From NCBI GenBank assembly GCA_029624735.1, contig JARSSM010000020.1:124001-188000 (forward strand): a DNA stretch of 64,000 bases, given 5' to 3'. The stretch's first letter is position 1, and each line of letters starts with the position of its first letter. Origin of the DNA: Defluviicoccus sp. Its GTDB lineage: Bacteria; Pseudomonadota; Alphaproteobacteria; Rhodospirillales; Defluviicoccaceae. The translations under genes and the position numbers were made by a program. The notes under the pieces were generated by a model. That model was not told the origin of the DNA. It ran no database searches and worked only from the letters and a program-made list of their open reading frames with translations. Positions 1 to 64,000 of this stretch are shown here, piece by piece.

Positions 1-236
1 CATCAACAGGGCCGTTGCGGCCCCGCCGGAATGGTCATCCTCCCCGGCATTGCCGAGGCCGGCATGGAGGACACGTCTTGGCTCGGCATCGAGAAGGAAC
101 CATCCCTGCCGCTTTCGTACCAATGTCGGCGTCATAAGCAATTGTAAAATTAATCACGACACCTTCAATAGTAAGGAAAAAACAAGAAGCAGCCGAATGG
201 CCATCTCTTGCTTTCGATAGAGGCGTTCCGCCCGCG
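1..236. other. Left edge without a confident gene
   Basis: One plus-strand frame is open from base 1 to a TAA at 145-147 and could be the last 48 codons of a gene entering from the left. Its translation has no motif I recognise, so it is not called as a CDS. From about 140 to 185 the DNA turns A-rich, unlike the rest of the window, and probably marks an intergenic spacer after the FkbM gene's 3' end. Confidence 0.3.
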
Positions 237-992
237 CTAGATAGGCCGGAAGATGAAGTTATTGACCTTGCCCCGGTTCTTGTGTGTGAAGATGGCTTTG
301 GCGTCATCATCCAGAAATGGTTTTTGGTACTTCTCGAACGAAAAATCCGCGAGTGGCCTTAAGCGTTTCTCAAACAGAAACTCACCTTGATAGCCCATGT
401 CCTCGATTTCCTGGAACACGGACCCGATATCGGTCCCGCTCAAATGCCGCTGCTCGATCTCGACAAGCATGACCGGCTTACACCGCGCTATTGTCTTGCT
501 GCCGCCGCGCAGGACGTCCATCTCAAGCCCCTCGACGTCCACCTTGATAAAGCAGACGTCACCGAACTGGAAGTCATCGAGGCGTTTGACGGGCACATCG
601 ACGACCTTGCAGGGGCTGTCCGGCTTGGAAAAGCTGGCCAATCCGTCGAGGTATTGGCCCCGGATCTGTGGAATATAGAGGGGATGATGTCCTTCCTCGT
701 TGGCAAGCGCGACATTGTGCACGTTCACGCCCGCCAGCTTTGAGTCCTCGATCAAGCGCGCATGCCACGGCAGCGGCTCGAACGCCTCGACCGGACGGCA
801 CAGTCTTGACAGCGCCAGCGTATAAAAGCCGACGTTGGCGCCGACATCGATGGCGCGCCCTGGCTTGCGAATGAGTGTCGGCAGCAGTGCGATTTCATCA
901 TCCAGCTGCCCTTTGAGGCGGAGGAAGGCGTAACGTGCCGGAAGTTGCAGGCGGCGCGGAAACAGAGCAACGAGGCGGCGCTTTAGGTTCAT
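237..992 (-). CDS. FkbM family methyltransferase
   Basis: A 251-residue SAM-dependent methyltransferase of the FkbM type, which usually O-methylates sugars or other small acceptors. The SAM-binding loop DVGANVGFYT lies near residue 50 and the acidic FEP motif about 20 residues later. The family motif KVDVEGLEMDVLRG is near residue 150. I start at the ATG at 992 because GAGGGAG sits 7 bases upstream; an in-frame TTG at 998 has no better support. It stands alone next to the thi transporter. Its real substrate cannot be read from the sequence, though surface polysaccharide is plausible given the glycan genes at 45-52 kb. Confidence 0.85.
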   Translation of the reverse strand: MNLKRRLVALFPRRLQLPARYAFLRLKGQLDDEIALLPTLIRKPGRAIDVGANVGFYTLALSRLCRPVEAFEPLPWHARLIEDSKLAGVNVHNVALANEEGHHPLYIPQIRGQYLDGLASFSKPDSPCKVVDVPVKRLDDFQFGDVCFIKVDVEGLEMDVLRGGSKTIARCKPVMLVEIEQRHLSGTDIGSVFQEIEDMGYQGEFLFEKRLRPLADFSFEKYQKPFLDDDAKAIFTHKNRGKVNNFIFRPI

Positions 993-1079
993 CGGCAACT
1001 CCCTCGATCTGCCGGTCCGCGGGTCCTGAGAGATCTGCGAATGCGACGCAGTGCTCGCTTCACGCGTTTCAGCATGCGT

Positions 1080-2018
1080 TTACGGCAATTCGGTGGCGTA
1101 GCTGGCCAACGGCGGGATCTCCTTGATCAGGCCGCGGCCCTTCAGGAACGCCGCAAACCGCTCATACCGATTGCGGTCAAGCGCCGCCGGACGCAGGGCG
1201 AAGCGCGCCAAGGTATCACGCCAGGCGCGGCGATTGAGTTCGTCATCAAGGTCGGGATGGGCGGCAGCGAAGGTGCGCCACCCCTCCTCGGGATGGTTGA
1301 TGAGCCACATCGTTGCGCGCTCGATCGCGTTAACAAAACGGCGCAACCGCGTATCCCCGGCACGCTCGCGCGCGGTGACAACGATCAGCTCATCGTAGGG
1401 CGGAACCCCCTCTTCCTCCGGGAAAAACGCCCGGCCCGGCGCGCCTTCGAGTGCCAGCTGGTTCAATTCGAAATTGCGAAAGGCGCCGATGACGGCATCG
1501 ACCTGACCCGAAAGCAGTGCTGGCGACAGGGCAAAGTTAACGTTGATCAAGGTCACGTCGGTTGCGGCGATTTTGTGGTTCCCCAACATGGTCGCGAGCA
1601 ACGCCTCCTCGAAGCCGCCGACCGAATAGCCAACCTTGCGGCCCTTGAGGTCGGCAATCGTGCGTACCGGCCCCTTGTCGAGCACGACGAGGGAAGCCAA
1701 TGGCGTCGCAATCATCGTCGCAACTCGCTGTAATGGCAAGCCTTGTGCGACCTGCAGGTGGAGCTGCGGCTGGTAGCTGATGGCGAGGTCGGCTTTGCCA
1801 GCCGCAACCAGCTTCGGCGGGTCGTTGGGATCGGCTGGTGCAATCAGCTCAACGTCAAGGTCCTCGTCGCGAAACAGGCCGCGCTCCTTGGCGATCACCA
1901 GCGGTGCGTGATCGGGATTGACGAACCAGTCGAGCATGATCGTAAGCCGCTCTTCGGCCGCGGCTGGCCGCGCGCAGAGAGCAAAGGCGACGAGAACAAG
2001 GGTCAGGATCGTGGGCAT
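1080..2018 (-). CDS. thiY: ThiY-like thiamine-precursor-binding protein of an ABC transporter
   Basis: A 312-residue periplasmic solute-binding protein of the NMT1/THI5-like family, which binds hydroxymethylpyrimidine or formylaminopyrimidine precursors of thiamine. It has a signal peptide ending near AAA-EERL and the family pattern LDWFVNPDHAPLVIAKERG at the mature N-terminus. It is the last gene of a three-gene operon (ATPase, permease, binding protein), 7 bp after the permease gene. The TPP riboswitch at the head of the operon is the strongest reason to assign thiamine-precursor uptake rather than taurine or nitrate, which use related proteins. Confidence 0.85.
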   Translation of the reverse strand: MPTILTLVLVAFALCARPAAAEERLTIMLDWFVNPDHAPLVIAKERGLFRDEDLDVELIAPADPNDPPKLVAAGKADLAISYQPQLHLQVAQGLPLQRVATMIATPLASLVVLDKGPVRTIADLKGRKVGYSVGGFEEALLATMLGNHKIAATDVTLINVNFALSPALLSGQVDAVIGAFRNFELNQLALEGAPGRAFFPEEEGVPPYDELIVVTARERAGDTRLRRFVNAIERATMWLINHPEEGWRTFAAAHPDLDDELNRRAWRDTLARFALRPAALDRNRYERFAAFLKGRGLIKEIPPLASYATELP

Positions 2019-2025
2019 GGAGGGG

Positions 2026-2817
2026 TCAGTCCTCTGCAGGGGAGCTTTCGGGTTGCCACGGCATCAGCCGCTTCAGCAACCGGTCGACGGCGAAGTAAAG
2101 CGCAACGGCGATTGCGCCCAAGGTCAGCAAGGCCGCGAACATCAGGTCGATCTGCATGCGCGCGTTGGCGTGCAGCATCAGGTAGCCGAGCCCGGCGCTG
2201 GCGCCGACCCACTCGCCGACGACCGCGCCGATTGGCGCCACTGCGGTGGCGACGCGAATGCCCGACGCGAGTGCCGGCAGGGCGGCTGGCGCGCGGATGT
2301 AGCGCAAGCTCGCCAGCCGGCTGGCGTCCATGCTGAGCGCCAAGTCGAGCCAACCGGGCTCGGTGCGGCGCAGGCCGTCGGAAAAGGCCGCCGTGACGGG
2401 GAAGTAGATGATTACCGCGGCCATCGCCACCTTCGAGGCCAGGCCATAGCCGAGCCACAGCACCAGCAGCGGTGCCAGCGCAAACACCGGCACCGCCTGG
2501 CTGACCACCAGCAGCGGCAACAGCCAGCGCCGCGCCGGGCGAAAGGCAACGATGAGCAGCGCAGATGCTGCTCCCAATCCGATGCCAAGCACGAGACCAA
2601 GCACGATTTCGGCGAACGTGAGCGCGGCATGGCGGCCGATGCTGGCGGCGTGCACGACCAGCGCCGTCATTACCCGCAGTGGGTCGGGCAGGATGTAGGG
2701 CGGCAGCGCCGTCGCCATGACCAGCGCCTGCCAAGCAGCGAGCAGGCCGAGGCCGATGACAAGGGCACGCGCGGGGCCGTGCAGGGCGCGGCTGGTCATC
2801 ATGAAGCGCCCGCTCAT
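2026..2817 (-). CDS. thiX: ThiX-like ABC transporter permease
   Basis: A 263-residue inner-membrane permease of the BPD_transp_1 (TauC/SsuC-like) type with about six membrane segments. The EAA-type coupling loop is recognisable around residues 165-200 (region with LDLALSMDASRLAS). Its ATG overlaps the TGA of the ATPase gene by 4 bp (ATGA), so the two are probably translationally coupled. With the riboswitch and ThiY it forms a thiamine-precursor importer. Confidence 0.85.
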   Translation of the reverse strand: MSGRFMMTSRALHGPARALVIGLGLLAAWQALVMATALPPYILPDPLRVMTALVVHAASIGRHAALTFAEIVLGLVLGIGLGAASALLIVAFRPARRWLLPLLVVSQAVPVFALAPLLVLWLGYGLASKVAMAAVIIYFPVTAAFSDGLRRTEPGWLDLALSMDASRLASLRYIRAPAALPALASGIRVATAVAPIGAVVGEWVGASAGLGYLMLHANARMQIDLMFAALLTLGAIAVALYFAVDRLLKRLMPWQPESSPAED

Positions 2818-3596
2818 GAATGCGCCGCCGCCAGCCGGCGCAACAGTTCGCCCTGCAGTGCCAGGACGCCCGGGTCATCGACCGGCCGCGGCGGATGCCC
2901 CGGAGCGTGCAGCGGCTCGCCCAGCCGCGCCGGCCGGCCGGCCATGACGAAGATCCGGTGCCCCAGGCGCAGCGCCTCCAGCGGATCGTGGGTGACGAGC
3001 AGCACCGTTCGCCCGCGCAACAGGGTCGCGGCGAGATCCTGCAAGCGGACCCGCGTAATGGCGTCGACCGCCGAGAACGGCTCATCCATCAGCACTACCG
3101 GCCGGTCCTCGAACAGGGTGCGGGCGAGTGCGGCGCGCTGGCGCATGCCACCCGAGAGCGCATCGGGGCGTAGACCGGCCGCATCCTGCATGCCAACGGC
3201 TTCGATCAGCGCATCGGCGCGCCCGCGCGCAGGAGCGTCGATCGCCTCCCCACGCAGACGCCGGCCCAGCAGCACGTTGTCGCGGACGGTAAGCCATGGC
3301 AACAGCAGGTCGCGCTGCGCCATGTAGGCGACGCGGCCGCGCAAGGGGTGGCCGTCATCGCAGGCAACGACGCCGGTCCCGATGGGCCGGGCTTGCCCGC
3401 GGATTCGGGTCGATTCCAGGATCAGCCGGATCAGCGAAGTCTTGCCGATGCCGGAAGGACCGAGGAGGCAGGTCCAGCTGCCGGCGGCAAGCGTGAGATC
3501 GAGGTCGCGAAAGAGGGTGGTCTTACCGAACGTGCACGTACCGCCGACAATGGCAACACTCACGCTTACAGCAGTCGCGGCACGGTCAACCAGCAT
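2814..3596 (-). CDS. thiZ: ThiZ-like ABC transporter ATP-binding protein
   Basis: A 260-residue ABC ATPase. Walker A is GPSGIGKTS (near residue 46), the signature is LSGGMRQR and Walker B is VLMDEPFSAVD. It is the first gene of the thi transport operon. Its ATG lies only about 10 bases beyond the 3' end of the TPP riboswitch, and the likely Shine-Dalgarno (GTGGGAC) touches the aptamer's closing stem. This points to ligand control of translation initiation more than to a terminator switch. Confidence 0.87.
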   Translation of the reverse strand: MLVDRAATAVSVSVAIVGGTCTFGKTTLFRDLDLTLAAGSWTCLLGPSGIGKTSLIRLILESTRIRGQARPIGTGVVACDDGHPLRGRVAYMAQRDLLLPWLTVRDNVLLGRRLRGEAIDAPARGRADALIEAVGMQDAAGLRPDALSGGMRQRAALARTLFEDRPVVLMDEPFSAVDAITRVRLQDLAATLLRGRTVLLVTHDPLEALRLGHRIFVMAGRPARLGEPLHAPGHPPRPVDDPGVLALQGELLRRLAAAHS

Positions 3597-3604
3597 GTCC
3601 CACG

Positions 3605-3700
3605 CGTTCCTACGCCGGTATGATCCGGATCAGGTTCTAGGGGTCGTCTCCGTCCGCGGAGACCTCTCAGCCGGGGCGCCGGCTCCCCCTGGTGACGACA
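3605..3700 (-). promoter_or_regulatory. TPP riboswitch (THI element)
   Basis: Read on the minus strand, this stretch carries the conserved THI-box landmarks in order: GGGGGAGCC, then GGCTGAGA (complement at 3664-3672), then GAACCTGATCCGGATCATACC (complement at about 3618-3637), then GCGTAGGAACG. The G-rich and CTGAGA segments form the pyrimidine-sensing arm; the CCTGATC/GGATCATACC segment forms the pyrophosphate-sensing arm. It sits directly before the thiZXY operon and represses it when thiamine pyrophosphate is plentiful (established for the class). Confidence 0.95.
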
Positions 3701-3916
3701 GGTGCTTCAGTATGGGCGGCATGGGCGGGATCCGCAAGCATCGCTGGCGGCGGTGTGGAGTGACGCGCGGTCTGTCCAGCCTGAAATCGTTCGAAGTGAG
3801 GGGTGCAGGGGCGAGTCCGGCCGCTCTCTTGCGGCCTGTCCCAAGCTGGCTCCTCAGGCGGAGGCCGCTGCCGAGGGGTGGGTTTTCCTCCCCTCCCGCG
3901 GACGAGCGACGCGCGG
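3701..3916. other. Spacer between the riboswitch and the flagellar operon end
   Basis: This should hold the promoter of the thi operon (minus strand) and the 3' end of the operon that finishes at 3917. A short hairpin with arms GAGGGG and CCCCTC lies near 3874-3896 but has no T-run on either strand. No gene is supported here. Confidence 0.4.
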
Positions 3917-6900
3917 TTACGGTTTTGCGGACAGCAGCGGGCGGATCGCGAGCGCTTCCTGGACGTAGGCGTCGAGCGCTGCCGCGTCCATCGCCGGCGG
4001 GGCATTCTCACCGGTTATGAGGGCAAACGCGCCGGCCGCGGGCGTTGCCGCCAAGACCTGGCCATGCTCCTCGCGCAATCCGGCCATGGCTTCGCGGTCG
4101 TCGCTCAGCGCCATGGTGGCGGCAAGTTCAAGGAGCATTGCGCTCCGATCGGCGCCTGAGTCGGCTGTGACGGCGGGCGGTGCCACGAGCCGTTCGAGAC
4201 TGGCTGCCGTTCCCGACCAGTCGGCCTTGCGGCGGAGGATGTCCGCGCGCATGCGATCGGCCTCGGCGTCGGGGTCGTTGCCGAGGAGAGCGAGCGCATC
4301 GCCGTCCCGGCCGAGGGCGATCAACGCTTCTGCCTCGACCCGCTTGCGTTGCCGCATCAGTCCGGCCGGAAGCGCGGCACTCGCGGAGCGCTGCAGGGTT
4401 GCGAGCGCTGCCGCAGCATTGCCGTTCATCTCTTGCGTCGTCGCAAGCTTGAGGCCGAGGCGCGCGCGCTCGACGCCCTCGGGCGCCTCATTGAGCTGGA
4501 TTTCGAGAACGCTCACGGCTTCCGGGAGCAGGTCGAGCTCGGTCAAACGGTCCGCCAGCCGCTCGGCCAGCTGGTGGCCGGCGGGGCCGGATGGAACCAG
4601 CTCGCGGAAATCGCTGAACAGCGCAACCGCCATCAGCGGCGGCACGCTGGCGGCTCGTTCGGAGAGGAAAAGGCCCTGAAACGCCTCGCTGATCTCGCGG
4701 TTGATGCCATTCGCTTCGGGAAGATCGGCAAGGTAAAGCGCCGCCTCCTTTAATGTCCGCAGTCCTGCTGCATAGGCGCCGGCCGCGAATTGCAGCTGCG
4801 CCAGCTCGCGCAAGATCTGCAGCTCGAAGCGATCGCCGCGCCAATTCGCACGAACGGCCTGAAGTTCCTTTGCCGCCGCCGTCGCGTCGATGTCGCCACG
4901 CTCGAACCGCAGGCGCGTGAGCGCATGCTGGGCACGCATGGCTGCGCCGCGCGAGGGGCTGTTGGCCGCCAGCGCCAGCAACCGCAGTGCGTCGGCAGGC
5001 CGGCCCTGGCGCGCTGCCAGCTGGCCCTTGAGGTAAGGAATCCAAGCCTGCTCGTGCACCGTGCTGGCGGCCTCGCCAAGCATGCCGATCAGCTTCTCCG
5101 CCGCTTCAAGGCGGCCCTGATCGAGCGCTGCCTCGGCAAGTGGCCGCGCGGCCGCGAAGCGCAACGGCTTCGGATAGGCCTCGATCAGGGACAGTGCCGG
5201 CTCGACGCGCTCGACCGCATCGGCGCTCTCAAGCCTGCCCGCCGATGCATCGGCAATCGTGCGCCACAGCCGCCCATCTTCGGTGGCCGCAACGGCAGTG
5301 CCGGCAAGATCCGCCTCAGCCTCATCGGTGCGGCCGAGCAGGACTGCAGCGGCGCCCTGCATGAGGCGGATATCGGCATCGCTGGTCGCCGCCGGACGTG
5401 CTTCGACGACCAGCGCCAGCGTGCCATAAGCTTCAGCGGCCAAGCCTTCGCTCAAGAAGAACGCTGCAAGGTCGAGGCGCGCCTGCTCGCGGGCAGGGCC
5501 GGCCGCCTCGGCAGTCGCCCGCTCCAACTGCCGCCGGCGCTCGCGCGTCGACTGCGTCGGCTCATCGACCGGTGTGCGAGGTTCAAGCCAGTACGGGCGT
5601 TTGTCGCCGCCTGCCGTTGCCGCGACCTCTGCGGCCGGAGGCTGGGCGCTTAGTTGCAGCCCGTTCGGACTTGTCAGCTCGATACCATGCTCGCTTTGCA
5701 GCACCCGCAAGCTGTCGGTACCGGGTTCGATGGCGATGCCCTGGCTGGTCGCGAGCACGCGAAGTTCCGGCAACACCTTCTCTTCGGCGACCCCGGCGCC
5801 GGGCGTGCGCACCGGCACGACGATCAGCGTGCGGCCGGTTTCCTCATCGGTGACGGCGAGCGGTGCAGCGGCCTCGCTCGCTTCAAAGGTCAGACGCGCG
5901 CGGTGTTTCTCATCGTGGGCGACCGCGACCGGGATCGGCTGCGCCGGAGCCGGTGCGACAGGCGCGAAGTCGAGAATCCAGGCGCCCTGATCCGAACGCA
6001 GGAGCGGCACGCGGTCCGATCGCAACCGCAGCCGCAGGACGGTTGCCGCGGCGTGGTCGACCCGGTCGATGCCGGTGACGGCGTTGCCCACATCGGCACT
6101 GAGATGGTTGGGATCGAGGTCGGTCGGCATGGGCTGATCGAAAACCAGCCATGCCGTTTGGCCGCGGCGAACCAATGCGGCTGCCGCGCCTTGCTCCCAC
6201 GCGAAACGCAGCTCCGGGCTATGCTTGCCTGCGGGCTTGGATGCTGCCGTCGCCGGCTTGGTCACAGTGGGCGCTGGCGGTGAAGCGTCGACCGGTGCCG
6301 CCGCCGCCTGGGGCGTTGCTGGCTTCGGTGCCGGCCGGACGTCAACGACGACCTTGGTGCCGGCGCGGCTGACGGCAACCTCGGCACCCGGCGCAAGCTG
6401 GAGGCGCGCGGACGTCTGGCCGCCCTCCACGTTGACACCAAGTCCCTGAACGAGTTTGAGCGGTCGCTTGTTGAGGGCAGAGGGATCGATCCGTGCCACG
6501 CGATCAAAAACGAGCGCGGCGCCTCCCTCGTGCTGCTCGATCCGGTAGCCGACTTCGTTCGGCCAGTCGAACACGACCCGGCTGTAGCCGGCATGGTCAG
6601 CGGCGCGTACACGGACGGCCGGTGCTTGGCTGCCGGCCGGCGCCGCGGCTGCGCTTGCAGGGTGATCGGGAGCAGGTGCGGGTTCAGCGGCTGCGCGTGG
6701 TTGCGCTTGCTTTTCAAAGAGATCGACGATCACCTTGTTGCCGTCGGTGTGCCCAATGACGCTTACGCCGGCAGCAAGCGGAAAGGTGACGCTGCGACCG
6801 TCGCCGGCGAGCGTCGCCACGCCAATCCAGCGGGAAAGACGCCGCACCGGGCCGAAGTCGGCATCGATCGGCCGTTCAAAGCGCAGCTGGAGGCGACCGC

Positions 6901-7156
6901 CAGCGGCTGTCGCCTCGAAGCCTACAGGATTGGGCCAAGTCATCACGAGGCGCGCGCCGCTGTCCTGGGGCACCGCCTCGACCGCCACCGCATCGGCCTG
7001 CGCCGGCGGCAGGTCCAGCACACCGGCGAGGGTGCCTGCGGCAACGGCAAGGATCAGCGCGCGCAGCCTTCGATGCCTCTGCCCCGACGGCGCTTCCCCT
7101 GGCCGTTGCGCCGACTGCCGATGCCGAGCCTTGAACCAGAGGAAGGGCAATCGCAT
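3917..7156 (-). CDS. Large periplasmic AMIN-like/TPR-like protein of the flagellar operon
   Basis: A 1079-residue protein. After about 32 basic residues comes a hydrophobic segment (residues 33-50) with a signal-peptidase-like PAQA-DA site near 55, so the bulk is probably periplasmic. The first half has three to four beta-rich repeats of about 90 residues (about 65-150, 185-275, 315-400, possibly 410-500). They resemble AMIN domains, share a TWPN/DWPN motif followed by VGF or VGY, and are joined by Ala/Pro linkers. The second half (about 540-1060) is alpha-helical, Ala/Leu-rich and TPR-like. It is the last gene of the fliL-fliM-DUF6468-motE-cheY operon, 31 bp after cheY. The fold calls are by eye and the function is unknown; cell-wall binding at the flagellar base or pole is inference. 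Confidence 0.75.
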   Translation of the reverse strand: MRLPFLWFKARHRQSAQRPGEAPSGQRHRRLRALILAVAAGTLAGVLDLPPAQADAVAVEAVPQDSGARLVMTWPNPVGFEATAAGGRLQLRFERPIDADFGPVRRLSRWIGVATLAGDGRSVTFPLAAGVSVIGHTDGNKVIVDLFEKQAQPRAAAEPAPAPDHPASAAAAPAGSQAPAVRVRAADHAGYSRVVFDWPNEVGYRIEQHEGGAALVFDRVARIDPSALNKRPLKLVQGLGVNVEGGQTSARLQLAPGAEVAVSRAGTKVVVDVRPAPKPATPQAAAAPVDASPPAPTVTKPATAASKPAGKHSPELRFAWEQGAAAALVRRGQTAWLVFDQPMPTDLDPNHLSADVGNAVTGIDRVDHAAATVLRLRLRSDRVPLLRSDQGAWILDFAPVAPAPAQPIPVAVAHDEKHRARLTFEASEAAAPLAVTDEETGRTLIVVPVRTPGAGVAEEKVLPELRVLATSQGIAIEPGTDSLRVLQSEHGIELTSPNGLQLSAQPPAAEVAATAGGDKRPYWLEPRTPVDEPTQSTRERRRQLERATAEAAGPAREQARLDLAAFFLSEGLAAEAYGTLALVVEARPAATSDADIRLMQGAAAVLLGRTDEAEADLAGTAVAATEDGRLWRTIADASAGRLESADAVERVEPALSLIEAYPKPLRFAAARPLAEAALDQGRLEAAEKLIGMLGEAASTVHEQAWIPYLKGQLAARQGRPADALRLLALAANSPSRGAAMRAQHALTRLRFERGDIDATAAAKELQAVRANWRGDRFELQILRELAQLQFAAGAYAAGLRTLKEAALYLADLPEANGINREISEAFQGLFLSERAASVPPLMAVALFSDFRELVPSGPAGHQLAERLADRLTELDLLPEAVSVLEIQLNEAPEGVERARLGLKLATTQEMNGNAAAALATLQRSASAALPAGLMRQRKRVEAEALIALGRDGDALALLGNDPDAEADRMRADILRRKADWSGTAASLERLVAPPAVTADSGADRSAMLLELAATMALSDDREAMAGLREEHGQVLAATPAAGAFALITGENAPPAMDAAALDAYVQEALAIRPLLSAKP

Positions 7157-7187
7157 CGGCAGCGGATCCCAGGGAGCGGACGACAGA

Positions 7188-7574
7188 TCAGAGCGGGCCG
7201 AGCACGCTCGAGAGTTTTGCCTTCAGCGTCTCGGCATTGAACGGCTTGACGATGTAGTTGGATACACCGGCTTGCTTGGCGGCGACAACGTTTTCTGCCT
7301 TGCTCTCGGCCGTGATCATGATGAACGGAATATGCTTGAACTTATCGCTCTTGCGCACCTCGCGCAGGAGCTGCAGACCGGTCATGGGCTCCATGTTCCA
7401 GTCCGAGATGATGAGTTGAATGTCCTTCTGCCCCAGCATATGCAACGCTTCTGTTCCGTCCATAGCTTCTTCGACGTTCGTGAAGTTGAGCTGACGGAGA
7501 AGATTGCGGATAATTCTCAGCATTGTCTTGTAGTCGTCAACGATGAGAATGCTCATATTGTAGTCGACGCTCAT
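7188..7574 (-). CDS. cheY: CheY-like single-domain response regulator
   Basis: A 128-residue receiver domain with no output domain. The acidic pair is D13-D14, the phospho-acceptor is D58, the switch residues are T88 and Y107, and K110 lies in VKPF. CheY-P binds FliM to bias motor rotation, and fliM is in the same operon. I start at 7574 because GAGGAG lies 9 bases upstream; an internal ATG at 7556 would also keep the whole domain. The 92-bp gap to motE is the longest gap inside this operon. Confidence 0.9.
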   Translation of the reverse strand: MSVDYNMSILIVDDYKTMLRIIRNLLRQLNFTNVEEAMDGTEALHMLGQKDIQLIISDWNMEPMTGLQLLREVRKSDKFKHIPFIMITAESKAENVVAAKQAGVSNYIVKPFNAETLKAKLSSVLGPL

Positions 7575-7666
7575 GCTTCACGCTCCTCGAATCCGAGATC
7601 GCCGTACCTGGTGTGATTCTGAAAATATTGGCATAATTCCGTTGCGCACCCAGAAGATGAGTCGAC

Positions 7667-8440
7667 TCACGGTTGCTGCTTCTCTCCGTTTCTTGCCGAG
7701 CGGACGAGCGAGCGCTGGTGTGCCAGCTCCTCCGTTATATCTTTGGCGCGGCTGGGGCTCAGTTGGGCGAGAACAGGCGCCAGCTTGCGCTCCTTCATTC
7801 CTTCAGCAACCATTAGCAGCGTTTCCATTTCGAGCTCTTCAAAGATCTGAGCCGCGTCCTTAGGTTTGAGGTTTTCGTAGATCTTGATCAGGGACTCGAT
7901 TTGGCCCTTCTTCTGCTCATCGTAAGATTTCAGCAGTTTCTCCAGGGTCGTCTGCATTCCCTTCAGTTCATCGAGCTTCTGGCCGATCCGTTGCTCTGCC
8001 GCCCGCAGCACGATTTCGCGCCGTTCGATATCGTCGCTGCGCGCAGCGAGTGCTTCGCGGCGGCGCGCCAATTGCTGCAGGACTTCAACTTCCGACGGCG
8101 TTAACTCCGAGGTCGAGTGCCAGCTGTTGGCCTTGGCGAGGGTTGTGGGCTCCGCACTCGCCGTCTGTGGCGGCGGTGCCGCCGCGGCCGGATCGGCTGG
8201 CGGAGCTGCAGGCGTGGCCGCGGCTGCGGCAGTTGCCTCGTCCTTCTTCGGTTCTTGCTGTTCCGGCTTTTTTTGGGGCGCCGCGGCATGGCCAGCGGCC
8301 TCGGCAGGGGTCACCGTAAGGCTGCTGCGGAACACCTCGTTCATGCCGTGCCAGATCGCGCCGATCTTGACGCTCAGAAACACCGAAGCGACCAGCACGG
8401 TCAGCGGCAGGATGCGAAACCAGCGCAAGACAGACGGCAT
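7667..8440 (-). CDS. motE: MotE family flagellar motility protein
   Basis: A 257-residue protein with one N-terminal membrane anchor (about residues 10-27). A long Ala/Pro/Gln/Lys-rich linker follows (about 45-95), then a coiled coil (about 105-170). The C-terminal MgtE-N-like domain contains the stretch LKPKDAAQIFEEL. This layout matches MotE, a periplasmic chaperone of the stator component MotC in rhizobia (established for Sinorhizobium). No motA, motB or motC lies in the window. It follows the DUF6468 gene by 20 bp. Confidence 0.8.
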   Translation of the reverse strand: MPSVLRWFRILPLTVLVASVFLSVKIGAIWHGMNEVFRSSLTVTPAEAAGHAAAPQKKPEQQEPKKDEATAAAAATPAAPPADPAAAAPPPQTASAEPTTLAKANSWHSTSELTPSEVEVLQQLARRREALAARSDDIERREIVLRAAEQRIGQKLDELKGMQTTLEKLLKSYDEQKKGQIESLIKIYENLKPKDAAQIFEELEMETLLMVAEGMKERKLAPVLAQLSPSRAKDITEELAHQRSLVRSARNGEKQQP

Positions 8441-8460
8441 GCGGCGTCATTCCTCCCGTT

Positions 8461-9051
8461 TCATCGGTTGAGCCCCTGCATGCCGAGCGCTGCGAGGAGG
8501 TTCTTTTCCGCTTCTGAGCGAATGCGTGCGTCGCGCGCGGCGGGTGCGGCTGGCTTGCTCACGCGGGCTTTCCGGCTGCTGGCTGTTCCGCCCTCGGCCG
8601 TCTGCGGGCGGACCCGCGTGCCTTCAGCCGCGGCAGCCGCCAGCAAGGCGGCAGCAGTGTTCATCGCTGCAGCAGGCGAGGGGGGCGCAGCAGCATTCGC
8701 CGCTGCTGGCCGCGCACCTGCGAGCGGCGCGGGTCCTGCAGAGGCACGTCCGCGTACACCGGCTTCGAGCCGGTCGGCCGTGGCGTCGCCGCGCTCGATA
8801 AGATAGCGCAGGTCGTCGGTCAGCGAATTTGCCTTCGCAAGCTGCTCTTGCAGGTTCTCGGATGAGATCTTGAGCGTGCTGATCCCTTCCTCGGCCCGCC
8901 CGGTTGCGTCACGAAAGGTGTTTGCCAGCAGCTCCAGCTGCTGCCGATGCTGGCGCATTTCGGACAAGCGCCGGTTCAGTACCGCGGCCATTCCGATGGT
9001 GCCGCTCATCAGCAGTGCGAGAACAACATCGAGGGCAAGCGTCCATGTCAT
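8461..9051 (-). CDS. DUF6468 domain protein of the flagellar operon
   Basis: A 196-residue protein with an N-terminal membrane helix (residues 4-22). A coiled-coil-forming segment follows (about 25-90), and then a low-complexity Ala-rich tail. Proteins of this kind are found between fliM and motE in alphaproteobacterial flagellar operons; the role is unknown. The frame is open further upstream, but the ATG at 9051 overlaps the fliM stop as ATGA, which fits the neighbouring gene junctions and puts the membrane helix at the N-terminus. Confidence 0.75.
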   Translation of the reverse strand: MTWTLALDVVLALLMSGTIGMAAVLNRRLSEMRQHRQQLELLANTFRDATGRAEEGISTLKISSENLQEQLAKANSLTDDLRYLIERGDATADRLEAGVRGRASAGPAPLAGARPAAANAAAPPSPAAAMNTAAALLAAAAAEGTRVRPQTAEGGTASSRKARVSKPAAPAARDARIRSEAEKNLLAALGMQGLNR

Positions 9052-10190
9052 GGGCTGCGTCTCCGGCTCTTGCGCTCGACTGGGGCCTCGATCTGGGCAG
9101 CCAGCCGGCTGCCCTGGCGCCCCATCTGCGCGATGTACATCGGCACCCCGCCGCAGCGCAGATCGATCAGGCTGTCGGGGCTGGCATCGAACATAATCCG
9201 GTTGCCGACCTTGAGCTCGAAGACGTCCTTGAGCGTCAGCACCGTCTCGTCGAGGACGGCCATGAGTTCGACCTGCGTATTCCACAGCTCGGTCGCCAGG
9301 TGGGTTTCCCAGATCGAGTCGCGGCCGAACTTCTCGCCCATGAACATCTGCAGCAGGAGTTCGCGCACGGGCTCAAGCGTCGCGTAGGGAATGCACAGAT
9401 CGAAATGCCCGCCGCGGTCTTCCATGTCGATGCGCAAGCGGGCGAGGATGGCTGCGTTCGACGGCCGTGAGATGGTTGCAAAACGCGGATTGGTCTCCAG
9501 CCGGTCGAAGCGGAACGTCACCGGGCTCAAGGGCTCGAATGCGGCGCCCAGGTCGGTGAGGATGACATGAACCATCCGTTCCACCAGGCTGCGCTCGATC
9601 GTGGTGTAGGGACGGCCTTCGATGCGCATCGCCGCCGTTCCGCGCCGGCCGCCGAGGAGAACGTCAACAACCGAATAGATCAGGGCGGAATCGACGGTGA
9701 TAAGGATGTAGTTGTCCCATTGCTCGGCGCGGATCACGCTCAGCATTGCCGGCAGCGGCACGCCGTTGAGGTAATCGCCGAAGCGGACCGACGCGATGCT
9801 GTCGAGCGAGACCTCAACATTGTCGGAGGTGAAATTGCGCATGCTGGTCGACATCAGCCGCACGAGACGGTCGAAAACGACCTCCAGCATCGGGAGCCGC
9901 TCGTAAGAGACGAGCGCACTATTGATGATCGCCTGGATGCCGGACTGCCCGAACGCGCCGCCCTCGTGCTCCTCCTCGAAGCCGAGCAGGCTGTCGATCT
10001 CGTTCTGGCTGAGAACGCGTGTGGGCGGCGGGCTCGCGGGCGCCGCTGGCATCATTTCATCTGCGCCGACGCCGCTGTCGAGTTCCGCAGTCATCGCCTC
10101 CCAGGCCGCGGCAAGATCTTCTTGATCGTCACTCGCGGGAGTGCCGCCGCCATCGGGGCTATTGGGGTCGGACTGGCTCGGGGGCACCAC
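9048..10190 (-). CDS. fliM: Flagellar motor switch protein FliM
   Basis: A 380-residue C-ring protein. The CheY-P-binding motif LSQNEIDSLL lies at about residues 58-67, later than the usual N-terminus because an acidic, Ser/Pro-rich extension of about 55 residues precedes it. The middle CheC-like domain and C-terminal SpoA domain follow (IRAEQWDNYILITVDSALIY is in the middle domain). It starts at GTG (10190) with GAGGTC upstream. It is the second gene of the operon, 25 bp after fliL. FliN and FliG are not in the window. Confidence 0.93.
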   Translation of the reverse strand: MVPPSQSDPNSPDGGGTPASDDQEDLAAAWEAMTAELDSGVGADEMMPAAPASPPPTRVLSQNEIDSLLGFEEEHEGGAFGQSGIQAIINSALVSYERLPMLEVVFDRLVRLMSTSMRNFTSDNVEVSLDSIASVRFGDYLNGVPLPAMLSVIRAEQWDNYILITVDSALIYSVVDVLLGGRRGTAAMRIEGRPYTTIERSLVERMVHVILTDLGAAFEPLSPVTFRFDRLETNPRFATISRPSNAAILARLRIDMEDRGGHFDLCIPYATLEPVRELLLQMFMGEKFGRDSIWETHLATELWNTQVELMAVLDETVLTLKDVFELKVGNRIMFDASPDSLIDLRCGGVPMYIAQMGRQGSRLAAQIEAPVERKSRRRSP

Positions 10191-10215
10191 GGAATGACCT
10201 CGCTGTCTTGTGCGG

Positions 10216-10743
10216 CTACTGCATCAGGAGCTCGGAGAAGAGCACGTCGGTGATCGGATTGGGTGCCACGGCCGCCTGGATCCGCCGCAACAGCTCCTCG
10301 CGCAGGCGCACGCTGCCCGCCGATCCGTGCAGTTCCTCCGGCCGCAGCTCGCGCAAGTAAGTCTGGCAATAGTCGACGATCCGCGGCATCGCTTCTTGGA
10401 TCCGCGCAGCCGTCGTCTCGGCCGGAAGCTCGAGGGTCACCCGCAGTTTGAGAAAGATCGGCCGCGATCGGCCGGTGTTCAGGCTCACCATCAGATCGGG
10501 AAGCGAAAAGTAACTGGTGACCGCTGCTGCCGCTTGCCCGTGACCGTCCGCAGACTCTTCTTCTCCACCTCCAAGGAGGGGATCGAGCAGACCAGCGAAG
10601 TAGGCTCCGGCGCCACCGGCGATCAAGCCGACCACGACGGCAACGAGCGCGATGAGCGGCAGACGCGACTTGGCGCGTTTGACCGGCGGACTGTTCGCGC
10701 CTTCCTCTGCGTCGGCGGGATCGGGCTGCTTGTTGTCGGCCAT
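10216..10743 (-). CDS. fliL: Flagellar basal body-associated protein FliL
   Basis: A 175-residue single-pass inner-membrane protein. It has a cytoplasmic tail, a membrane helix at about residues 28-50, and a periplasmic FliL domain with YFSLPDLMVSLNT and a C-terminal ITDVLFSELLMQ. FliL surrounds and supports the stator units. It is the first gene of the operon that continues through fliM to 3917. The ATG at 10743 gives the usual family length. A possible sigma-54 promoter lies about 95 bp upstream. Confidence 0.92.
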   Translation of the reverse strand: MADNKQPDPADAEEGANSPPVKRAKSRLPLIALVAVVVGLIAGGAGAYFAGLLDPLLGGGEEESADGHGQAAAAVTSYFSLPDLMVSLNTGRSRPIFLKLRVTLELPAETTAARIQEAMPRIVDYCQTYLRELRPEELHGSAGSVRLREELLRRIQAAVAPNPITDVLFSELLMQ

Positions 10744-10836
10744 CTGCGCGTCATCGCACTCTGGGGCTGCATGGGGCTGATGGGCAAACACACTCCGCCC
10801 GACCCCAACTGTACGGGCCAGCCGTTAACAAGCCGT

Positions 10837-10852
10837 TGCAGGGGCAACGCCA
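10837..10852 (-). promoter_or_regulatory. Possible sigma-54 promoter for the fliL operon
   Basis: On the minus strand the bases read TGGCGTTGCCCCTGCA, with the GG and GC pairs exactly 12 apart, as sigma-54 (RpoN) requires. The -24 core TGGC and -12 core TGCA match, but the middle bases deviate from TGGCACG-N4-TTGCW. The site also overlaps a small inverted repeat (GTTGC/GCAAC), so the match could be chance. It faces fliL, about 95 bp upstream. Confidence 0.4.
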
Positions 10853-10958
10853 CCGCCTGCCCGGCAAGAATTGCCGCGTGCGCCTGACGGGCTCGGCAGA
10901 AACAAGGCCCCGCTTCGGGACCATGGATCCAACACGTTGATCTTGCATGTTTTTCTGC

Positions 10959-10975
10959 TTGGCCCGCGGATTGCA
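10959..10975 (+). promoter_or_regulatory. Sigma-54 promoter for flgF
   Basis: The sequence TGGCCCG-CGGA-TTGCA has the GG (10961-10962) and GC (10973-10974) elements 12 apart and matches the RpoN consensus at nearly every fixed position. It would start transcription near 10986, about 25 bases before the flgF ATG. Rod and hook genes of alphaproteobacteria such as Caulobacter are sigma-54 dependent (established), which supports the call. Confidence 0.75.
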
Positions 10976-11010
10976 CTCGAGGGACCGGAGACCTAGGCAT
11001 AAGGCCCCTC

Positions 11011-11739
11011 ATGGAAAACGGCATCCTTGTCGGACTCTCGGCGCAGACGGCGCTGCGGCGCCAGCTCGAAGTCGTCGCCAACAACCTCGCGAACATGAAC
11101 ACAACAGGGTTCAAGCGCGAGAAGATGCTGTTCACGCCGTTCCTGCCGGCCCAGACGTCGCTGGCCGCCATGAAGGGCGGCCGGCCGGTGTTCGTCGAGG
11201 ACAAGGCGACGGTGTATGACGTGAGCCCCGGCCGCGTCGAAACGACGGAAGCCCCACTCGATCTGGCCATTCGCAGCGACGGCTACTTTGTCGTCGAGAC
11301 ACCGCAAGGCATCCGCTACACGCGCGATGGGCAGTTTCACGTCAACGATCAGGGCCAGCTGGTTACCGCCGCTGGCGATGCCGTATTGGGCAGTGGCGAC
11401 GCGCCGATCACCCTCGATCCTACAAGCACGCAGATCGCGGTTGCCGCGGACGGCACGATCTCTTCCGAGAGCGGTGATGTTGGCCGTTTGCACATCGTGC
11501 GCTTTTCCGACGCGGGGAGCCTCCGCGGTGCCGGCAGCGGGCTGTGGAGCAGTGAGGCGGCGCCGCTCGACGCCGAGCGCCCGGACGTCGTCCAGGGCAT
11601 GCTCGAACGTTCCAACGTCGAGCCGATCCTCGAACTTGAGCAGATGATCCAGGTCCAGCGCGCCTACGAACAGGCCAAGCAACTGGTCGAGCGCGAGGAC
11701 GAGCGGATCAAGAAGATGGTGCAGGCCTATGCGGCGTAA
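11011..11739 (+). CDS. flgF: Flagellar basal-body rod protein FlgF
   Basis: A 242-residue proximal rod protein. The N-terminal rod signature has NNLANMNTTGFKRE at about residues 28-41, and the C-terminus has the conserved helix LEQMIQVQRAYEQA. It is shorter than FlgG and lies just before it, the usual order. It is the first gene of the flgFGAH operon, behind a sigma-54 promoter. Confidence 0.92.
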   Translation: MENGILVGLSAQTALRRQLEVVANNLANMNTTGFKREKMLFTPFLPAQTSLAAMKGGRPVFVEDKATVYDVSPGRVETTEAPLDLAIRSDGYFVVETPQGIRYTRDGQFHVNDQGQLVTAAGDAVLGSGDAPITLDPTSTQIAVAADGTISSESGDVGRLHIVRFSDAGSLRGAGSGLWSSEAAPLDAERPDVVQGMLERSNVEPILELEQMIQVQRAYEQAKQLVEREDERIKKMVQAYAA

Positions 11740-11778
11740 TCAAAGCCTGTCGCCGCGGCAGGAGAGGACATTCATGCG

Positions 11779-12564
11779 ATGAGAGCGCTCAACATCGCCG
11801 CGACGGGAATGCTCGCCCAGCAGCAGAACGTCGAGGTGGTCTCCAACAACCTCGCCAACATGAACACGACCGCGTTCCAGCGGCGCCGGACCGAGTTTCA
11901 GGACCTCCTCTACGATAACCTGCGCCGGGTCGGATCGACCTCGGCCGAAGCGGGCACCGTCGTTCCCTCCGGCGTGCAGATCGGCTTGGGCGCCCGCCTG
12001 GCCGCCGTCTATCGCATTGCCAGCCAGGGCAATTTGTCCTCGACCGACAATCCGTTCGACCTTGCGATCCAGGGCAAGGGCTTGTTCCCCGTCGATCTGC
12101 CGGACGGCACACGGGCGTACACGCGCGACGGTACGTTTCAGCTCAATGCCGATGGTCAGGTCGTTACCCACGATGGCTATCCCGTCGGTCCAGGCCTCAC
12201 CATTCCCGCCGATGCGGTCGACGTGGTGATCAACCAGAGCGGTGAAGTGCTGGTCAAGCAGCAGGGACAGGTGAACCTGCAGAACGTTGGCCAGTTCCGG
12301 ATCGTGAGTTTCCCCAACGAGGCGGGATTGGAGGCGATCGGCGCCAATCTGCTCCTGGAAACGCCGGCCTCGGGCGCACCCGCCGAGGGGGCGCCGCAGG
12401 ACCAGGGCTACGGCGGCATCCTGCAAGGCTTCCTCGAAACATCAAACGTTAACCCGGTCGAGGAGATAACCAATCTGATTTCCGCGCAGCGGGCATACGA
12501 GATGAACTCGAAAGTGATCCAGACCGCCGATGACATGATGGGCACGCTCAGCAACCTGCGATGA
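11779..12564 (+). CDS. flgG: Flagellar basal-body distal rod protein FlgG
   Basis: A 261-residue distal rod protein, the usual length. It has N-terminal NNLANMNTTAFQRRR, the FlgG-type segment following it (FQDLLYDNLR), and C-terminal LISAQRAYEMNSKVIQ. A GGAGAGGA Shine-Dalgarno precedes it. The stop overlaps the flgA start as ATGA. Confidence 0.95.
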   Translation: MRALNIAATGMLAQQQNVEVVSNNLANMNTTAFQRRRTEFQDLLYDNLRRVGSTSAEAGTVVPSGVQIGLGARLAAVYRIASQGNLSSTDNPFDLAIQGKGLFPVDLPDGTRAYTRDGTFQLNADGQVVTHDGYPVGPGLTIPADAVDVVINQSGEVLVKQQGQVNLQNVGQFRIVSFPNEAGLEAIGANLLLETPASGAPAEGAPQDQGYGGILQGFLETSNVNPVEEITNLISAQRAYEMNSKVIQTADDMMGTLSNLR

Positions 12565-13541
12565 ACGCCCTCTCCCTCAAGCTCTGTGCAGCCGTTCTGG
12601 TGGCGCTGCTCGCGGTGCCGGCGCTGGCGGCGCCCGCTGCGCAGCCGCCGGCGGCGCCGGTGCTGTTGAACGCCAATCCAGTCGTCACGGGGCCGGTGCT
12701 GCGCCTGGGCGATCTCTTCGCCAATGCCGGCACCGCCGCCGCGGTTGTCATCGGCAAGACGCCTGCGGTCGGTCAGCCGCTCGTGCTCGACGTTCAGGCG
12801 CTTTACCGCTTGGCCCGGACCTATGGGCTCGCATGGCGGCCACACACGGCAACAGAGCGCGCGGTCGTGGAACGGGAGAGCCGCGTCGTCGACAGCAGCG
12901 CCCTCGCCCAGCTTGCAGGTGCGGCGCTTGCAGACAAGGGGATCAGCGGCGACGACCTTTCCGTCGAGCTGACGACGCCGGCCCAGGGCGTGCGCGTCCC
13001 GAGCGAGGCCACGGCAAGCATCGAACAGCTCAGCTACCATCCCGACAGCCGGCAGTTCACCGGCATTGTCGAGGCGGTCATCGATGGCGCTCCCGCCCAG
13101 CGTACAGCGATCGCCGGCCGTGTGTTCCGCACCGTGGCGATGCCGGTGATGGTCCGCCGCCTGCAGGGTGGCCAGGTGATCGCCGCCGATGACATCGACT
13201 GGATTGCCGTCCGCGACAGCCGGGTGCCGGTGAATGCCATGCTTGACGCCGGCGCATTGGTCGGGCTCACGCCGAAACGCATGCTCCGGCCCGGCCAGCC
13301 GATTCTCGCTTCAGACGTGCAGCAGCCGCTGCTTGTTGCCAAAGGCTCGCTGGTGATGATGGTGGTCGAGACGGCGCTGATGCAGCTCACGGCACGCGGC
13401 CGTGCGCTTGCCGACGGTGCCCAAGGCGATGTGATCCGGGTCGCCAATCTGCAATCGCAATCGGTCGTGGGCGGCGTCGTGACAGGCCCGGGCGTCGTTC
13501 TCGTCGCCGGTCCGGGCGGACACCAGGCAGGCGGGCAGTAG
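12561..13541 (+). CDS. flgA: Flagellar P-ring assembly chaperone FlgA
   Basis: A 326-residue periplasmic chaperone for the P-ring protein FlgI. A signal peptide ends near ALAAP. The SAF domain is in the C-terminal half (about residues 195-255, including RLQGGQVIAADDIDW and MLRPGQPI), followed by the ChapFlgA beta domain. It is longer than enterobacterial FlgA, as is common in alphaproteobacteria. The gene overlaps flgG by 4 bp and precedes flgH by 3 bp. The flgI gene, its client, is not in this window. Confidence 0.92.
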   Translation: MNALSLKLCAAVLVALLAVPALAAPAAQPPAAPVLLNANPVVTGPVLRLGDLFANAGTAAAVVIGKTPAVGQPLVLDVQALYRLARTYGLAWRPHTATERAVVERESRVVDSSALAQLAGAALADKGISGDDLSVELTTPAQGVRVPSEATASIEQLSYHPDSRQFTGIVEAVIDGAPAQRTAIAGRVFRTVAMPVMVRRLQGGQVIAADDIDWIAVRDSRVPVNAMLDAGALVGLTPKRMLRPGQPILASDVQQPLLVAKGSLVMMVVETALMQLTARGRALADGAQGDVIRVANLQSQSVVGGVVTGPGVVLVAGPGGHQAGGQ

Positions 13542-13544
13542 GCA

Positions 13545-14309
13545 ATGGCGGCGCCCGGTATGTCCACCCTTCGCTTCGCGCTCGCACTCGGACTGGCTGC
13601 GGCTGCGGCCGGCTGTACCACCGTCGAGAGGATCAAGAACCTCGGCGAAGGAGGACCGCAGCTAAGCGAGATCACCAATCCGCAGACAGCTCCGAACTAC
13701 CAGCCGGTCAGCCTGCCGATGCCACGCGCGCAGGTTCCGGAAGACAACCCCAACTCGCTGTGGCGTGCCGGAGCGCGGGCCTTCTTCAAGGACATCCGTG
13801 CGAAAGAGGTCGGGGACACGGTGACGGTCCGCCTGCGGCTCGACGACAGTGCGAAGTTCAAGAACCGAACCCAGCGCAAACGCGACGACGGCGAAAAGAT
13901 GGAGTTGAACGCCGCCCTTGGCTATGAGAGCCGGCTCGGCAAGATCTTTCCGCGCGCGGTCAACAAGGGCGGTGCGCTTTTGGATTTCGGCACCGATCAC
14001 GGCACCGATGGCGACGGCGCGATCGACCGCAGCGAGGTGCTCGAGCTGACGGTCGCGGCGATGGTGACGCAGGTGCTGCCCAACGGCACCCTCGTCATCA
14101 TGGGCCGGCAGGAGATCCGGGTGAACTTCGAGATGCGCGAAATGCTGATTACCGGCGTCGTCCGGCAGCAGGACATCGAGGCCGACAACTCTGTCACCCA
14201 CGAAAAGATCGCCGAAATGCGCGTTGCCTACGGCGGCCGCGGCATGCTGAGCGATCTGCAGCAGCCGCGCTGGGGCACGCAGCTGTGGGATATCATCTGG
14301 CCGTTCTAG
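13545..14309 (+). CDS. flgH: Flagellar L-ring lipoprotein FlgH
   Basis: A 254-residue outer-membrane lipoprotein forming the L-ring. The signal peptide has a lipobox ending AAAGC near residue 24. Family features include NSLWRAGARAFFKDIRA and a C-terminus near LWDIIWPF. A second ATG at 13560 is possible. The TAG stop codon is formed by the first bases of the CTAG-ended repeat element that begins at 14306. Confidence 0.93.
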   Translation: MAAPGMSTLRFALALGLAAAAAGCTTVERIKNLGEGGPQLSEITNPQTAPNYQPVSLPMPRAQVPEDNPNSLWRAGARAFFKDIRAKEVGDTVTVRLRLDDSAKFKNRTQRKRDDGEKMELNAALGYESRLGKIFPRAVNKGGALLDFGTDHGTDGDGAIDRSEVLELTVAAMVTQVLPNGTLVIMGRQEIRVNFEMREMLITGVVRQQDIEADNSVTHEKIAEMRVAYGGRGMLSDLQQPRWGTQLWDIIWPF

Positions 14310-14429
14310 TGGTTCGATGCCAACGGATGAATCCCATCCATTGGCTGACTCGAACCACCAGATCAATGGGTTAGTGGATCGACCGATCTGACGTTTGGGA
14401 TGCAAGCGTCAGATCGGTCGATCCACTAG
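14306..14429 (+). repeat. CTAG-ended double-hairpin repeat, copy 1 (MITE-like)
   Basis: A 124-bp element beginning CTAGTGGTTCGA and ending TCGATCCACTAG. It folds as two hairpins. The first has GTGGTTCGA paired with TCGAACCAC. The second has TAGTGGATCGACCGATCTGACG paired with its complement, around a loop containing TTTGGGATGC. A diverged copy lies at 50182-50299. The outer CTAG supplies the flgH stop codon. Between convergent flgH and dksA it may also end transcription from both sides. Confidence 0.8.
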
Positions 14430-14472
14430 GCGGAAGCGGGCGGCCGGGGCGGCTCACTACCGGGGCAGCTTG

Positions 14473-14889
14473 CTAATCGTCGCGGTGGGTCTTTTCCAGG
14501 CGCTCGTGGCGCTCCTGGGCTTCGACGCTCAACGTTGCGATCGGCCGCGCCTCGAGCCGGGAGATGCTGATCGGCTCGCGTGTCTCTTCGCAAAAGCCGT
14601 AGGTCCCATCCTCGATGCGCTGTAAGGCCTCGTCGATCTTGGCGATCAGCTTGCGCGCGCGATCGCGGGTGCGCAGCTCGAGCGCACGGGCCGTTTCGCT
14701 GGAAGCCCGGTCAGCGGGGTCCGGCTCAAGGGGGGCGCCGTCCTGCAGATCAGCCAGCGTCTCATTCGCTTCCGCCAACAGGTCATCGCGCCACCGCAAC
14801 AACTTCTGGCGGAAGTACTCCAGCATCACCGGCCCCATGAAGGGCTCGTCTTCGGTCGGCCGATAGTCGGACGGGACGCGCACGTTCAT
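14473..14889 (-). CDS. dksA: DksA/TraR family RNA polymerase-binding factor
   Basis: A 138-residue DksA protein, a secondary-channel factor that acts with ppGpp. The N-terminal motif DYRPTEDEPFM is followed by the coiled coil with DPADRAS at its tip. The zinc-finger region keeps only one cysteine (YGFCEETREP ... ARPIATLSVEAQERHE), the degenerate form common in alphaproteobacteria. I chose the ATG at 14889 because homologues begin just before DYRPTEDEP; in-frame ATGs at 14928 and 14976 exist. It lies inside the flagellar block, between flgH and fliX. Confidence 0.88.
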   Translation of the reverse strand: MNVRVPSDYRPTEDEPFMGPVMLEYFRQKLLRWRDDLLAEANETLADLQDGAPLEPDPADRASSETARALELRTRDRARKLIAKIDEALQRIEDGTYGFCEETREPISISRLEARPIATLSVEAQERHERLEKTHRDD

Positions 14890-15075
14890 GCCATAACACG
14901 CCGTAGTTGGAGCCGGCTCTTGCCGCATCGTTGCACGAGTGCGCGCCTTTATATGGGTGCGCGCTTCCGCCCGCAACCATAAAATTGTTCGCGGATCGAC
15001 GCTAACCCATTGTCGTATAGGGGTTTATGGTAGCGGGGGCGGGAGCCACCGCAAGGCCTTTGGCCGGGCCTGGGT

Positions 15076-15522
15076 TCAAGGCGCAGCGTCGAGCTTGGCC
15101 AACTCAACCTCGGCCCGAAGATGGATTTCTTCCAGGACGACCGCCAGATCGGGGTCGGTGGCAAGCGCGATGCGCGACGCGAGCGTCGTCGCAAGCGCAC
15201 GCAGGCGGGCCTCGGGAACCCGGCCGGCCAGGATGTCGTGGCGCAGGTCGTCGAGCTGTTGCAGCACCTCGGCGCCATGCCGGAGCGCTTTGCGGCGCGT
15301 TTCTTGCTGCGGGTCGTTCTCGACCTCCTGCACCGCCAGCAGGCCATCGATGACAGCGATACCGGAGGGCGCCAAGACCTGCCCAGCCTCGCCGAGTGCG
15401 TCGGCCGACAGGTGGTCCGCGAACGGTCTGCCAGCAGCGGACGACACCTTGCCGCGGCGTGCGGTCTCGATCCTTCGACTGGCGCTGACACCGCTGGTTC
15501 GCATCGGACGCATCCTGGTCAT
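15076..15522 (-). CDS. fliX: Class II flagellar assembly regulator FliX
   Basis: A protein of about 148 residues. It has the FliX-type body APSGIAVIDGLLAVQEVE followed by helical segments with RHGAEVLQQLDDLRHDIL. In Caulobacter FliX links completion of early flagellar structures to the sigma-54 activator FlbD (established). The start is uncertain: ATGs at 15522, 15513 and 15504 are close together and none has a strong Shine-Dalgarno. It is transcribed divergently from the hook gene. flgI, often its partner, is absent here. Confidence 0.83.
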   Translation of the reverse strand: MTRMRPMRTSGVSASRRIETARRGKVSSAAGRPFADHLSADALGEAGQVLAPSGIAVIDGLLAVQEVENDPQQETRRKALRHGAEVLQQLDDLRHDILAGRVPEARLRALATTLASRIALATDPDLAVVLEEIHLRAEVELAKLDAAP

Positions 15523-15708
15523 GGGCAAAACGGTTGTTACCCAGTGTCGCCGCTGCCGCCTTAACAGCGCCTTAAGAAACGCTCCGGCGCGTTCAGGCGC
15601 GGCCCAGAGGCAGAAGTGACCCGGCAGAAAGTGCCGCCGCCGAGCGTCTATGACTGGATGGGATCCGGTTTTGCGGCGGCGGCGGCCGGTCCCGGTGGCA
15701 TGGGAGCG

Positions 15709-15724
15709 TGGCATGGCTTTTGCT
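15709..15724 (+). promoter_or_regulatory. Sigma-54 promoter for the hook gene
   Basis: TGGCATG-GCTT-TTGCT is a near-perfect RpoN promoter: GG at 15710-15711 and GC at 15722-15723, 12 apart. It predicts a start site near 15735 and a leader of about 55 bases to the hook gene ATG. Hook genes are sigma-54/FlbD targets in related bacteria. Confidence 0.85.
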
Positions 15725-15790
15725 CCACCGATTGGCAGCGCCGCGGCCGAGGGAGTCTTGCCATCCGGCGTGCGCTTCAGGAGCGACACC

Positions 15791-17095
15791 ATGACCGCCT
15801 TCGGATGGTTTCAGCCGAGCGTGCTCGGAATGACCGGACAGAGCCGAGCGCTCGAAGTCATCAGCGGCAACATCGCCAACGTGACGACGACGGCTTACAA
15901 GCGCTCCGAGAACTCCTTCCAGACGCTGCTCAGCCAGAGCTGGGCGGGTCCGTCGGCTGCCGCCGGCAGCGCCCCGGTCACGTTCCAGTCCGATATCGCG
16001 GGCGTCGCTACCGTCGATCACCTGCGGGCGAGCGATCCGGGGGCGATCAAGGGCACCGGCCGCGACCTTGATCTGGCGATCAACGGCGATGGCTTCTTCG
16101 TTCTCGATGACGGTGCCGGCGGCAACGTGTACACCCGCGACGGCGCCTTCTCGATCGCGGCCGTTTCCGACCCAACGGCGGCGACCGGGGCAGGAAGCGC
16201 CGGCTATCTGGTCGATGGCACCGGGCGGGCGCTGCAGGGCTGGGCGTACACCGGTGCGACCGCAGGAACTGCCGCCGGTGGCGCCCTGGGGGCCATGCGT
16301 GTCGATTCAGGAGCCTTCACCGATGCCGGTGAACCAACGACGGCTGCCGCGCTGGGGCTAAACCTGCCGGCCAGCGACGCCGTCGGCACCGACCGGACCT
16401 ACGCCATGGGCATCCTCGACTCAGGCCGGTCGCCGCACACCCTCGATCTCACCTTCACCAAGGCTCAGGAGGCGAACACCTGGTCTGTTCTCGTGACCGG
16501 AGATTCCGGCGAGACGATTACCGTCACGCCGCCCAGCACCGATGCCGGTGCGGCAATGGGCGCCGGACAAGCCCTCAGCTTCGATGGAACGGGCAGCCTG
16601 ACGACCCCGTCCAGCTATACGATCGGAGTGACGTACGCAGACGGCGCGACCTCGAACTTCGAACTCGATGTCAGCCAGCTGACGCAGTTTGCCGGCGATT
16701 TCGCAGTCAGCGGCTTTGAGCAGAACGGTCGCGTCGGTGCCGCGCTGAGTGAGATCGAGTTCGATGGCCAGGGCCATGTCGTCGGCGTGTTCGAGAACGG
16801 CTTCTCGCGCCCGCTCTACACCATCGCGCTCGCCGATTTTGCCAGTCCCGACGGCTTGGACCCGCTTTCCGGCAACGTCTTTGCGGCGAGCGCCGCGTCC
16901 GGGGTACCGATCCTCGGCCAGGCCGGCGAGAACGGCCTCGGCGAGATCACCCCTTCGGCGCTGGAGCTGTCGAACGTGTCGCTGGAAGATGAGTTTTCGC
17001 GCATGATCGTGACGCAAAGCGCCTATAATTCCTCGGCGACCGCATTTCGCACGATTGATGAGATGACCGAAGCGGCGCGTGACCTGAAGCGGTAG
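15791..17095 (+). CDS. flgE: Flagellar hook protein FlgE
   Basis: A 434-residue hook protein. The N-terminal rod-like motif is SGNIANVTTTAYKRSENSF; the central FlaE domain carries DLDLAINGDGFFVL; the C-terminal helix has LEDEFSRMIVTQSAYN. The start at 15791 has AGGAGC about 7 bases upstream and lies downstream of the sigma-54 promoter; a longer reading from 15650 would place the promoter inside the gene. It sits away from flgF-flgG and faces the opposite way to fliX. Confidence 0.88.
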   Translation: MTAFGWFQPSVLGMTGQSRALEVISGNIANVTTTAYKRSENSFQTLLSQSWAGPSAAAGSAPVTFQSDIAGVATVDHLRASDPGAIKGTGRDLDLAINGDGFFVLDDGAGGNVYTRDGAFSIAAVSDPTAATGAGSAGYLVDGTGRALQGWAYTGATAGTAAGGALGAMRVDSGAFTDAGEPTTAAALGLNLPASDAVGTDRTYAMGILDSGRSPHTLDLTFTKAQEANTWSVLVTGDSGETITVTPPSTDAGAAMGAGQALSFDGTGSLTTPSSYTIGVTYADGATSNFELDVSQLTQFAGDFAVSGFEQNGRVGAALSEIEFDGQGHVVGVFENGFSRPLYTIALADFASPDGLDPLSGNVFAASAASGVPILGQAGENGLGEITPSALELSNVSLEDEFSRMIVTQSAYNSSATAFRTIDEMTEAARDLKR

Positions 17096-17130
17096 GCCGG
17101 TTCCGCGCCGCCGCAGCATGAGGGGCGGCG

Positions 17131-17505
17131 ATGGCCTTTATGATCCGGCAGGGCGCGCTGGCGCTGGTGGTTCTTGGTCTCGCTCTCGCCGTCCGCTTCG
17201 TTGTCGTCCGGCGGCCAGAGCTGGGATGGGCGTGCCAAGTTGCCGATGGCGCGCCGTGGTGGTGTCCCCTGCGCAGCGGCCTCATCGCGGCGCTCGATTT
17301 TGGCGCACTCGGGTGGATCAGCCTTGCCGCCGGCGTGTGCGCGCTCGCGGGCGGCGGGCGGCGGGTTACCAGCGCGGCGATGCTCACGGGCACTGCGGGG
17401 TTGGTTCTGTCGGCTGCCGGCGCGTCGGCAGCCGGCCTCATTCTCGGCACCCTGCGCAGCCTTCGCCTTGACCGGCCGGCGTGTCAGGACGGGGAGACCG
17501 GATAG
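17131..17505 (+). CDS. Small membrane protein of unknown function
   Basis: A predicted 124-residue protein with about four hydrophobic segments (near residues 8-25, 50-75, 80-95 and 98-112) and no recognised motif. GAGGGG lies about 8 bases before the ATG. It follows the hook gene by 35 bp and could share its transcript. Its 3' end overlaps the convergent SLC13 permease gene by 22 bp. Coding status rests on hydrophobic pattern and position only. Confidence 0.5.
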   Translation: MAFMIRQGALALVVLGLALAVRFVVVRRPELGWACQVADGAPWWCPLRSGLIAALDFGALGWISLAAGVCALAGGGRRVTSAAMLTGTAGLVLSAAGASAAGLILGTLRSLRLDRPACQDGETG

Positions 17506-19325
17506 AGCAGTCCCACCAGCGCCACTGTGACCACCAGCGTCAACAGCAACAGCGGCAGGCCGACCTTGACGAAGTCGTTGAAGTCGTAGCGGCCCGGCTC
17601 CAAGACCAGGGTGTTCACCGGCGAGGACACCGGCGTCACGAACGCGCACGAACAGGCGATCGCAACGGTGACGGCAAAGGCATAGGGCGAGGCACCGAGA
17701 TCCTGGGCGGTCGCGATCGCCACCGGCGCGATGATCACCGCCGTTGCGGTGTTGGAAACGAACAGCCCGGCGGCGGCCGTGATCAGGAACAAAGCGCTCA
17801 ACATGGCGTAGGGGCCGAGATCGGCGAGCAGGTGGGTGAGCCCGGTTGCCATCGCCGCCGTGACGCCGGTCTTCTCGAGCGCCGTGGCAAGCGGCAGCAT
17901 GCCCGCGATCAGCACCACGGTCGACCAGCCGACGCTCGAGTACACCCGCTTGACCGGGACACAGCCGGTGGCGACCATCGCCAGCGCAGCCAGCAAGACA
18001 GCAATCACGTTCGGCAGCAGCCCTGCGGTCATGACTGCGATCATCGCCGCGAGGATGCCGAGTGCTACGGAGGCCCGCGTGCGGGCCGGCGCAATCGATT
18101 GGAACTCGTGCGGCAGGCGCAGGATGACGAACTCGCCCGGGTCGTCTTGCAGCCTGGCAATCAGCGGCCAGCCGCCAGCGACCAGCATCAGGTCACCCGC
18201 CTGAACCGGCGTGTCGATCAGGTTGCCGCTAACCACTTGGCCGCGGTGCTTAAGCGCAAGAACGGTCAAGCCCCGCCGCTTGCGGAACTGCGCTTCCCGC
18301 AACGTCCGGCCGGTCAGGGCGGCGTCCGGCGCCAGCATCACCTCGGCAATGCCGATTTCCTGCCGCGCTGCGGCGCGGAAGCGCTCGTCGATCTGCTCTT
18401 CATGGAGATCGGCGATGGCCGCGAAGCGGTCAATCAGGGGTGCTGGTGCGGCGACAGAGATCACATCCCCGCGCCGGGTCACCGCGTCCGCCAACGCGGG
18501 CCGAACGGCGGATGCTCTGGCCGATCCACCAGCGATCGCGACCAGGGTCACGCCATAGCGGGTGCGCACCTGCGCTTCCGCCACGGTGCGGCCGATCAGC
18601 TCCGACTTCGCACCGATCCGGAGCGCCCGGAACTGCGCTTTCAGGTCATAGCTTTCCAACAAGGCGTCGATGGAAACCGTGGCCCGCTCTCCCTTCGGTT
18701 CGGGCCGGTCGAGGAGGCGGCGGCCGACTGTCGCCATGTAGGCGACGGCGAGTGCCAGCACGGCGACGCCGATCGGCGTCAGCTCGAAGAAGCCGAGCGG
18801 ATGGAGGTCATGGCCCTGCAATGCGGCGCTGACGACGAGGTTGGGCGGTGTCGCGATCAGGGTCATCAGGCCACTGACGAGGGCTGCGACTGAAAGCGGC
18901 ATCATCAGGCGCGAGCGGCTCGATCCCGTCTGGGCCGCCAATCCGAGGACGACAGGAATGAAGATGGCGACGATGCCGGTCGAGCTCATGAAGGCGCCGA
19001 CCGACGAGACCACCAGCATCAAGAGCGCAATCAGCCGGGTTTCGCTGCCACGGCCGACCCGGGCCAGCCAGGTGCCGAGGATCGCTGCAACGCCGGTGGC
19101 GACCATCGCCTCGCCGACCACGAACAGCCCGCCGATCATCAGCACCGAGGGATCGCTGAACCCGGCGATGGCTTCCCCGGCGGTCAACAGGCCGGAGACG
19201 GCGAGCGCCAGCAGGACCGCCAGGCCGACGGCATCGACCCTGAACCGGTTGCTCGCGAACGCCACGATCGCAGCCGCGAGAATGCCGAGCACGATCCAGC
19301 CGTCGGGAGTCATCCAGCCACTCAT
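17484..19325 (-). CDS. SLC13/DASS family permease with RCK-C (TrkA-C) domains
   Basis: A 613-residue membrane transporter. Hydrophobic segments at about 10-195 and 400-610 flank a soluble middle region with two RCK_C-like domains (about 215-380; for example IGRTVAEAQVRTRYGVTLVAI and LTGRTLREAQFRKRRGL). The transport halves carry repeated loops with STGIVAIFIPVVL and SNTATAVIIAPVA, like sodium:sulfate or dicarboxylate symporters. The substrate cannot be told from the sequence; sulfate or dicarboxylates are the usual ones. Confidence 0.82.
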   Translation of the reverse strand: MSGWMTPDGWIVLGILAAAIVAFASNRFRVDAVGLAVLLALAVSGLLTAGEAIAGFSDPSVLMIGGLFVVGEAMVATGVAAILGTWLARVGRGSETRLIALLMLVVSSVGAFMSSTGIVAIFIPVVLGLAAQTGSSRSRLMMPLSVAALVSGLMTLIATPPNLVVSAALQGHDLHPLGFFELTPIGVAVLALAVAYMATVGRRLLDRPEPKGERATVSIDALLESYDLKAQFRALRIGAKSELIGRTVAEAQVRTRYGVTLVAIAGGSARASAVRPALADAVTRRGDVISVAAPAPLIDRFAAIADLHEEQIDERFRAAARQEIGIAEVMLAPDAALTGRTLREAQFRKRRGLTVLALKHRGQVVSGNLIDTPVQAGDLMLVAGGWPLIARLQDDPGEFVILRLPHEFQSIAPARTRASVALGILAAMIAVMTAGLLPNVIAVLLAALAMVATGCVPVKRVYSSVGWSTVVLIAGMLPLATALEKTGVTAAMATGLTHLLADLGPYAMLSALFLITAAAGLFVSNTATAVIIAPVAIATAQDLGASPYAFAVTVAIACSCAFVTPVSSPVNTLVLEPGRYDFNDFVKVGLPLLLLTLVVTVALVGLLYPVSPS

Positions 19326-19607
19326 CCCATCCGCACGAACGCTTGGCTGTCCTTAAACGCTCGGGCGGCCGCTGGCCAACGGTTATCTTGCGCGAACGCC
19401 GGGGCATGCGCTCCAGCCGCAGGATTGTTCTGGCGCTACCGTCCGGTATAGGCGCGCGCTGGCCGCTGCCTCCCCACCGTCGGCGCCTGGGACGAACCCC
19501 CCGGGCCCGACAGAGTGGATGCGATGAATTGACCCGGTCCGGACGGGATGGGGCAGGCGTTGCAATCTGGCGCTTGGTGCAGCCGCGGGCCGATCCCGGC
19601 CGCAGGC
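19326..19607. other. Intergenic spacer
   Basis: 282 bp between two minus-strand genes. It should contain the promoter of the SLC13 permease gene. I see no clear gene, strong palindrome or recognised binding site. Confidence 0.4.
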
Positions 19608-20741
19608 TTAGATGGCGAGACTGGCGGGTCCGTTGACGAGGATCCGGACCAGTTCCGCCTGGCGATAGGTGCCGGTCTTGCTGAAAATCTGCTTCAAGTG
19701 CTTTCGCACCGTCTCGTAGGCGACGCCCAGCATATCCGCCGCCTGCTCAAGACGATAGCCGCTCGCCAGCAGCGCGGCGACGCGGGATTCCGCTCGGCTC
19801 AAACCATAGAGTTTGGCAATCCGAGCGTTGTCGAACACCATGATCCGGTCGGGATCGCCGACGTAAAGGATCGCTGCCGGTGCTTCCGGCGTGAGTTCGG
19901 TATCCGTCTCGCACGGTCCCGCCGCGGTCAACAGCAGCGCCAATGGGCGGCCGCCGCCATGCCGGCTCACCGCCATGAGATGCGTCCGCTCGGCCGCCGT
20001 CCGGCCCGGAGCGGTAACCTGCGCCACGAGGTCGCGCAGCTTGATCCGCCGGCTGTTGCTGTCGATCGAAAGACCGTTAGCCGTAGCCTGGATGCCCTCG
20101 CCGGCCTCGATCACCGATTGCGCGACATCGTTGGTTGCAAGCGCTGCGCCCTCCGCATTCGCGATCACGACGCCAACCGGCATACCCTTCAGCGCCGTGA
20201 TCAGCGTTTCGCTGGTGGCGTTCTGGCGCTTCAGATCCTGGCCGGCCAGCGTCGCGTGATGCAGGTCAGCGGCAAGGCGCCGAAGCAGGGCGAGATCGGC
20301 CTCGGCAAAGGGGCCGTTGCGTTCCTCGCGTCCTAATTGCAGAATGCGCATGGCATCCCGGCGTCGTTGCAGGACGATGAACGCGTGGTCGAGCAGCCCC
20401 AGCGGTTTCAGCCAAAACCGGTAGAACGGGCTGTCGACCAGGTCGGCCACGGTCAACAGGTCGCGGCCGCTCACCACGGATGGCGCGATCTGGAAGTGGC
20501 GCTGATCGCGGAACCAGACACTGGCGGGTGCGCCTGGTGCATTGAAGGCGGCGATGTGCGATGCTTCAAGCCCACTCGCGTGTTCGATCCGGCTCACGCC
20601 CGTGCGGAAGTTGTGGCTGACGACGATGCACGCCCCCGCCCCGGTCGCATCGCCCAGAAGGGTCAGGGGCTCCGACCAGTCGGCGCCCGCGAGAGCGGCG
20701 CGATAATAGGCGCGAACGATGTCCAGGTGTTGCTGTTCCAT
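19608..20741 (-). CDS. LuxR-type helix-turn-helix transcription regulator
   Basis: A 377-residue regulator with a C-terminal LuxR/GerE helix-turn-helix (about 310-370). It begins with LSRAESRVAALLASGYRLEQ and has the recognition helix in YETVRKHLKQIFSKTG. The large N-terminal part (1-300) looks like a PAS/GAF-type sensory region, but no ligand motif is clear. It is not a classical autoinducer receptor as far as I can see. It lies alone, so its targets are unknown. Confidence 0.8.
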   Translation of the reverse strand: MEQQHLDIVRAYYRAALAGADWSEPLTLLGDATGAGACIVVSHNFRTGVSRIEHASGLEASHIAAFNAPGAPASVWFRDQRHFQIAPSVVSGRDLLTVADLVDSPFYRFWLKPLGLLDHAFIVLQRRRDAMRILQLGREERNGPFAEADLALLRRLAADLHHATLAGQDLKRQNATSETLITALKGMPVGVVIANAEGAALATNDVAQSVIEAGEGIQATANGLSIDSNSRRIKLRDLVAQVTAPGRTAAERTHLMAVSRHGGGRPLALLLTAAGPCETDTELTPEAPAAILYVGDPDRIMVFDNARIAKLYGLSRAESRVAALLASGYRLEQAADMLGVAYETVRKHLKQIFSKTGTYRQAELVRILVNGPASLAI

Positions 20742-21049
20742 ATTCGTCGTGTTTTCGTTGTAAATTCCTGGGCAAGATATGGGAAAAGACGTCGGATCAC
20801 TGTGACGTGCATCACTACTTTCGCGTGTTCCTCGGTCAATTCCGCAGCGACCCTAAGGTCGCTGGCGACGAAAGTGGGGGCCAAAGGTAATTTACAATCA
20901 AGACAATTGATTACCCGTTAAGGCCGGATCGCGAATACGAGATTGCGGCTGCGGCAGCAGCGACCGGCAGGTCAGCTGCCGGCGAGCGTTGTGCGACTTC
21001 TGGCTGCAATCCGAGAAGCGACGGCAGATCGCGCGCTCAGGGCTTTGGA
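20742..21049. other. Intergenic spacer with a small hairpin
   Basis: 308 bp with locally low GC at 20745-20800, presumably the promoter of the LuxR-type gene. A perfect 7-bp hairpin (CCGGCAG / CTGCCGG, 20964-20982) lies about 67 bp after the stop of the DsbA-like gene. It has no T-run and is only a weak terminator candidate. Confidence 0.35.
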
Positions 21050-21733
21050 CTAGCGGACCAGTTCGCGCGGGCGGACGAGCGCCGCACCGGCAGTTCGCGC
21101 CGCGTCCAGCATCCGGGTCAACGCCTTCGGGTCCTGGGCGCCGCAAACGACGAACATCCCGGCGAACACGAAGGCCGGCACACCGTTGATGCCGAGCTGC
21201 TGCGCACGGGCATTCTCCTCAAGGACAAGTTCGGTGTCGGCATCACTCATCAGATAAGTGGTTACAGCAGTCGGCTGCAGACCGATGCTGGCGCCGATGT
21301 GTGCCAGCACCAGCCGGTTGCCGATATCGAGGCCACGGACGAAGTGACTCTCGAACAACGCCTCGACGGCGGCATCGGCGCGGCCGGCGCGGGCGGCCAT
21401 GCAGACCAGGCGGTGCGCGTGCAGGGAATTGGGCACACGGTCGATTCGATCGAAGTCGAAATCGATCCGGACCGAGCGGCCGACGTGCGCGATGGCCCGG
21501 TAGAGGCGGCTGACCCGCGCCTCGCTGCCGAACTTCCGGGTCAGGAAGTCGACCCGGTCAAGGCCTGCCGACGGCAGATCGGGATTGATTAGAAACGGCC
21601 ACCAGCGCCGCCGCACGCGCACGCCGGGACGGGCGGCGAGTGCCGCATCGAGCTGCCGTTTACCGATGTAGCACCAGGGACAACTCGGGTCGTAGATGAT
21701 CTCAACCAGCATGAACGTCTCGTTCCCTGCCAT
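21050..21733 (-). CDS. DsbA family oxidoreductase (FrnE-like)
   Basis: A 227-residue thioredoxin-fold protein with the active site CPWC near residue 17 and the FrnE/HCCA-isomerase pattern after it. The C-terminal part has LGINGVPAFVFAG, containing the conserved cis-proline. There is no signal peptide with this start, so it is probably cytoplasmic, like FrnE. Start choice is between ATG 21733 and ATG 21712; neither has an ideal Shine-Dalgarno. Its redox substrate is unknown. Confidence 0.83.
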   Translation of the reverse strand: MAGNETFMLVEIIYDPSCPWCYIGKRQLDAALAARPGVRVRRRWWPFLINPDLPSAGLDRVDFLTRKFGSEARVSRLYRAIAHVGRSVRIDFDFDRIDRVPNSLHAHRLVCMAARAGRADAAVEALFESHFVRGLDIGNRLVLAHIGASIGLQPTAVTTYLMSDADTELVLEENARAQQLGINGVPAFVFAGMFVVCGAQDPKALTRMLDAARTAGAALVRPRELVR

Positions 21734-21952
21734 CGGCAGAGGTCCTGCTCTTCTTGCCTCCCACCATATAAGTATAACGCAGTCGCAGCGTTGCAGCAAA
21801 AGCTGTCCGCCGTGCAGTCTTGCGCGGGCCAATTGGGACTCTAATATGACAGCCCAGGGAACTGGCGCAGGCGAGCCAAACTTGGCGGCCGCGAAAGGGG
21901 CGGCCCAGGGTTCTTACGAGCGGCCGCGGTCGGTTCGAACGGGAGTTGGGTT

Positions 21953-22996
21953 ATGGTCTTGATGCACCCTGCGCCTGCGCTGGACGAAACTCAGGCGGCA
22001 GCGACAGGGGGGGAAAGCGGCCGAAAGTTCCACAAGGGAAACCTGCCGCGCCTGCCGCGGGGCGTCATCCTTGAAGATGCCCTGTCGCGCATCGTGCTTG
22101 CCTGCGTCGAGCACCTGCGCGCCAACGAGGAATGCGTGGCGACGCGTGCTCACATCGAGGGCGCGCACCAAATGCGCGTCGCGATCCGGCGGTTGCGCTG
22201 CTGTCTTGCGCTGTTCGGCGATCTCTTGCCCGCCAACCAGTGCCAGTATCTCGATGGCGAGTTGCGCTGGCTGCTCAAGGAGCTCGCACCGGCGCGTGAC
22301 TGGGATGTCTTTCTCGACGAAACCCTCTCGCCCGTGCTGCAGCGGTTCGAGGACGAACCGCGCCTCGGTGAGCTTCTGCTGCAAGCCCAGGCCAAGCAGG
22401 ACGAAGGCTACACCCGCGCCGCAACCGCCCTGCAAGCGCAGCGCTACACCGGCCTCGTGATGCTGCTCGCCGCCTGGGCCGATGGGCGCAGTTGGCACGA
22501 TCCGTTCGGGCCGCCGGCCCACCCGTCCTTAGCGCTGAAGGCAACAGAGGCGGTCTCGCAGCTGCTCGATCAACTGCTTTCGGCGGTGCTGAATTGCGGC
22601 GCCGATTTCGCCGGCCTCGACGCCGAGCACCGGCACCAGCTTCGCATCGAGATCAAGAAGCTGCGCTACGCCACCGAGTTCTTCGCATCGCTTTTTCCGC
22701 GCCGCCGCCTCAATCCGTTCCTTGTGACCCTGAAGACGCTGCAAGACCGCCTCGGCGTCGAAAACGACGCTGCCGTTGCGCGGCGCCTGTTGCTGCGGCT
22801 CGCGAAAGAGCGCAATGGCCGCGAGCGTACCCGGCTGGCGTACGCTGCCGGCCTCGTCGTCGGCTGGCACGCTCACACCGCCGACAGCCGGCAGCAGCAT
22901 CTGGACGCACTGTGGGCGAAGCTCAGCGCCTACCCACCGTTCTGGCGGCCGGTCGAGGTCAGCGCAGCAGACAGCACAGCGGCCGCGGTCGCCTGA
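21953..22996 (+). CDS. CHAD domain protein
   Basis: A 347-residue, mostly helical protein with the CHAD domain. It contains conserved His and Arg/Lys residues in AHQMRVAIRRLR (about 67-78), ELAPARDWDVFLDE, and HQLRIEIKKLRY in the second half. CHAD domains bind inorganic polyphosphate and often accompany CYTH phosphatases or polyphosphate granules (established for the family). No CYTH or ppk gene is adjacent. GGGAG lies about 10 bases before the ATG. Confidence 0.88.
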   Translation: MVLMHPAPALDETQAAATGGESGRKFHKGNLPRLPRGVILEDALSRIVLACVEHLRANEECVATRAHIEGAHQMRVAIRRLRCCLALFGDLLPANQCQYLDGELRWLLKELAPARDWDVFLDETLSPVLQRFEDEPRLGELLLQAQAKQDEGYTRAATALQAQRYTGLVMLLAAWADGRSWHDPFGPPAHPSLALKATEAVSQLLDQLLSAVLNCGADFAGLDAEHRHQLRIEIKKLRYATEFFASLFPRRRLNPFLVTLKTLQDRLGVENDAAVARRLLLRLAKERNGRERTRLAYAAGLVVGWHAHTADSRQQHLDALWAKLSAYPPFWRPVEVSAADSTAAAVA

Positions 22997-23026
22997 GCGC
23001 AAGCCCGCCGCGCCGGTGTGCCCGCC

Positions 23027-23704
23027 TTAGCGGGCTGCCGGCGGCGCAGCCTTCTCCGGGGTGACGCGCTCGACGGAGTCTTCGAGTGCGGTGCAGTGCG
23101 GCGCGGCAACGCGCATGTCCTCGTCGGAGACGGCGTCAATCGCCTTCCACAGGGCGCCGGACGTGCTCTGCTCGACATCGCGCATCGTCTCGGTGAGCTG
23201 CTTGCGGATGTCCGCCTTTTGCTGCGGCGTCATCTTGGGATTGCTGTCGATCTCTTTCAGCATGCGCTCCATTTCCTCGCGGGCGCGTGCGGTGCGCTGC
23301 TGCGGCGTGCCCATCTGCTTGCGCCAATCGGGGTTTTCCCGCTGCGCGTCGATGGCTGCACAAGTGGCAAACACCCGGAACGACTGCCGGCAGTAGGCTT
23401 CACCGTCGGTAAACCCGTGCGTGCGCACGACCTGCTCCATCTCGGCGAACCCGGGCACTGCGCGCTGTTCATCGGCGAACTTGCAGGGATCGTCGCCGGC
23501 CTTCTCCATCGCCGCCTTGCCTGCCGGGCTCTCGGCATAGGCCCGCATGGCGGCCTCGTGCTTGGCGAACACGGGCGCGAGATCGCGGTTGGCGCTGATC
23601 ACGCTCAGCACTCCCTTTTCGGTCAGCGGCGGTTGGGCGGCGCTGGCGCTTGCCGGCGGCAGGACCACGGCCAGGCTCACCAGCACGGCCAGGACGAACA
23701 GCAT
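23027..23704 (-). CDS. Secreted protein of unknown function with four or more cysteines
   Basis: A 225-residue exported protein. The signal peptide covers residues 1-22, with cleavage near ASA-AQP. The mature part is charged and helical, and includes cysteines in DPCKF, AYCRQ and FATCAA plus one near the C-terminus, which could form disulfides. I start at 23704 because GAGGAGGAG lies about 8 bases upstream. I recognise no family. It is divergent from bluB. Confidence 0.7.
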   Translation of the reverse strand: MLFVLAVLVSLAVVLPPASASAAQPPLTEKGVLSVISANRDLAPVFAKHEAAMRAYAESPAGKAAMEKAGDDPCKFADEQRAVPGFAEMEQVVRTHGFTDGEAYCRQSFRVFATCAAIDAQRENPDWRKQMGTPQQRTARAREEMERMLKEIDSNPKMTPQQKADIRKQLTETMRDVEQSTSGALWKAIDAVSDEDMRVAAPHCTALEDSVERVTPEKAAPPAAR

Positions 23705-23868
23705 GGAACGACTCCTCCTCATTGATGGCGCCGACGCGTAGCGCGCTTGTGGTTTCAATGTCAAACGGCACGAATGCACCGGCCGCCGGCTGCAGGCGGC
23801 TGCGCAGGGGTTGGCGGGCGCGCAAAACTGTGGCGGCGGGGCCGTGCGGCCGGCTAAAGTCGCATCCC

Positions 23869-24543
23869 ATGAGCGCCGCGCCGCCCACCCAACCCTCATC
23901 CGCGACGATGCCGCCCCGGTTTGACACCGCTTTCTGTCACCAGCTCGAAGCGCTGTTCCGCTGGCGGCGCGATGTCCGCCGTTTTCGTGTCGAGCCGATC
24001 GAGGTCGAGGTCCTGAACGCGCTCCTGGCGCTCGCGGCTTTGGCTCCTTCGGTTGGCAACAGCCAGCCGTGGCGATTTGTGGTCGTGACCGATCCGGAGC
24101 GCAGGGCTGCCGTCCGGCGGGAGTTCGCCCGCTGCAACCATGCGGCCCTCGCCGGTTACGCAGCCGAGCGGCAGGCGCTTTATGCCCGCCTCAAGCTCGA
24201 AGGCCTCGACCGGGCGCCGGTCCAACTCGCCGTGTTTGCCGATACGGCGACAAGTCTTGGCTCCGGTCTCGGCCAGCAGACGATGCCGGAAACGCTCGCC
24301 TACTCGGTGGTCGGCGCGGTGCACGCGCTGTGGCTGGCGGCCCGCGCGCATGGCATCGGCATGGGCTGGGTCTCGATCCTCGATCCCGGCCAAGTGTGCA
24401 CCATCCTCGAAACGCCTTCCGCCTGGAAGCTCATCGCCTACCTCTGTATCGGTTACCCGGAGGAGGAGCATCTGGACCCGGAGCTGGAACGCCATGGCTG
24501 GCAGGCGCGGGTCGATGTCGGACGGTTCGTCGTCCATCGCTGA
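23869..24543 (+). CDS. bluB: 5,6-dimethylbenzimidazole synthase BluB
   Basis: A 224-residue flavin-destructase of the nitroreductase fold that converts FMNH2 into dimethylbenzimidazole, the lower ligand of vitamin B12. Family markers are WRRDVRRF near residue 27, LAPSVGNSQPWRFV near residue 60, and LAARAHGIGMGWVSI. No other cobalamin genes or cobalamin riboswitch lie nearby. The start at 23869 is the first ATG giving the family length; its Shine-Dalgarno is weak. It converges on glpK. Confidence 0.9.
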   Translation: MSAAPPTQPSSATMPPRFDTAFCHQLEALFRWRRDVRRFRVEPIEVEVLNALLALAALAPSVGNSQPWRFVVVTDPERRAAVRREFARCNHAALAGYAAERQALYARLKLEGLDRAPVQLAVFADTATSLGSGLGQQTMPETLAYSVVGAVHALWLAARAHGIGMGWVSILDPGQVCTILETPSAWKLIAYLCIGYPEEEHLDPELERHGWQARVDVGRFVVHR

Positions 24544-24574
24544 TGGCGTGCCGGCGCGGCACCCACCCAATCTC

Positions 24575-26064
<1,490 letters not shown>

Positions 26065-26065
<1 letters not shown>

Positions 26066-27534
26066 TACAGGCCGCCCAGGCATACGTACTTGATCTCCAG
26101 ATACTCGTCGATACCGTAGCGGGAGCCTTCGCGGCCGATGCCCGACTGCTTGACCCCGCCGAAGGGCGCAACCTCGGTCGAGATGATGCCCTCGTTGACG
26201 CCGACCATGCCGTATTCGAGCGCTTCGGCTACGCGCCAGATGCGCCCCACATCGCGCGCATAAAGGTAGGCAGCGAGACCGAATTCGGTCGCGTTCGCCA
26301 TGGCGATCGCTTCCTCCTCGGCCTGGAAACGGAACAGCGGCGCGACCGGGCCGAATGTCTCCTCCTTGGCGATCTTCATCTTAGGCGTTACGTCCGCCAG
26401 AACCGTCGGCTCGAAGAACGTGCCACCGCGCGTATGCCGGCGCCCGCCGGTGATTACCGTTGCCCCGGCGCTGACGGCATCTTCGATGTGTTCCTCGACC
26501 TTTGCGACCGCAGCCGCGTTGATCAGCGGCCCCTGCTGGACTCCGGCTTCGAGGCCGGGCCCCACCTTCAGTGCGGCAACGGCCTCGCCGAGCTTGGCCG
26601 CGAACGCATCGTACACGGCGTCTTGCACCAAGATGCGGTTGGCGCAGACGCAAGTCTGGCCGGAGTTCCGATACTTGCACGCCAGCGCGCCGGCCACCGC
26701 GGCATCGAGATCAGCGTCGTCAAAAACGATGAACGGCGCATTGCCGCCGAGTTCGAGCGACAGCCGCTTGACCGTATCGGCGCTCAAACGCATGACGAGG
26801 CGGCCGATCTCGGTCGAGCCGGTGACCGAGATCTTGCGCACGATCGGGTTGGTGCACAGCTCGTGGCCGACCGTGGCCGCCGCAGCCGAGGGGACGATGT
26901 TGAGGACGCCCGCGGGTACGCCCGCTTCGTTCGCGAGTTCGGCCAGCGCGAGCGCCGACAGCGGCGTCAGTTTCGAAGGCTTGACCACCGAGGTGCAGCC
27001 GGCCGCCAGTGCCGGTGCGACCTTGCGGGTGATCATCGCTATGGGGAAATTCCAGGGCGTGATCGCAGCGGTGACGCCGATCGGCTCTTTGAGCGCGAAG
27101 AGACGCCGGCCCGGGACGGTAGCCGGGATGATATCGCCCTCGATCCGTTTTGCCTCCTCGGCGAACCATTCAACGAAGGCGGCCCCATAGGCGATTTCGC
27201 CTCGGCTCTCCGCCAACGGCTTGCCCTGCTCGAGCGTCATCAGGACGGCGAGATCCTCCTGGTGCGCCGTGATCAGCTCGAACCAGCGGCGCAGGATCCG
27301 GCTGCGCTCCTTCGCGGTACGGCTGCGCCAGGCAGGGAAGGCACGGTTGGCCGCCTCGATCGCGCGCGCCGTTTCCGCTTGGCCGAGATCGGACACCTGG
27401 GCGATCACGCTTCCATCGGCCGGATTGCTGACGGCGAAGGTGGCGCCGTTATCGGCCGCGATCCATTGCCCGTCGATCGCAGCCTGATCGCGCATGAGCC
27501 GGAGTTCGTGCAGGTGCTGGTGCAAGAGAGACAT
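26065..27534 (-). CDS. gabD: NAD(P)-dependent succinate-semialdehyde dehydrogenase
   Basis: A 489-residue aldehyde dehydrogenase. The glutamate region is [12 protein letters not shown] and the catalytic cysteine lies in [11 protein letters not shown]. The N-terminal [18 protein letters not shown] and the overall pattern match GabD. GGGAGGA lies 6-8 bases before the ATG at 27534; an upstream extension of the frame has no such support. It is the first gene of a two-gene unit with glpK. Related semialdehyde substrates cannot be excluded. Confidence 0.9.
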
Positions 27535-27650
27535 CTTGTCCTCCCGAGTGGTTCTAAGGCGCGCATTCGGAGCTCGCCGAAGGCCCGTTGACGCGACCGT
27601 AGCGTGCCCCATGTTATGCCACAGGATGGTCAGGATTACAGGGACGGACG

Positions 27651-27962
27651 ATGGTCGCAGACAAGAGGAAGTCTCATACCCACGAACGCGAACACGCACA
27701 TCGTGAGGAAGCTGATTTCAAGCGTCTCGCCCGGCGCAACAAGCTGTTCGGGCTCTGGGCGGCGAAGGAACTGGGCTACGAAGGCGAGGCCGCCGATGCG
27801 TATGCGCGCGACGTCATTTACTCGGACCTCGATGAACCGGGCGAGGACGACATGTTCCGCAAGGTTACGGCCGATTTTGAACGGCACGGCAAGAAGGCCA
27901 GCCGCGAAATGCTGATGCAGAAGCTGGCCGAGAGCATGCACAGGGCGGAAGCCGAGAAATAG
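27651..27962 (+). CDS. ATPase inhibitor subunit zeta (DUF1476)
   Basis: A 103-residue charged, helical protein of the DUF1476 family. In Paracoccus the zeta subunit blocks ATP hydrolysis by F1 (established). The core KLFGLWAAKELG is conserved; the N-terminal 20 residues, rich in His and Glu, would be the inhibitory region. It is a single gene, divergent from gabD and convergent with the hemerythrin gene. Confidence 0.9.
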   Translation: MVADKRKSHTHEREHAHREEADFKRLARRNKLFGLWAAKELGYEGEAADAYARDVIYSDLDEPGEDDMFRKVTADFERHGKKASREMLMQKLAESMHRAEAEK

Positions 27963-28003
27963 GCCGGCGCGCGCCGCCGCGCGTAAGGAATCGCGTAAAT
28001 TCG

Positions 28004-28696
28004 TTAGCGGAGAACGGGTCCCGATCGCGGCAGCGCCGTCGAACGACGGCGCGCCGTCATCCGTTGTGCGAGGTCATAGGCGCAGATCCGCCGTGGGGCC
28101 GCGCGCGGGCCGTCGCGCTCGCCGTTAAGCGTAACGCCGCCGGCCGGTTCGGGCAGCGCGTCCTGTCGATCACAGCAATCGGTGGGGGCGACACTGGCGC
28201 CGGAGCGTCCGGCTGCGCGTTCGCGCGCCAGGCGCAGGTCGGTCTCGGGATCGAGCATGCCGCCGAGCTGCTGCACGAGCGAGGCCTCCTCCTGCTGCAA
28301 ATGCTGCATCATGAGGCGCACAAGCTCGATCGCGTGCTCCTTGAACGCCTGCCACGCGTCCTGATCACAGCCTGAGGCCAGGAACCTCGCGGCCAGCGTG
28401 CGCAGATCGAGCGCCTTGGGGCCGATCTCCACGTGTTCGTGGGTTAAGTGAATCGCCATTTCGTTGCTGTCATCAGCCAACAGCGGAAACAAGATGACTT
28501 CTTCGAAGGCGTTATGATCGATGATTTCATCGATTTCGCTGACCAAACGCTGTAGCTGGGCGCGATCCTCGAGGTTGGTCGCATCGAAGGGACGCTCGGC
28601 TTCGGGGCCGGTGACACGGTTCTCGAGGCCGCAAATCGAGACCAGAATGCGGAAATGCTGTTCGTGCAGCACCCGCCCGAGTTCGCTCAGCTCCAT
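28004..28696 (-). CDS. Hemerythrin domain protein
   Basis: A 230-residue protein with a hemerythrin HHE-type four-helix region in residues 1-165. Candidate iron ligands are H12 and H15 in LHEQHF, the His-Glu pair in IDHNAFEEVILFP, H and E in THEHVEIG, and H and E in QHLQQEE. The C-terminal 65 residues are low-complexity and basic. Such proteins sense or store oxygen, nitric oxide or iron. The exact role is unknown. The ATG at 28696 has GGAAGGG upstream. Confidence 0.8.
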   Translation of the reverse strand: MELSELGRVLHEQHFRILVSICGLENRVTGPEAERPFDATNLEDRAQLQRLVSEIDEIIDHNAFEEVILFPLLADDSNEMAIHLTHEHVEIGPKALDLRTLAARFLASGCDQDAWQAFKEHAIELVRLMMQHLQQEEASLVQQLGGMLDPETDLRLARERAAGRSGASVAPTDCCDRQDALPEPAGGVTLNGERDGPRAAPRRICAYDLAQRMTARRRSTALPRSGPVLR

Positions 28697-28847
28697 TGTC
28701 GCCGCATCCCTTCCTTTACCGGGGTGTTGCTGGCATTGCAGCACGATCCGTGTTGCGGCGCAACATAATGGTCACAATGTTATACTCTTTTTTGAATTAG
28801 CCTTCCTCGCATTTCGCGCAGGCGACCTGTGATTCTTGGAGGATCCG

Positions 28848-30896
28848 TTATTTTTCAAGGTTCTCGGCAGCGGGAGGGCATTCTGCCGGTGGCCGGTCGG
28901 AGACGAACGACACCAGCACGTTACCTTCCTGCACCTGGTCGCCGACCCGGAAATGGACCTGCTCGACCATGCCGTCGGTGGGCGCGGTCACAACGTGTTC
29001 CATCTTCATCGCTTCCAGCACCATGACCGTGGTGCCGCGGTGGACCGCCTCGCCCGCCTCGACGTTGACCGCGATCACCCGGCCTGGCATCGGCGCCTTG
29101 AGCGAAGGCGTCCGCGCCTCGACGACGTCGGCACGGGCGACCGGATCGTCGATGACGAGGCGGTGGCAGGCGCCAGCGGCGATCACCGTAATCTCGTCGC
29201 CGTGCCGCGCGACGCAGGCCTTCAAGCGCACGCCGTTGAGCTCGGCCACCAGGTCGCCTCCGGCATCGATCTCGCCCTGCGCCTTGATCGGCTGGGTGGC
29301 GCCCGGCACTTCGAACACGAAGCCGTCGGCGCGGTAGTGGCTGACGACATCGACACTGGCATCGCCGTCGCGGAAGGTGAAAATGTGGAAATTGTCGTCA
29401 TTCAGGCGCCAGCCGTCGGTGCGGTGCCACGGCGAGTGGGGATCACGCGAACGCCGGGCCGCATCGTCCGCCTCCGCTTCCCTGCGCTTCAGCAGTGAGA
29501 GGGCGGCCAGGGCGAGCGTCCGGGCACCAGCCGGCTGCGCTTCCGGCAAGAGTGCTTTTTCGTGCCGGTCGATGAAGTGCGTCGTGAGGTCGGCGGCGGC
29601 GAAGGCGTGGTGGCGGCAGAGCGCGCCCAGGAAGGTAACATTGTTGGCGACACCCACGACCTGCACTTCGTCGAGCGCGTAGCGAAGGCGGTTGAGCGCC
29701 TTCATCCGGTCGGCATCCCAGACGATCAGTTTGGCGATCATCGGATCGTAACTGGCGCCGACCGCATCGCCCTCGCGGACGCCGGTATCGATGCGCACGA
29801 ACGCGCTCTCGTCCGGGAAGCGCAGGCGGCGCAGCGTGCCGGTGGCGGGCAGGAAGCCGTGCGCCGGGTCCTCGGCATAGATGCGGGCCTCGAAGGCGTG
29901 GCCGTTGACTGCGATGTCGTCCTGGCAGAGCGGCAGCGGCTCGCCGGCGGCAATCCGCAACTGCCATTCGACCAGGTCGATGCCGGTGATCATCTCGGTG
30001 ACCGGGTGCTCGACCTGCAGCCTTGTGTTCATCTCCATAAAGAAGAAGCGGTCCGCACCGTCGACGAGGAACTCGACCGTGCCGGCCCCCTCGTAGCCGA
30101 CGGCCTGGGCGGCGCGCACCGCCGCCTGGCCAAGCGCCTGGCGCAGTGCCGGTGCCAGGTTCGGCGCTGGCGCCTCCTCGATGACCTTCTGGTGCCGGCG
30201 CTGGATCGAACAGTCGCGCTCCGCCAGGTGCACAACCGAACCGAGACGATCAGCAAACACCTGCACCTCAACGTGGCGGGGCTCGGCGATGTACTTCTCG
30301 ATCAGTAGGCGTCCGTCGTCAAAAGCACTCATCGCCTCGTGCCGCGCCCGCTCGACCGCCTGGTGCAGCTGGCCCGGCCGTTCGACCACGCGCAGGCCAC
30401 GGCCGCCGCCGCCGGCGACCGCCTTGACGATGACGGGGTAGCCGATCTGCGCCGCCGCCTGCTCGATGACCGAAAGGTCCTGGCCCTCGCCGTGATAGCC
30501 TGGGACGACCGGCACGCCGTTCGCCTCCATGATCGCCTTGGCTTCGCTTTTTGAGCCCATCGCCCGGATGGCCTCCGCCGGCGGACCAATGAACACGAAA
30601 TCCGCCGCCCGGCAGGCATCGGCGAAGCCGGCGTTCTCGGACAGAAAGCCGTAGCCCGGGTGAATGGCATCGACGGCGGCCAGTGCGGCGATGTCGAGCA
30701 GCCTGGGGATGGCGAGATAACTCAAGCGCGGCTCGGCCGGGCCGATGTGATAGGCCTCGTCCGCCATCGCCACGTGCATCGCATCGGCGTCCGCGTCGGA
30801 GTAGACGGCGATCGAGCGGATGCCCAACCGGCGCGCGGTACGGATGATGCGGCAGGCGATCTCGCCGCGATTGGCGATCAGAATGCGTTCGAACAT
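28848..30896 (-). CDS. mccA: Methylcrotonyl-CoA carboxylase biotin-containing (alpha) subunit
   Basis: A 682-residue acyl-CoA carboxylase alpha chain. The biotin carboxylase part begins FERILIANRGEIACRI and has the ATP-grasp loop AVAGGGGRGLR. A BT-like linker follows, and the C-terminal biotinyl domain has EAMKMEH with the biotinylated lysine near residue 631. The sequence YSDADADAMHVAMADEA and the length point to MccA (leucine breakdown) rather than PccA or AccC; this is a judgement by eye. No beta subunit or other leucine-catabolic gene is adjacent, which is unusual. Confidence 0.82.
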   Translation of the reverse strand: MFERILIANRGEIACRIIRTARRLGIRSIAVYSDADADAMHVAMADEAYHIGPAEPRLSYLAIPRLLDIAALAAVDAIHPGYGFLSENAGFADACRAADFVFIGPPAEAIRAMGSKSEAKAIMEANGVPVVPGYHGEGQDLSVIEQAAAQIGYPVIVKAVAGGGGRGLRVVERPGQLHQAVERARHEAMSAFDDGRLLIEKYIAEPRHVEVQVFADRLGSVVHLAERDCSIQRRHQKVIEEAPAPNLAPALRQALGQAAVRAAQAVGYEGAGTVEFLVDGADRFFFMEMNTRLQVEHPVTEMITGIDLVEWQLRIAAGEPLPLCQDDIAVNGHAFEARIYAEDPAHGFLPATGTLRRLRFPDESAFVRIDTGVREGDAVGASYDPMIAKLIVWDADRMKALNRLRYALDEVQVVGVANNVTFLGALCRHHAFAAADLTTHFIDRHEKALLPEAQPAGARTLALAALSLLKRREAEADDAARRSRDPHSPWHRTDGWRLNDDNFHIFTFRDGDASVDVVSHYRADGFVFEVPGATQPIKAQGEIDAGGDLVAELNGVRLKACVARHGDEITVIAAGACHRLVIDDPVARADVVEARTPSLKAPMPGRVIAVNVEAGEAVHRGTTVMVLEAMKMEHVVTAPTDGMVEQVHFRVGDQVQEGNVLVSFVSDRPPAECPPAAENLEK

Positions 30897-30964
30897 CGGC
30901 GCTCCCTCACCCTTGCCCCAGTGCCGTGTGCCCTTGCTCACGTGCCATGCCGAAGGCGCCGGGT

Positions 30965-31510
30965 TCACTTCACACGCACGTCGCCCAGCCGGGGAAGGCT
31001 GCGGACATCGTCCCAGCCGTAGGCGACCTGCATCAGTTCCTTGTTCCACAGTGTCTCGGCGCGCATGGCGACGCGGCGGCCGCCCATGGCTTCGTAAAAG
31101 AAGCGCGCCGGATTGCCGTCGAGCACCCAAACCAGCACCGAATTGAGGCCGCGATCGGCCAGCACGTTGAACAGACCCAGGAGGAGCGCGCTGCCGATGC
31201 CGTTGGCCTCAAAGCCCGGCGCAACATAAAGCGTATAGACCTCGCCCGACTGCGGGAGCCCAGCTGTGCGTGCCTCGCCGCACGAGCCCATGCCGATGAT
31301 CCCGGCCTCTGGGTCTTCGGCAACGATGACGGCCTGCGGTCCGCCGCGCTGGCGCAAGACGAGCGCCCACTGCCGTGCCTGGGCGCTGACAGACATCCGC
31401 ACCAGGACCTCGTTCGGAACGACGCCCGGGTAGGCAGAACGCCAGGCGTCAACATAGACGCGGGCGATCGGGTCTGCGTCTTGTGGTCCGGCGCTGCGCA
31501 GGGTCAGCAT
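30965..31510 (-). CDS. GNAT family N-acetyltransferase
   Basis: A 181-residue acetyltransferase of the GNAT fold. Motif A, which binds acetyl-CoA, is VAPGFEANGIGSALL near residue 97. The acceptor is unknown. Its start overlaps the end of nudC by 7 bp, so the two are probably co-transcribed. Confidence 0.83.
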   Translation of the reverse strand: MLTLRSAGPQDADPIARVYVDAWRSAYPGVVPNEVLVRMSVSAQARQWALVLRQRGGPQAVIVAEDPEAGIIGMGSCGEARTAGLPQSGEVYTLYVAPGFEANGIGSALLLGLFNVLADRGLNSVLVWVLDGNPARFFYEAMGGRRVAMRAETLWNKELMQVAYGWDDVRSLPRLGDVRVK

Positions 31511-32484
31511 CGGTCCGCCTCGTCCCTGTCCGAGCCGCAGCCGAAGTCACCGCCTTCGGCGAGCCACGCGTCGATGAGTGCGCGCGCGATCGTCCCGCGA
31601 TAGGGGAGATACCGCTCCGGCCGCGTGAAAGCGTGCACATCCGCGCGGCTGAACCAGCGCGCATCCTCGAGTTCGGCCGCGTCAAAGCGGATCGCGCCCG
31701 CGCTTTCGACCGCGGCGCGGTATCCCAGCATCAGCGATCCGGGGAAGGGCCACGGCTGCGAGGTGAAATAGGTGAGCCGCGTGACCTCAAGGCCGACCTC
31801 CTCGCGCACCTCCCGCACCACCGCTTCCTCAACGCTCTCACCCGGCTCGACGAAACCGGCAAGCGTCGAATGCAGGCCGGCGGGCCATGCCGGCTGGCGT
31901 GCCAGGACGCAGCGCGCGTCGCTGCCTTCACCGTGGGTGACGAGCATGATCACCACCGGATCGGTGCGCGGGAAGTGCTTCTCGGCGCAAGCCTCGTTCG
32001 TGCATGCCCGCATATGGCCGCCGTCGCGCACCTGTGTCGGCTGACCGCAGCGCCCGCAGAACCGGTGCTGCTGGTGCCAGTGCATCATGCCGCGAACGTA
32101 AGCGAGGATCGCGCCATCATCGCGCGTGAGCCTGGCGCCAATCCGCCACAGATCACGAAACGCGGTGCCGTCGCCGAAAGCGGACAGATCGCGGCGCTCG
32201 CCCGCCGACAGGTCAGCCGCGAACCACGGGCAGCCGTCCGCCGAGGTGCCGAGGAATACGAGCGTCTCCGCAGCGGCAGCCACGTCCTGCGCGCCGGCGC
32301 CGGTTGCCGCGGCGAGACGCGGCGGCTCGCCGTCGATGATGAGGTTCCGGCCGCGCCAATAGGGCAGAACGCGGATGGAGGGCGCACGCCGCTGTGTCTC
32401 GATCCAGGCATCGTTGGCCCGGCGTGCGGCGCCGCGGTCGAGGCCGCAGCCGGTGTACAAAACGGCTTCGGGTGCGGAAATCAT
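31504..32484 (-). CDS. nudC: NADH pyrophosphatase NudC
   Basis: A 326-residue NAD(H) diphosphatase that can also remove NAD caps from RNA. It has a four-cysteine zinc ribbon (FCGRCG and later CTNEAC), the Nudix box GFVEPGESVEEAVVREVREE, and the NudC-specific motif SQPWPFPGSLM 20 residues further on. The start at ATG 32484 is the most likely. It is divergent from the phosphonate operon. Confidence 0.92.
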   Translation of the reverse strand: MISAPEAVLYTGCGLDRGAARRANDAWIETQRRAPSIRVLPYWRGRNLIIDGEPPRLAAATGAGAQDVAAAAETLVFLGTSADGCPWFAADLSAGERRDLSAFGDGTAFRDLWRIGARLTRDDGAILAYVRGMMHWHQQHRFCGRCGQPTQVRDGGHMRACTNEACAEKHFPRTDPVVIMLVTHGEGSDARCVLARQPAWPAGLHSTLAGFVEPGESVEEAVVREVREEVGLEVTRLTYFTSQPWPFPGSLMLGYRAAVESAGAIRFDAAELEDARWFSRADVHAFTRPERYLPYRGTIARALIDAWLAEGGDFGCGSDRDEADRC

Positions 32485-32726
32485 GCTGCAAAACCTGCCA
32501 CGTTCGCGCCCGCTCGGCAACGGCGGGCTTGCGCGCTGCAGGAGGATTGGTCAGCAGCCGGCGCCGGCGGAATGCTGCCCTCGCCAAGCAACGGCTCGCC
32601 CGCCGTCACAAAAGCTTCACCCCCTCCGAACACGGTCCTGGTCTAGACAAGGCGAGGGGATAGAATCGGGGCCGCCAGCGGGCGATACTATGTGCCTGCA
32701 CGGCTGCAAATCCAAGGAGCCGTGCA
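32485..32726. promoter_or_regulatory. Divergent promoter region of nudC and the phosphonate operon, with an RBS hairpin
   Basis: Three things are visible. A weak Pho-box-like pair of half-sites (CCGTCAC-AAAA-GCTTCAC, 32603-32620) has the 7-4-7 spacing of PhoB sites, but the second half matches poorly. A possible -10 element TAGAAT lies at 32661-32666. A perfect 9-bp hairpin (TGCACGGCT at 32697-32705 with its complement at 32718-32726) abuts the ATG and holds most of the Shine-Dalgarno AAGGAG in its loop and stem. Confidence 0.45.
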
Positions 32727-33776
32727 ATGCTCGTGTGCTCGCGCCGCGCAGTTCAAGGATTGTCTGCCATTCTCGTGTCCGCCATCGCGGCGCTGTTGCC
32801 CGGCCGGCCGGCCGGCGCGGCGGAGATGCTGACTGTCTACACCGCCTTCGAGAACGAGCAGCTCGCCCCCTACAAGAAGGCGTTCGAGGCGGCGCACCCG
32901 GATATCGAAATCCAGTGGGTGCGGGACTCGACCGGCATCATCACCGCGCGCCTCTTGGCGGAGAAGGCGAAGCCGCAGGCGGACGTGATCTGGGGCTTGG
33001 CGGCCTCCAGCCTGCTGCTGCTCGACCGCGACGGCCTGCTCGAAGGGTACGCGCCCGCAGGCGTCGAGAACCTGAAGCCGAAGTTCCGCAGTTCGAAGAA
33101 CCCGCCGACCTGGGTCGGCGTTGACGCCTGGATGGGCGCCGTTTGCTACAACACCATCGAGGCCGAAAAGAAGGGCTTGCCGAAGCCGGCGAGCTGGGAA
33201 GACCTGCTGAACCCTGTCTACAAGGGTCACTTGGTCATGCCCAATCCGGCATCGTCGGGCACCGGCTTCCTCACCGTCTCGGGCTGGCTGCAGCAGATGG
33301 GCGAGGCGCAAGGCTGGGCTTTTATGGACAAGCTGAACGAGAACATCGCCGCCTATACCCATTCCGGTTCCAAGCCCTGCAAGCAGGCGGCCGCCGGAGA
33401 GTATCCGCTCGGCATCTCGATCGAGTACACCGGCGCCTCGCTCAAGACCAAGGGCGCACCGCTCGATGTCATCCTGCCGAAGCCTGGCTCCGGTTGGGAC
33501 ATGGAGGCGACCGCGATCGTCAAGGGGACGGATCAGCCGGCTGCTGCGAAAAAGCTCGCCGACTTTGCCGCCAGCAAGGCCGCGAACGAACTCTACAACA
33601 CCTTCTATGCGGTTGTGGCCTACCAGGGCATGACTAAGGACATCCCCAACTATCCCGCCAACGCCGAAGCGATGATGATGCCCAACAACGACTTCGCGTG
33701 GGCGGCGCTCAACCGGGATCGCATCCTGGCCGAGTGGACCAAGCGCTACGACTCCAAGTCCGAACCGAAGAAATAA
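32727..33776 (+). CDS. 2-aminoethylphosphonate ABC transporter, substrate-binding protein
   Basis: A 349-residue periplasmic binding protein of the extracellular solute-binding family that includes iron(III)- and 2-aminoethylphosphonate-binding proteins. The signal peptide ends near AGA-AEM. The mature start LTVYTAFENEQLAPYKKAF is typical. Substrate assignment comes from the operon (phnW and phnX downstream). It heads the operon, with AAGGAG 8 bases before the ATG. Confidence 0.88.
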   Translation: MLVCSRRAVQGLSAILVSAIAALLPGRPAGAAEMLTVYTAFENEQLAPYKKAFEAAHPDIEIQWVRDSTGIITARLLAEKAKPQADVIWGLAASSLLLLDRDGLLEGYAPAGVENLKPKFRSSKNPPTWVGVDAWMGAVCYNTIEAEKKGLPKPASWEDLLNPVYKGHLVMPNPASSGTGFLTVSGWLQQMGEAQGWAFMDKLNENIAAYTHSGSKPCKQAAAGEYPLGISIEYTGASLKTKGAPLDVILPKPGSGWDMEATAIVKGTDQPAAAKKLADFAASKAANELYNTFYAVVAYQGMTKDIPNYPANAEAMMMPNNDFAWAALNRDRILAEWTKRYDSKSEPKK

Positions 33777-33780
33777 GCGG

Positions 33781-34890
33781 ATGGGCAAGCGGCCGACGGG
33801 CGTGTCCGGCGCGCCCTACCTCAGGATCGAACAGCTTAGCAAGAAGTTCGGCAGTTTCGAGGCGCTGAAGAACGTCTCGCTCGCGATCAACGAAGGCGAG
33901 TTTGTCTGCTTCCTCGGCCCCTCGGGCTGCGGCAAGACGACGCTTCTGCGGGCGATCGCCGGGCTCGATCCGCAGACCTCCGGGACGATCGAGCAGGCCG
34001 GGCGCGACATTTCCGCGTTGCCGCCGTCGCAACGGGACTTCGGGATCGTCTTTCAATCCTATGCCCTGTTCCCCAACCTGACGGTGATCAAGAACGTCGC
34101 CTACGGTTTGGAAAACCGGAAGATGCGCCGCGGCGACGCCCGAAAACGCGCCGGCGAGCTTCTGGAAATGGTTGGTCTCGCCGATCAGGCGGAGAAGTTT
34201 CCGGCCCAGCTCTCAGGCGGCCAGCAGCAGCGCGTCGCACTCGCGCGCGCGCTCGCCACGTCGCCCGGCTTGCTTCTGCTGGATGAGCCGCTGAGCGCAC
34301 TCGATGCCAAGGTTCGCCTGCATCTGCGCAAGGAAATCAAGGATCTGCAGCGTCGGCTCAACATCACCACGATCATGGTGACGCACGATCAGGAAGAGGC
34401 GCTGACCATGGCCGACCGGATCGTGGTCATGAAGGCGGGCGTGATCGAACAGGTCGGCACGGCGGACGAGATCTATGGCGATCCGGTCAATCCGTTCGTG
34501 GCCGACTTCATCGGCACGATGAACTTCCTGCCGGGAACGCTGATCGACCCGCAGCATGTGCGCCTCGGCCGGGTCGAGGTGCAACATGCGGGTGGGTTGG
34601 ACGGGGTGGCGCCTGGATCGCGGGTGACCGTTTGCGTGCGGCCCGAGGATGTCGAGATCGACGATGGCACAGCCGCGGCGGCGGGCAATCACATGGAGGC
34701 GCGGGTCGCCGAACTCGATTTCATCGGCAACTTCTTCCGCGCGCGCTTGGCACCGGATTGTCTTGAAGGGATGATCCTCGCCGCCGACCTGCCGACGCCC
34801 CTGGTCCGCAGCCGCCAAGTCAGCCGCGGCCATTCGGTCCGTATCGCGCTGCCGAGCCACCGGCTGCGCGTCTATCCTGCCGTGTCATGA
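33781..34890 (+). CDS. 2-aminoethylphosphonate ABC transporter, ATP-binding protein
   Basis: A 369-residue ABC ATPase with Walker [10 protein letters not shown] (near residue 50), signature LSGGQQQR and Walker [15 protein letters not shown]-terminal TOBE-like regulatory region occupies about residues 280-365. It begins 4 bp after the binding-protein gene and ends in an ATGA overlap with the permease gene. Confidence 0.9.
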
Positions 34891-36617
34891 CCGCACCCGG
34901 CGTTGGTGCCGGAGCCGCCGCCTTGGGTTCTCCGGCGGCAGCGGGAACGGGCTCCGGCCGGGTGGCTGGGGAGCGGCTCGTCATGGCGGGCGGGCTTGCG
35001 GCGCTGGCCGCCTTCCTCCTCATTTTCGTGGCATTCGCGCTTTACGCGCTCCTGTCCAAGAGTTTCGAGGACCGGACCGGGGCCTTCATCGGCCTCGACA
35101 ACTTCATCGCCTACTTCTCCAACCCGGCGCTGTTCCAATCGATCGGCAACAGCCTGTTCATCTCCATCGTTTCGACCGTCATCACGACCACGATCGCCTT
35201 CCTGTTCGCCTACGGACTCAGCCGCACCTGCATGCCGGCCAAGGGACTGTTCCGCGCCATCGCCTCGATCCCGATCCTGGCGCCTTCGCTGCTGCCGGCG
35301 ATCTCGCTGGTCTACCTGTTCGGCAACCAGGGGCTGATCAAGGATTGGCTCTTTGGCGCCAGCATCTACGGGCCGATCGGCATCGTTACCGGCATGGTCT
35401 TCTTCACCCTGCCGCACGCGATCATGATCCTCTACACCGCGATGTCGCTTGCGGATTCGAGGCTTTACGAAGCGGCGCAGGTGCTGGGCGCCAGCCGGGT
35501 GCGGACGTTCTTCACCGTCACGCTGCCGGGGATCCGCTACGGCTTGGTCAGCACCGTCCTCGTCGTGTTCACGCTGGTGATCACCGACTTTGGCGTGCCG
35601 AAGGTGATCGGCGGCCGCTACAACGTGCTGGCGACGGACGTTTATAAGCAAGTGGTCGGCCAGCAGAACTTCGAGATGGGCGCGGTCGTCGGCATGATCC
35701 TCTTGACCCCGGCGCTGCTCGCCTTCGTCGTCGATCGCTGGGCGCAGCGCCGGCAATCGGCGAGCCTGTCGGCACGCGCGGTGCCGCTGATGCCCAAGCC
35801 CAACCGGGTCACGGATGGGATCTATCTCGCCATCTGCGGCCTGATCAGCCTGTTCCTGCTCGGCATCCTCGGCGTTTCGGCCTACGCCTCGTTCGTGAAG
35901 TTCTGGCCCTACGACCTCGGCCTGACGCTCGCCAACTACGACTTTTCCGTCGTCGATGCCGATGGCTGGAAGTCGTTCTTCAACTCGCTCAGGATGGCGA
36001 CGCTGACCGCGGTCATCGGCAGCACGGTGGTGTTTGCCGGCGCCTATCTGGTCGAGAAGGGCCGGGGCGCTACGTGGCTGCGCTCGGGTGTTCACCTCTT
36101 GGCGATGGTACCGTTGGCGGTCCCGGGCTTGGTGCTCGGCATCTCCTACATCTTCTTCTTCAATGCGCCATGGAACCCGCTCAACTTCCTGGTCGGCACC
36201 ATGGCTATCCTCGTGTTGTCGACCATCGTCCACTTCTACACGGTGAGCCACCTGACTGCGGTGACCGCACTGAAACAGATCGACCCCGAGTTCGAGAGTG
36301 TTTCCGCATCGCTGAAGGTGCCGTTCTATCGGACTTTCTGGCGGGTTACGGTGCCGGTTTGCCTGCCTACCATCCTCGACATCGCGCTTTACCTGTTCGT
36401 CAATGCCATGACGACGGTCTCGGCGGTCGTGTTCTTGTTCTCCTCAGACACCCGACCGGCGGCAGTGGCGGTGCTGGCGATGGACGATGCCGGCAGTGTT
36501 GCCGCGGCCGCCGCGATGGCGATGCTGATTGTCTACACGTCGGCCACGGTCCGCTTCCTGCATACTCTTGCCTCCCAGTCGTTGACCCGCCGTACCCAGG
36601 CTTGGCGGCGGCGCTGA
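34887..36617 (+). CDS. 2-aminoethylphosphonate ABC transporter, fused permease
   Basis: A 576-residue permease with two BPD_transp_1 halves (about 60-285 and 320-560) and about 12 membrane segments, the two-in-one layout of FbpB and some phosphonate permeases. Each half has an EAA-like loop (AAQVLGASRVRTFFTVTLP in the first, ESVSASLKVPFYRTFWRVTVP in the second). The N-terminal 30 residues are Gly/Ala-rich and probably disordered. Confidence 0.88.
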   Translation: MTAPGVGAGAAALGSPAAAGTGSGRVAGERLVMAGGLAALAAFLLIFVAFALYALLSKSFEDRTGAFIGLDNFIAYFSNPALFQSIGNSLFISIVSTVITTTIAFLFAYGLSRTCMPAKGLFRAIASIPILAPSLLPAISLVYLFGNQGLIKDWLFGASIYGPIGIVTGMVFFTLPHAIMILYTAMSLADSRLYEAAQVLGASRVRTFFTVTLPGIRYGLVSTVLVVFTLVITDFGVPKVIGGRYNVLATDVYKQVVGQQNFEMGAVVGMILLTPALLAFVVDRWAQRRQSASLSARAVPLMPKPNRVTDGIYLAICGLISLFLLGILGVSAYASFVKFWPYDLGLTLANYDFSVVDADGWKSFFNSLRMATLTAVIGSTVVFAGAYLVEKGRGATWLRSGVHLLAMVPLAVPGLVLGISYIFFFNAPWNPLNFLVGTMAILVLSTIVHFYTVSHLTAVTALKQIDPEFESVSASLKVPFYRTFWRVTVPVCLPTILDIALYLFVNAMTTVSAVVFLFSSDTRPAAVAVLAMDDAGSVAAAAAMAMLIVYTSATVRFLHTLASQSLTRRTQAWRRR

Positions 36618-36648
36618 TCTGCGCTGCCGTGCCCGCAAGAGGTTTCCC

Positions 36649-37788
36649 ATGCGCGAACCGATCCTGTTGACTCCTGGGCCGCTGACCACCTCGGCCACGG
36701 TCAAACAGGCGATGCTGCGCGACTGGGGATCGCGCGATGCCGCCTTTATCGCCCTCAATCGCCGCATCCGCGAGCGGCTGCTGGCGCTGGCGCAAGCAGC
36801 TGACAGCCACGTCTGCGTGCCGGTCCAGGGTTCGGGCACCTTTGCCGTCGAGGCCACCATCGGCACCCTGGTGCCGGGCGACGGCCGGCTGCTGGTGCTC
36901 GTCAATGGTGCGTACGGCCGGCGGATGGTGCGCATCGCCGAGGTCATCGGCCTCGCCGTGACGTCGCTGAGCTGGCCGGAGGACGAGGCGGTGGACGCGC
37001 AAGCCCTTGATCAGGCGCTCGCGGCCGATCCGGCGATCAGTCATGTCGCCATCGTCCACTGCGAGACGACATCCGGCATCCTCAATCCGCTGCAAGATGT
37101 TGCGGACGTCTGCGCGCGGCACCGGCGATCGCTCCTTATCGATGCGATGAGCAGCTTCGGTGCTTTGCCGATCGATGCGCGGCAAACACCGTTTGCGGCG
37201 GTGATGGCGAGTGCCAACAAATGCCTTGAGGGCGTGCCCGGCGTCGGCTTCGCGCTGATCCGCCGTGAGGCGCTGGAAGCGGCCAAGAACAACGCTCCTT
37301 CATTGAGTCTCGATCTCTACGATCAATGGCAGGGCCTGGAGGCGAACGGCCAGTGGCGGTTCACGCCGCCGACGCACGTGCTCGCGGCCTTCGACCAGGC
37401 GCTCGATGAGCATGCGGCAGAAGGCGGCGTTGCCGGCCGCGGTGCCCGCTACCGCCGCAATCACCAGATCCTTGTCGAGGGGATGAGCGCACTCGGCTTC
37501 GCGATGCTGGTGCCGCCGCTGCTGCAGGCACCGATCATCGTTACCTTCCTGATGCCGGCCGATCCGCGCTTTGTGTTCGCTGAATTCTACGACCGGCTGC
37601 GGGAAAAGGGCTTCGCGATCTACCCTGGCAAGCTGACCGTGGCCGCGAGCTTCCGCATCGGCTGCATCGGCCGGATCGGCGAGGCGGAGATCCGCGCCGC
37701 GCTTACTGCGATCGGTGAGACGATGCGCGAGATGGGCGTCGCGTCGGGCGCGCCGGCGCTGCGCGGCGAGACGGAGAGGCGCGAATGA
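36649..37788 (+). CDS. phnW: 2-aminoethylphosphonate:pyruvate transaminase PhnW
   Basis: A 379-residue fold-type I PLP enzyme that transfers the amino group of 2-aminoethylphosphonate to pyruvate, giving phosphonoacetaldehyde and alanine. It begins PILLTPGPLTTSATVKQAM, as the family does. The PLP-contacting aspartate lies in LLIDAMSSFG (D165) and the Schiff-base lysine is K191 in SANKCLEG. AAGAGG precedes the ATG. It overlaps phnX by 4 bp. Confidence 0.93.
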   Translation: MREPILLTPGPLTTSATVKQAMLRDWGSRDAAFIALNRRIRERLLALAQAADSHVCVPVQGSGTFAVEATIGTLVPGDGRLLVLVNGAYGRRMVRIAEVIGLAVTSLSWPEDEAVDAQALDQALAADPAISHVAIVHCETTSGILNPLQDVADVCARHRRSLLIDAMSSFGALPIDARQTPFAAVMASANKCLEGVPGVGFALIRREALEAAKNNAPSLSLDLYDQWQGLEANGQWRFTPPTHVLAAFDQALDEHAAEGGVAGRGARYRRNHQILVEGMSALGFAMLVPPLLQAPIIVTFLMPADPRFVFAEFYDRLREKGFAIYPGKLTVAASFRIGCIGRIGEAEIRAALTAIGETMREMGVASGAPALRGETERRE

Positions 37789-38615
37789 GTGGAGTGAGCT
37801 GCCGCCGCTATCGCGGACCGCTGAAGGCCGCCGTGCTCGACTGGGCTGGTACGGTCGTCGACTTCGGCTGCCAGGCACCGGCGGCAACCTTTGTCGAAGC
37901 ATTCGCCGCCGAAGGTGTTGCGATCAGCATCGCTCAAGCCCGCGCGCCGATGGGGATGGCCAAGCGCGACCACATCAAGGCGATTACGGCGATGCCGGAC
38001 GTCGCCTCCGCCTGGCAGGCGCGGAACGGTCGCGCGATCGGCGAGGCGGATATCGACCGCCTGTACGACGCGTTCCTGCCACTGCAGCTTGCGGCCGTTC
38101 GTCGCCACGCGCGGCTGATCCCCGGTGCGCTTGAAGCGGTCGAGAGCATGCGGGCGCAGGGCTTCGCGATCGGCACCACCACCGGCTATCCGCGCGCGGT
38201 GATGGCCGTCGTTGCGGCCGAGGCCGAGGCGCAAGGCTACCGGCCGGATTGCGTGATCGCGGCCGAGGATGCGCCGCTGGGTCGGCCGTCGCCGTTTCCG
38301 GCGCTCGCCGCGCTCGCCCGGCTCGGCGTCTATCCGGTCGAGGCCGTGGTCAAGATCGGCGATACCGTGGTCGATATCGAGGAAGGGCTGAACGGCGGCA
38401 TGTGGTCGGTGGGGATCACGGTCACCGGCAACGAGGTGGGTCTGACCGAGGCGGAGTGGCAGGCCCTTGACGAGCGATCCCGTGCCCAGCGGCGCGATGA
38501 GGCGGCGGAGAAGCTGCACAGCGCGGGCGCCCACTACGTTGTCGACTCCGTCGGTGAGGTCTTGCATGTCCTCAACGCGATCAACCGGCGGCTTGCCCGC
38601 GGCGACAGGCCTTGA
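37785..38615 (+). CDS. phnX: Phosphonoacetaldehyde hydrolase PhnX
   Basis: A 276-residue HAD-superfamily enzyme that cleaves the C-P bond of phosphonoacetaldehyde to acetaldehyde and phosphate. The nucleophile is D19 in VLDWAGTVVD and the Schiff-base lysine is K60 in MGMAKRDHI. Their 41-residue spacing equals that of the well-studied Bacillus enzyme (D12, K53). The gene is coupled to phnW (ATGA) and to the next gene (TTGA). Confidence 0.94.
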   Translation: MSGVSCRRYRGPLKAAVLDWAGTVVDFGCQAPAATFVEAFAAEGVAISIAQARAPMGMAKRDHIKAITAMPDVASAWQARNGRAIGEADIDRLYDAFLPLQLAAVRRHARLIPGALEAVESMRAQGFAIGTTTGYPRAVMAVVAAEAEAQGYRPDCVIAAEDAPLGRPSPFPALAALARLGVYPVEAVVKIGDTVVDIEEGLNGGMWSVGITVTGNEVGLTEAEWQALDERSRAQRRDEAAEKLHSAGAHYVVDSVGEVLHVLNAINRRLARGDRP

Positions 38616-39994
38616 GCGCAGGCTTCATCGCCAGCGAGGGTGACGTCAACCACGGATCCGAACGGGCCCGCTGGCAGGAAACATCCCTTGGCGAGGCCGG
38701 CCGCTGGCTCGTGGAGCGGGACGCGGCCGTGTTCGTCCGCCAGTCGCTCTCCAGCCCGTGCCTGGCGGCAATCCGGCGTGCCGAAGGCATCTGGATCGAG
38801 GATGCCGATGGTCGGCGGTACATGGACTTCCATGGTAACAGTGCCCATCACGTCGGTTACGCGCACCCGCACGTCATCGCTGCCATTCACCGGCAACTGG
38901 ACGCGCTGTCGTTCGCACCGCGGCGCTTTACTTGCGAGCCGGCCGTCGCGCTGGCCGAGCGCTTGTTGCGCCTCGCGCCCGGCGGCTTCGGCAAGGTGCT
39001 GTTTGCGCCGGGCGGTTCGGAGGCGATCGAGATTGCGCTCAAGCTCGCCCGCGTCGCCACCGGACGGCACCGGACGTTGTCGTTCTGGGACTCCTTCCAC
39101 GGCGCCGGCTTTGGCGCCGCGAGCGTCGGTGGCGAGGCGCTGTTTCGCGCCGGCCGCCTTGGGCCGCTCGTGCCGGGCGATGCGCATGTGCCGCCGTTCG
39201 CGTGCTTCCGCTGCCCGTTCGGTTTTCCGTCGCTAAGCGGTGCGCCCGAACTTGAGCGCTGCCGGATGGCGTGCGCGGCCACGGCCGAGTATACGCTCGC
39301 ACGCGAAGCAGACATCGCCGCCCTGGTGGCGGAGCCGATCCGCGCCGTCCCTTACCTGCCGCCGCCCGGTTTCTGGCCGCGGGTCGGGGCAGCTGCGCAC
39401 GGCGCCGGTGCGCTCATCGTCTTTGATGAAATCCCGACCGGGCTCGGCAAGACCGGCCGCCTGTTCGTTTGCGAGCACACCGGCGTTACGCCGGACATCT
39501 TGGTGCTCGGCAAGGCGCTGGGCGGCGGCGTGCTGCCGCTGGCCGCCGTGCTGGTCCGCGCCGACCTTGACGTCGCGCCGGAACTCGCGCTGGGCCACTA
39601 CACGCACGAAAAGAACCCGGTGCTGGCGGCAGCCGCGCTCGCCACGCTTGACGTGATCGAAAACGAAGGACTGGTCGAGAATGCCGCCGCGCTGGGCGAA
39701 TATGCGCGCGCCCGGCTGCAGGAGATCGCGGCCAGCCGGCGCTGCATCGGCGAGGTGCGCGGTCAGGGCCTCCTCATCGGCGTCGAACTCGTGGGCGTTG
39801 ATGGCGCGCCGGCGGCGCGGCTGGCGGAACGGGTCCTGTACCAGGCGCTCGCGCGGGGCTTGAGCTTCAAGCTCACGATGCAGAGCGTGCTGACCCTCTC
39901 GCCGCCCTTGATCATCCGCCGCGACGAACTCGACCAGGCGCTCGCCATCTTGAGCGAAAGCCTCGATGCGGCTTTGGCGGAAGGCGACCGATGA
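38612..39994 (+). CDS. pbfA: PbfA-like (R)-1-hydroxy-2-aminoethylphosphonate ammonia-lyase
   Basis: A 460-residue class III aminotransferase-fold PLP protein. The PLP aspartate is D272 in IVFDEIPTGLGKTG and the Schiff-base lysine is K301 in LGKALGGGVLP. Proteins of this kind in phnW-phnX operons have been shown to be ammonia-lyases (PbfA) that turn hydroxylated 2-aminoethylphosphonate into phosphonoacetaldehyde, feeding PhnX. The assignment here rests on fold and position; an ordinary aminotransferase remains possible. It starts at TTG, overlapping the phnX stop as TTGA. Confidence 0.75.
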   Translation: MSAGFIASEGDVNHGSERARWQETSLGEAGRWLVERDAAVFVRQSLSSPCLAAIRRAEGIWIEDADGRRYMDFHGNSAHHVGYAHPHVIAAIHRQLDALSFAPRRFTCEPAVALAERLLRLAPGGFGKVLFAPGGSEAIEIALKLARVATGRHRTLSFWDSFHGAGFGAASVGGEALFRAGRLGPLVPGDAHVPPFACFRCPFGFPSLSGAPELERCRMACAATAEYTLAREADIAALVAEPIRAVPYLPPPGFWPRVGAAAHGAGALIVFDEIPTGLGKTGRLFVCEHTGVTPDILVLGKALGGGVLPLAAVLVRADLDVAPELALGHYTHEKNPVLAAAALATLDVIENEGLVENAAALGEYARARLQEIAASRRCIGEVRGQGLLIGVELVGVDGAPAARLAERVLYQALARGLSFKLTMQSVLTLSPPLIIRRDELDQALAILSESLDAALAEGDR

Positions 39995-41229
39995 CGGAGC
40001 GGCCGCTGCCGCGCACCGCCGATGCCGTTATCGTCGGCGGTGGCATTCTGGGCTTGAGCGTCGCCTGGCACCTGGCCCGAACCGGCACTGTGCGCGTCGT
40101 CGTCATCGAGCGGCAGTCGCTGGCGAGCCAGGCGAGCAGCCGTGCCGCGGCATTGCTCACGCTCGGCCGTGCCGATCCCCGCTTCACCCGGCTGGTGCAG
40201 CGAACCTTCGTGGCGATCGAGGAACTCGGCAGCATCCTGGGCGCACCGCTGCCACTCCATCGCTACGGCAGCCTGAGCGTTACGACCACGGCAGAAGGGC
40301 GCCGCGGTCTGCAGGCGCTCATCGACGGCGCGACGCGGGCGGGAGTGTCATTCGAAACGCTTGGCGCGGCCGACGCCCGCCGCCTCGTCCCCTGGCTTGC
40401 GGTCACGAAGGACGCCACCTGCGCCTTCTGCCCCGACGATGCCTTCATCGATCCCTATTTGCTGGCATCGGCCTATGGCACTGCGGCGCGAAAGGCGGGG
40501 GCTACGCTTGTCAGCGGCACTGCCGTTACTGGCCTCAGCGTGGCAAGCGGGGGCGTGAGCGGCGTCAGCACCACGGCGGAGACCATCGCTGCTCCCACCG
40601 TCGTGATCGCCGCCGGCGCCTGGAGCAACGTCGTAGCCGCAGCCGCCGGCGCTTCGGTGCCGATGGCGCCGGTGCGCAGCCAGTACTGGATCACGATGCC
40701 GGACGGGCGGTTTCCGCGCCAGCACCCAAGCGTGTTGTTGCCCGACGCACGCACCTACACCCGGCCGGAGCTGGGCGCCCTGTTGTTCGGCATCCGCGAG
40801 GCGAACAGCGTTTCCCTCGACCCGCGCCACCTGCCCGATGATGCCTCGGGCTACGCGTTCACGGACGATCCGGACGGCACGGCGAGCCTGGAGGAGGGCC
40901 TGCCGGCGTTGCGCCGTTATCTGCCCGCTCTCGATGACGTTGGGATCCGCGCGTACCTCACCGGCTTTTCGACCTACACGCCAGATGGCTTGCCCGCGTT
41001 CGGCGCCGCCGCTGGCGTTTCCGGCCTGATGTTCGCCGGCGGCTGCAGTGGTGCTGGCATCGCGATTTCTGGTGGCGTCGGGCTGGCGCTGGCCGAGCTT
41101 GCCTTGGGCCGCGCACCGAGTCTCGCGATCGACCCCTTCCGTTGCGACCGCTTCGGTGCGGCCGATCCGTTCGATCCGGCCTTCCGCGCCCGCTGTGCCG
41201 CCGCGCGGTCGAACAAGCGCACAGGATAA
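39991..41229 (+). CDS. FAD-dependent oxidoreductase (DAO family) of the phosphonate operon
   Basis: A 412-residue D-amino-acid-oxidase-type flavoprotein. The dinucleotide-binding motif VIVGGGILGLSVAWHLA is at the N-terminus and the FAD-binding C-terminal motif GLMFAGGCSGAGIAISGGVG near residue 350. FAD oxidoreductases recur in phosphonate clusters (PbfC/PbfD types) and oxidise aminoethylphosphonate or N-methyl derivatives to phosphonoacetaldehyde. Which subtype this is cannot be told here. It overlaps the PbfA-like gene by 4 bp. Confidence 0.82.
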   Translation: MTERPLPRTADAVIVGGGILGLSVAWHLARTGTVRVVVIERQSLASQASSRAAALLTLGRADPRFTRLVQRTFVAIEELGSILGAPLPLHRYGSLSVTTTAEGRRGLQALIDGATRAGVSFETLGAADARRLVPWLAVTKDATCAFCPDDAFIDPYLLASAYGTAARKAGATLVSGTAVTGLSVASGGVSGVSTTAETIAAPTVVIAAGAWSNVVAAAAGASVPMAPVRSQYWITMPDGRFPRQHPSVLLPDARTYTRPELGALLFGIREANSVSLDPRHLPDDASGYAFTDDPDGTASLEEGLPALRRYLPALDDVGIRAYLTGFSTYTPDGLPAFGAAAGVSGLMFAGGCSGAGIAISGGVGLALAELALGRAPSLAIDPFRCDRFGAADPFDPAFRARCAAARSNKRTG

Positions 41230-41384
41230 GCGCGCGCAGGATGACGCGGTTGCCGGCGGCCCTGCCGGTTCGCAAGGACCTTGCCCCGGCTGACGGCGGC
41301 GTGCGAGAGAACGGCGCGCATCGAGCGCGCGCGCCGGACCAGCCGGTCCGGCACCCACTGACGACCGATGAGAGGGAGGAAGCC

Positions 41385-42245
41385 ATGCAGAGAGGGGTGT
41401 TTGCTGTCTTGGCGCTGGTGTTTTTCTGCAGCCAGGGGATAGCGGCGGAACCGGGGGGAACGCTTGAACGGATCAAGTCGACCGGCACGTTCACGATTGC
41501 GCATCGCGAGGAATCGCCGCCGTTCTCGTTCGTCGATGACCAAGGCCGGCCGGCTGGTTATGCGATCGATCTCTGCCTGCGGATCGCCAAGGCGGTCAAG
41601 GATCAACTCGGTCTTGCTGATCTCGACATCCGCTATGTCGCCGTCAGCTCCGAGAACCGGCTGCAGACGGTCGCTGACGGAGCGGCGGACATTGAGTGCG
41701 GCAACACGACCAACACGCTGTCGCGGCAACAGATAGTCGATTTCACGAACACCACTTTCATCACCGGCGCCAGCCTCTTGGCCCGGCCGGAGTCGAACAT
41801 CACGACGCTCGCCGACTTGCGCGGCAAGTCGGTCACCGTCGTTGAAGGCACGACGACCGAGAAGGTGCTGACCGAGCGGCTGAAGCGGGAGCTGATTGAC
41901 GCGAACGTTGTCACCGTCAAGGACCACAATGCGGGGGTTGAGGCGCTTGAGGCCGGCAAGGCCGCGGCGCACGCCGGCGACCAGCTGGTTCTGATCGGCC
42001 TTGCCAAGGCGGCGAAGAAGCCGGGTTACTTCGCGCTCGCTTCGGAAGTCTTCTCCTACGAGCCGTATGCGCTTGCCGTCCGCCGCAACGACGCCGATTT
42101 CCGCCTCGTCGCCAATCGGGCGCTGGCCCAGCTCTATCGCTCTGGCGAAATCGGCGAGATCTACAAGCGGTGGTTCGGCGATTGGGGCGGCAAGCCCAGC
42201 CAGCTGCTGCTCGCCATGTTTGCCCTGAACGCCTTGCCGGAGTAG
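41385..42245 (+). CDS. Amino-acid-type ABC solute-binding protein (orphan)
   Basis: A 286-residue periplasmic binding protein of family 3 (polar amino acid, GltI/AapJ-like). A signal peptide ends near IAA-EPG. The family segments FSFVDDQGRPAGYAIDLCLRIA and IECGNTTNTLSRQQIVDFTN are clear. GAGGGAGGA lies directly before the ATG. It has no permease or ATPase partner nearby and lies 155 bp after the phosphonate oxidoreductase gene, so it may share that transcript. Confidence 0.87.
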   Translation: MQRGVFAVLALVFFCSQGIAAEPGGTLERIKSTGTFTIAHREESPPFSFVDDQGRPAGYAIDLCLRIAKAVKDQLGLADLDIRYVAVSSENRLQTVADGAADIECGNTTNTLSRQQIVDFTNTTFITGASLLARPESNITTLADLRGKSVTVVEGTTTEKVLTERLKRELIDANVVTVKDHNAGVEALEAGKAAAHAGDQLVLIGLAKAAKKPGYFALASEVFSYEPYALAVRRNDADFRLVANRALAQLYRSGEIGEIYKRWFGDWGGKPSQLLLAMFALNALPE

Positions 42246-42545
42246 CCGCGAAAACGACCGCACGGGGCGACTCGGCCGAATCGGCCGATTCGCCCGATTC
42301 GGTCGATTCGCTGCCCGACCTGCGACGCCCCATCGGCCTGTTGCACTGAGTTTCCCCCCAGCAACCGGGAAGAGTCCTTTCTTTGACGGGCTTAAGCGCG
42401 TCGCGGCGGCGGGTCGCGAATCGCCGCTTGCCAACGGGGTGTCGAGTCTGCTCAAACAACCCCACGATGTTGGTGCAAACGAGCGGCTGAACCACAACAT
42501 GATGAAGACGAGCGCAAGAACGGCGGCACTGCCGAGGCGGGCCCA
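42246..42545. other. Spacer with a 9-bp tandem repeat and palindrome
   Basis: 300 bp without a gene. From about 42271 to 42311 five diverged 9-mers follow each other (forms of TTCGGCCGA). Within them CGAATCGGCCGATTCG (42277-42292) is a perfect 16-bp palindrome. The tract lies 26 bp after the binding-protein gene and may act as a 3' hairpin. The rest should hold the minC promoter, which I cannot pinpoint. Confidence 0.5.
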
Positions 42546-43310
42546 ATGACGGCGCCAGTGCGCAAGGCCGGCCCTGCCGAGGAGACCGTCAGCATTCAGT
42601 TCCGCGGCGGGCTGTACACGCTGATGCGGCTCAAGATCAGCAATCCGCGCGATCAGGCCTTCTTCACGGCGCTGATGACCAAGATCGCCCAGGCACCGGA
42701 CTTCTTCCGCCACGCGCCGGTGGTCCTCGATCTGCAGGATCTCGCCGACGCGCCGCCGTTCAACATGGCGGAGTTGATCCGACGCCTGCGCCAGCATCAA
42801 CTGGTGCCGGTTGCGGTCGCCAACGGCACGGACGAGCAGAACAAGTCTGCGATCAACGCCGGCATCAGTATTTTGCGCGGCGGCGGCGGCGGCGAGGCAG
42901 CGGTGCCGCGCGCGGCGGAAATCTCCGTGCTGCCGACGGGTGAGCCGCGCGAAGCCTCGGCAGCGGCGGTGCCTGCGGCCGGGCAGACGCTGCTGGTCAC
43001 CCAGGCGGTCCGCTCGGGCCAGCAGATTTACGCCCGGCATAGCGACATCGTCGTCCTGGCCTCGATCAGCGCCGGCGCCGAGCTGTTGAGCGACGGCCAT
43101 ATTCACGTTTACGGCACGCTGCGCGGGCGCGCGCACGCGGGCCTGAAGGGCAATGGAGCCGCACGCATTTTCTGCCGCAGCCTGGAGGCGGAGCTGGTGT
43201 CGATCGCCGGCTTTTGGCGCGTCCGCGAGGACATGCCGGACGATCTGATCGGCAAACCGGTGCAAGTCTTCCTCAAGGGCGAGCAGGTGGTTATCGAGCC
43301 GCTGCCCTAG
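42546..43310 (+). CDS. minC: Septum site-determining protein MinC
   Basis: A 254-residue division inhibitor that blocks FtsZ assembly away from midcell. The N-terminal MinC_N domain (about 1-105) is followed by a Gly-rich linker (RGGGGGE) and the C-terminal beta-helix (about 145-250), which contains SGQQIYARHSDIVVLASISAG. It is the first gene of minCDE. Confidence 0.93.
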   Translation: MTAPVRKAGPAEETVSIQFRGGLYTLMRLKISNPRDQAFFTALMTKIAQAPDFFRHAPVVLDLQDLADAPPFNMAELIRRLRQHQLVPVAVANGTDEQNKSAINAGISILRGGGGGEAAVPRAAEISVLPTGEPREASAAAVPAAGQTLLVTQAVRSGQQIYARHSDIVVLASISAGAELLSDGHIHVYGTLRGRAHAGLKGNGAARIFCRSLEAELVSIAGFWRVREDMPDDLIGKPVQVFLKGEQVVIEPLP

Positions 43311-43366
43311 AGGCGAGCGGATTTCAGGCTTGGCACACGGGTAACGGCAAGGCAGTGGAGGACAAA

Positions 43367-44182
43367 TTGGGTAAAGTCATCGTCATGACGTCGGGCAAGG
43401 GCGGGGTCGGCAAGACGACAACCAGCGCCGCCTTCAGTGCCGGCCTCGCATCCCGCGGGCACAAAACCGTTGTCATCGATTTCGACGTCGGCCTGCGCAA
43501 CCTCGACCTGATCATGGGCTGCGAGCGGCGGGTGGTGTTCGATTTCGTCCATGTCATCAACGGCGACGCTCGCCTGAACCAGGCGCTGATCCGCGACAAG
43601 CGGCTGGAGCACCTCTACATCCTGCCGACCAGCCAGACTCGCGACAAGGATGCGCTGACCCGCGAGGGCGTCGAGCGCGTGCTGACGGAACTGCGCGAGC
43701 AGTTCGAGTACATCATCTGCGACAGCCCGGCCGGCATCGAACGCGGCGCCCTGATGGCGCTCTACTTCGCCGACGAGGCGATCATCGTCACCAACCCGGA
43801 AGTCTCGAGCGTGCGCGACAGCGACCGCATCTTAGGGGTCTTGCAGAGCCGCTCGCGCCGCGCCGAGGAGGGCCTCGATCCCGTGCGTGAGCACCTGCTG
43901 CTCTCCCGCTACGATCCGGAGCGGGTCGAGCGCGGCGAGATGATGAAGGTCGATGATGTGCTGGAGATCCTGGCCATCCCGCTGCTCGGCGTGATCCCGG
44001 AGAGCCGCTCGGTGCTGAAGGCGTCCAACGTCGGCACGCCGGTCATCCTCGATCCGCAGTCCGCCGCCGGCGATGCCTATCGCGATGCCGTCGGCCGCTT
44101 TCTCGGCGAGTCGCTGCCCTTCCGCTTCATGCGCCCAGAACGGCGCGGCCTGTTCCAGCGGTTCCTCAGGAGGTCGGCATGA
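43367..44182 (+). CDS. minD: Septum site-determining ATPase MinD
   Basis: A 271-residue deviant-Walker ATPase that recruits MinC to the membrane. With a TTG start at 43367 the N-terminus reads MGKVIVMTSGKGGVGKTTT, and the two catalytic lysines fall at K11 and K16, exactly as in E. coli MinD. GGAGG lies 5 bases before this TTG. A GTG at 43355 is the alternative but has no Shine-Dalgarno. The C-terminus (LFQRFLRR) is the usual amphipathic membrane-targeting helix. It overlaps minE by 4 bp. Confidence 0.94.
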   Translation: MGKVIVMTSGKGGVGKTTTSAAFSAGLASRGHKTVVIDFDVGLRNLDLIMGCERRVVFDFVHVINGDARLNQALIRDKRLEHLYILPTSQTRDKDALTREGVERVLTELREQFEYIICDSPAGIERGALMALYFADEAIIVTNPEVSSVRDSDRILGVLQSRSRRAEEGLDPVREHLLLSRYDPERVERGEMMKVDDVLEILAIPLLGVIPESRSVLKASNVGTPVILDPQSAAGDAYRDAVGRFLGESLPFRFMRPERRGLFQRFLRRSA

Positions 44183-44535
44183 ACATTCTGAGCTTCCTTC
44201 GCCCGAAGTCGACGCTGCCCACGGCCGAACAGGCGAAGGAACGCCTGAAGATCGTGCTCGCCCACGAACGCTCATACGCCAGCGCGCCCGACTATCTGCC
44301 GCGGCTGCAGAACGAGATCCTGCAGGTCATCGCCCGTTACGTCGAACTCGAACAGGACAAGCTGACGGTGAAGCTGGAGAACTTCGGCAGCACCTCGCGT
44401 CTGGAGGTCAACATTGACCTGCCAAAAACCGCCGCTTCGGTTGTGGCGGGCCCCGCCAGCCAAGCGGACAGGAAGAGCGACGATCCGGACGCGGCGGCAG
44501 ACGAGCCGGCTACCGATGCCCGCGCCGTCTTGTAA
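44179..44535 (+). CDS. minE: Cell division topological specificity factor MinE
   Basis: A 118-residue protein. The N-terminal membrane-targeting and MinD-binding part (ILSFLRP ... AKERLKIVLAHER) precedes the C-terminal dimerisation domain (LPRLQNEILQVIARYV ... VNIDLPK). It is about 30 residues longer than E. coli MinE because of an Asp/Ala-rich tail. Its ATG overlaps the minD stop. Confidence 0.93.
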   Translation: MNILSFLRPKSTLPTAEQAKERLKIVLAHERSYASAPDYLPRLQNEILQVIARYVELEQDKLTVKLENFGSTSRLEVNIDLPKTAASVVAGPASQADRKSDDPDAAADEPATDARAVL

Positions 44536-44588
44536 CGACTGATTGCCGACGGCTGGCCTCGACGCGCGCGCGGCCGGGCCTTAGTCCA

Positions 44589-44629
44589 TGTTGCGGGCGG
44601 AACCAGGCATTCTCCGGCCGCCCGCAACA
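44589..44629 (+). terminator. Likely terminator hairpin after minE
   Basis: A perfect 12-bp stem (TGTTGCGGGCGG at 44589-44600 with its complement at 44618-44629) closes a 17-base loop, 54 bp after the minE stop, and is followed by GTTT. The T-run is short, so termination efficiency is uncertain. Confidence 0.5.
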
Positions 44630-45186
44630 GTTTCCGCGCTTGGTTGCTCGACCTCTCGCTCGCGCACGACGCACGCAACGCGTAGTGGACGTTGTCAAAG
44701 GGCTTGACATGCCAATTTGCAACTCCGAGTGTGCCGTGTGTCACAGAGTTTTAATCGGGATTGCGTAGGATACGGTTGATGCGCAGGCGGCGGCAATGTG
44801 ACGTCCCTGCCCATCCGCCTGAGATTAGAGCTGGCGCCGCGGCGGAGCTGCGACAGCCACGCGACACTGAACGGATTCGATGTTATCATGTTTGGGTTTG
44901 CCGGATCGCGAACCTCGATCCCGCTGCGCATCGCGTGCACGGCGAACCAAGAGAAGGTGCATGGTATCGGCCCGTCCTCCTCAGGGACCGCCGATGTTCA
45001 TTTGAACAAGAGGCAGCTCGTCCATTTCAATGTTCAACCGGTGTAGCGCGGTGCCTGCGCTTGGGCTCTGACGTCAGCCGGGTTGCAGTTCGTGTTTCCA
45101 TCAGTGGAGTCGTCAGAGGACGGATGCACCGACTTTCATCACAAAGGGTCGGGCCGCCGTCGTGCTTAACCAGCGGAGGCTAATGC
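44630..45186. other. Long intergenic region before the polysaccharide genes
   Basis: About 560 bp with lower GC than its surroundings around 44690-44760. Short open frames here are Arg/Cys-rich with no recognised domain and are not called. The region should carry the promoter of the epimerase gene. A TTGACA at 44704-44709 has no good -10 at 17 bases and is not claimed. Confidence 0.4.
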
Positions 45187-46227
45187 ATGCGTGTGATGGT
45201 AACAGGGCATCGGGGTTACATCGGCCCCCACGTGGTTCGACATCTCAAAGCGCTTGGTCACGAGGTCGTCGGCCTCGATACCGGGCTCTATCGCGGGTGC
45301 GCGACCGGTGAGCTGGACTCCGTGCCGACCATCGTCAAGGACGTGCGCGACGCAGAGAAGGAAGACTTCGCGGGCGTCGACGCGGTCATTCATCTTGCCG
45401 GCCTGTCGAACGATCCGCTCGGCGAGTTTGACCAGCAGTTGACCTACGATATCAACACCTGGGGCAGCGTGCGCGTCGCGGCGAAAGCCAAGGAGGCTGG
45501 CGTCAAGCGTTTCGTCTTTGCCTCGACCTGCAGCGTGTACGGCGCTCAGGGCGACACCATGATCGACGAGAGCGCCCCCACCAATCCGGTATCGCCGTAC
45601 GCGCGCTCCAAGCTGATGGCCGAGGGCGAGATTTCGAAGCTCGCCGATGACAGCTTCTGCCCGGTCTACCTCCGCCCAGGAACGGCCTTTGGCGCCTCGC
45701 CGATGCTGCGCTTCGATCTCGTGCTCAACAACCTGGTCGCCTGGGCAACCGCAACCCATCGTGTGCACGTGAAGAGCGACGGCACACCCTGGCGGCCGCT
45801 GGTCCACTGCGAGGACATCGCGCGCGCATTCGTGGCGGCTGTGCTGGCGCCGCGCGAACTCGTCTTCAACCAACCTTTCAACGTCGGCGCGACCGACGCC
45901 AACTACCGGATTCGGGAAGTTGCCGAGGTCGTCGCCAAGGCGGTACCTGGCTCAACGGTCGAGTTCGCCAACACACCCGATCCGGACAAGCGGTCCTACC
46001 GCGTCAGCTTCCAGAAACTGAACAACACGCTGGAAGCCTGGAAACCGGCCTGGAACGCCGCTGCCGGTGCCGATCAGATCTACGACACCATCCAGACGAT
46101 GAAGCTGACCGCTCAGGACTTCGAAGGCGCGCGCTACAATCGGTTGCCGCACCTGAAGAAACTCATTAAGGAAGGATACCTTGATGGGAGTTTCCGCTGG
46201 ATCCATCAGCCCGATGCAAGGGTCTGA
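45187..46227 (+). CDS. NAD-dependent nucleotide-sugar epimerase/dehydratase
   Basis: A 346-residue extended SDR protein. The Rossmann motif is GHRGYIGPHV at the N-terminus, the catalytic Ser/Thr region ASTCSVYG, and the catalytic YxxxK pair YARSK. It probably acts on an NDP-sugar for surface polysaccharide, since a sugar C-methyltransferase and a flippase follow. GGAGG lies about 8 bases before the ATG. It ends 3 bp before the next gene. Confidence 0.87.
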   Translation: MRVMVTGHRGYIGPHVVRHLKALGHEVVGLDTGLYRGCATGELDSVPTIVKDVRDAEKEDFAGVDAVIHLAGLSNDPLGEFDQQLTYDINTWGSVRVAAKAKEAGVKRFVFASTCSVYGAQGDTMIDESAPTNPVSPYARSKLMAEGEISKLADDSFCPVYLRPGTAFGASPMLRFDLVLNNLVAWATATHRVHVKSDGTPWRPLVHCEDIARAFVAAVLAPRELVFNQPFNVGATDANYRIREVAEVVAKAVPGSTVEFANTPDPDKRSYRVSFQKLNNTLEAWKPAWNAAAGADQIYDTIQTMKLTAQDFEGARYNRLPHLKKLIKEGYLDGSFRWIHQPDARV

Positions 46228-46230
46228 AAG

Positions 46231-47547
46231 ATGAACGCAGCGGCAGCAGCAGCAGCGGCGCTTGCGGGAGTATCAGAGTTCACTCTTGTGAAGCCAACAA
46301 CCATGACCGAACAACCACTCTTCGAGACGATCACTGGCTGCCGCTCTTGCGGCTCCAGCCGTATCACCCCGATCCTGGCGCTGGGGGAGACCCCCCTCGC
46401 CGATCTGTTGCTATCCGAGGCCGACCTCAAGAACCACGAACCGATCGTCCCCTTGGATGTCGCGTTCTGCCCGGACTGCTGCCTCGTGCAGATCACCGAG
46501 ACCGTCCGGCCGGAGGTCCTGTTCCATTCGGACTATCCGTACTTCTCGTCCGTGATCAGCTCCTTGATGGACCACTCGCGCAAGAACGCCCTGGAGCTGA
46601 TCGAAACGCGCAAGCTGGGCAAGGACAGCCTCGTCGTCGAGCTTGCGAGCAACGACGGCTACATGCTGCAGAATTTCATGGAGCGCGGCATTCCGGTGCT
46701 CGGCATTGATCCGGCCAATGCGCCGGCGCAAGCTGCCATCAAGAAAGGCGTGCCGACGCTGATCGAGTTCTTCCGGCCTGAGCTGGCACAGAAGCTGGCC
46801 GCGGAAGGCAAGCTCGCCGACGTCATCATCGCCAACAACGTTCTGGCGCACGTGGCCAACCTCAACGGCTTCGTCGGCGGGATTGCCGCCATCTTGAAGC
46901 CGGACGGCACCACCTCAATCGAGTGCCCGTACCTGGTCGATCTGCTCGACAAGTGCGAGTTCGACACGATCTACCACCAGCACTTGTGCTTCTTCTCGGT
47001 CCTGGCGCTCGACAAGCTGTTCCGGCGCCATGGTCTTTACATCAACAACATCCGCCACGTGCCGATCCACGGCGGCTCCTTGCGCATCTACGCCGGCCGC
47101 AAGGAGAACGTTCAGGACTCGGTGCGCGCGATGATCGCCGATGAGCGACGCCGCGGCCTCGATAAGCTCGAAGCGTATACCACCTTCGGCGCCATGGTCG
47201 AGAAAGTGCGCCACGATCTGACGACCCTGATCGCCGACTTGAAGGCGCAGGGCAAGCGGATCGCTGCCTACGGCGCTGCCGCCAAGGGCACGACGATGCT
47301 GAGCTTCTGTGGCCTCGATCACCACGTCATCGAATACGTCGTCGACAAGAATGCGTTCAAGCAGGGCCGCTACATGCCCGGCAGCCGGCTGCCGATTTGC
47401 GCGCCGGAGCGCCTGCTCGAGGATGCGCCCGATTACGTTCTCCTGTTGCCGTGGAACTTCACCGATGAGATCCTCGGCCAACAGGCAGAGTATCGCGCCC
47501 GTGGCGGCAAGTTCATTATCCCGATCCCGTCGGCCCACGTGGTCTGA
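46231..47547 (+). CDS. SAM-dependent sugar C-methyltransferase
   Basis: A 438-residue three-domain methyltransferase of the TylC3/NovU type. The N-terminal zinc-binding part has CRSCGS and CPDCC (with the start at 46231, near residues 36 and 80). The SAM-binding core has VVELASNDGYMLQNF, and the C-terminal domain has RIAAYGAAAKGTTML. These enzymes C-methylate NDP-4-keto-sugars in branched-sugar synthesis. An in-frame ATG at 46303 is an alternative start, because the first 24 residues are an Ala-rich stretch. Confidence 0.86.
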   Translation: MNAAAAAAAALAGVSEFTLVKPTTMTEQPLFETITGCRSCGSSRITPILALGETPLADLLLSEADLKNHEPIVPLDVAFCPDCCLVQITETVRPEVLFHSDYPYFSSVISSLMDHSRKNALELIETRKLGKDSLVVELASNDGYMLQNFMERGIPVLGIDPANAPAQAAIKKGVPTLIEFFRPELAQKLAAEGKLADVIIANNVLAHVANLNGFVGGIAAILKPDGTTSIECPYLVDLLDKCEFDTIYHQHLCFFSVLALDKLFRRHGLYINNIRHVPIHGGSLRIYAGRKENVQDSVRAMIADERRRGLDKLEAYTTFGAMVEKVRHDLTTLIADLKAQGKRIAAYGAAAKGTTMLSFCGLDHHVIEYVVDKNAFKQGRYMPGSRLPICAPERLLEDAPDYVLLLPWNFTDEILGQQAEYRARGGKFIIPIPSAHVV

Positions 47548-47575
47548 GGGACCGGTTCACTTGGCTCCTGCGGAA

Positions 47576-47606
47576 GCCGCCGCCGGCTGTAAACGTCGGC
47601 GGCGGC
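47576..47606 (+). terminator. GC-rich hairpin after the methyltransferase gene
   Basis: Ten perfectly paired bases (GCCGCCGCCG with CGGCGGCGGC) enclose an 11-base loop, 29 bp beyond the stop codon. There is no T-run, so it may stabilise the 3' end or attenuate read-through into the flippase gene rather than terminate fully. Confidence 0.35.
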
Positions 47607-47737
47607 GGCCCGCGGAATGCAAAACTGGAGTGCCGGCGCAAACATCTGGTGCCGCCTCCTGCCGAAAAAAAGACACATCTTGATCGTAGGTGGGCGATCG
47701 TCTTTGTGCCGTCGCGCCTGTATCCAGGATCTTGCCG

Positions 47738-49264
47738 ATGAACAAACGCCGCACGCCCGAGACCTCCGTCCTTCGCGAAAGGACGTTGCGCGGCGTTGCC
47801 GTCACCGCCAGCCGCGGCGTTTTTACCGCAGTGTTGCGCGTGCTGACCGTTGCGATCTTGGCGCGCATCCTGGTCCCGGAGGAGTTTGGCCTCGTCGCCG
47901 CGGTGGCAACCTTGCAGCAGATCGCATCGCTGTTCGTGCTGCGCGGCCTTGGCGATGTCATCGTCCAGAAAGCCGAGGTCACGGCGAAGGACGCCGGAAC
48001 GGCGATGACGCTCTTGGTGTTGAGCGGCATGCTTTGCTACGCCGCCTTCTGGTTCGCTGCAGACTGGATCGAGAGGCTGCTGGCGCTGCCCGGGGCAGCC
48101 GTGACGCTGCGCGTGATCAGCCTTGCCGTCCCCATCGAGGCACTGGCGCAAGTCTATATCAGCGATGCCAGGCGCAGGCTCCGCTTCGAGCGGATCGCCC
48201 TTATCGAGGCCGCGGCGAGCGTGCTCGGCTATACCGTGCTGTCGATTGGCTTGGCGCTGGCCGGCGCCGGCGCATGGGCCCTGGTCGGCGGTGTCGTGGG
48301 CGTCTCCGTGGTCCGCTTGATCGGCTTCGCATGGGACACCTTCCGCGATTATCGTCCGCATTTCTCGTTTGATTCCGCGCGAAAGATGTTCTCGTTCACC
48401 GCGCTGGTCACCGTTTGGACGGTTACCGGCCACATTTTCCACAACATCGATCGGCTGATCCTGGCGCGCCTCATGGGGGCGGAAGCGGTCGGTTACCTCA
48501 CCAATGCCCGCAACTTCGTCACCACGTTCACCGAGTTCTATGCCTATCCGGTGAACCAGGTTCTGTTTCCCGTGCTGTCGCGCCTGCAGGACGACCGCGA
48601 ACGCCTCATGGAGGGATACCGGCACGCAGCAGCCTTTTCCGCACTGCTCGGCATGCCAAGCGCGCTTGTCGTCTGCCTGATCGCCGAACCCCTGGTCGGC
48701 GTGCTGCTGGGCAGCCAGTGGGGTCCAGCCGTTCCGGTCGTGCAGGTGATGGGGCTCAGCATTTTCACCACCATCTGCGCTATGCCGTGTGTTGTTTTCC
48801 TGCGCGGAATGGGCCAAGTCTCGGAAATTGTGGTGCTCACCATCGTTGAGACGGTCATACTCGTCGTCAGCCTGTTCTTTATCTATCCCTACGGCTTGGT
48901 GGCCGTGGTCGGGCTGTCCGTCGCAATCCAGCTCATCGGCATCTACCTAGGAACGATGATCCTTGGCAATAAGCTCAAGGCGTCGATGCGGCAGATGCTG
49001 GCACCGATGCGCGCCGCGACGGTGTTGACCGTCCTGTTGGCGGCGATTTGGCTGGCGCTGCACGCCGCCGACGTCTCAACCGACACCTATCTCTGCGCAG
49101 GCGTCTTCCTTACCCTCGGTGGCTTGGCCTTTCTTGCGCTGTTCTTTCTTGCGCCCAATCGCTTTCTTGGCTGCGACCTCGAGTGGCTGCATGCGATGGT
49201 AATCAGTGAGGGCGGCAAGGTGGTCAGCGCCCTCCGCCGGCGCGGGCCGCTCGCGGTGCTTTAG
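47738..49264 (+). CDS. Oligosaccharide flippase (Wzx/MATE-like)
   Basis: A 508-residue protein with about 12-14 membrane segments, of the polysaccharide synthase/flippase family (lipopolysaccharide biosynthesis type). It has the N-terminal VTASRGVFTAVLRVLTVAILAR and the repeated loop pattern of lipid-linked oligosaccharide flippases. It probably moves undecaprenyl-linked repeat units across the inner membrane for the polysaccharide made by the two upstream genes. AGGA lies upstream of the ATG at 47738. Confidence 0.85.
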   Translation: MNKRRTPETSVLRERTLRGVAVTASRGVFTAVLRVLTVAILARILVPEEFGLVAAVATLQQIASLFVLRGLGDVIVQKAEVTAKDAGTAMTLLVLSGMLCYAAFWFAADWIERLLALPGAAVTLRVISLAVPIEALAQVYISDARRRLRFERIALIEAAASVLGYTVLSIGLALAGAGAWALVGGVVGVSVVRLIGFAWDTFRDYRPHFSFDSARKMFSFTALVTVWTVTGHIFHNIDRLILARLMGAEAVGYLTNARNFVTTFTEFYAYPVNQVLFPVLSRLQDDRERLMEGYRHAAAFSALLGMPSALVVCLIAEPLVGVLLGSQWGPAVPVVQVMGLSIFTTICAMPCVVFLRGMGQVSEIVVLTIVETVILVVSLFFIYPYGLVAVVGLSVAIQLIGIYLGTMILGNKLKASMRQMLAPMRAATVLTVLLAAIWLALHAADVSTDTYLCAGVFLTLGGLAFLALFFLAPNRFLGCDLEWLHAMVISEGGKVVSALRRRGPLAVL

Positions 49265-49310
49265 GGAGCCGGGGCGGCAGCGGACGCGGCAGCCGGCCTC
49301 CGTCTCGTCG

Positions 49311-49733
49311 CTACAGCCGCAGCAGCCGATGCGCGCCGATGCCGGCGATGAGCGCTGCGACGAACAGCGCCGTTTTCTCGGAGCCCTGAGCCAAGCCAGC
49401 GAGCGCGGGGCCGGGGCACAGGCCGACCAGCCCCCATCCGAGCCCGAACACCAGCGCGCCGCCGATGAGACGGGTATCGATGGCTTTAGCCGTCGGCAGG
49501 ACGAAACGCGGTGCCAGAAGCGGGGCTTTCCGCCGCAACACCAGCGCGTAGCCGATGGCGGTGGTGGCGAGCGCGGCGGCCATGACCAGCGCCAGGCTGG
49601 GATCCCACCGGCCGTCGACGACGGCGCCAACGTCGAGAAACGCCAGCACCTTGGCCGGCGAAATCATTGCCGAAACGGTGAGGCCGGCACCGAACAGGAG
49701 GCCGGCGAGGAAAGCTGCAGCCAAGCGCGCCAT
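49311..49733 (-). CDS. YeeE/YedE family sulfur-transport membrane protein (second half)
   Basis: A 140-residue protein with four membrane segments and the family motif FGLGWGLVGLCPGPA near residue 95, whose cysteine takes part in thiosulfate or sulfur-compound transport in YeeE-like proteins. It follows the next gene by 3 bp; together the two small proteins equal one full-length YeeE/YedE, as in PmpB/PmpA pairs. Confidence 0.84.
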   Translation of the reverse strand: MARLAAAFLAGLLFGAGLTVSAMISPAKVLAFLDVGAVVDGRWDPSLALVMAAALATTAIGYALVLRRKAPLLAPRFVLPTAKAIDTRLIGGALVFGLGWGLVGLCPGPALAGLAQGSEKTALFVAALIAGIGAHRLLRL

Positions 49734-49736
49734 CGC

Positions 49737-50171
49737 CTAGTCCCCGATCCCGTGGCGGACAACGAACACCACGGCGGCAGCGGTGAGCATGAAGGTCACG
49801 GTTGCGACCAGGGAGCGGCGCGATCCGCGGGCCAAGCCGCAAACGCCGTGGCCGCTGGTGCAGCCGCTGCCGGTCCGTGCCCCGAAGCCGACCAGAAAAC
49901 CGGCCACAACGATCACCGGCACCGATGCTTCGATCGAGGTGTCGGGCAGCGGCCAGCCAAGGAGCCGCATCAGCATCGGTCCGCTGATCAGACCGAGGAC
50001 GAACGCCAAGCGCCAGCCAGCGTCATCGGGCCGCATGTCTCTGTCCGGCAACAGTCCGCTGATGATGCCGGAGATGCCGGCAATGCGGCCAGCCGCCAGC
50101 ATCAGCAGAATGGCGGCGAGGCCGATCAGACAGCCGCCGGCAACGGCCTCGAAGGGGGTGAACGCCTGCAT
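49737..50171 (-). CDS. YeeE/YedE family sulfur-transport membrane protein (first half)
   Basis: A 144-residue protein with four membrane segments and the conserved cysteine motif GARTGSGCTSGHGVCGLARGS near residues 92-112. The ATG at 50171 is chosen because GGGAG precedes it. A longer reading would run into the repeat element at 50182-50299, which therefore forms most of the 5' leader of this pair. A BigR/SqrR-like regulator and a TusA-like carrier, both also sulfur-related, lie 12 kb away. Confidence 0.85.
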   Translation of the reverse strand: MQAFTPFEAVAGGCLIGLAAILLMLAAGRIAGISGIISGLLPDRDMRPDDAGWRLAFVLGLISGPMLMRLLGWPLPDTSIEASVPVIVVAGFLVGFGARTGSGCTSGHGVCGLARGSRRSLVATVTFMLTAAAVVFVVRHGIGD

Positions 50172-50181
50172 GCGCCTCTCC

Positions 50182-50299
50182 CAGTGGATCGGATCTGACG
50201 CATGCATCCCAAACGTCGGATCAAGTGATCCACTAACCTATTGATCTGGTGGTTCGAGTCTGCCAACCGATGGGACTCGTTCGTTAGCTTCGAACCACG
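50182..50299 (-). repeat. CTAG-type double-hairpin repeat, copy 3 (degenerate)
   Basis: On the minus strand this element runs from GTGGTTCGAAGC to GATCCACTG and aligns with copy 1 along its whole length, including the linker CCACCAGATCAAT, TTAGTGGATC and the loop GACGTTTGGGATGC. Both hairpins are kept with mismatches, but the outer CTAG ends are lost. It lies between the O-antigen ligase gene's 3' end and the YeeE/YedE start codon. Confidence 0.78.
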
Positions 50300-50432
50300 C
50301 GTACGCTCACCAGCGGTCCCGCGCGCACCTGGGCGGGATCCGTAAGTTAGCGGGCACTAATATACACCCGCCGGCCGCGGCAAGGGAAGGGGCTGGCTGG
50401 CCTGATCGGGGGGATGGGAGTGCGCGATCGGC

Positions 50433-51791
50433 CTAAGCTGCCGCAGCGCCGCCGGTCGCCTCCAGTGGGACCGCCGGCGCCCGCGCGTATGCGTCGTTGG
50501 CTTGCGCGAGGGCCCGCAGCCGCGCCACCTCGAGTGTGACCAGCGCGCCCAGGGCAAAGAACAGCGGCTTGGCGTAGGCGAGCGTCAGGCTCACCTGCAG
50601 CTGGATCAAGACGCCGGCGCCGACGCCCAAGAACATGCGGCTGAACACCGGAACCGGCCCTGCGAGACTGTTGCGCAGACCGATAAACATGCCCGTCGCG
50701 ACAAACATCAGGAACAGAACGACGTTGGCAATGCCGCCATCCGACCACAGCTCGAGAAAGAGATTGTGGGCATGGGTGCCGATTGTTGCGATGACGGCAT
50801 TGGCGCCCATCCCGAACAGAGGCCACTCGGCAATGATGGCCTTGGCCGTGCGGTAGATGTCGATGCGCGCCGCCCCGGACGGATCGAACGCCTGATAGCG
50901 TTCCATGCCGGTGACCACACCGGCGAAGTTGATGATCGACGCCTTGAACTTGGGCGGAATTGTGGTCGGCGGCACGTCAGCAATGGCTTCAGCGATAAGC
51001 GCCATGACGAACGGGAAGCACAGGATAAAGGCAATGCTCGCCCCGACCATCACCAGGCGGCCCGTCGAACCGAGCCGGCTGTAGAAGTAAATCAGTGAAA
51101 ACGCTATGACCGCGAACAGGGGCCCCATCAAAGCACCGCGGGTGCCGTTCTGGAAAGCGAAATGGACAATGAAGATCAAGGCGATAGCGCCGGCGAGAAA
51201 GTCAAGTCTCGGAATAAAGAACGCCTGCCAGGACTTCTTGGACAAGAGGTAAAAAGCAAGCGCGCAAATGACGACGTTGAATGACAATGAAACGCCGACC
51301 GTCGACGTCCTTCCGCCTTCAAAATTGATATATGTTCGCGGCGACCATGGGTCTGGCTGTGCGATCAAGCCGATGATGATCGCAATAACAACCCCCATGC
51401 GCAAGAAGTCCTTCGCGAACCTATTGAAATCCCTTTCATTCTCTAGCAGCGCCCGGGTTGCGAAGTAGTAGCCGACGCTCGAGATCGTGAATTTGATGAG
51501 GTTGTCAAAGGCAAGAGAGTAATCAGGAGCACGCAGAACAGAAATGCAGTACCAGAGAAAATAAACTATAAACAATCCGTCAACGACATGCAGGTGAAAA
51601 CAGCGCCGCTTGAAAAGGACCAGGAGCGCATAGATTGGCACGGCCCCGACGATGACGTCGCCGATGATATTGCGGCCGCCCAAAGCGGCTTCAATAGGAT
51701 AGGAGCTCATCCCGAGCGCGAAGATGAACCCGGGCCGGACAAGGCCGGCCACATAGCCAAAGGCGACTGTCAGCAGGACAAACAACTTCAT
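50433..51791 (-). CDS. O-antigen ligase/polymerase family protein
   Basis: A 452-residue membrane protein with about 11-12 hydrophobic segments. The large periplasmic loop with the Wzy_C-type region is in the second half (near THAHNLFLELWSDGGIANVVLF). The HNLFLE motif is typical of O-antigen ligases and polymerases. It probably joins or polymerises the glycan handled by the upstream flippase. It is on the opposite strand, so it is not in the same operon. Confidence 0.86.
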   Translation of the reverse strand: MKLFVLLTVAFGYVAGLVRPGFIFALGMSSYPIEAALGGRNIIGDVIVGAVPIYALLVLFKRRCFHLHVVDGLFIVYFLWYCISVLRAPDYSLAFDNLIKFTISSVGYYFATRALLENERDFNRFAKDFLRMGVVIAIIIGLIAQPDPWSPRTYINFEGGRTSTVGVSLSFNVVICALAFYLLSKKSWQAFFIPRLDFLAGAIALIFIVHFAFQNGTRGALMGPLFAVIAFSLIYFYSRLGSTGRLVMVGASIAFILCFPFVMALIAEAIADVPPTTIPPKFKASIINFAGVVTGMERYQAFDPSGAARIDIYRTAKAIIAEWPLFGMGANAVIATIGTHAHNLFLELWSDGGIANVVLFLMFVATGMFIGLRNSLAGPVPVFSRMFLGVGAGVLIQLQVSLTLAYAKPLFFALGALVTLEVARLRALAQANDAYARAPAVPLEATGGAAAA

Positions 51792-52049
51792 CGCATTGGG
51801 TCCTCAAGGCCTCGCAGCGAACCGCAGCCAACGCTTCGCAGACGGAGGCAATGCTTGCCGTCCCCGTAGCACGGCCGGCGCCCCGCGGTCGAGGGCTGCG
51901 ATCACACAAGCCGACTTCCCCACTCGCCGGCAATTGAAGGCTGGGGTCGGAAAAATCTGTTCAATCGCCCGGATCGCCTTCAGACATCCCTCACCGATCC
52001 GTGCTATAACCATCCCGAGTATATCATAGGTTCCAAGCGCGGGATAAGA
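51792..52049. other. Divergent promoter spacer
   Basis: 258 bp between the divergent O-antigen ligase and lytic transglycosylase genes. It must contain both promoters. An AT-rich patch (ATATCAT near 52021) lies just before the transglycosylase gene. No gene is seen. Confidence 0.35.
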
Positions 52050-53057
52050 GTGTTTTTTCATTTTGTCATCGTTTTGATCGCACTCGCGCTGAGCGCACCG
52101 GCCGCGGCGGCGGCAGTCAGCCGGGCGCCAGGCGCGGTCGATGCCTGGCAGGCGTGCCGGCAGGCGGTGGTCGCGGCGGAACGCCAAGCCGGCATCCCGG
52201 CCGACCTTTTGTGGTCGATCGCGCTGGTAGAATCCGGGCGCTGGGATCGTGAAGCGCATGCCAAGGCAGCCTGGCCGTGGACGATCAACGCCGAAGGCAG
52301 GGGCAGTTTCCACGCCGACAAGGAAGCCGCCATCGCCGAGGTCGTGGCCCTGCAGGCTGAAGGCGTGCGCAGCATCGATGTCGGGTGCATGCAGGTCAAC
52401 CTGCGCCACCACCCGGATGCCTTTGCCAGCCTCGATGCGGCGTTTGATCCGGCCACCAATGCCGCCTACGCCGCAAGCTTCTTGCGCGCGCTCTATGCCG
52501 AGACTGGCTCGTGGGAGGCGGCCGCCGGGCGCTACCATTCGGCGACACCGGCCTTGGGCGAGGCCTATCTCGCCCGCGTCCTCGCCCAGTGGAATGGATC
52601 CGGCACCGACAGCAACGCCGACAGCAAGAACCGTGGCGAGCGGCCGCAGCTCTCCGCAGCGGTGAGCCTCCGACGCGAGCCGCCGCTGCCGAACGTGTTC
52701 GCGATTGCGCCGATCGATAACGAGCGGATGGAGCGCATCACCACCGCTTGGCGGGCGCGCCAGGGTGCGAACGGCGGCGCGGTTCAGGACCTCAGCGCCG
52801 CCAGGGTGGTGCGTCCCGCGGGCACGCTGGTCGCGTCCGCGGAGCCCAGCCCCACGATCGTGCGCGCAGGCGCCTTCGGCCAAACCGTGCCGCGCACCTC
52901 TGCCTCCCGCGATCCAGCAAACCGCGATCCCGAGGCTGAGGCCGTCTTCGCGCAGCGGCGTGCCCAGGTCCTGCACGAATGGCGGCAGTCGGCGCAAGGG
53001 ACACGGGCGGCCGAAGGCACGGCCGTCACCATCCTGCGCGGCAACACGGGCGGCTGA
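52050..53057 (+). CDS. Lytic transglycosylase, SLT domain
   Basis: A 335-residue exported protein. The signal peptide (1-22) ends near AAA-AVS. The transglycosylase domain covers about 45-185, with the catalytic glutamate in IALVESGRWD and the later motif GCMQVNLRHHPDAF. The C-terminal 130 residues are low-complexity. It cuts glycan strands of peptidoglycan, possibly to make room for an envelope machine. It starts at GTG. Confidence 0.87.
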   Translation: MFFHFVIVLIALALSAPAAAAAVSRAPGAVDAWQACRQAVVAAERQAGIPADLLWSIALVESGRWDREAHAKAAWPWTINAEGRGSFHADKEAAIAEVVALQAEGVRSIDVGCMQVNLRHHPDAFASLDAAFDPATNAAYAASFLRALYAETGSWEAAAGRYHSATPALGEAYLARVLAQWNGSGTDSNADSKNRGERPQLSAAVSLRREPPLPNVFAIAPIDNERMERITTAWRARQGANGGAVQDLSAARVVRPAGTLVASAEPSPTIVRAGAFGQTVPRTSASRDPANRDPEAEAVFAQRRAQVLHEWRQSAQGTRAAEGTAVTILRGNTGG

Positions 53058-53120
53058 GTACAGCGCACGGCGACCCAATGACGGCTGGTCGGCCGAAGTA
53101 GTTTTCGGCCTCTCCCGCGC

Positions 53121-54249
53121 TTATGCGTCCGTGCCCGCGCCGCCGCGGCGCGCACCGGCATCGGCGGCCAAGGCCGGCATCATGAACTGATCGAGGTCGC
53201 CATCGAGCACACCTTGCGTGCCGGACGTCTCGACGCCGGTGCGCAGGTCCTTGACCATCTGGTACGGGTGCAGGACGTAGGAGCGGATCTGGTGGCCCCA
53301 GCCGATGTCCGATTTCGCCTCGTGCTGGGCGCGTGTGGCCTCCTCGCGCTTGCGCAGCTCCAGCTCATAGATCCTGGCTTTCAGCATCTGCATCGCCATC
53401 GCCCGGTTGCGGTGCTGCGATCGGTCGGTCTGACACTGGACGACGATCCCGGTCGGCAGGTGGGTGATCCTGACCGCGCTGTCGGTCCGGTTGACGTGCT
53501 GGCCGCCGGCGCCGGACGCGCGGTAGGTGTCGATGCGCAGGTCCTTCTCCAGGATCTCGACCTCGATCGAGTCGTCGATGACCGGATAGCCGCCGACCGA
53601 GGCGAAGCTGGTATGGCGCCGAGCGTTGGAATCGAACGGCGAGATGCGCACCAGGCGGTGGACGCCGCTCTCGGTTTTCAGCCAGCCATAGGCATTGGTG
53701 CCGATTACCTTGATGGTGGCGGACTTGATGCCGGCCTCTTCGCCCGGACTTTCCTCGATCCACTCGACCTTGAAGCGGCGGCGCTCGGCCCAGCGCACGT
53801 ACATGCGCATCAGCATCTCCGCCCAGTCCTGCGCCTCCGTGCCGCCGGCGCCGGCATGCACTTCGAGATAGCAGTCGTTGCCGTCCGCCTCGCCGGAGAG
53901 CAGCGTTTCCAGCTCGATGCGGGCGAGGCTTGCGTGCAGCGCCGTGATCGCGGCTTCGGCCTCAGCGATGACCTGCTGATCGTCTTCCGCCTCGCCGAGC
54001 TCAAGCAGGCCCGTCTGCTCCTCGAAGTCGCGCGCCAAGGCGTCGAAGCGCTCAAGCTTCTGTTCGAGCTTGGTTTTCTCCCGCATCACGGCCTGCGCGC
54101 GCTCCGGCGCCTGCCAGAGGTCGGGGTCTTCGGCCTGGACTGTCAGCTCGGCGATGCGGGCCTTGGCAGCATCGTAGTCAAAGATGCCCCCGTAAGCGCG
54201 TGAGCGTCGCGCCGATCTCGTTCGCCAGGACTTCGATTTCCGATCGCAT
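53121..54249 (-). CDS. prfB: Peptide chain release factor 2, with programmed +1 frameshift
   Basis: RF2 of 375 residues that ends translation at UGA and UAA. It is read in two frames. The ATG at 54249 opens 23 codons ending ...RLRGHL, then a UGA at 54180-54178. A +1 shift on CTT-TGA-C continues as [12 protein letters not shown] to 53121. The site is preceded by CGGGGG, an internal Shine-Dalgarno-like stimulator, as in E. coli. The anticodon-like SPF lies in [13 protein letters not shown] (the usual TSPF/SPF region), and the catalytic GGQ in [15 protein letters not shown]. Confidence 0.96.
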
Positions 54250-54333
54250 GGGGAGGGGGTGGCTCCGTGGTTCGAGGGGAGGGCGACGCAGAGACTTAAG
54301 CCCGCGCACCCGGAGGAGCAAGGGGGCGGTGGG

Positions 54334-54969
54334 TCAGGCGAGGGCCGGCTTCTTTGCTGCGTCCAGAATGGCTTGCACCAAGTGGCCCACCGTCGTCGAG
54401 GGGCAGCCGAATTCTTCGCCCTCGTTCTTGCGGCGCGCGAGCTGGTCTTCGGCGCGTTTGATGGCGGCCTCGACGTGCTGAAGAAGGTCGGAGCAGTCGA
54501 GCCCCTTGGTGTGTTTGTCGTAGCCGGCACAGACTCTTTCACACTGAGCCTGAACCGAGTGCCGCCCGTCGGACTTATCGTAGTCCTCGTGATGGAGGAT
54601 CAGCCAGAGTTCGAAGCACGGGTTGGAACGACCGACACCGATGCCATTGCTCTCGCAGCGCTGAATGGCTTCATCGAATTTTGGGTGAATGTCGCGGTCG
54701 AACACCGCCCAGACCTCGTCCCGTTTTTCAAATGTGTCTTGTGACTTCCGAAGGCGCTTTGCTTCCACAACCACATTTTTCGTCAGCGTGTCCGGGACGC
54801 CTTGTGCTGGGAATGGCACAACTTCCATCAGTGCCGAAGAACAGTGCCGCTGTAGCGCCCTGAAGTAGGCAGGCTCTGTGTTTCTGCCTTCGCAGTAGAT
54901 GATGAAGCGCTGCTTTGGCTGGCGCTTGCCGGCACGGCGCTTAAGGTCTGGTGGTTGGCGGCGCGCCAC
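54334..54969 (-). CDS. RloB-like Toprim-type protein of a defence pair
   Basis: A 211-residue RloB-family protein. It has the N-terminal [18 protein letters not shown], with the conserved glutamate of the Toprim-like fold, and the acidic motif VWAVFDRD near residue 88. The C-terminal part is charged. It starts at GTG, 3 bp after the ATPase gene ends, so the two are one transcription unit. In AbiL-type phage-defence pairs RloB is the likely nuclease effector (inference from family). Confidence 0.8.
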
Positions 54970-54972
54970 GGC

Positions 54973-56355
54973 TCAGCCATCGGCGAGTAGGTCGGCGACT
55001 GATCCGGCGAACGGAATCGCTCCGAAGCGGCCCTGCAGGTACCCTTTCTCGATGTTATCCCCCTGTCGCGTGCTGAAATCGGAGAGGGGATAAAGGTGCG
55101 TGGCACCGCCCTCGTCCTTTTCCGTGAACCAGATCTGATCCCGCCGCAGCAACTCCGAGCGCAGCAGGTTGGTATCGTGGGTGGTGGTGATCAGTTGCGC
55201 TTCCTTGGGGTTCAAGGCGGCGGTCGACACCAGGGCGAGGACCGCCTCGCTCGCCTGCGTATGCAGGCTGGCATCAAGCTCATCGATCACAATAAACGTG
55301 CCCTTGTCCAGAGCGTGGTAGATCGTGCCGAGCATGCCCAGAAGACGCTGGGTACCGGCGCTCTCCCGCTCTAAATCAAAGAAAACAATATTTCCACCGC
55401 TGTCTCGATGGGCTAATTCAATTAGCGGTGTTCTAGGCCACTTAAACTTAAGGGGTCTTCTTAGCCGCTCACCGAGAGTCGGATCTTGTGCTGTAGCTTC
55501 ACTAATTACATCAGACGGACTCCTGATTATGGTCTTGGTTTTTGGCGCGTCACGTTTGTTGTTATCTAGTGCGTTTCTATAAATATCTGTCAGAAGTATT
55601 GTATAATATCCGAGATCATTGTCCTCCCGGCGTCTGAAATCGACCACCCCAGTCCGAATATTTGCTAAGAATTCAATGATCTTTTTGCTCACATTGTCAT
55701 CGGATAGGCGTTCAGAGATCTCCCACTCGGAAAAATTTTTCGCAGATTCGATTTCAATGTCCTGGAAGAAGCCGGCTACCGGCGAGAGTTGCTCGTGGTT
55801 GTTCTGTGCCGCTGTGGATAGAAACAGGCTATTCGGTCGCGTGAGGTCTTCGATGACGCGGTTGACGCGGTTGCGACCCTTCAAGCCCCGCCCGAAGGCA
55901 ATCGCCTCGCCCGCTTTGCGCTCGAACAGCATCTGCCGGCGGTTGTTGTGAAAGACGTAGAGCCATTCGGACTGAAAGGCTTCGTCGAGTGCTTCGAAGC
56001 CGTAATGGTAGCGTTCGCCCGCGACGATGAAATCGATCTCAAAGGCGGAAGGGTGACCGGCGCAGGCGGGGTCCAGGCGGAACGGGCTGCGAGGGATTGG
56101 CTCCCCGGGCTCCAAGCGGCTGTGCGAGGAAACGACGGCGCGACGCATGAAGCGCAGCGCGTCGATAATGTTCGTCTTGCCCGACGCATTGGCGCCGTAG
56201 ATCACGGCCGCCGGCAGAACGCGCTTGCCGGGGGTGGCATTGCACGGGATCAGGCCATCCTCGCGATCCTTCAACGCCGACGCGACGAGCGAGAGCTCCT
56301 GCTTCTCCTTGATTGAGAGGTGGTTTTCGACAGCGAAGCGAAGCAGCATCGGCAT
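54973..56355 (-). CDS. RloA-like AAA ATPase of a defence pair
   Basis: A 460-residue AAA15/RecF-like ATPase. The N-terminal LLRFAVENHLSIKEKQELSL is typical, and Walker A is GANASGKTN. The signature and Walker B regions are near the C-terminus (ESAGTQRLLGMLG and FIVIDELDASLH), followed by the D-loop His switch in TTTHDTNLL. The middle of the gene (about 55380-55780) is clearly more AT-rich than its neighbours, suggesting transfer. Starts at 56355 or 56349 are equally plausible. Confidence 0.83.
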   Translation of the reverse strand: MPMLLRFAVENHLSIKEKQELSLVASALKDREDGLIPCNATPGKRVLPAAVIYGANASGKTNIIDALRFMRRAVVSSHSRLEPGEPIPRSPFRLDPACAGHPSAFEIDFIVAGERYHYGFEALDEAFQSEWLYVFHNNRRQMLFERKAGEAIAFGRGLKGRNRVNRVIEDLTRPNSLFLSTAAQNNHEQLSPVAGFFQDIEIESAKNFSEWEISERLSDDNVSKKIIEFLANIRTGVVDFRRREDNDLGYYTILLTDIYRNALDNNKRDAPKTKTIIRSPSDVISEATAQDPTLGERLRRPLKFKWPRTPLIELAHRDSGGNIVFFDLERESAGTQRLLGMLGTIYHALDKGTFIVIDELDASLHTQASEAVLALVSTAALNPKEAQLITTTHDTNLLRSELLRRDQIWFTEKDEGGATHLYPLSDFSTRQGDNIEKGYLQGRFGAIPFAGSVADLLADG

Positions 56356-56467
56356 CTCAATGTGTCGGAATATGTTCCTACTATTATAGCGGCCGATTCG
56401 CAAAATTTCAGCAAAAATCCGGCTCAGAATGCAAGGCGATACCGCTTAGGGCTTGCCACCGTTGCCG

Positions 56468-57127
56468 TTACGCCCGCGTGTGGGCGACGAGGAAGTTGCG
56501 CACGGCGGTCTGGACGCTCGCCTTGAGCTCGGCAGGCGTCGGCTTCGGTCCAAGGCCAAGCAAGTGCTTCAAGAACAGATCGCCGCGCACCATGCCGAGG
56601 AACTGGCCCGCAGCGAGTTCCGGCGCCGGCACCCGCAGCACGCGGGCACGGTCGAGCCGGCTCAGGTAGTCGGCAAGGCCGGCGGCCGCCCGGGCCGGCC
56701 CGGAGCGGTAGAATACCTCTGCGAGTTCGGGGAAGCGCGCCCGCTCCGCCATCACCAGGCGCAGCCGGGCGAGCGATTCCGGCTGCAAGATGATCTCAAG
56801 AAAACGCGTCGCAAAGGCCGCCAGCGTTTCCGCCGGCGGATCGCTCACTTCAGGCGCAGCCGGCAGCGGCTCCATGAGCCAGTCCGTCCGCTCCAGCATG
56901 GTGGCGCCGAACAGGGCCGCCTTGGTGCCGAAGTGGGCGTAGATCGTCTGCTTGGCGACGCCGGCGGCGCGCGCGATCGATTCCATGCTGGCAAGGCCGA
57001 AGCCGACTTCGAGAAACACCCGCTCGGCGGCTGCGAGAATGGCACGCCGCTTCGCCGAAACACCAGCGGGCCAACGGTTTTCCGCAATCGCCATCGTTTG
57101 TGCTATCATCGGCTCACTTGGATGCAT
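56468..57127 (-). CDS. TetR family repressor of the adjacent efflux operon
   Basis: A 219-residue TetR regulator. The N-terminal helix-turn-helix (about residues 25-70) contains RRAILAAAERVFLEVGF and recognition-helix residues in AAGVAKQTIYAHFGTKAALF. The C-terminal ligand domain resembles AcrR-type proteins. Start candidates are ATG 57127, 57109 and 57094. It is divergent from the RND operon, with a perfect palindrome between them, so it almost certainly represses that operon and probably itself. Confidence 0.87.
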   Translation of the reverse strand: MHPSEPMIAQTMAIAENRWPAGVSAKRRAILAAAERVFLEVGFGLASMESIARAAGVAKQTIYAHFGTKAALFGATMLERTDWLMEPLPAAPEVSDPPAETLAAFATRFLEIILQPESLARLRLVMAERARFPELAEVFYRSGPARAAAGLADYLSRLDRARVLRVPAPELAAGQFLGMVRGDLFLKHLLGLGPKPTPAELKASVQTAVRNFLVAHTRA

Positions 57128-57156
57128 TGCCTGCAGTGCGGCAAGGATAGCGCAGA

Positions 57157-57179
57157 CTGGACTGGACGGTCCAGTCCAG
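57157..57179. promoter_or_regulatory. TetR operator palindrome
   Basis: A perfect inverted repeat: left arm CTGGACTGGAC at 57157-57167, one central base, and its exact complement at 57169-57179. It lies between the divergent tetR-like gene and the adaptor gene, 30 bp from the regulator's first start codon. The length and symmetry fit two-dimer TetR-type operators. Confidence 0.8.
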
Positions 57180-57266
57180 CGGACCGTGGCGCGGTCGGCG
57201 CATCCGGACCCCGAGGGCGGAGGGTTTCCCGCGCGCCTTGTCTCGCTGCTTTGCCCGGTTTCGCTG

Positions 57267-58412
57267 ATGACCGTTTCCTGGTTCGGCCGCGCCCGCCCGG
57301 CCTGCGGCGGCATCCTTGCCGTGATCGTGGGCGCGATGACCGCGCTGGCGCCACTGATCGCGCCTGCGCCGGCGGCCGCGGATGAGCCGGTCCTGGTCGT
57401 GGTCGATGCCGTCCGCAGCGAACCGCTCAGCGAAACCGTGCCGGTCATCGGCCGTCTGGTAGCGCTGGAGAGCGGCGATATTGCCACCCGCGTCCCCGGC
57501 ACTGTCGCCCAAGTCGCGGTCAGGGTCGGCGAGCGGGTCAAGGCGGGAGCCGTGCTGGCGACACTGATCGCCGACCGGGCGACGGCCGAGCGCGACCTGC
57601 GGGCGGCGGAGGTGGCGGCGGCAGAGGCCGCGGTTGCCTCGGCGCGCGCGCGGCTTGCGCTCAAGCGGCAGGAGGTGGGACGGCTCGACAGCCTCAAGGC
57701 ATCGCCGGCGTTCGGCGAGGCGCGCTATCTCGATCTGCGCCAGGAGGTGCAGATCGCCGAAGCCGAACTGGCGCAAGCGGAAGCGACGGTCGCGCCGGTC
57801 CGGGCGCAATTGCGGCTGGCCGAGATCGCGCTCGCCGATAGTACCATCCGCGCCCCCTACGACGGTGTTGTCACCCGTCGCTTCGCCGACGTCGGCGCCT
57901 ACCTGCAGACGGGAGCGCCGGTCGCAAGCCTGATCGACGATCAATTACTCGAGGTGGAGGCCGATGTCCCCGCGCCGCGCCTGGCCGGCCTGACCAACGG
58001 CGCCCCGGTTCTGGTGCAGATCGACGACAGCCGTGTGCCCGCCAGCGTGCGCGCCGTGCTGCCGGTCGAGAACACGCAGACGCGAACACGGACGGTCCGC
58101 TTCCGCACTGCGCTCGACGCCATCCACGATCGCGCCGCCAACCGCGCCGTTACCGTGCACATCCCGGCCGCGCCGAGGCGCGAGGCGCTCACCGTGCACA
58201 AGGATGCGATCCTCTATCGCGCCGGGCTGACGCAGGTCTTCCGTGCCGCGGACGGCCGCGCAGCGCTGCAGACCGTCCGCCTCGGCGATGCCACCTTCGA
58301 GCGGTTCGAGGTCCTCGATGGCCTCGCTGCGGGTGACGTCGTCATCATCCGCGGCAACGAGCGGCTCAAGCCTGACCAGGAGATCACGATTAGCGTAGGG
58401 AGCGGCGGGTGA
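57267..58412 (+). CDS. RND efflux periplasmic adaptor (HlyD/AcrA type)
   Basis: A 381-residue membrane-fusion protein. The N-terminal hydrophobic signal lies at about 12-36. The lipoyl-like part has GRLVALESGDIATRVPGTV and the matching STIRAPYDGVVTRRFADVG. Between them is a coiled-coil hairpin (about 95-175). Beta-barrel and membrane-proximal domains follow. It links the RND pump to an outer-membrane channel; no outer-membrane factor gene is adjacent. It overlaps the pump gene by 4 bp. Confidence 0.9.
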   Translation: MTVSWFGRARPACGGILAVIVGAMTALAPLIAPAPAAADEPVLVVVDAVRSEPLSETVPVIGRLVALESGDIATRVPGTVAQVAVRVGERVKAGAVLATLIADRATAERDLRAAEVAAAEAAVASARARLALKRQEVGRLDSLKASPAFGEARYLDLRQEVQIAEAELAQAEATVAPVRAQLRLAEIALADSTIRAPYDGVVTRRFADVGAYLQTGAPVASLIDDQLLEVEADVPAPRLAGLTNGAPVLVQIDDSRVPASVRAVLPVENTQTRTRTVRFRTALDAIHDRAANRAVTVHIPAAPRREALTVHKDAILYRAGLTQVFRAADGRAALQTVRLGDATFERFEVLDGLAAGDVVIIRGNERLKPDQEITISVGSGG

Positions 58413-61400
58413 ACCTGATCCGGCTCTCCATCGAGCGCCCGGTCGCCGTCCTGGCGGTCGTCCTGCTGGTCGTTCTGGCCGGTGTCGTCGCGTTGCTGGA
58501 AATCCCGATCCAGCTGGCACCCGACATCGAGCGGCCGGTCATCAGTGTCGCTACACCCTGGCCCGGCGCCGCGCCCGACGAGGTCGAGCGCGAGATCGTC
58601 AACCGCCAGGAGGAAGTCCTGCGCGACATCGAGGGTGTCGTTGAGATGCGCAGCGATGCGCGCGAGGGCGCCGCCACGGTGACACTCGAATTCGCCATCG
58701 ACCAGGACGTGAGCCGCGCGCTCCTCCTGGTGGCGAACCGCCTCGATCGGGTCACAGGCTATCCGGACGAGGCCGACGAACCGGTCCTGCGGACATCCGG
58801 CCCCGATGACCAGCCGATGGCTTGGTTCATCCTCCATCGTCTGCCCGGAAACGAGCGGCCGATCGAGACTTACGGCGACTTTGCCGACGATGTCGTCCGC
58901 AGCCGGATGGAGCGCATCGAAGGTGTCGCGCACGTGACGCTGATGGGAAACGTCGAGCGTGAATTGAAGGTCGTCGTCGATCCCGCCGGTCTCGCTCGCT
59001 ACGGCCTTACGGTGCCGGATGTCGTGCGCGTGCTGCGCCAGGCCAACGTCTCGATGACGGTTGGCGACGTCAAGGAGGGCAAGCGGCGCTATGTCGTCCG
59101 CAGCGAGGGTGAGCTCACCACACCTGAGCGGATCCGTGCCGTGGTCCTGCGCAGTATCACCGACCCCGCGACCGGCCACGTGGGGCGGGTCCGGCTCGCC
59201 GATGTTGCCGAAGTCGGCTTCGGTTACAAGGAGCTCAACACCGCCATCCGACAGATGGGGCGGCCGGCGCTGATCCTGAGTGCGGTGCGCACGATGGGCG
59301 CCAATGTCATGGAAACGATGGCCGGGATCCGGGCGGCCGTCGAGGAGCTGAACGCCGGGCCGCTCGCGCAGGAAGGCCTGAAGCTGAAGCTCGTCTTCGA
59401 CGAGACCGATTACGTCCGCTCGGCGATCGATCTCGTGCGCGAGAACATCTGGCTCGGCATCGTGTTGGCGGCAGGCGTGCTGCTGTTGTTTCTGCGCTCC
59501 TGGCAGGCGACGGCAATCGTCATGCTCGCGGTGCCGATCTCGATCGTCGGCACCTTCGTGGCGATGGCGGCGCTTGGCCGTACGCTCAACGTTATTTCGC
59601 TGGCTGGGATCGCGTTTGCGGTCGGCATGCTGGTCGATGCCGCAATCGTCGTCCTCGACAACATCGATCGGCTGCACCGCCAGGGTCGGACACCGGCGCA
59701 GGCGGCGCTTGCTGGCGCGCACCAGGTGTGGGGCGCCAACCTCGCCGCCGCGCTCACCACTGTCGTCGTATTTGTCCCGCTGTTGATCCTCAACGTGGAG
59801 GTAGGCCAGCTGTTCCGCGACATCGCTGTCGCGATTACCGCGTCCGTGCTGTTGTCGCTCGTGGTTGCGATCACCGTCGTCCCGACGCTGGCGGCACGGC
59901 TGCTGCGTGCGGGGGGCGGGGAGTCGCGAACGCCGATCCGGCTTCCCGTCGTCGATCGCGCGGCGACAGGTTTCGTCGATCTGACGCTGAAACTGACGCA
60001 GCGGAGCGTCAGCAGCCGTTTGGTGGCGCTCTGCGTTGTCCTCGTCGTCTTTGGCGCCTCAACGCTCGCGACCTGGCTGTTCCTGCCCCAGCGCGAGTAT
60101 CTCCCCGAGGGCAACCGCAACCTGGTCCAGGCCAACCTGCAGCCGCCGCCAGGCTACAACCTTGCCGCCACCAGCACGATTGCCGAGGCGATCGAGACGG
60201 CCTTGCGTCCCTTGTGGGTGATGGATGGGGACGAACCGACGGCCGATCGCGGCGGCCTGCCGGCAATCGACCACTTCTTCTTTACAGCCTATCCGACCAG
60301 CACGTTCGTCGGCGCCCAGACGGTCGATCCGGAGCGGGTGCGGGAGCTGATCCCGCTGTTCCAGGAGGCGGTGTTCAAGGAACCGGGCACCTACGGCTTT
60401 GTCCATCAGCCCTCGATTTTCGGCCGCTCAGTCAGCGGTGCGCGCGGCATCGATCTTCACATCTCTGGGCCCGACATCGAGGCCCTGCTCGCTGTCGCGC
60501 AACGGGCGATGGGCTTGATCGAAGCCGATCTGCCGCGCGCGGAGGGGACGCAGATCCGCCCATTGCCCGGCCTCGAAATGGGCGCTCCCGAGATTCGTCT
60601 TTATCCCGATCCGGTCCGCCTTGCCGACAACGGCCTGACGACGCGCGAGTTCAGCGAGACGATCGATGCATTCAATGACGGCCTGCGGGTTGCCGAGGTG
60701 AGCGTCGGCGGCGATCGCATCGATCTGGTGCTGAGCGGACCGGAGGATCAGGCCGCAGCGACGCAAACGATCGGCCAGCTGCCGGTCATCACGGCATCGG
60801 GGTTGATCGTGCCGGCTTCCTCGCTGGCGGACATCGTGATGACTGCAGGGCCAATCCAGATCCGTCACCGCGAGCGGCAGCGCACGATCACGCTGCAGAT
60901 CCGCCCGGCGCCGGCACTGGCGCTGCAGACGGCGATCGAGCGGGTGCAGAGGCACGTTATCGAGCGCTTGCAGGCCGAGGGGCTTCCCCCCGGCACCCGC
61001 GTGACGCTCGCCGGGACCGCCGACCGCTTGAGCCAGACTTGGGCGGCAATGGTGTGGCAGGTGCTGCTCGCGATCGTCGTCGTTTATCTGATTCTGGCGA
61101 TCCTGATGGAGAGCATGACGCTGCCTGCGATCATCATTGTCTCGGTACCGCTCGCCACTGCCGGTGGCGTCGCCGGTCTCGCGGTGGTGAATCTGTTCGT
61201 GCGCCAGCCGCTCGACATGCTGACGATGCTGGGCTTCGTTATCTTGGTCGGCACTGTCGTCAACAATGCGATCCTGATCGCCTACCAGACCATGCACCAC
61301 ATTCGCGACGACAAACTGCCGACCGCAGCGGCGATCAGCGAGGCGACCAGCAACCGCATCCGGCCGATCTTCATGTCGACGCTGACGAACGTGGTCGGCA

Positions 61401-61603
61401 TGCTGCCGCTGGTGCTGTTTCCGGGCGCCGGCTCCGAGCTTTATCGCGGCATCGGTTCGGTCGTCATCGGCGGCCTGTCGCTCTCCGCGGTCCTGACGTT
61501 GGCGCTCATTCCGGCACTGTTGAGCCTGGTGCTGCCGCGTGCGCGAACCGGCGCGGCGGCGCCGGCGGCCGTTGTGGTGCCTGAGCGCCACGCCGCCGAG
61601 TAG
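58409..61603 (+). CDS. RND efflux pump permease (AcrB/HAE type)
   Basis: A 1064-residue inner-membrane pump with 12 membrane segments and two large periplasmic loops. It begins LIRLSIERPVAVLAVVLLVV and has the usual IQLAPDIERPVISV. In transmembrane helix 4 the motif is GMLVDAAIVVLDN: the AcrB aspartate D407 is kept but D408 is alanine. In helix 10 the AcrB lysine K940 position appears to be asparagine (VVNNAILIAYQ). It starts at GTG, overlapping the adaptor stop. Confidence 0.9.
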   Translation: MNLIRLSIERPVAVLAVVLLVVLAGVVALLEIPIQLAPDIERPVISVATPWPGAAPDEVEREIVNRQEEVLRDIEGVVEMRSDAREGAATVTLEFAIDQDVSRALLLVANRLDRVTGYPDEADEPVLRTSGPDDQPMAWFILHRLPGNERPIETYGDFADDVVRSRMERIEGVAHVTLMGNVERELKVVVDPAGLARYGLTVPDVVRVLRQANVSMTVGDVKEGKRRYVVRSEGELTTPERIRAVVLRSITDPATGHVGRVRLADVAEVGFGYKELNTAIRQMGRPALILSAVRTMGANVMETMAGIRAAVEELNAGPLAQEGLKLKLVFDETDYVRSAIDLVRENIWLGIVLAAGVLLLFLRSWQATAIVMLAVPISIVGTFVAMAALGRTLNVISLAGIAFAVGMLVDAAIVVLDNIDRLHRQGRTPAQAALAGAHQVWGANLAAALTTVVVFVPLLILNVEVGQLFRDIAVAITASVLLSLVVAITVVPTLAARLLRAGGGESRTPIRLPVVDRAATGFVDLTLKLTQRSVSSRLVALCVVLVVFGASTLATWLFLPQREYLPEGNRNLVQANLQPPPGYNLAATSTIAEAIETALRPLWVMDGDEPTADRGGLPAIDHFFFTAYPTSTFVGAQTVDPERVRELIPLFQEAVFKEPGTYGFVHQPSIFGRSVSGARGIDLHISGPDIEALLAVAQRAMGLIEADLPRAEGTQIRPLPGLEMGAPEIRLYPDPVRLADNGLTTREFSETIDAFNDGLRVAEVSVGGDRIDLVLSGPEDQAAATQTIGQLPVITASGLIVPASSLADIVMTAGPIQIRHRERQRTITLQIRPAPALALQTAIERVQRHVIERLQAEGLPPGTRVTLAGTADRLSQTWAAMVWQVLLAIVVVYLILAILMESMTLPAIIIVSVPLATAGGVAGLAVVNLFVRQPLDMLTMLGFVILVGTVVNNAILIAYQTMHHIRDDKLPTAAAISEATSNRIRPIFMSTLTNVVGMLPLVLFPGAGSELYRGIGSVVIGGLSLSAVLTLALIPALLSLVLPRARTGAAAPAAVVVPERHAAE

Positions 61604-61634
61604 CCGCAAGCCCCTTCCCGCCGCTTGATTGCGC

Positions 61635-61856
61635 TCAGGCCTTCTTCGCGATGACGATTGCAAACGCGTTGTCGTTGTCCACGATCTCCACCAGCCGGTG
61701 GCCGGTGGTCTCGCAGTAGGCGCGGAAATCAGCGGGTGCGGCCGGATCATCGGCGAGAACGCGCATTTCGTCGCCGGCCGCGAGCTCCCGCATCGCCTTG
61801 TTGGCCCTCAAGACCGGCAAGGGGCAGATCAGGCCCCGCAGATCCAGCGTCTTCAT
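61635..61856 (-). CDS. TusA-like sulfur carrier protein
   Basis: A 73-residue SirA/TusA-family protein that carries persulfide sulfur on a cysteine. The motif is LDLRGLICPLPVLRANKAM, with C11 in CPLP. GGAAGGG lies about 9 bases before the ATG. It is divergent from a BigR/SqrR-like regulator gene, which may control it. With the YeeE/YedE pair it suggests use of reduced sulfur. Confidence 0.88.
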   Translation of the reverse strand: MKTLDLRGLICPLPVLRANKAMRELAAGDEMRVLADDPAAPADFRAYCETTGHRLVEIVDNDNAFAIVIAKKA

Positions 61857-61962
61857 TGCATGATTCCCTTCCGCCAGCCGTGCCGGCCGCCGCTGCGCGG
61901 ACCCGCGTCCGCGCCCACAATCCCTCGCCTGGCGCGGCAAAATTAACAGCTTTCGAAACGTG

Positions 61963-61992
61963 TTGGCGATTAAAACCCCAGTTCGGTATAGT
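61963..61992 (+). promoter_or_regulatory. Possible sigma-70-type promoter of the ArsR-type gene
   Basis: TTGGCG (-35, 61963-61968) and TATAGT (-10, 61987-61992) are separated by 18 bases, about 70 bp before the regulator gene, in an AT-rich patch. The -35 matches the consensus in four of six positions and the -10 in five of six. Confidence 0.4.
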
Positions 61993-62060
61993 AGAAGAAG
62001 GCGTCGCGCGGCAGGGGCTCCAAGGAGGGCAGGCGCTTCGCATCAAGGATATGGGGACGA

Positions 62061-62423
62061 TTGCCGCCCGTGGATCTGGAAACGCTGCAAGAAAACGCAA
62101 GGCGGGCGACGGCGCTGTTGCGGGCGATGGGCAATCCGCATCGCTTGATGATCCTGTGCCAGATCCTGAACGGCGAGAAGAACGTGAGTGAGCTTGAACG
62201 GCTGATCGGCCTCAGCCAGTCGGCGCTCTCCCAACACTTGGCGCGCCTGCGCCGCGACCGTTTGGTGCAGACACGCCGATCGGCGCAGACGATCTACTAT
62301 TCGCTTGCCGGCGGGGAGGCAAAGGCCGTCCTGTCGACGCTCTACAGCCTCTACTGCGGGGACGGAAAGGTGGCAGCGGACGGCGAGTCTGACGCCAGCT
62401 GCGATGCCTCGAAGGCCGGCTGA
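62061..62423 (+). CDS. ArsR family regulator, BigR/SqrR-like persulfide sensor
   Basis: A 120-residue winged-helix regulator with the helix-turn-helix in VSELERLIGLSQSALSQHLARL. Two cysteines sit where the BigR/SqrR/YgaV dithiol lies: one in LMILCQILNGE, the other in LYSLYCGDG. In that family a di- or tetrasulfide bridge between them releases DNA. The start is TTG 62061 (GGGGA just upstream) or GTG 62070. It is divergent from the TusA-like gene. Confidence 0.85.
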   Translation: MPPVDLETLQENARRATALLRAMGNPHRLMILCQILNGEKNVSELERLIGLSQSALSQHLARLRRDRLVQTRRSAQTIYYSLAGGEAKAVLSTLYSLYCGDGKVAADGESDASCDASKAG

Positions 62424-62461
62424 GGCGCTCGGCCGGGGTATCGGCTCTCGTGACGTCGGAC

Positions 62462-63388
62462 ATGCGGATCGGCATCGACCTGGGCGGAACGAAGATCGAG
62501 GGCATCGTCCTCGACGCGGCGGGAGAGGTCCGCTGGCGCCGGCGCGTCGCTACGCCCAGGGATGATTACGCCGGCACCCTAGCCGCCGTTGCCCTCTTGG
62601 TGCAGGCGCTCGAACAGGACTGTGGGGCCCGCTGCAACGTCGGCGTCGGGATTCCCGGCACACTCTCCGCCGCTACCGGCCGCGTCAAGAATGCTAACGC
62701 GACCTGGTTGAACGATCGCGCGCTTGATGCCGACCTCGTGCAGGCCCTTGGCCGTCCGGTCCGCCTCGCCAACGATGCCAACTGTCTTGCCGTCTCGGAG
62801 GCAAGCGACGGTGCCGGTGCCGGCGCCGCTGTCGTATTCGGGGTGATCCTTGGCACCGGTGTCGGCGGTGGAATCGTCGTTCACGGCCGGCCGCTCGCGG
62901 GTGCCAACGGCATCGCCGGCGAATGGGGCCATAATCCGCTGCCGTGGCCCGGACCGGACGAGCAGCCGGGACCGCCCTGCTACTGCGGCAAGCACGGCTG
63001 CATCGAAACCTTCCTCTCCGGCCCCGGCTTTCAGCGTGACTTCCAGGCTGCGACGGGGCAAGCGCTGGCACCGCCCGAGATCGCCGCTCGCGCGGTGGCT
63101 GGCGAGCCGGCCGCCGCGGCGGCGCTGTGCCGCTACGAGCACCGGCTGGCGCGCGCGCTTGCGAGCGTGATCAACGTGCTCGACCCCGATGTCATCGTCC
63201 TTGCCGGCGGCATGTCGAATATCGAGCGCCTTTACGCGAGCGTGCCGGCGCTGTGGCGTGCCTTTGTGTTTTCGGACGCGGTCATCACCCGCCTCGCCCG
63301 CAACCGCCACGGCGATTCAAGCGGGGTGCGCGGCGCCGCCTGGCTGTGGCCGGCTGGCGCGCCTTCTGAGGCGCAACTCTCCTTTTGA
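62462..63388 (+). CDS. ROK family sugar kinase (fructokinase/NagK type)
   Basis: A 308-residue sugar kinase. The ATP loop is MRIGIDLGGTKIEGIVLD. The ROK signature has GTGVGGGIVVHGRPLAGANG, and the zinc-binding motif has GHNP followed by CYCGKHGCIE. The HNPLPWP form resembles Mak/NagK enzymes; the sugar cannot be fixed by eye. A GTG at 62450, four codons upstream, is an alternative start. It ends 10 bp before the CTAG-ended repeat. Confidence 0.88.
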   Translation: MRIGIDLGGTKIEGIVLDAAGEVRWRRRVATPRDDYAGTLAAVALLVQALEQDCGARCNVGVGIPGTLSAATGRVKNANATWLNDRALDADLVQALGRPVRLANDANCLAVSEASDGAGAGAAVVFGVILGTGVGGGIVVHGRPLAGANGIAGEWGHNPLPWPGPDEQPGPPCYCGKHGCIETFLSGPGFQRDFQAATGQALAPPEIAARAVAGEPAAAAALCRYEHRLARALASVINVLDPDVIVLAGGMSNIERLYASVPALWRAFVFSDAVITRLARNRHGDSSGVRGAAWLWPAGAPSEAQLSF

Positions 63389-63397
63389 GACGACTGG

Positions 63398-63518
63398 CTA
63401 GTGCAGCGACCCAATCGGGCGATTCACGCCCGAGTTAGGTTGTCGCTGCACAACATATTGAAGCGCGTGCACCTTCGGCACAAACAGGATTTAGGCTCTG
63501 TTTGTGCCAGTGCACTAG
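63398..63518. repeat. CTAG-ended double-hairpin repeat, copy 2 (different sequence, same architecture)
   Basis: A 121-bp element beginning CTAGTGCAGCGAC and ending GTGCACTAG. It has two hairpins: GTGCAGCGAC pairs with GTCGCTGCAC, and GGCACAAACAG pairs with CTGTTTGTGCC. GTGCA motifs stand at both ends. It lies between convergent genes. Its final CTAG supplies the TAG stop codon of the minus-strand eipB gene. Apart from the ends it does not align with copies 1 and 3. Confidence 0.72.
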
Positions 63519-64000
63519 CAGTCCGGCCGTGCGAGAGCCTCGAACTCACCCAGCTGTACGCTCAAGGTAAAATCGCTGAAGTACTGGATGATGCGGTCGG
63601 CAATGCCGTCGGCCCGATAGTGTGCGGCGATCTCGAACTCCGGCCCCGGCTCGCGCTGGTGGTAGGGAAAGAAGGCCATATGCGTCAGCCACGCAGGCAT
63701 CACGGGCAAACCGGTCTTGGCCGCCAGTTGCTCGCGCTGCGCCTGCGCCAGCGGCTTGATGACGGCATGGATCAGGTAGGGGTTGTCGAGGCTGGCGCCG
63801 TCGAAAACCACTGTCTCCAGCGACTTTTCACCACGCTCGGCCGCCCGCGTCACCGCGCGGATATGCTCGGCCGGGAACAGGGTACCGAGCGGCAAGGCAA
63901 TGACGCGATCGGCCGGCTCGCTGAAGGTGACGGTCCCGGCTGCACCGGGCCCTTCCAGCGTCGCCCGGCCGGCCAGACGCTCGACCATCTCGCCGTCCTG
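63515..64000 (-). CDS. EipB (DUF1849) family envelope protein, 5' end missing
   Basis: The last 161 residues of a protein whose start lies beyond the right edge; the first residues visible are QDGEMVERLAGRATL. The content (PLGTLFPAEHIRAV, AAERGEKSLETVVFDGA, and a C-terminal half with PAWLTHMAFFPY and EFEIAAHYRADGIADRI) matches DUF1849/EipB, a periplasmic beta-spiral protein needed for envelope integrity in Brucella. The stop codon TAG comes from the adjacent repeat. Confidence 0.78.
   Translation of the reverse strand, partial: QDGEMVERLAGRATLEGPGAAGTVTFSEPADRVIALPLGTLFPAEHIRAVTRAAERGEKSLETVVFDGASLDNPYLIHAVIKPLAQAQREQLAAKTGLPVMPAWLTHMAFFPYHQREPGPEFEIAAHYRADGIADRIIQYFSDFTLSVQLGEFEALARPDC

Follow-up and report, generated by a model that had tools for sequence, protein, structure and literature searches.

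A three-repeat AMIN-TPR protein encoded at the end of a flagellar operon in Defluviicoccus is a probable stator-scaffold protein

The locus studied here raises the question of what a 1079 aa protein contributes to the flagellum with whose genes it is encoded, given that look-ups of its sequence in Pfam, NCBIfam and PDB revealed no family above cut-off. A preliminary description of this DNA had suggested that the protein could anchor the motor or mark the pole, and had named no assigned function. Analysis of its gene order, predicted structure and distribution indicates that it is very likely an alphaproteobacterial stator-scaffold protein of the MotK/FssB (CC_2058)/PflA kind, a spoke of the E-ring which anchors or recruits stators.

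The flagellar operon and its last gene

The analysed window is a stretch of 64,000 nucleotides from a contig of Defluviicoccus sp. (JARSSM010000020.1), and all window features described below lie on its reverse strand. Pfam assignments identified fliL (10216..10791; PF03748: 3.6e-17), fliM (9048..10190; PF02154: 1e-63), a gene for a DUF6468 membrane protein (about 8461..9051; PF20072: 7.9e-16), motE (7667..8440; FlbB/FlgY family, E-ring protein; MgtE_N: 1.6e-6) and a cheY-like response regulator consisting of a receiver domain only (7188..7574). They are followed by the open reading frame of the AMIN-TPR protein (3917..7156), and the gaps between all six genes are short or the genes overlap. 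The window motE also matched the NCBIfam model collar_FlbB (1.8e-6), under the cut-off of that model; the motE product is the likely binding partner of the AMIN-TPR protein. Directly downstream of the AMIN-TPR gene, at 1080-3596, lie genes for the NMT1/THI5-like substrate-binding protein, the permease and the ATPase of an ABC transporter. As this transporter has no tie to motility, the AMIN-TPR gene closes the flagellar run, which confirms how the preliminary description had placed the 1079-residue frame. A scan for terminators 3' of the gene found none on the gene's strand, and a search for the CtrA-type motif (TTAA-N7-TTAA) near the operon start gave no match.

The reading frame is more than a chance occurrence, since an open reading frame with 93% identity over its full length is present in a second genome (contig DF3PA_Contig_7, in whose title DF3 probably denotes a Defluviicoccus) and orthologs with conserved reading frames are found across the Alphaproteobacteria. 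A contig scan with the single protein as query returned one near-identical contig and nothing else.

Residues 1-54 (6995..7156) resemble a Sec-type signal region, read by eye from the sequence, with the basic stretch RHRRLR, the hydrophobic segment LRALILAVAAGTLAGVL and an AQA-D cleavage-like site. The n-region is long and the start codon putative; residues 27-45 form a helix in the AlphaFold2 model at low confidence. This signal-like N-terminus points to a probable export of the protein to the periplasm, where the preliminary description had also put it.

Domain topology of the AMIN-TPR protein

The structure of the whole protein was predicted with AlphaFold2 from an alignment of 56 orthologs, and that of the N-terminal half from an alignment of its own (mean pLDDT 83 and 87, respectively). 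The N-terminal half displayed three AMIN-like repeats, D1 (residues 55-148; 6713..6994), D2 (residues 180-275; 6332..6619) and the diverged D3 (residues 315-398; 5963..6214). HHalign comparisons gave probabilities of 99.8% for D1 with D2, 96.7% for D3 with D1 and 98.2% for D3 with D2. The repeats are joined by Ala/Pro-rich linkers of low pLDDT between D1 and D2 (residues 151-178; 6623..6706) and between D2 and D3 (residues 280-312; 6221..6319). A further beta domain, D4 (residues 410-495; 5672..5929), showed no similarity to D1-D3 in HHalign (<1%). Of the "three to four repeats" that had been described, three are thus homologous and the fourth is an unrelated domain; a reading as four identical repeats was dropped for the same reason. 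In the orthologs the repeats share the motif R-x-V-F-D-W-P-x-x-V-x-Y, which stands out in D1 and D2 but is less pronounced in D3.

A VIA-align search with the N-terminal half detected five AMIN structures (three of PilQ, AmiC (4bin) and a Synechocystis structure (5h3k)) with Z-scores of 12.1-13.6, whereas all others reached at most 7.5. The part matched by these structures is D2, which aligned to AmiC with a Z-score of 13.4 and an rmsd of 2.9 over 106 residues, and to PilQ with Z-scores of 12-13.6. The likeness to PilQ and AmiC concerns the fold of D2; in contrast to them, the AMIN-TPR protein has no amidase or secretin domain after its AMIN repeats. Pfam searches found AMIN-like in 38/55 and AMIN in 10/55 orthologs, with values as good as 9.2e-9; the window protein itself scored 16.4-18.5 bits against PF24837, under the cut-off of 27. 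D2 is accordingly best modelled as an AMIN fold, and D1 and D3 are predicted to share it by homology to D2.

The C-terminal half (residues 537-1076; 3929..5548) was modelled with high pLDDT as helices only, arranged in a TPR-like superhelix, and is the most conserved part of the family. It matched a BamD TPR profile (E 1.6e-5), and fold searches with the model were filled by TPR superhelix proteins. The linkers and the helical half that had been described from the letters were hence recovered in the model, and structure prediction and fold searches agree on both the AMIN and the TPR folds. When the whole model was compared with 350,542 chains in Foldseek, the top match was 9hmf_K of the C. jejuni flagellar periplasmic scaffold (E 5.2e-8), a chain assigned to PflA from its length. 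The TM-score of this match is just 0.14-0.18 and generic TPR proteins follow with nearly equal E-values, so that we take the match to the Campylobacter scaffold as supporting evidence only. PDB sequence and profile searches revealed no sequence similarity between the AMIN-TPR protein and PflA.

D4 and the TPR part were present in 56/56 proteins surveyed. The number of AMIN repeats varies among them: 42 proteins have three, 11 have two, 2 have four, and a truncated sequence has one. Three repeats, compared with one in MotK, are the sole notable feature of the Defluviicoccus protein, and yet they are the usual form among its orthologs.

Distribution and gene order

The distribution of the family was analysed in 289 genomes sampled evenly across the Alphaproteobacteria. 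The AMIN-TPR family was found in 146/160 FliM-positive and 7/129 FliM-negative genomes, leaving 14 genomes with FliM alone and 122 with neither (Fisher 1.6e-55, phylogeny ignored). Where the AMIN-TPR gene and fliM share a contig, they are at most 10.4 kb apart in 101 of 102 genomes. The order fliL>fliM>DUF6468>motE>(cheY)>homolog, divergent from flgF-flgG-flgA-flgH, was conserved in all of 20 loci from different families, with motE adjoining the homolog or standing one gene off in each and DUF6468 detected in 19. The synteny with motE and fliM that had been proposed as a check thus holds in these loci. Between motE and the homolog, cheY is optional, occurring in 11/20 of them. DUF6468, encoded between fliM and motE, was detected in 149/289 genomes of the class and, among 14 control genomes, in Caulobacter alone; by gene order the protein is probably PflI.

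Several of the 14 genomes scored as FliM-only could be followed individually. At least two have loci cut by contig ends (G195, G337), and another (G115) encodes a 696 aa homolog directly downstream of fliL-fliM-motE. Four genomes (G067, G162, G208, G270) possess another flagellar system, and their fetched loci lack a MotE-type gene; the AMIN-TPR protein thus tracks the usual alphaproteobacterial flagellum and not every flagellum. The open reading frames after motB in one further genome (G071) included nothing MotC-like. In some small-genome Alphaproteobacteria (loci L089, L090, L091, L092), a different flagellar system was marked by a divergent FliM, a MotB with a Cys-Pro-rich beginning (CPKCPPxGAPAWMATFADMATLLMAFF) and the lack of a MotE-type gene among the loci fetched.

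Profile searches detected homologs in named genomes as well. In Azospirillum sp. B510 the homolog (AZL_RS30505, 778 aa; L105:6542-8878) lies directly before motA-motB in a plasmid-borne flagellar cluster, a neighbourhood which is independent evidence of a stator-related role. This homolog stands away from motE, and scaffold and stator genes can accordingly travel together. The roseobacter Marinovum algicola has a homolog of 617 aa (MALG_04541, E 4e-24; L104:7571-9424) in its flagellar cluster between flgE and flgF; it comprises the TPR part only, with no AMIN repeat of the D1-D3 type detected. Plasmids of Komagataeibacter, Indioceanicola and Sphingobium carry homologs too.

Known relatives and the probable role in the motor

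Proteins of the same kind have been described since 2021-2024, and the earlier statement that no function is assigned was wrong in this respect. We linked the AMIN-TPR protein to MotK, FssB and MotC by architecture, gene order and published descriptions and not by sequence alignment. In Cereibacter sphaeroides, the periplasmic protein MotK combines a single AMIN-like domain with TPR-like helices; it is needed for rotation and not for assembly of the flagellum and binds MotE and MotB2 (PMC10954123). It shares with the AMIN-TPR protein the N-terminal position of the AMIN-like domain, proline-rich linkers and a gene near fliL-pflI-motE. MotK, which belongs to Fla2, measures 652 aa and is encoded after motA, whereas the Defluviicoccus protein is 1079 aa long, with three AMIN repeats, the additional D4 and a gene after motE-cheY.

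CC_2058 of Caulobacter crescentus has been named as a distant homolog of MotK (PMC10954123) and is identical with fssB, the deletion of which leaves filaments in place but abolishes swimming and stator-dependent holdfast signalling (PMC7885107). FssB has a Sec signal, of which the AMIN-TPR protein has a putative counterpart, and like that protein an AMIN-like N-terminus and a TPR region (PMC10954123, PMC7885107). Its gene adjoins the motE homolog CC_2059, similar to the arrangement in the window, and its loss results in paralysed flagella. MotC of Sinorhizobium meliloti is likewise a periplasmic TPR protein that works with MotE and is needed for rotation (PMC13023049); it is set apart by its description, as no AMIN domain has been reported for it and its gene follows motB.

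In the literature, MotE, FlgY and FlbB are treated together as proteins of the E-ring, with MotK, MotC, CC_2058 and PflA as their TPR spokes (PMC13023049, PMC11870540). In Campylobacter, the PflA spokes hold the PflB rim, which places 17 stators (PMC12222027). PflA of C. jejuni is a motor scaffold spoke next to the E-ring protein FlgY and resembles the AMIN-TPR protein in its N-terminal beta-sandwich, linker, long TPR superhelix and, probably, periplasmic site. It differs in having a single beta-sandwich, which together with the linker binds PflB and not peptidoglycan.

The predicted folds, the flagellar distribution, the fixed gene order with motE and the homolog beside motA-motB support the reading as a stator scaffold. 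The C-terminal TPR superhelix would most likely form a radial spoke docked on the E-ring of the operon partner MotE. The N-terminal AMIN repeats on their flexible Ala/Pro linkers may reach outward and upward and grip the peptidoglycan, and spoke and AMIN assembly would, together with FliL, position or activate the MotA/MotB stators around the rotor. For the AMIN-TPR protein itself, the place as a spoke, the docking on MotE and the grip on the peptidoglycan are inferred. The suggestion that the protein could anchor the motor came close to this role, which would however consist in anchoring or recruiting the stators.

The other part of that suggestion, a mark of the pole, is not supported. A polar landmark or positioning factor would sense the state of the polar cell wall through its AMIN repeats and place the flagellum there. 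AMIN domains do direct several envelope complexes to their sites (de Souza et al. 2008, cited in PMC10954123), the neighbouring DUF6468 gene matches by gene order pflI, a positioning factor in Caulobacter, and MotK is found at the flagellated pole (PMC10954123). But mutants of MotK and FssB build flagella which do not rotate (PMC10954123, PMC7885107), and the polar localization of MotK depends on MotA2/MotB2 (PMC10954123), so that the motor determines the site of MotK and not the reverse. The plasmid-borne Azospirillum homolog beside motA-motB also argues against a landmark, and we regard this role as improbable.

Very improbable is a role in which the AMIN-TPR protein and MotE protect each other, the former helping MotE to fold or stay stable without itself being built into the running motor. 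MotE and MotC/MotK indeed stabilise each other in S. meliloti and C. sphaeroides, and the motE neighbourhood is invariant; however, both MotK and MotE are situated at the motor and MotK binds MotB2 (PMC10954123), the PflA spoke can be seen in Campylobacter (PMC12222027), and a chaperone has no need of three repeats of a wall-binding type. Scarcely credible is a signalling part through which the neighbouring CheY-like protein, or the sensing of surfaces, would act on motor output, as suggested by the cheY next to the gene in the window and the need for FssB in stator-dependent holdfast signalling, since cheY is present in just 11 of the 20 syntenic loci, CheY is cytoplasmic while the AMIN-TPR protein is probably exported, and the signalling phenotype of FssB is a consequence of lost stator activity (PMC7885107).

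Within the stator-scaffold reading, a tentative and rather doubtful extension is that in most Alphaproteobacteria chains of two to four AMIN domains anchor PflA-like spokes straight to the peptidoglycan, replacing the PflB rim; the number of AMIN domains could then set the radius of the stator ring or its load-bearing.

The AMIN-TPR protein is very probably a further example of a known motor part, of a kind described in 2021-2026. The present analysis adds how widely it is conserved, its architecture of three AMIN repeats and a D4 distinct from them, and the link to motA-motB in Azospirillum. A large "hypothetical protein" of most flagellated Alphaproteobacteria sampled thus receives a name and a testable role. 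Gene order ties the tandem-AMIN form to the E-ring partner MotE, and the Azospirillum homolog ties it to the stator genes, which supports the published view that the E-ring and its TPR spokes are an ancient component of the flagellar motor.
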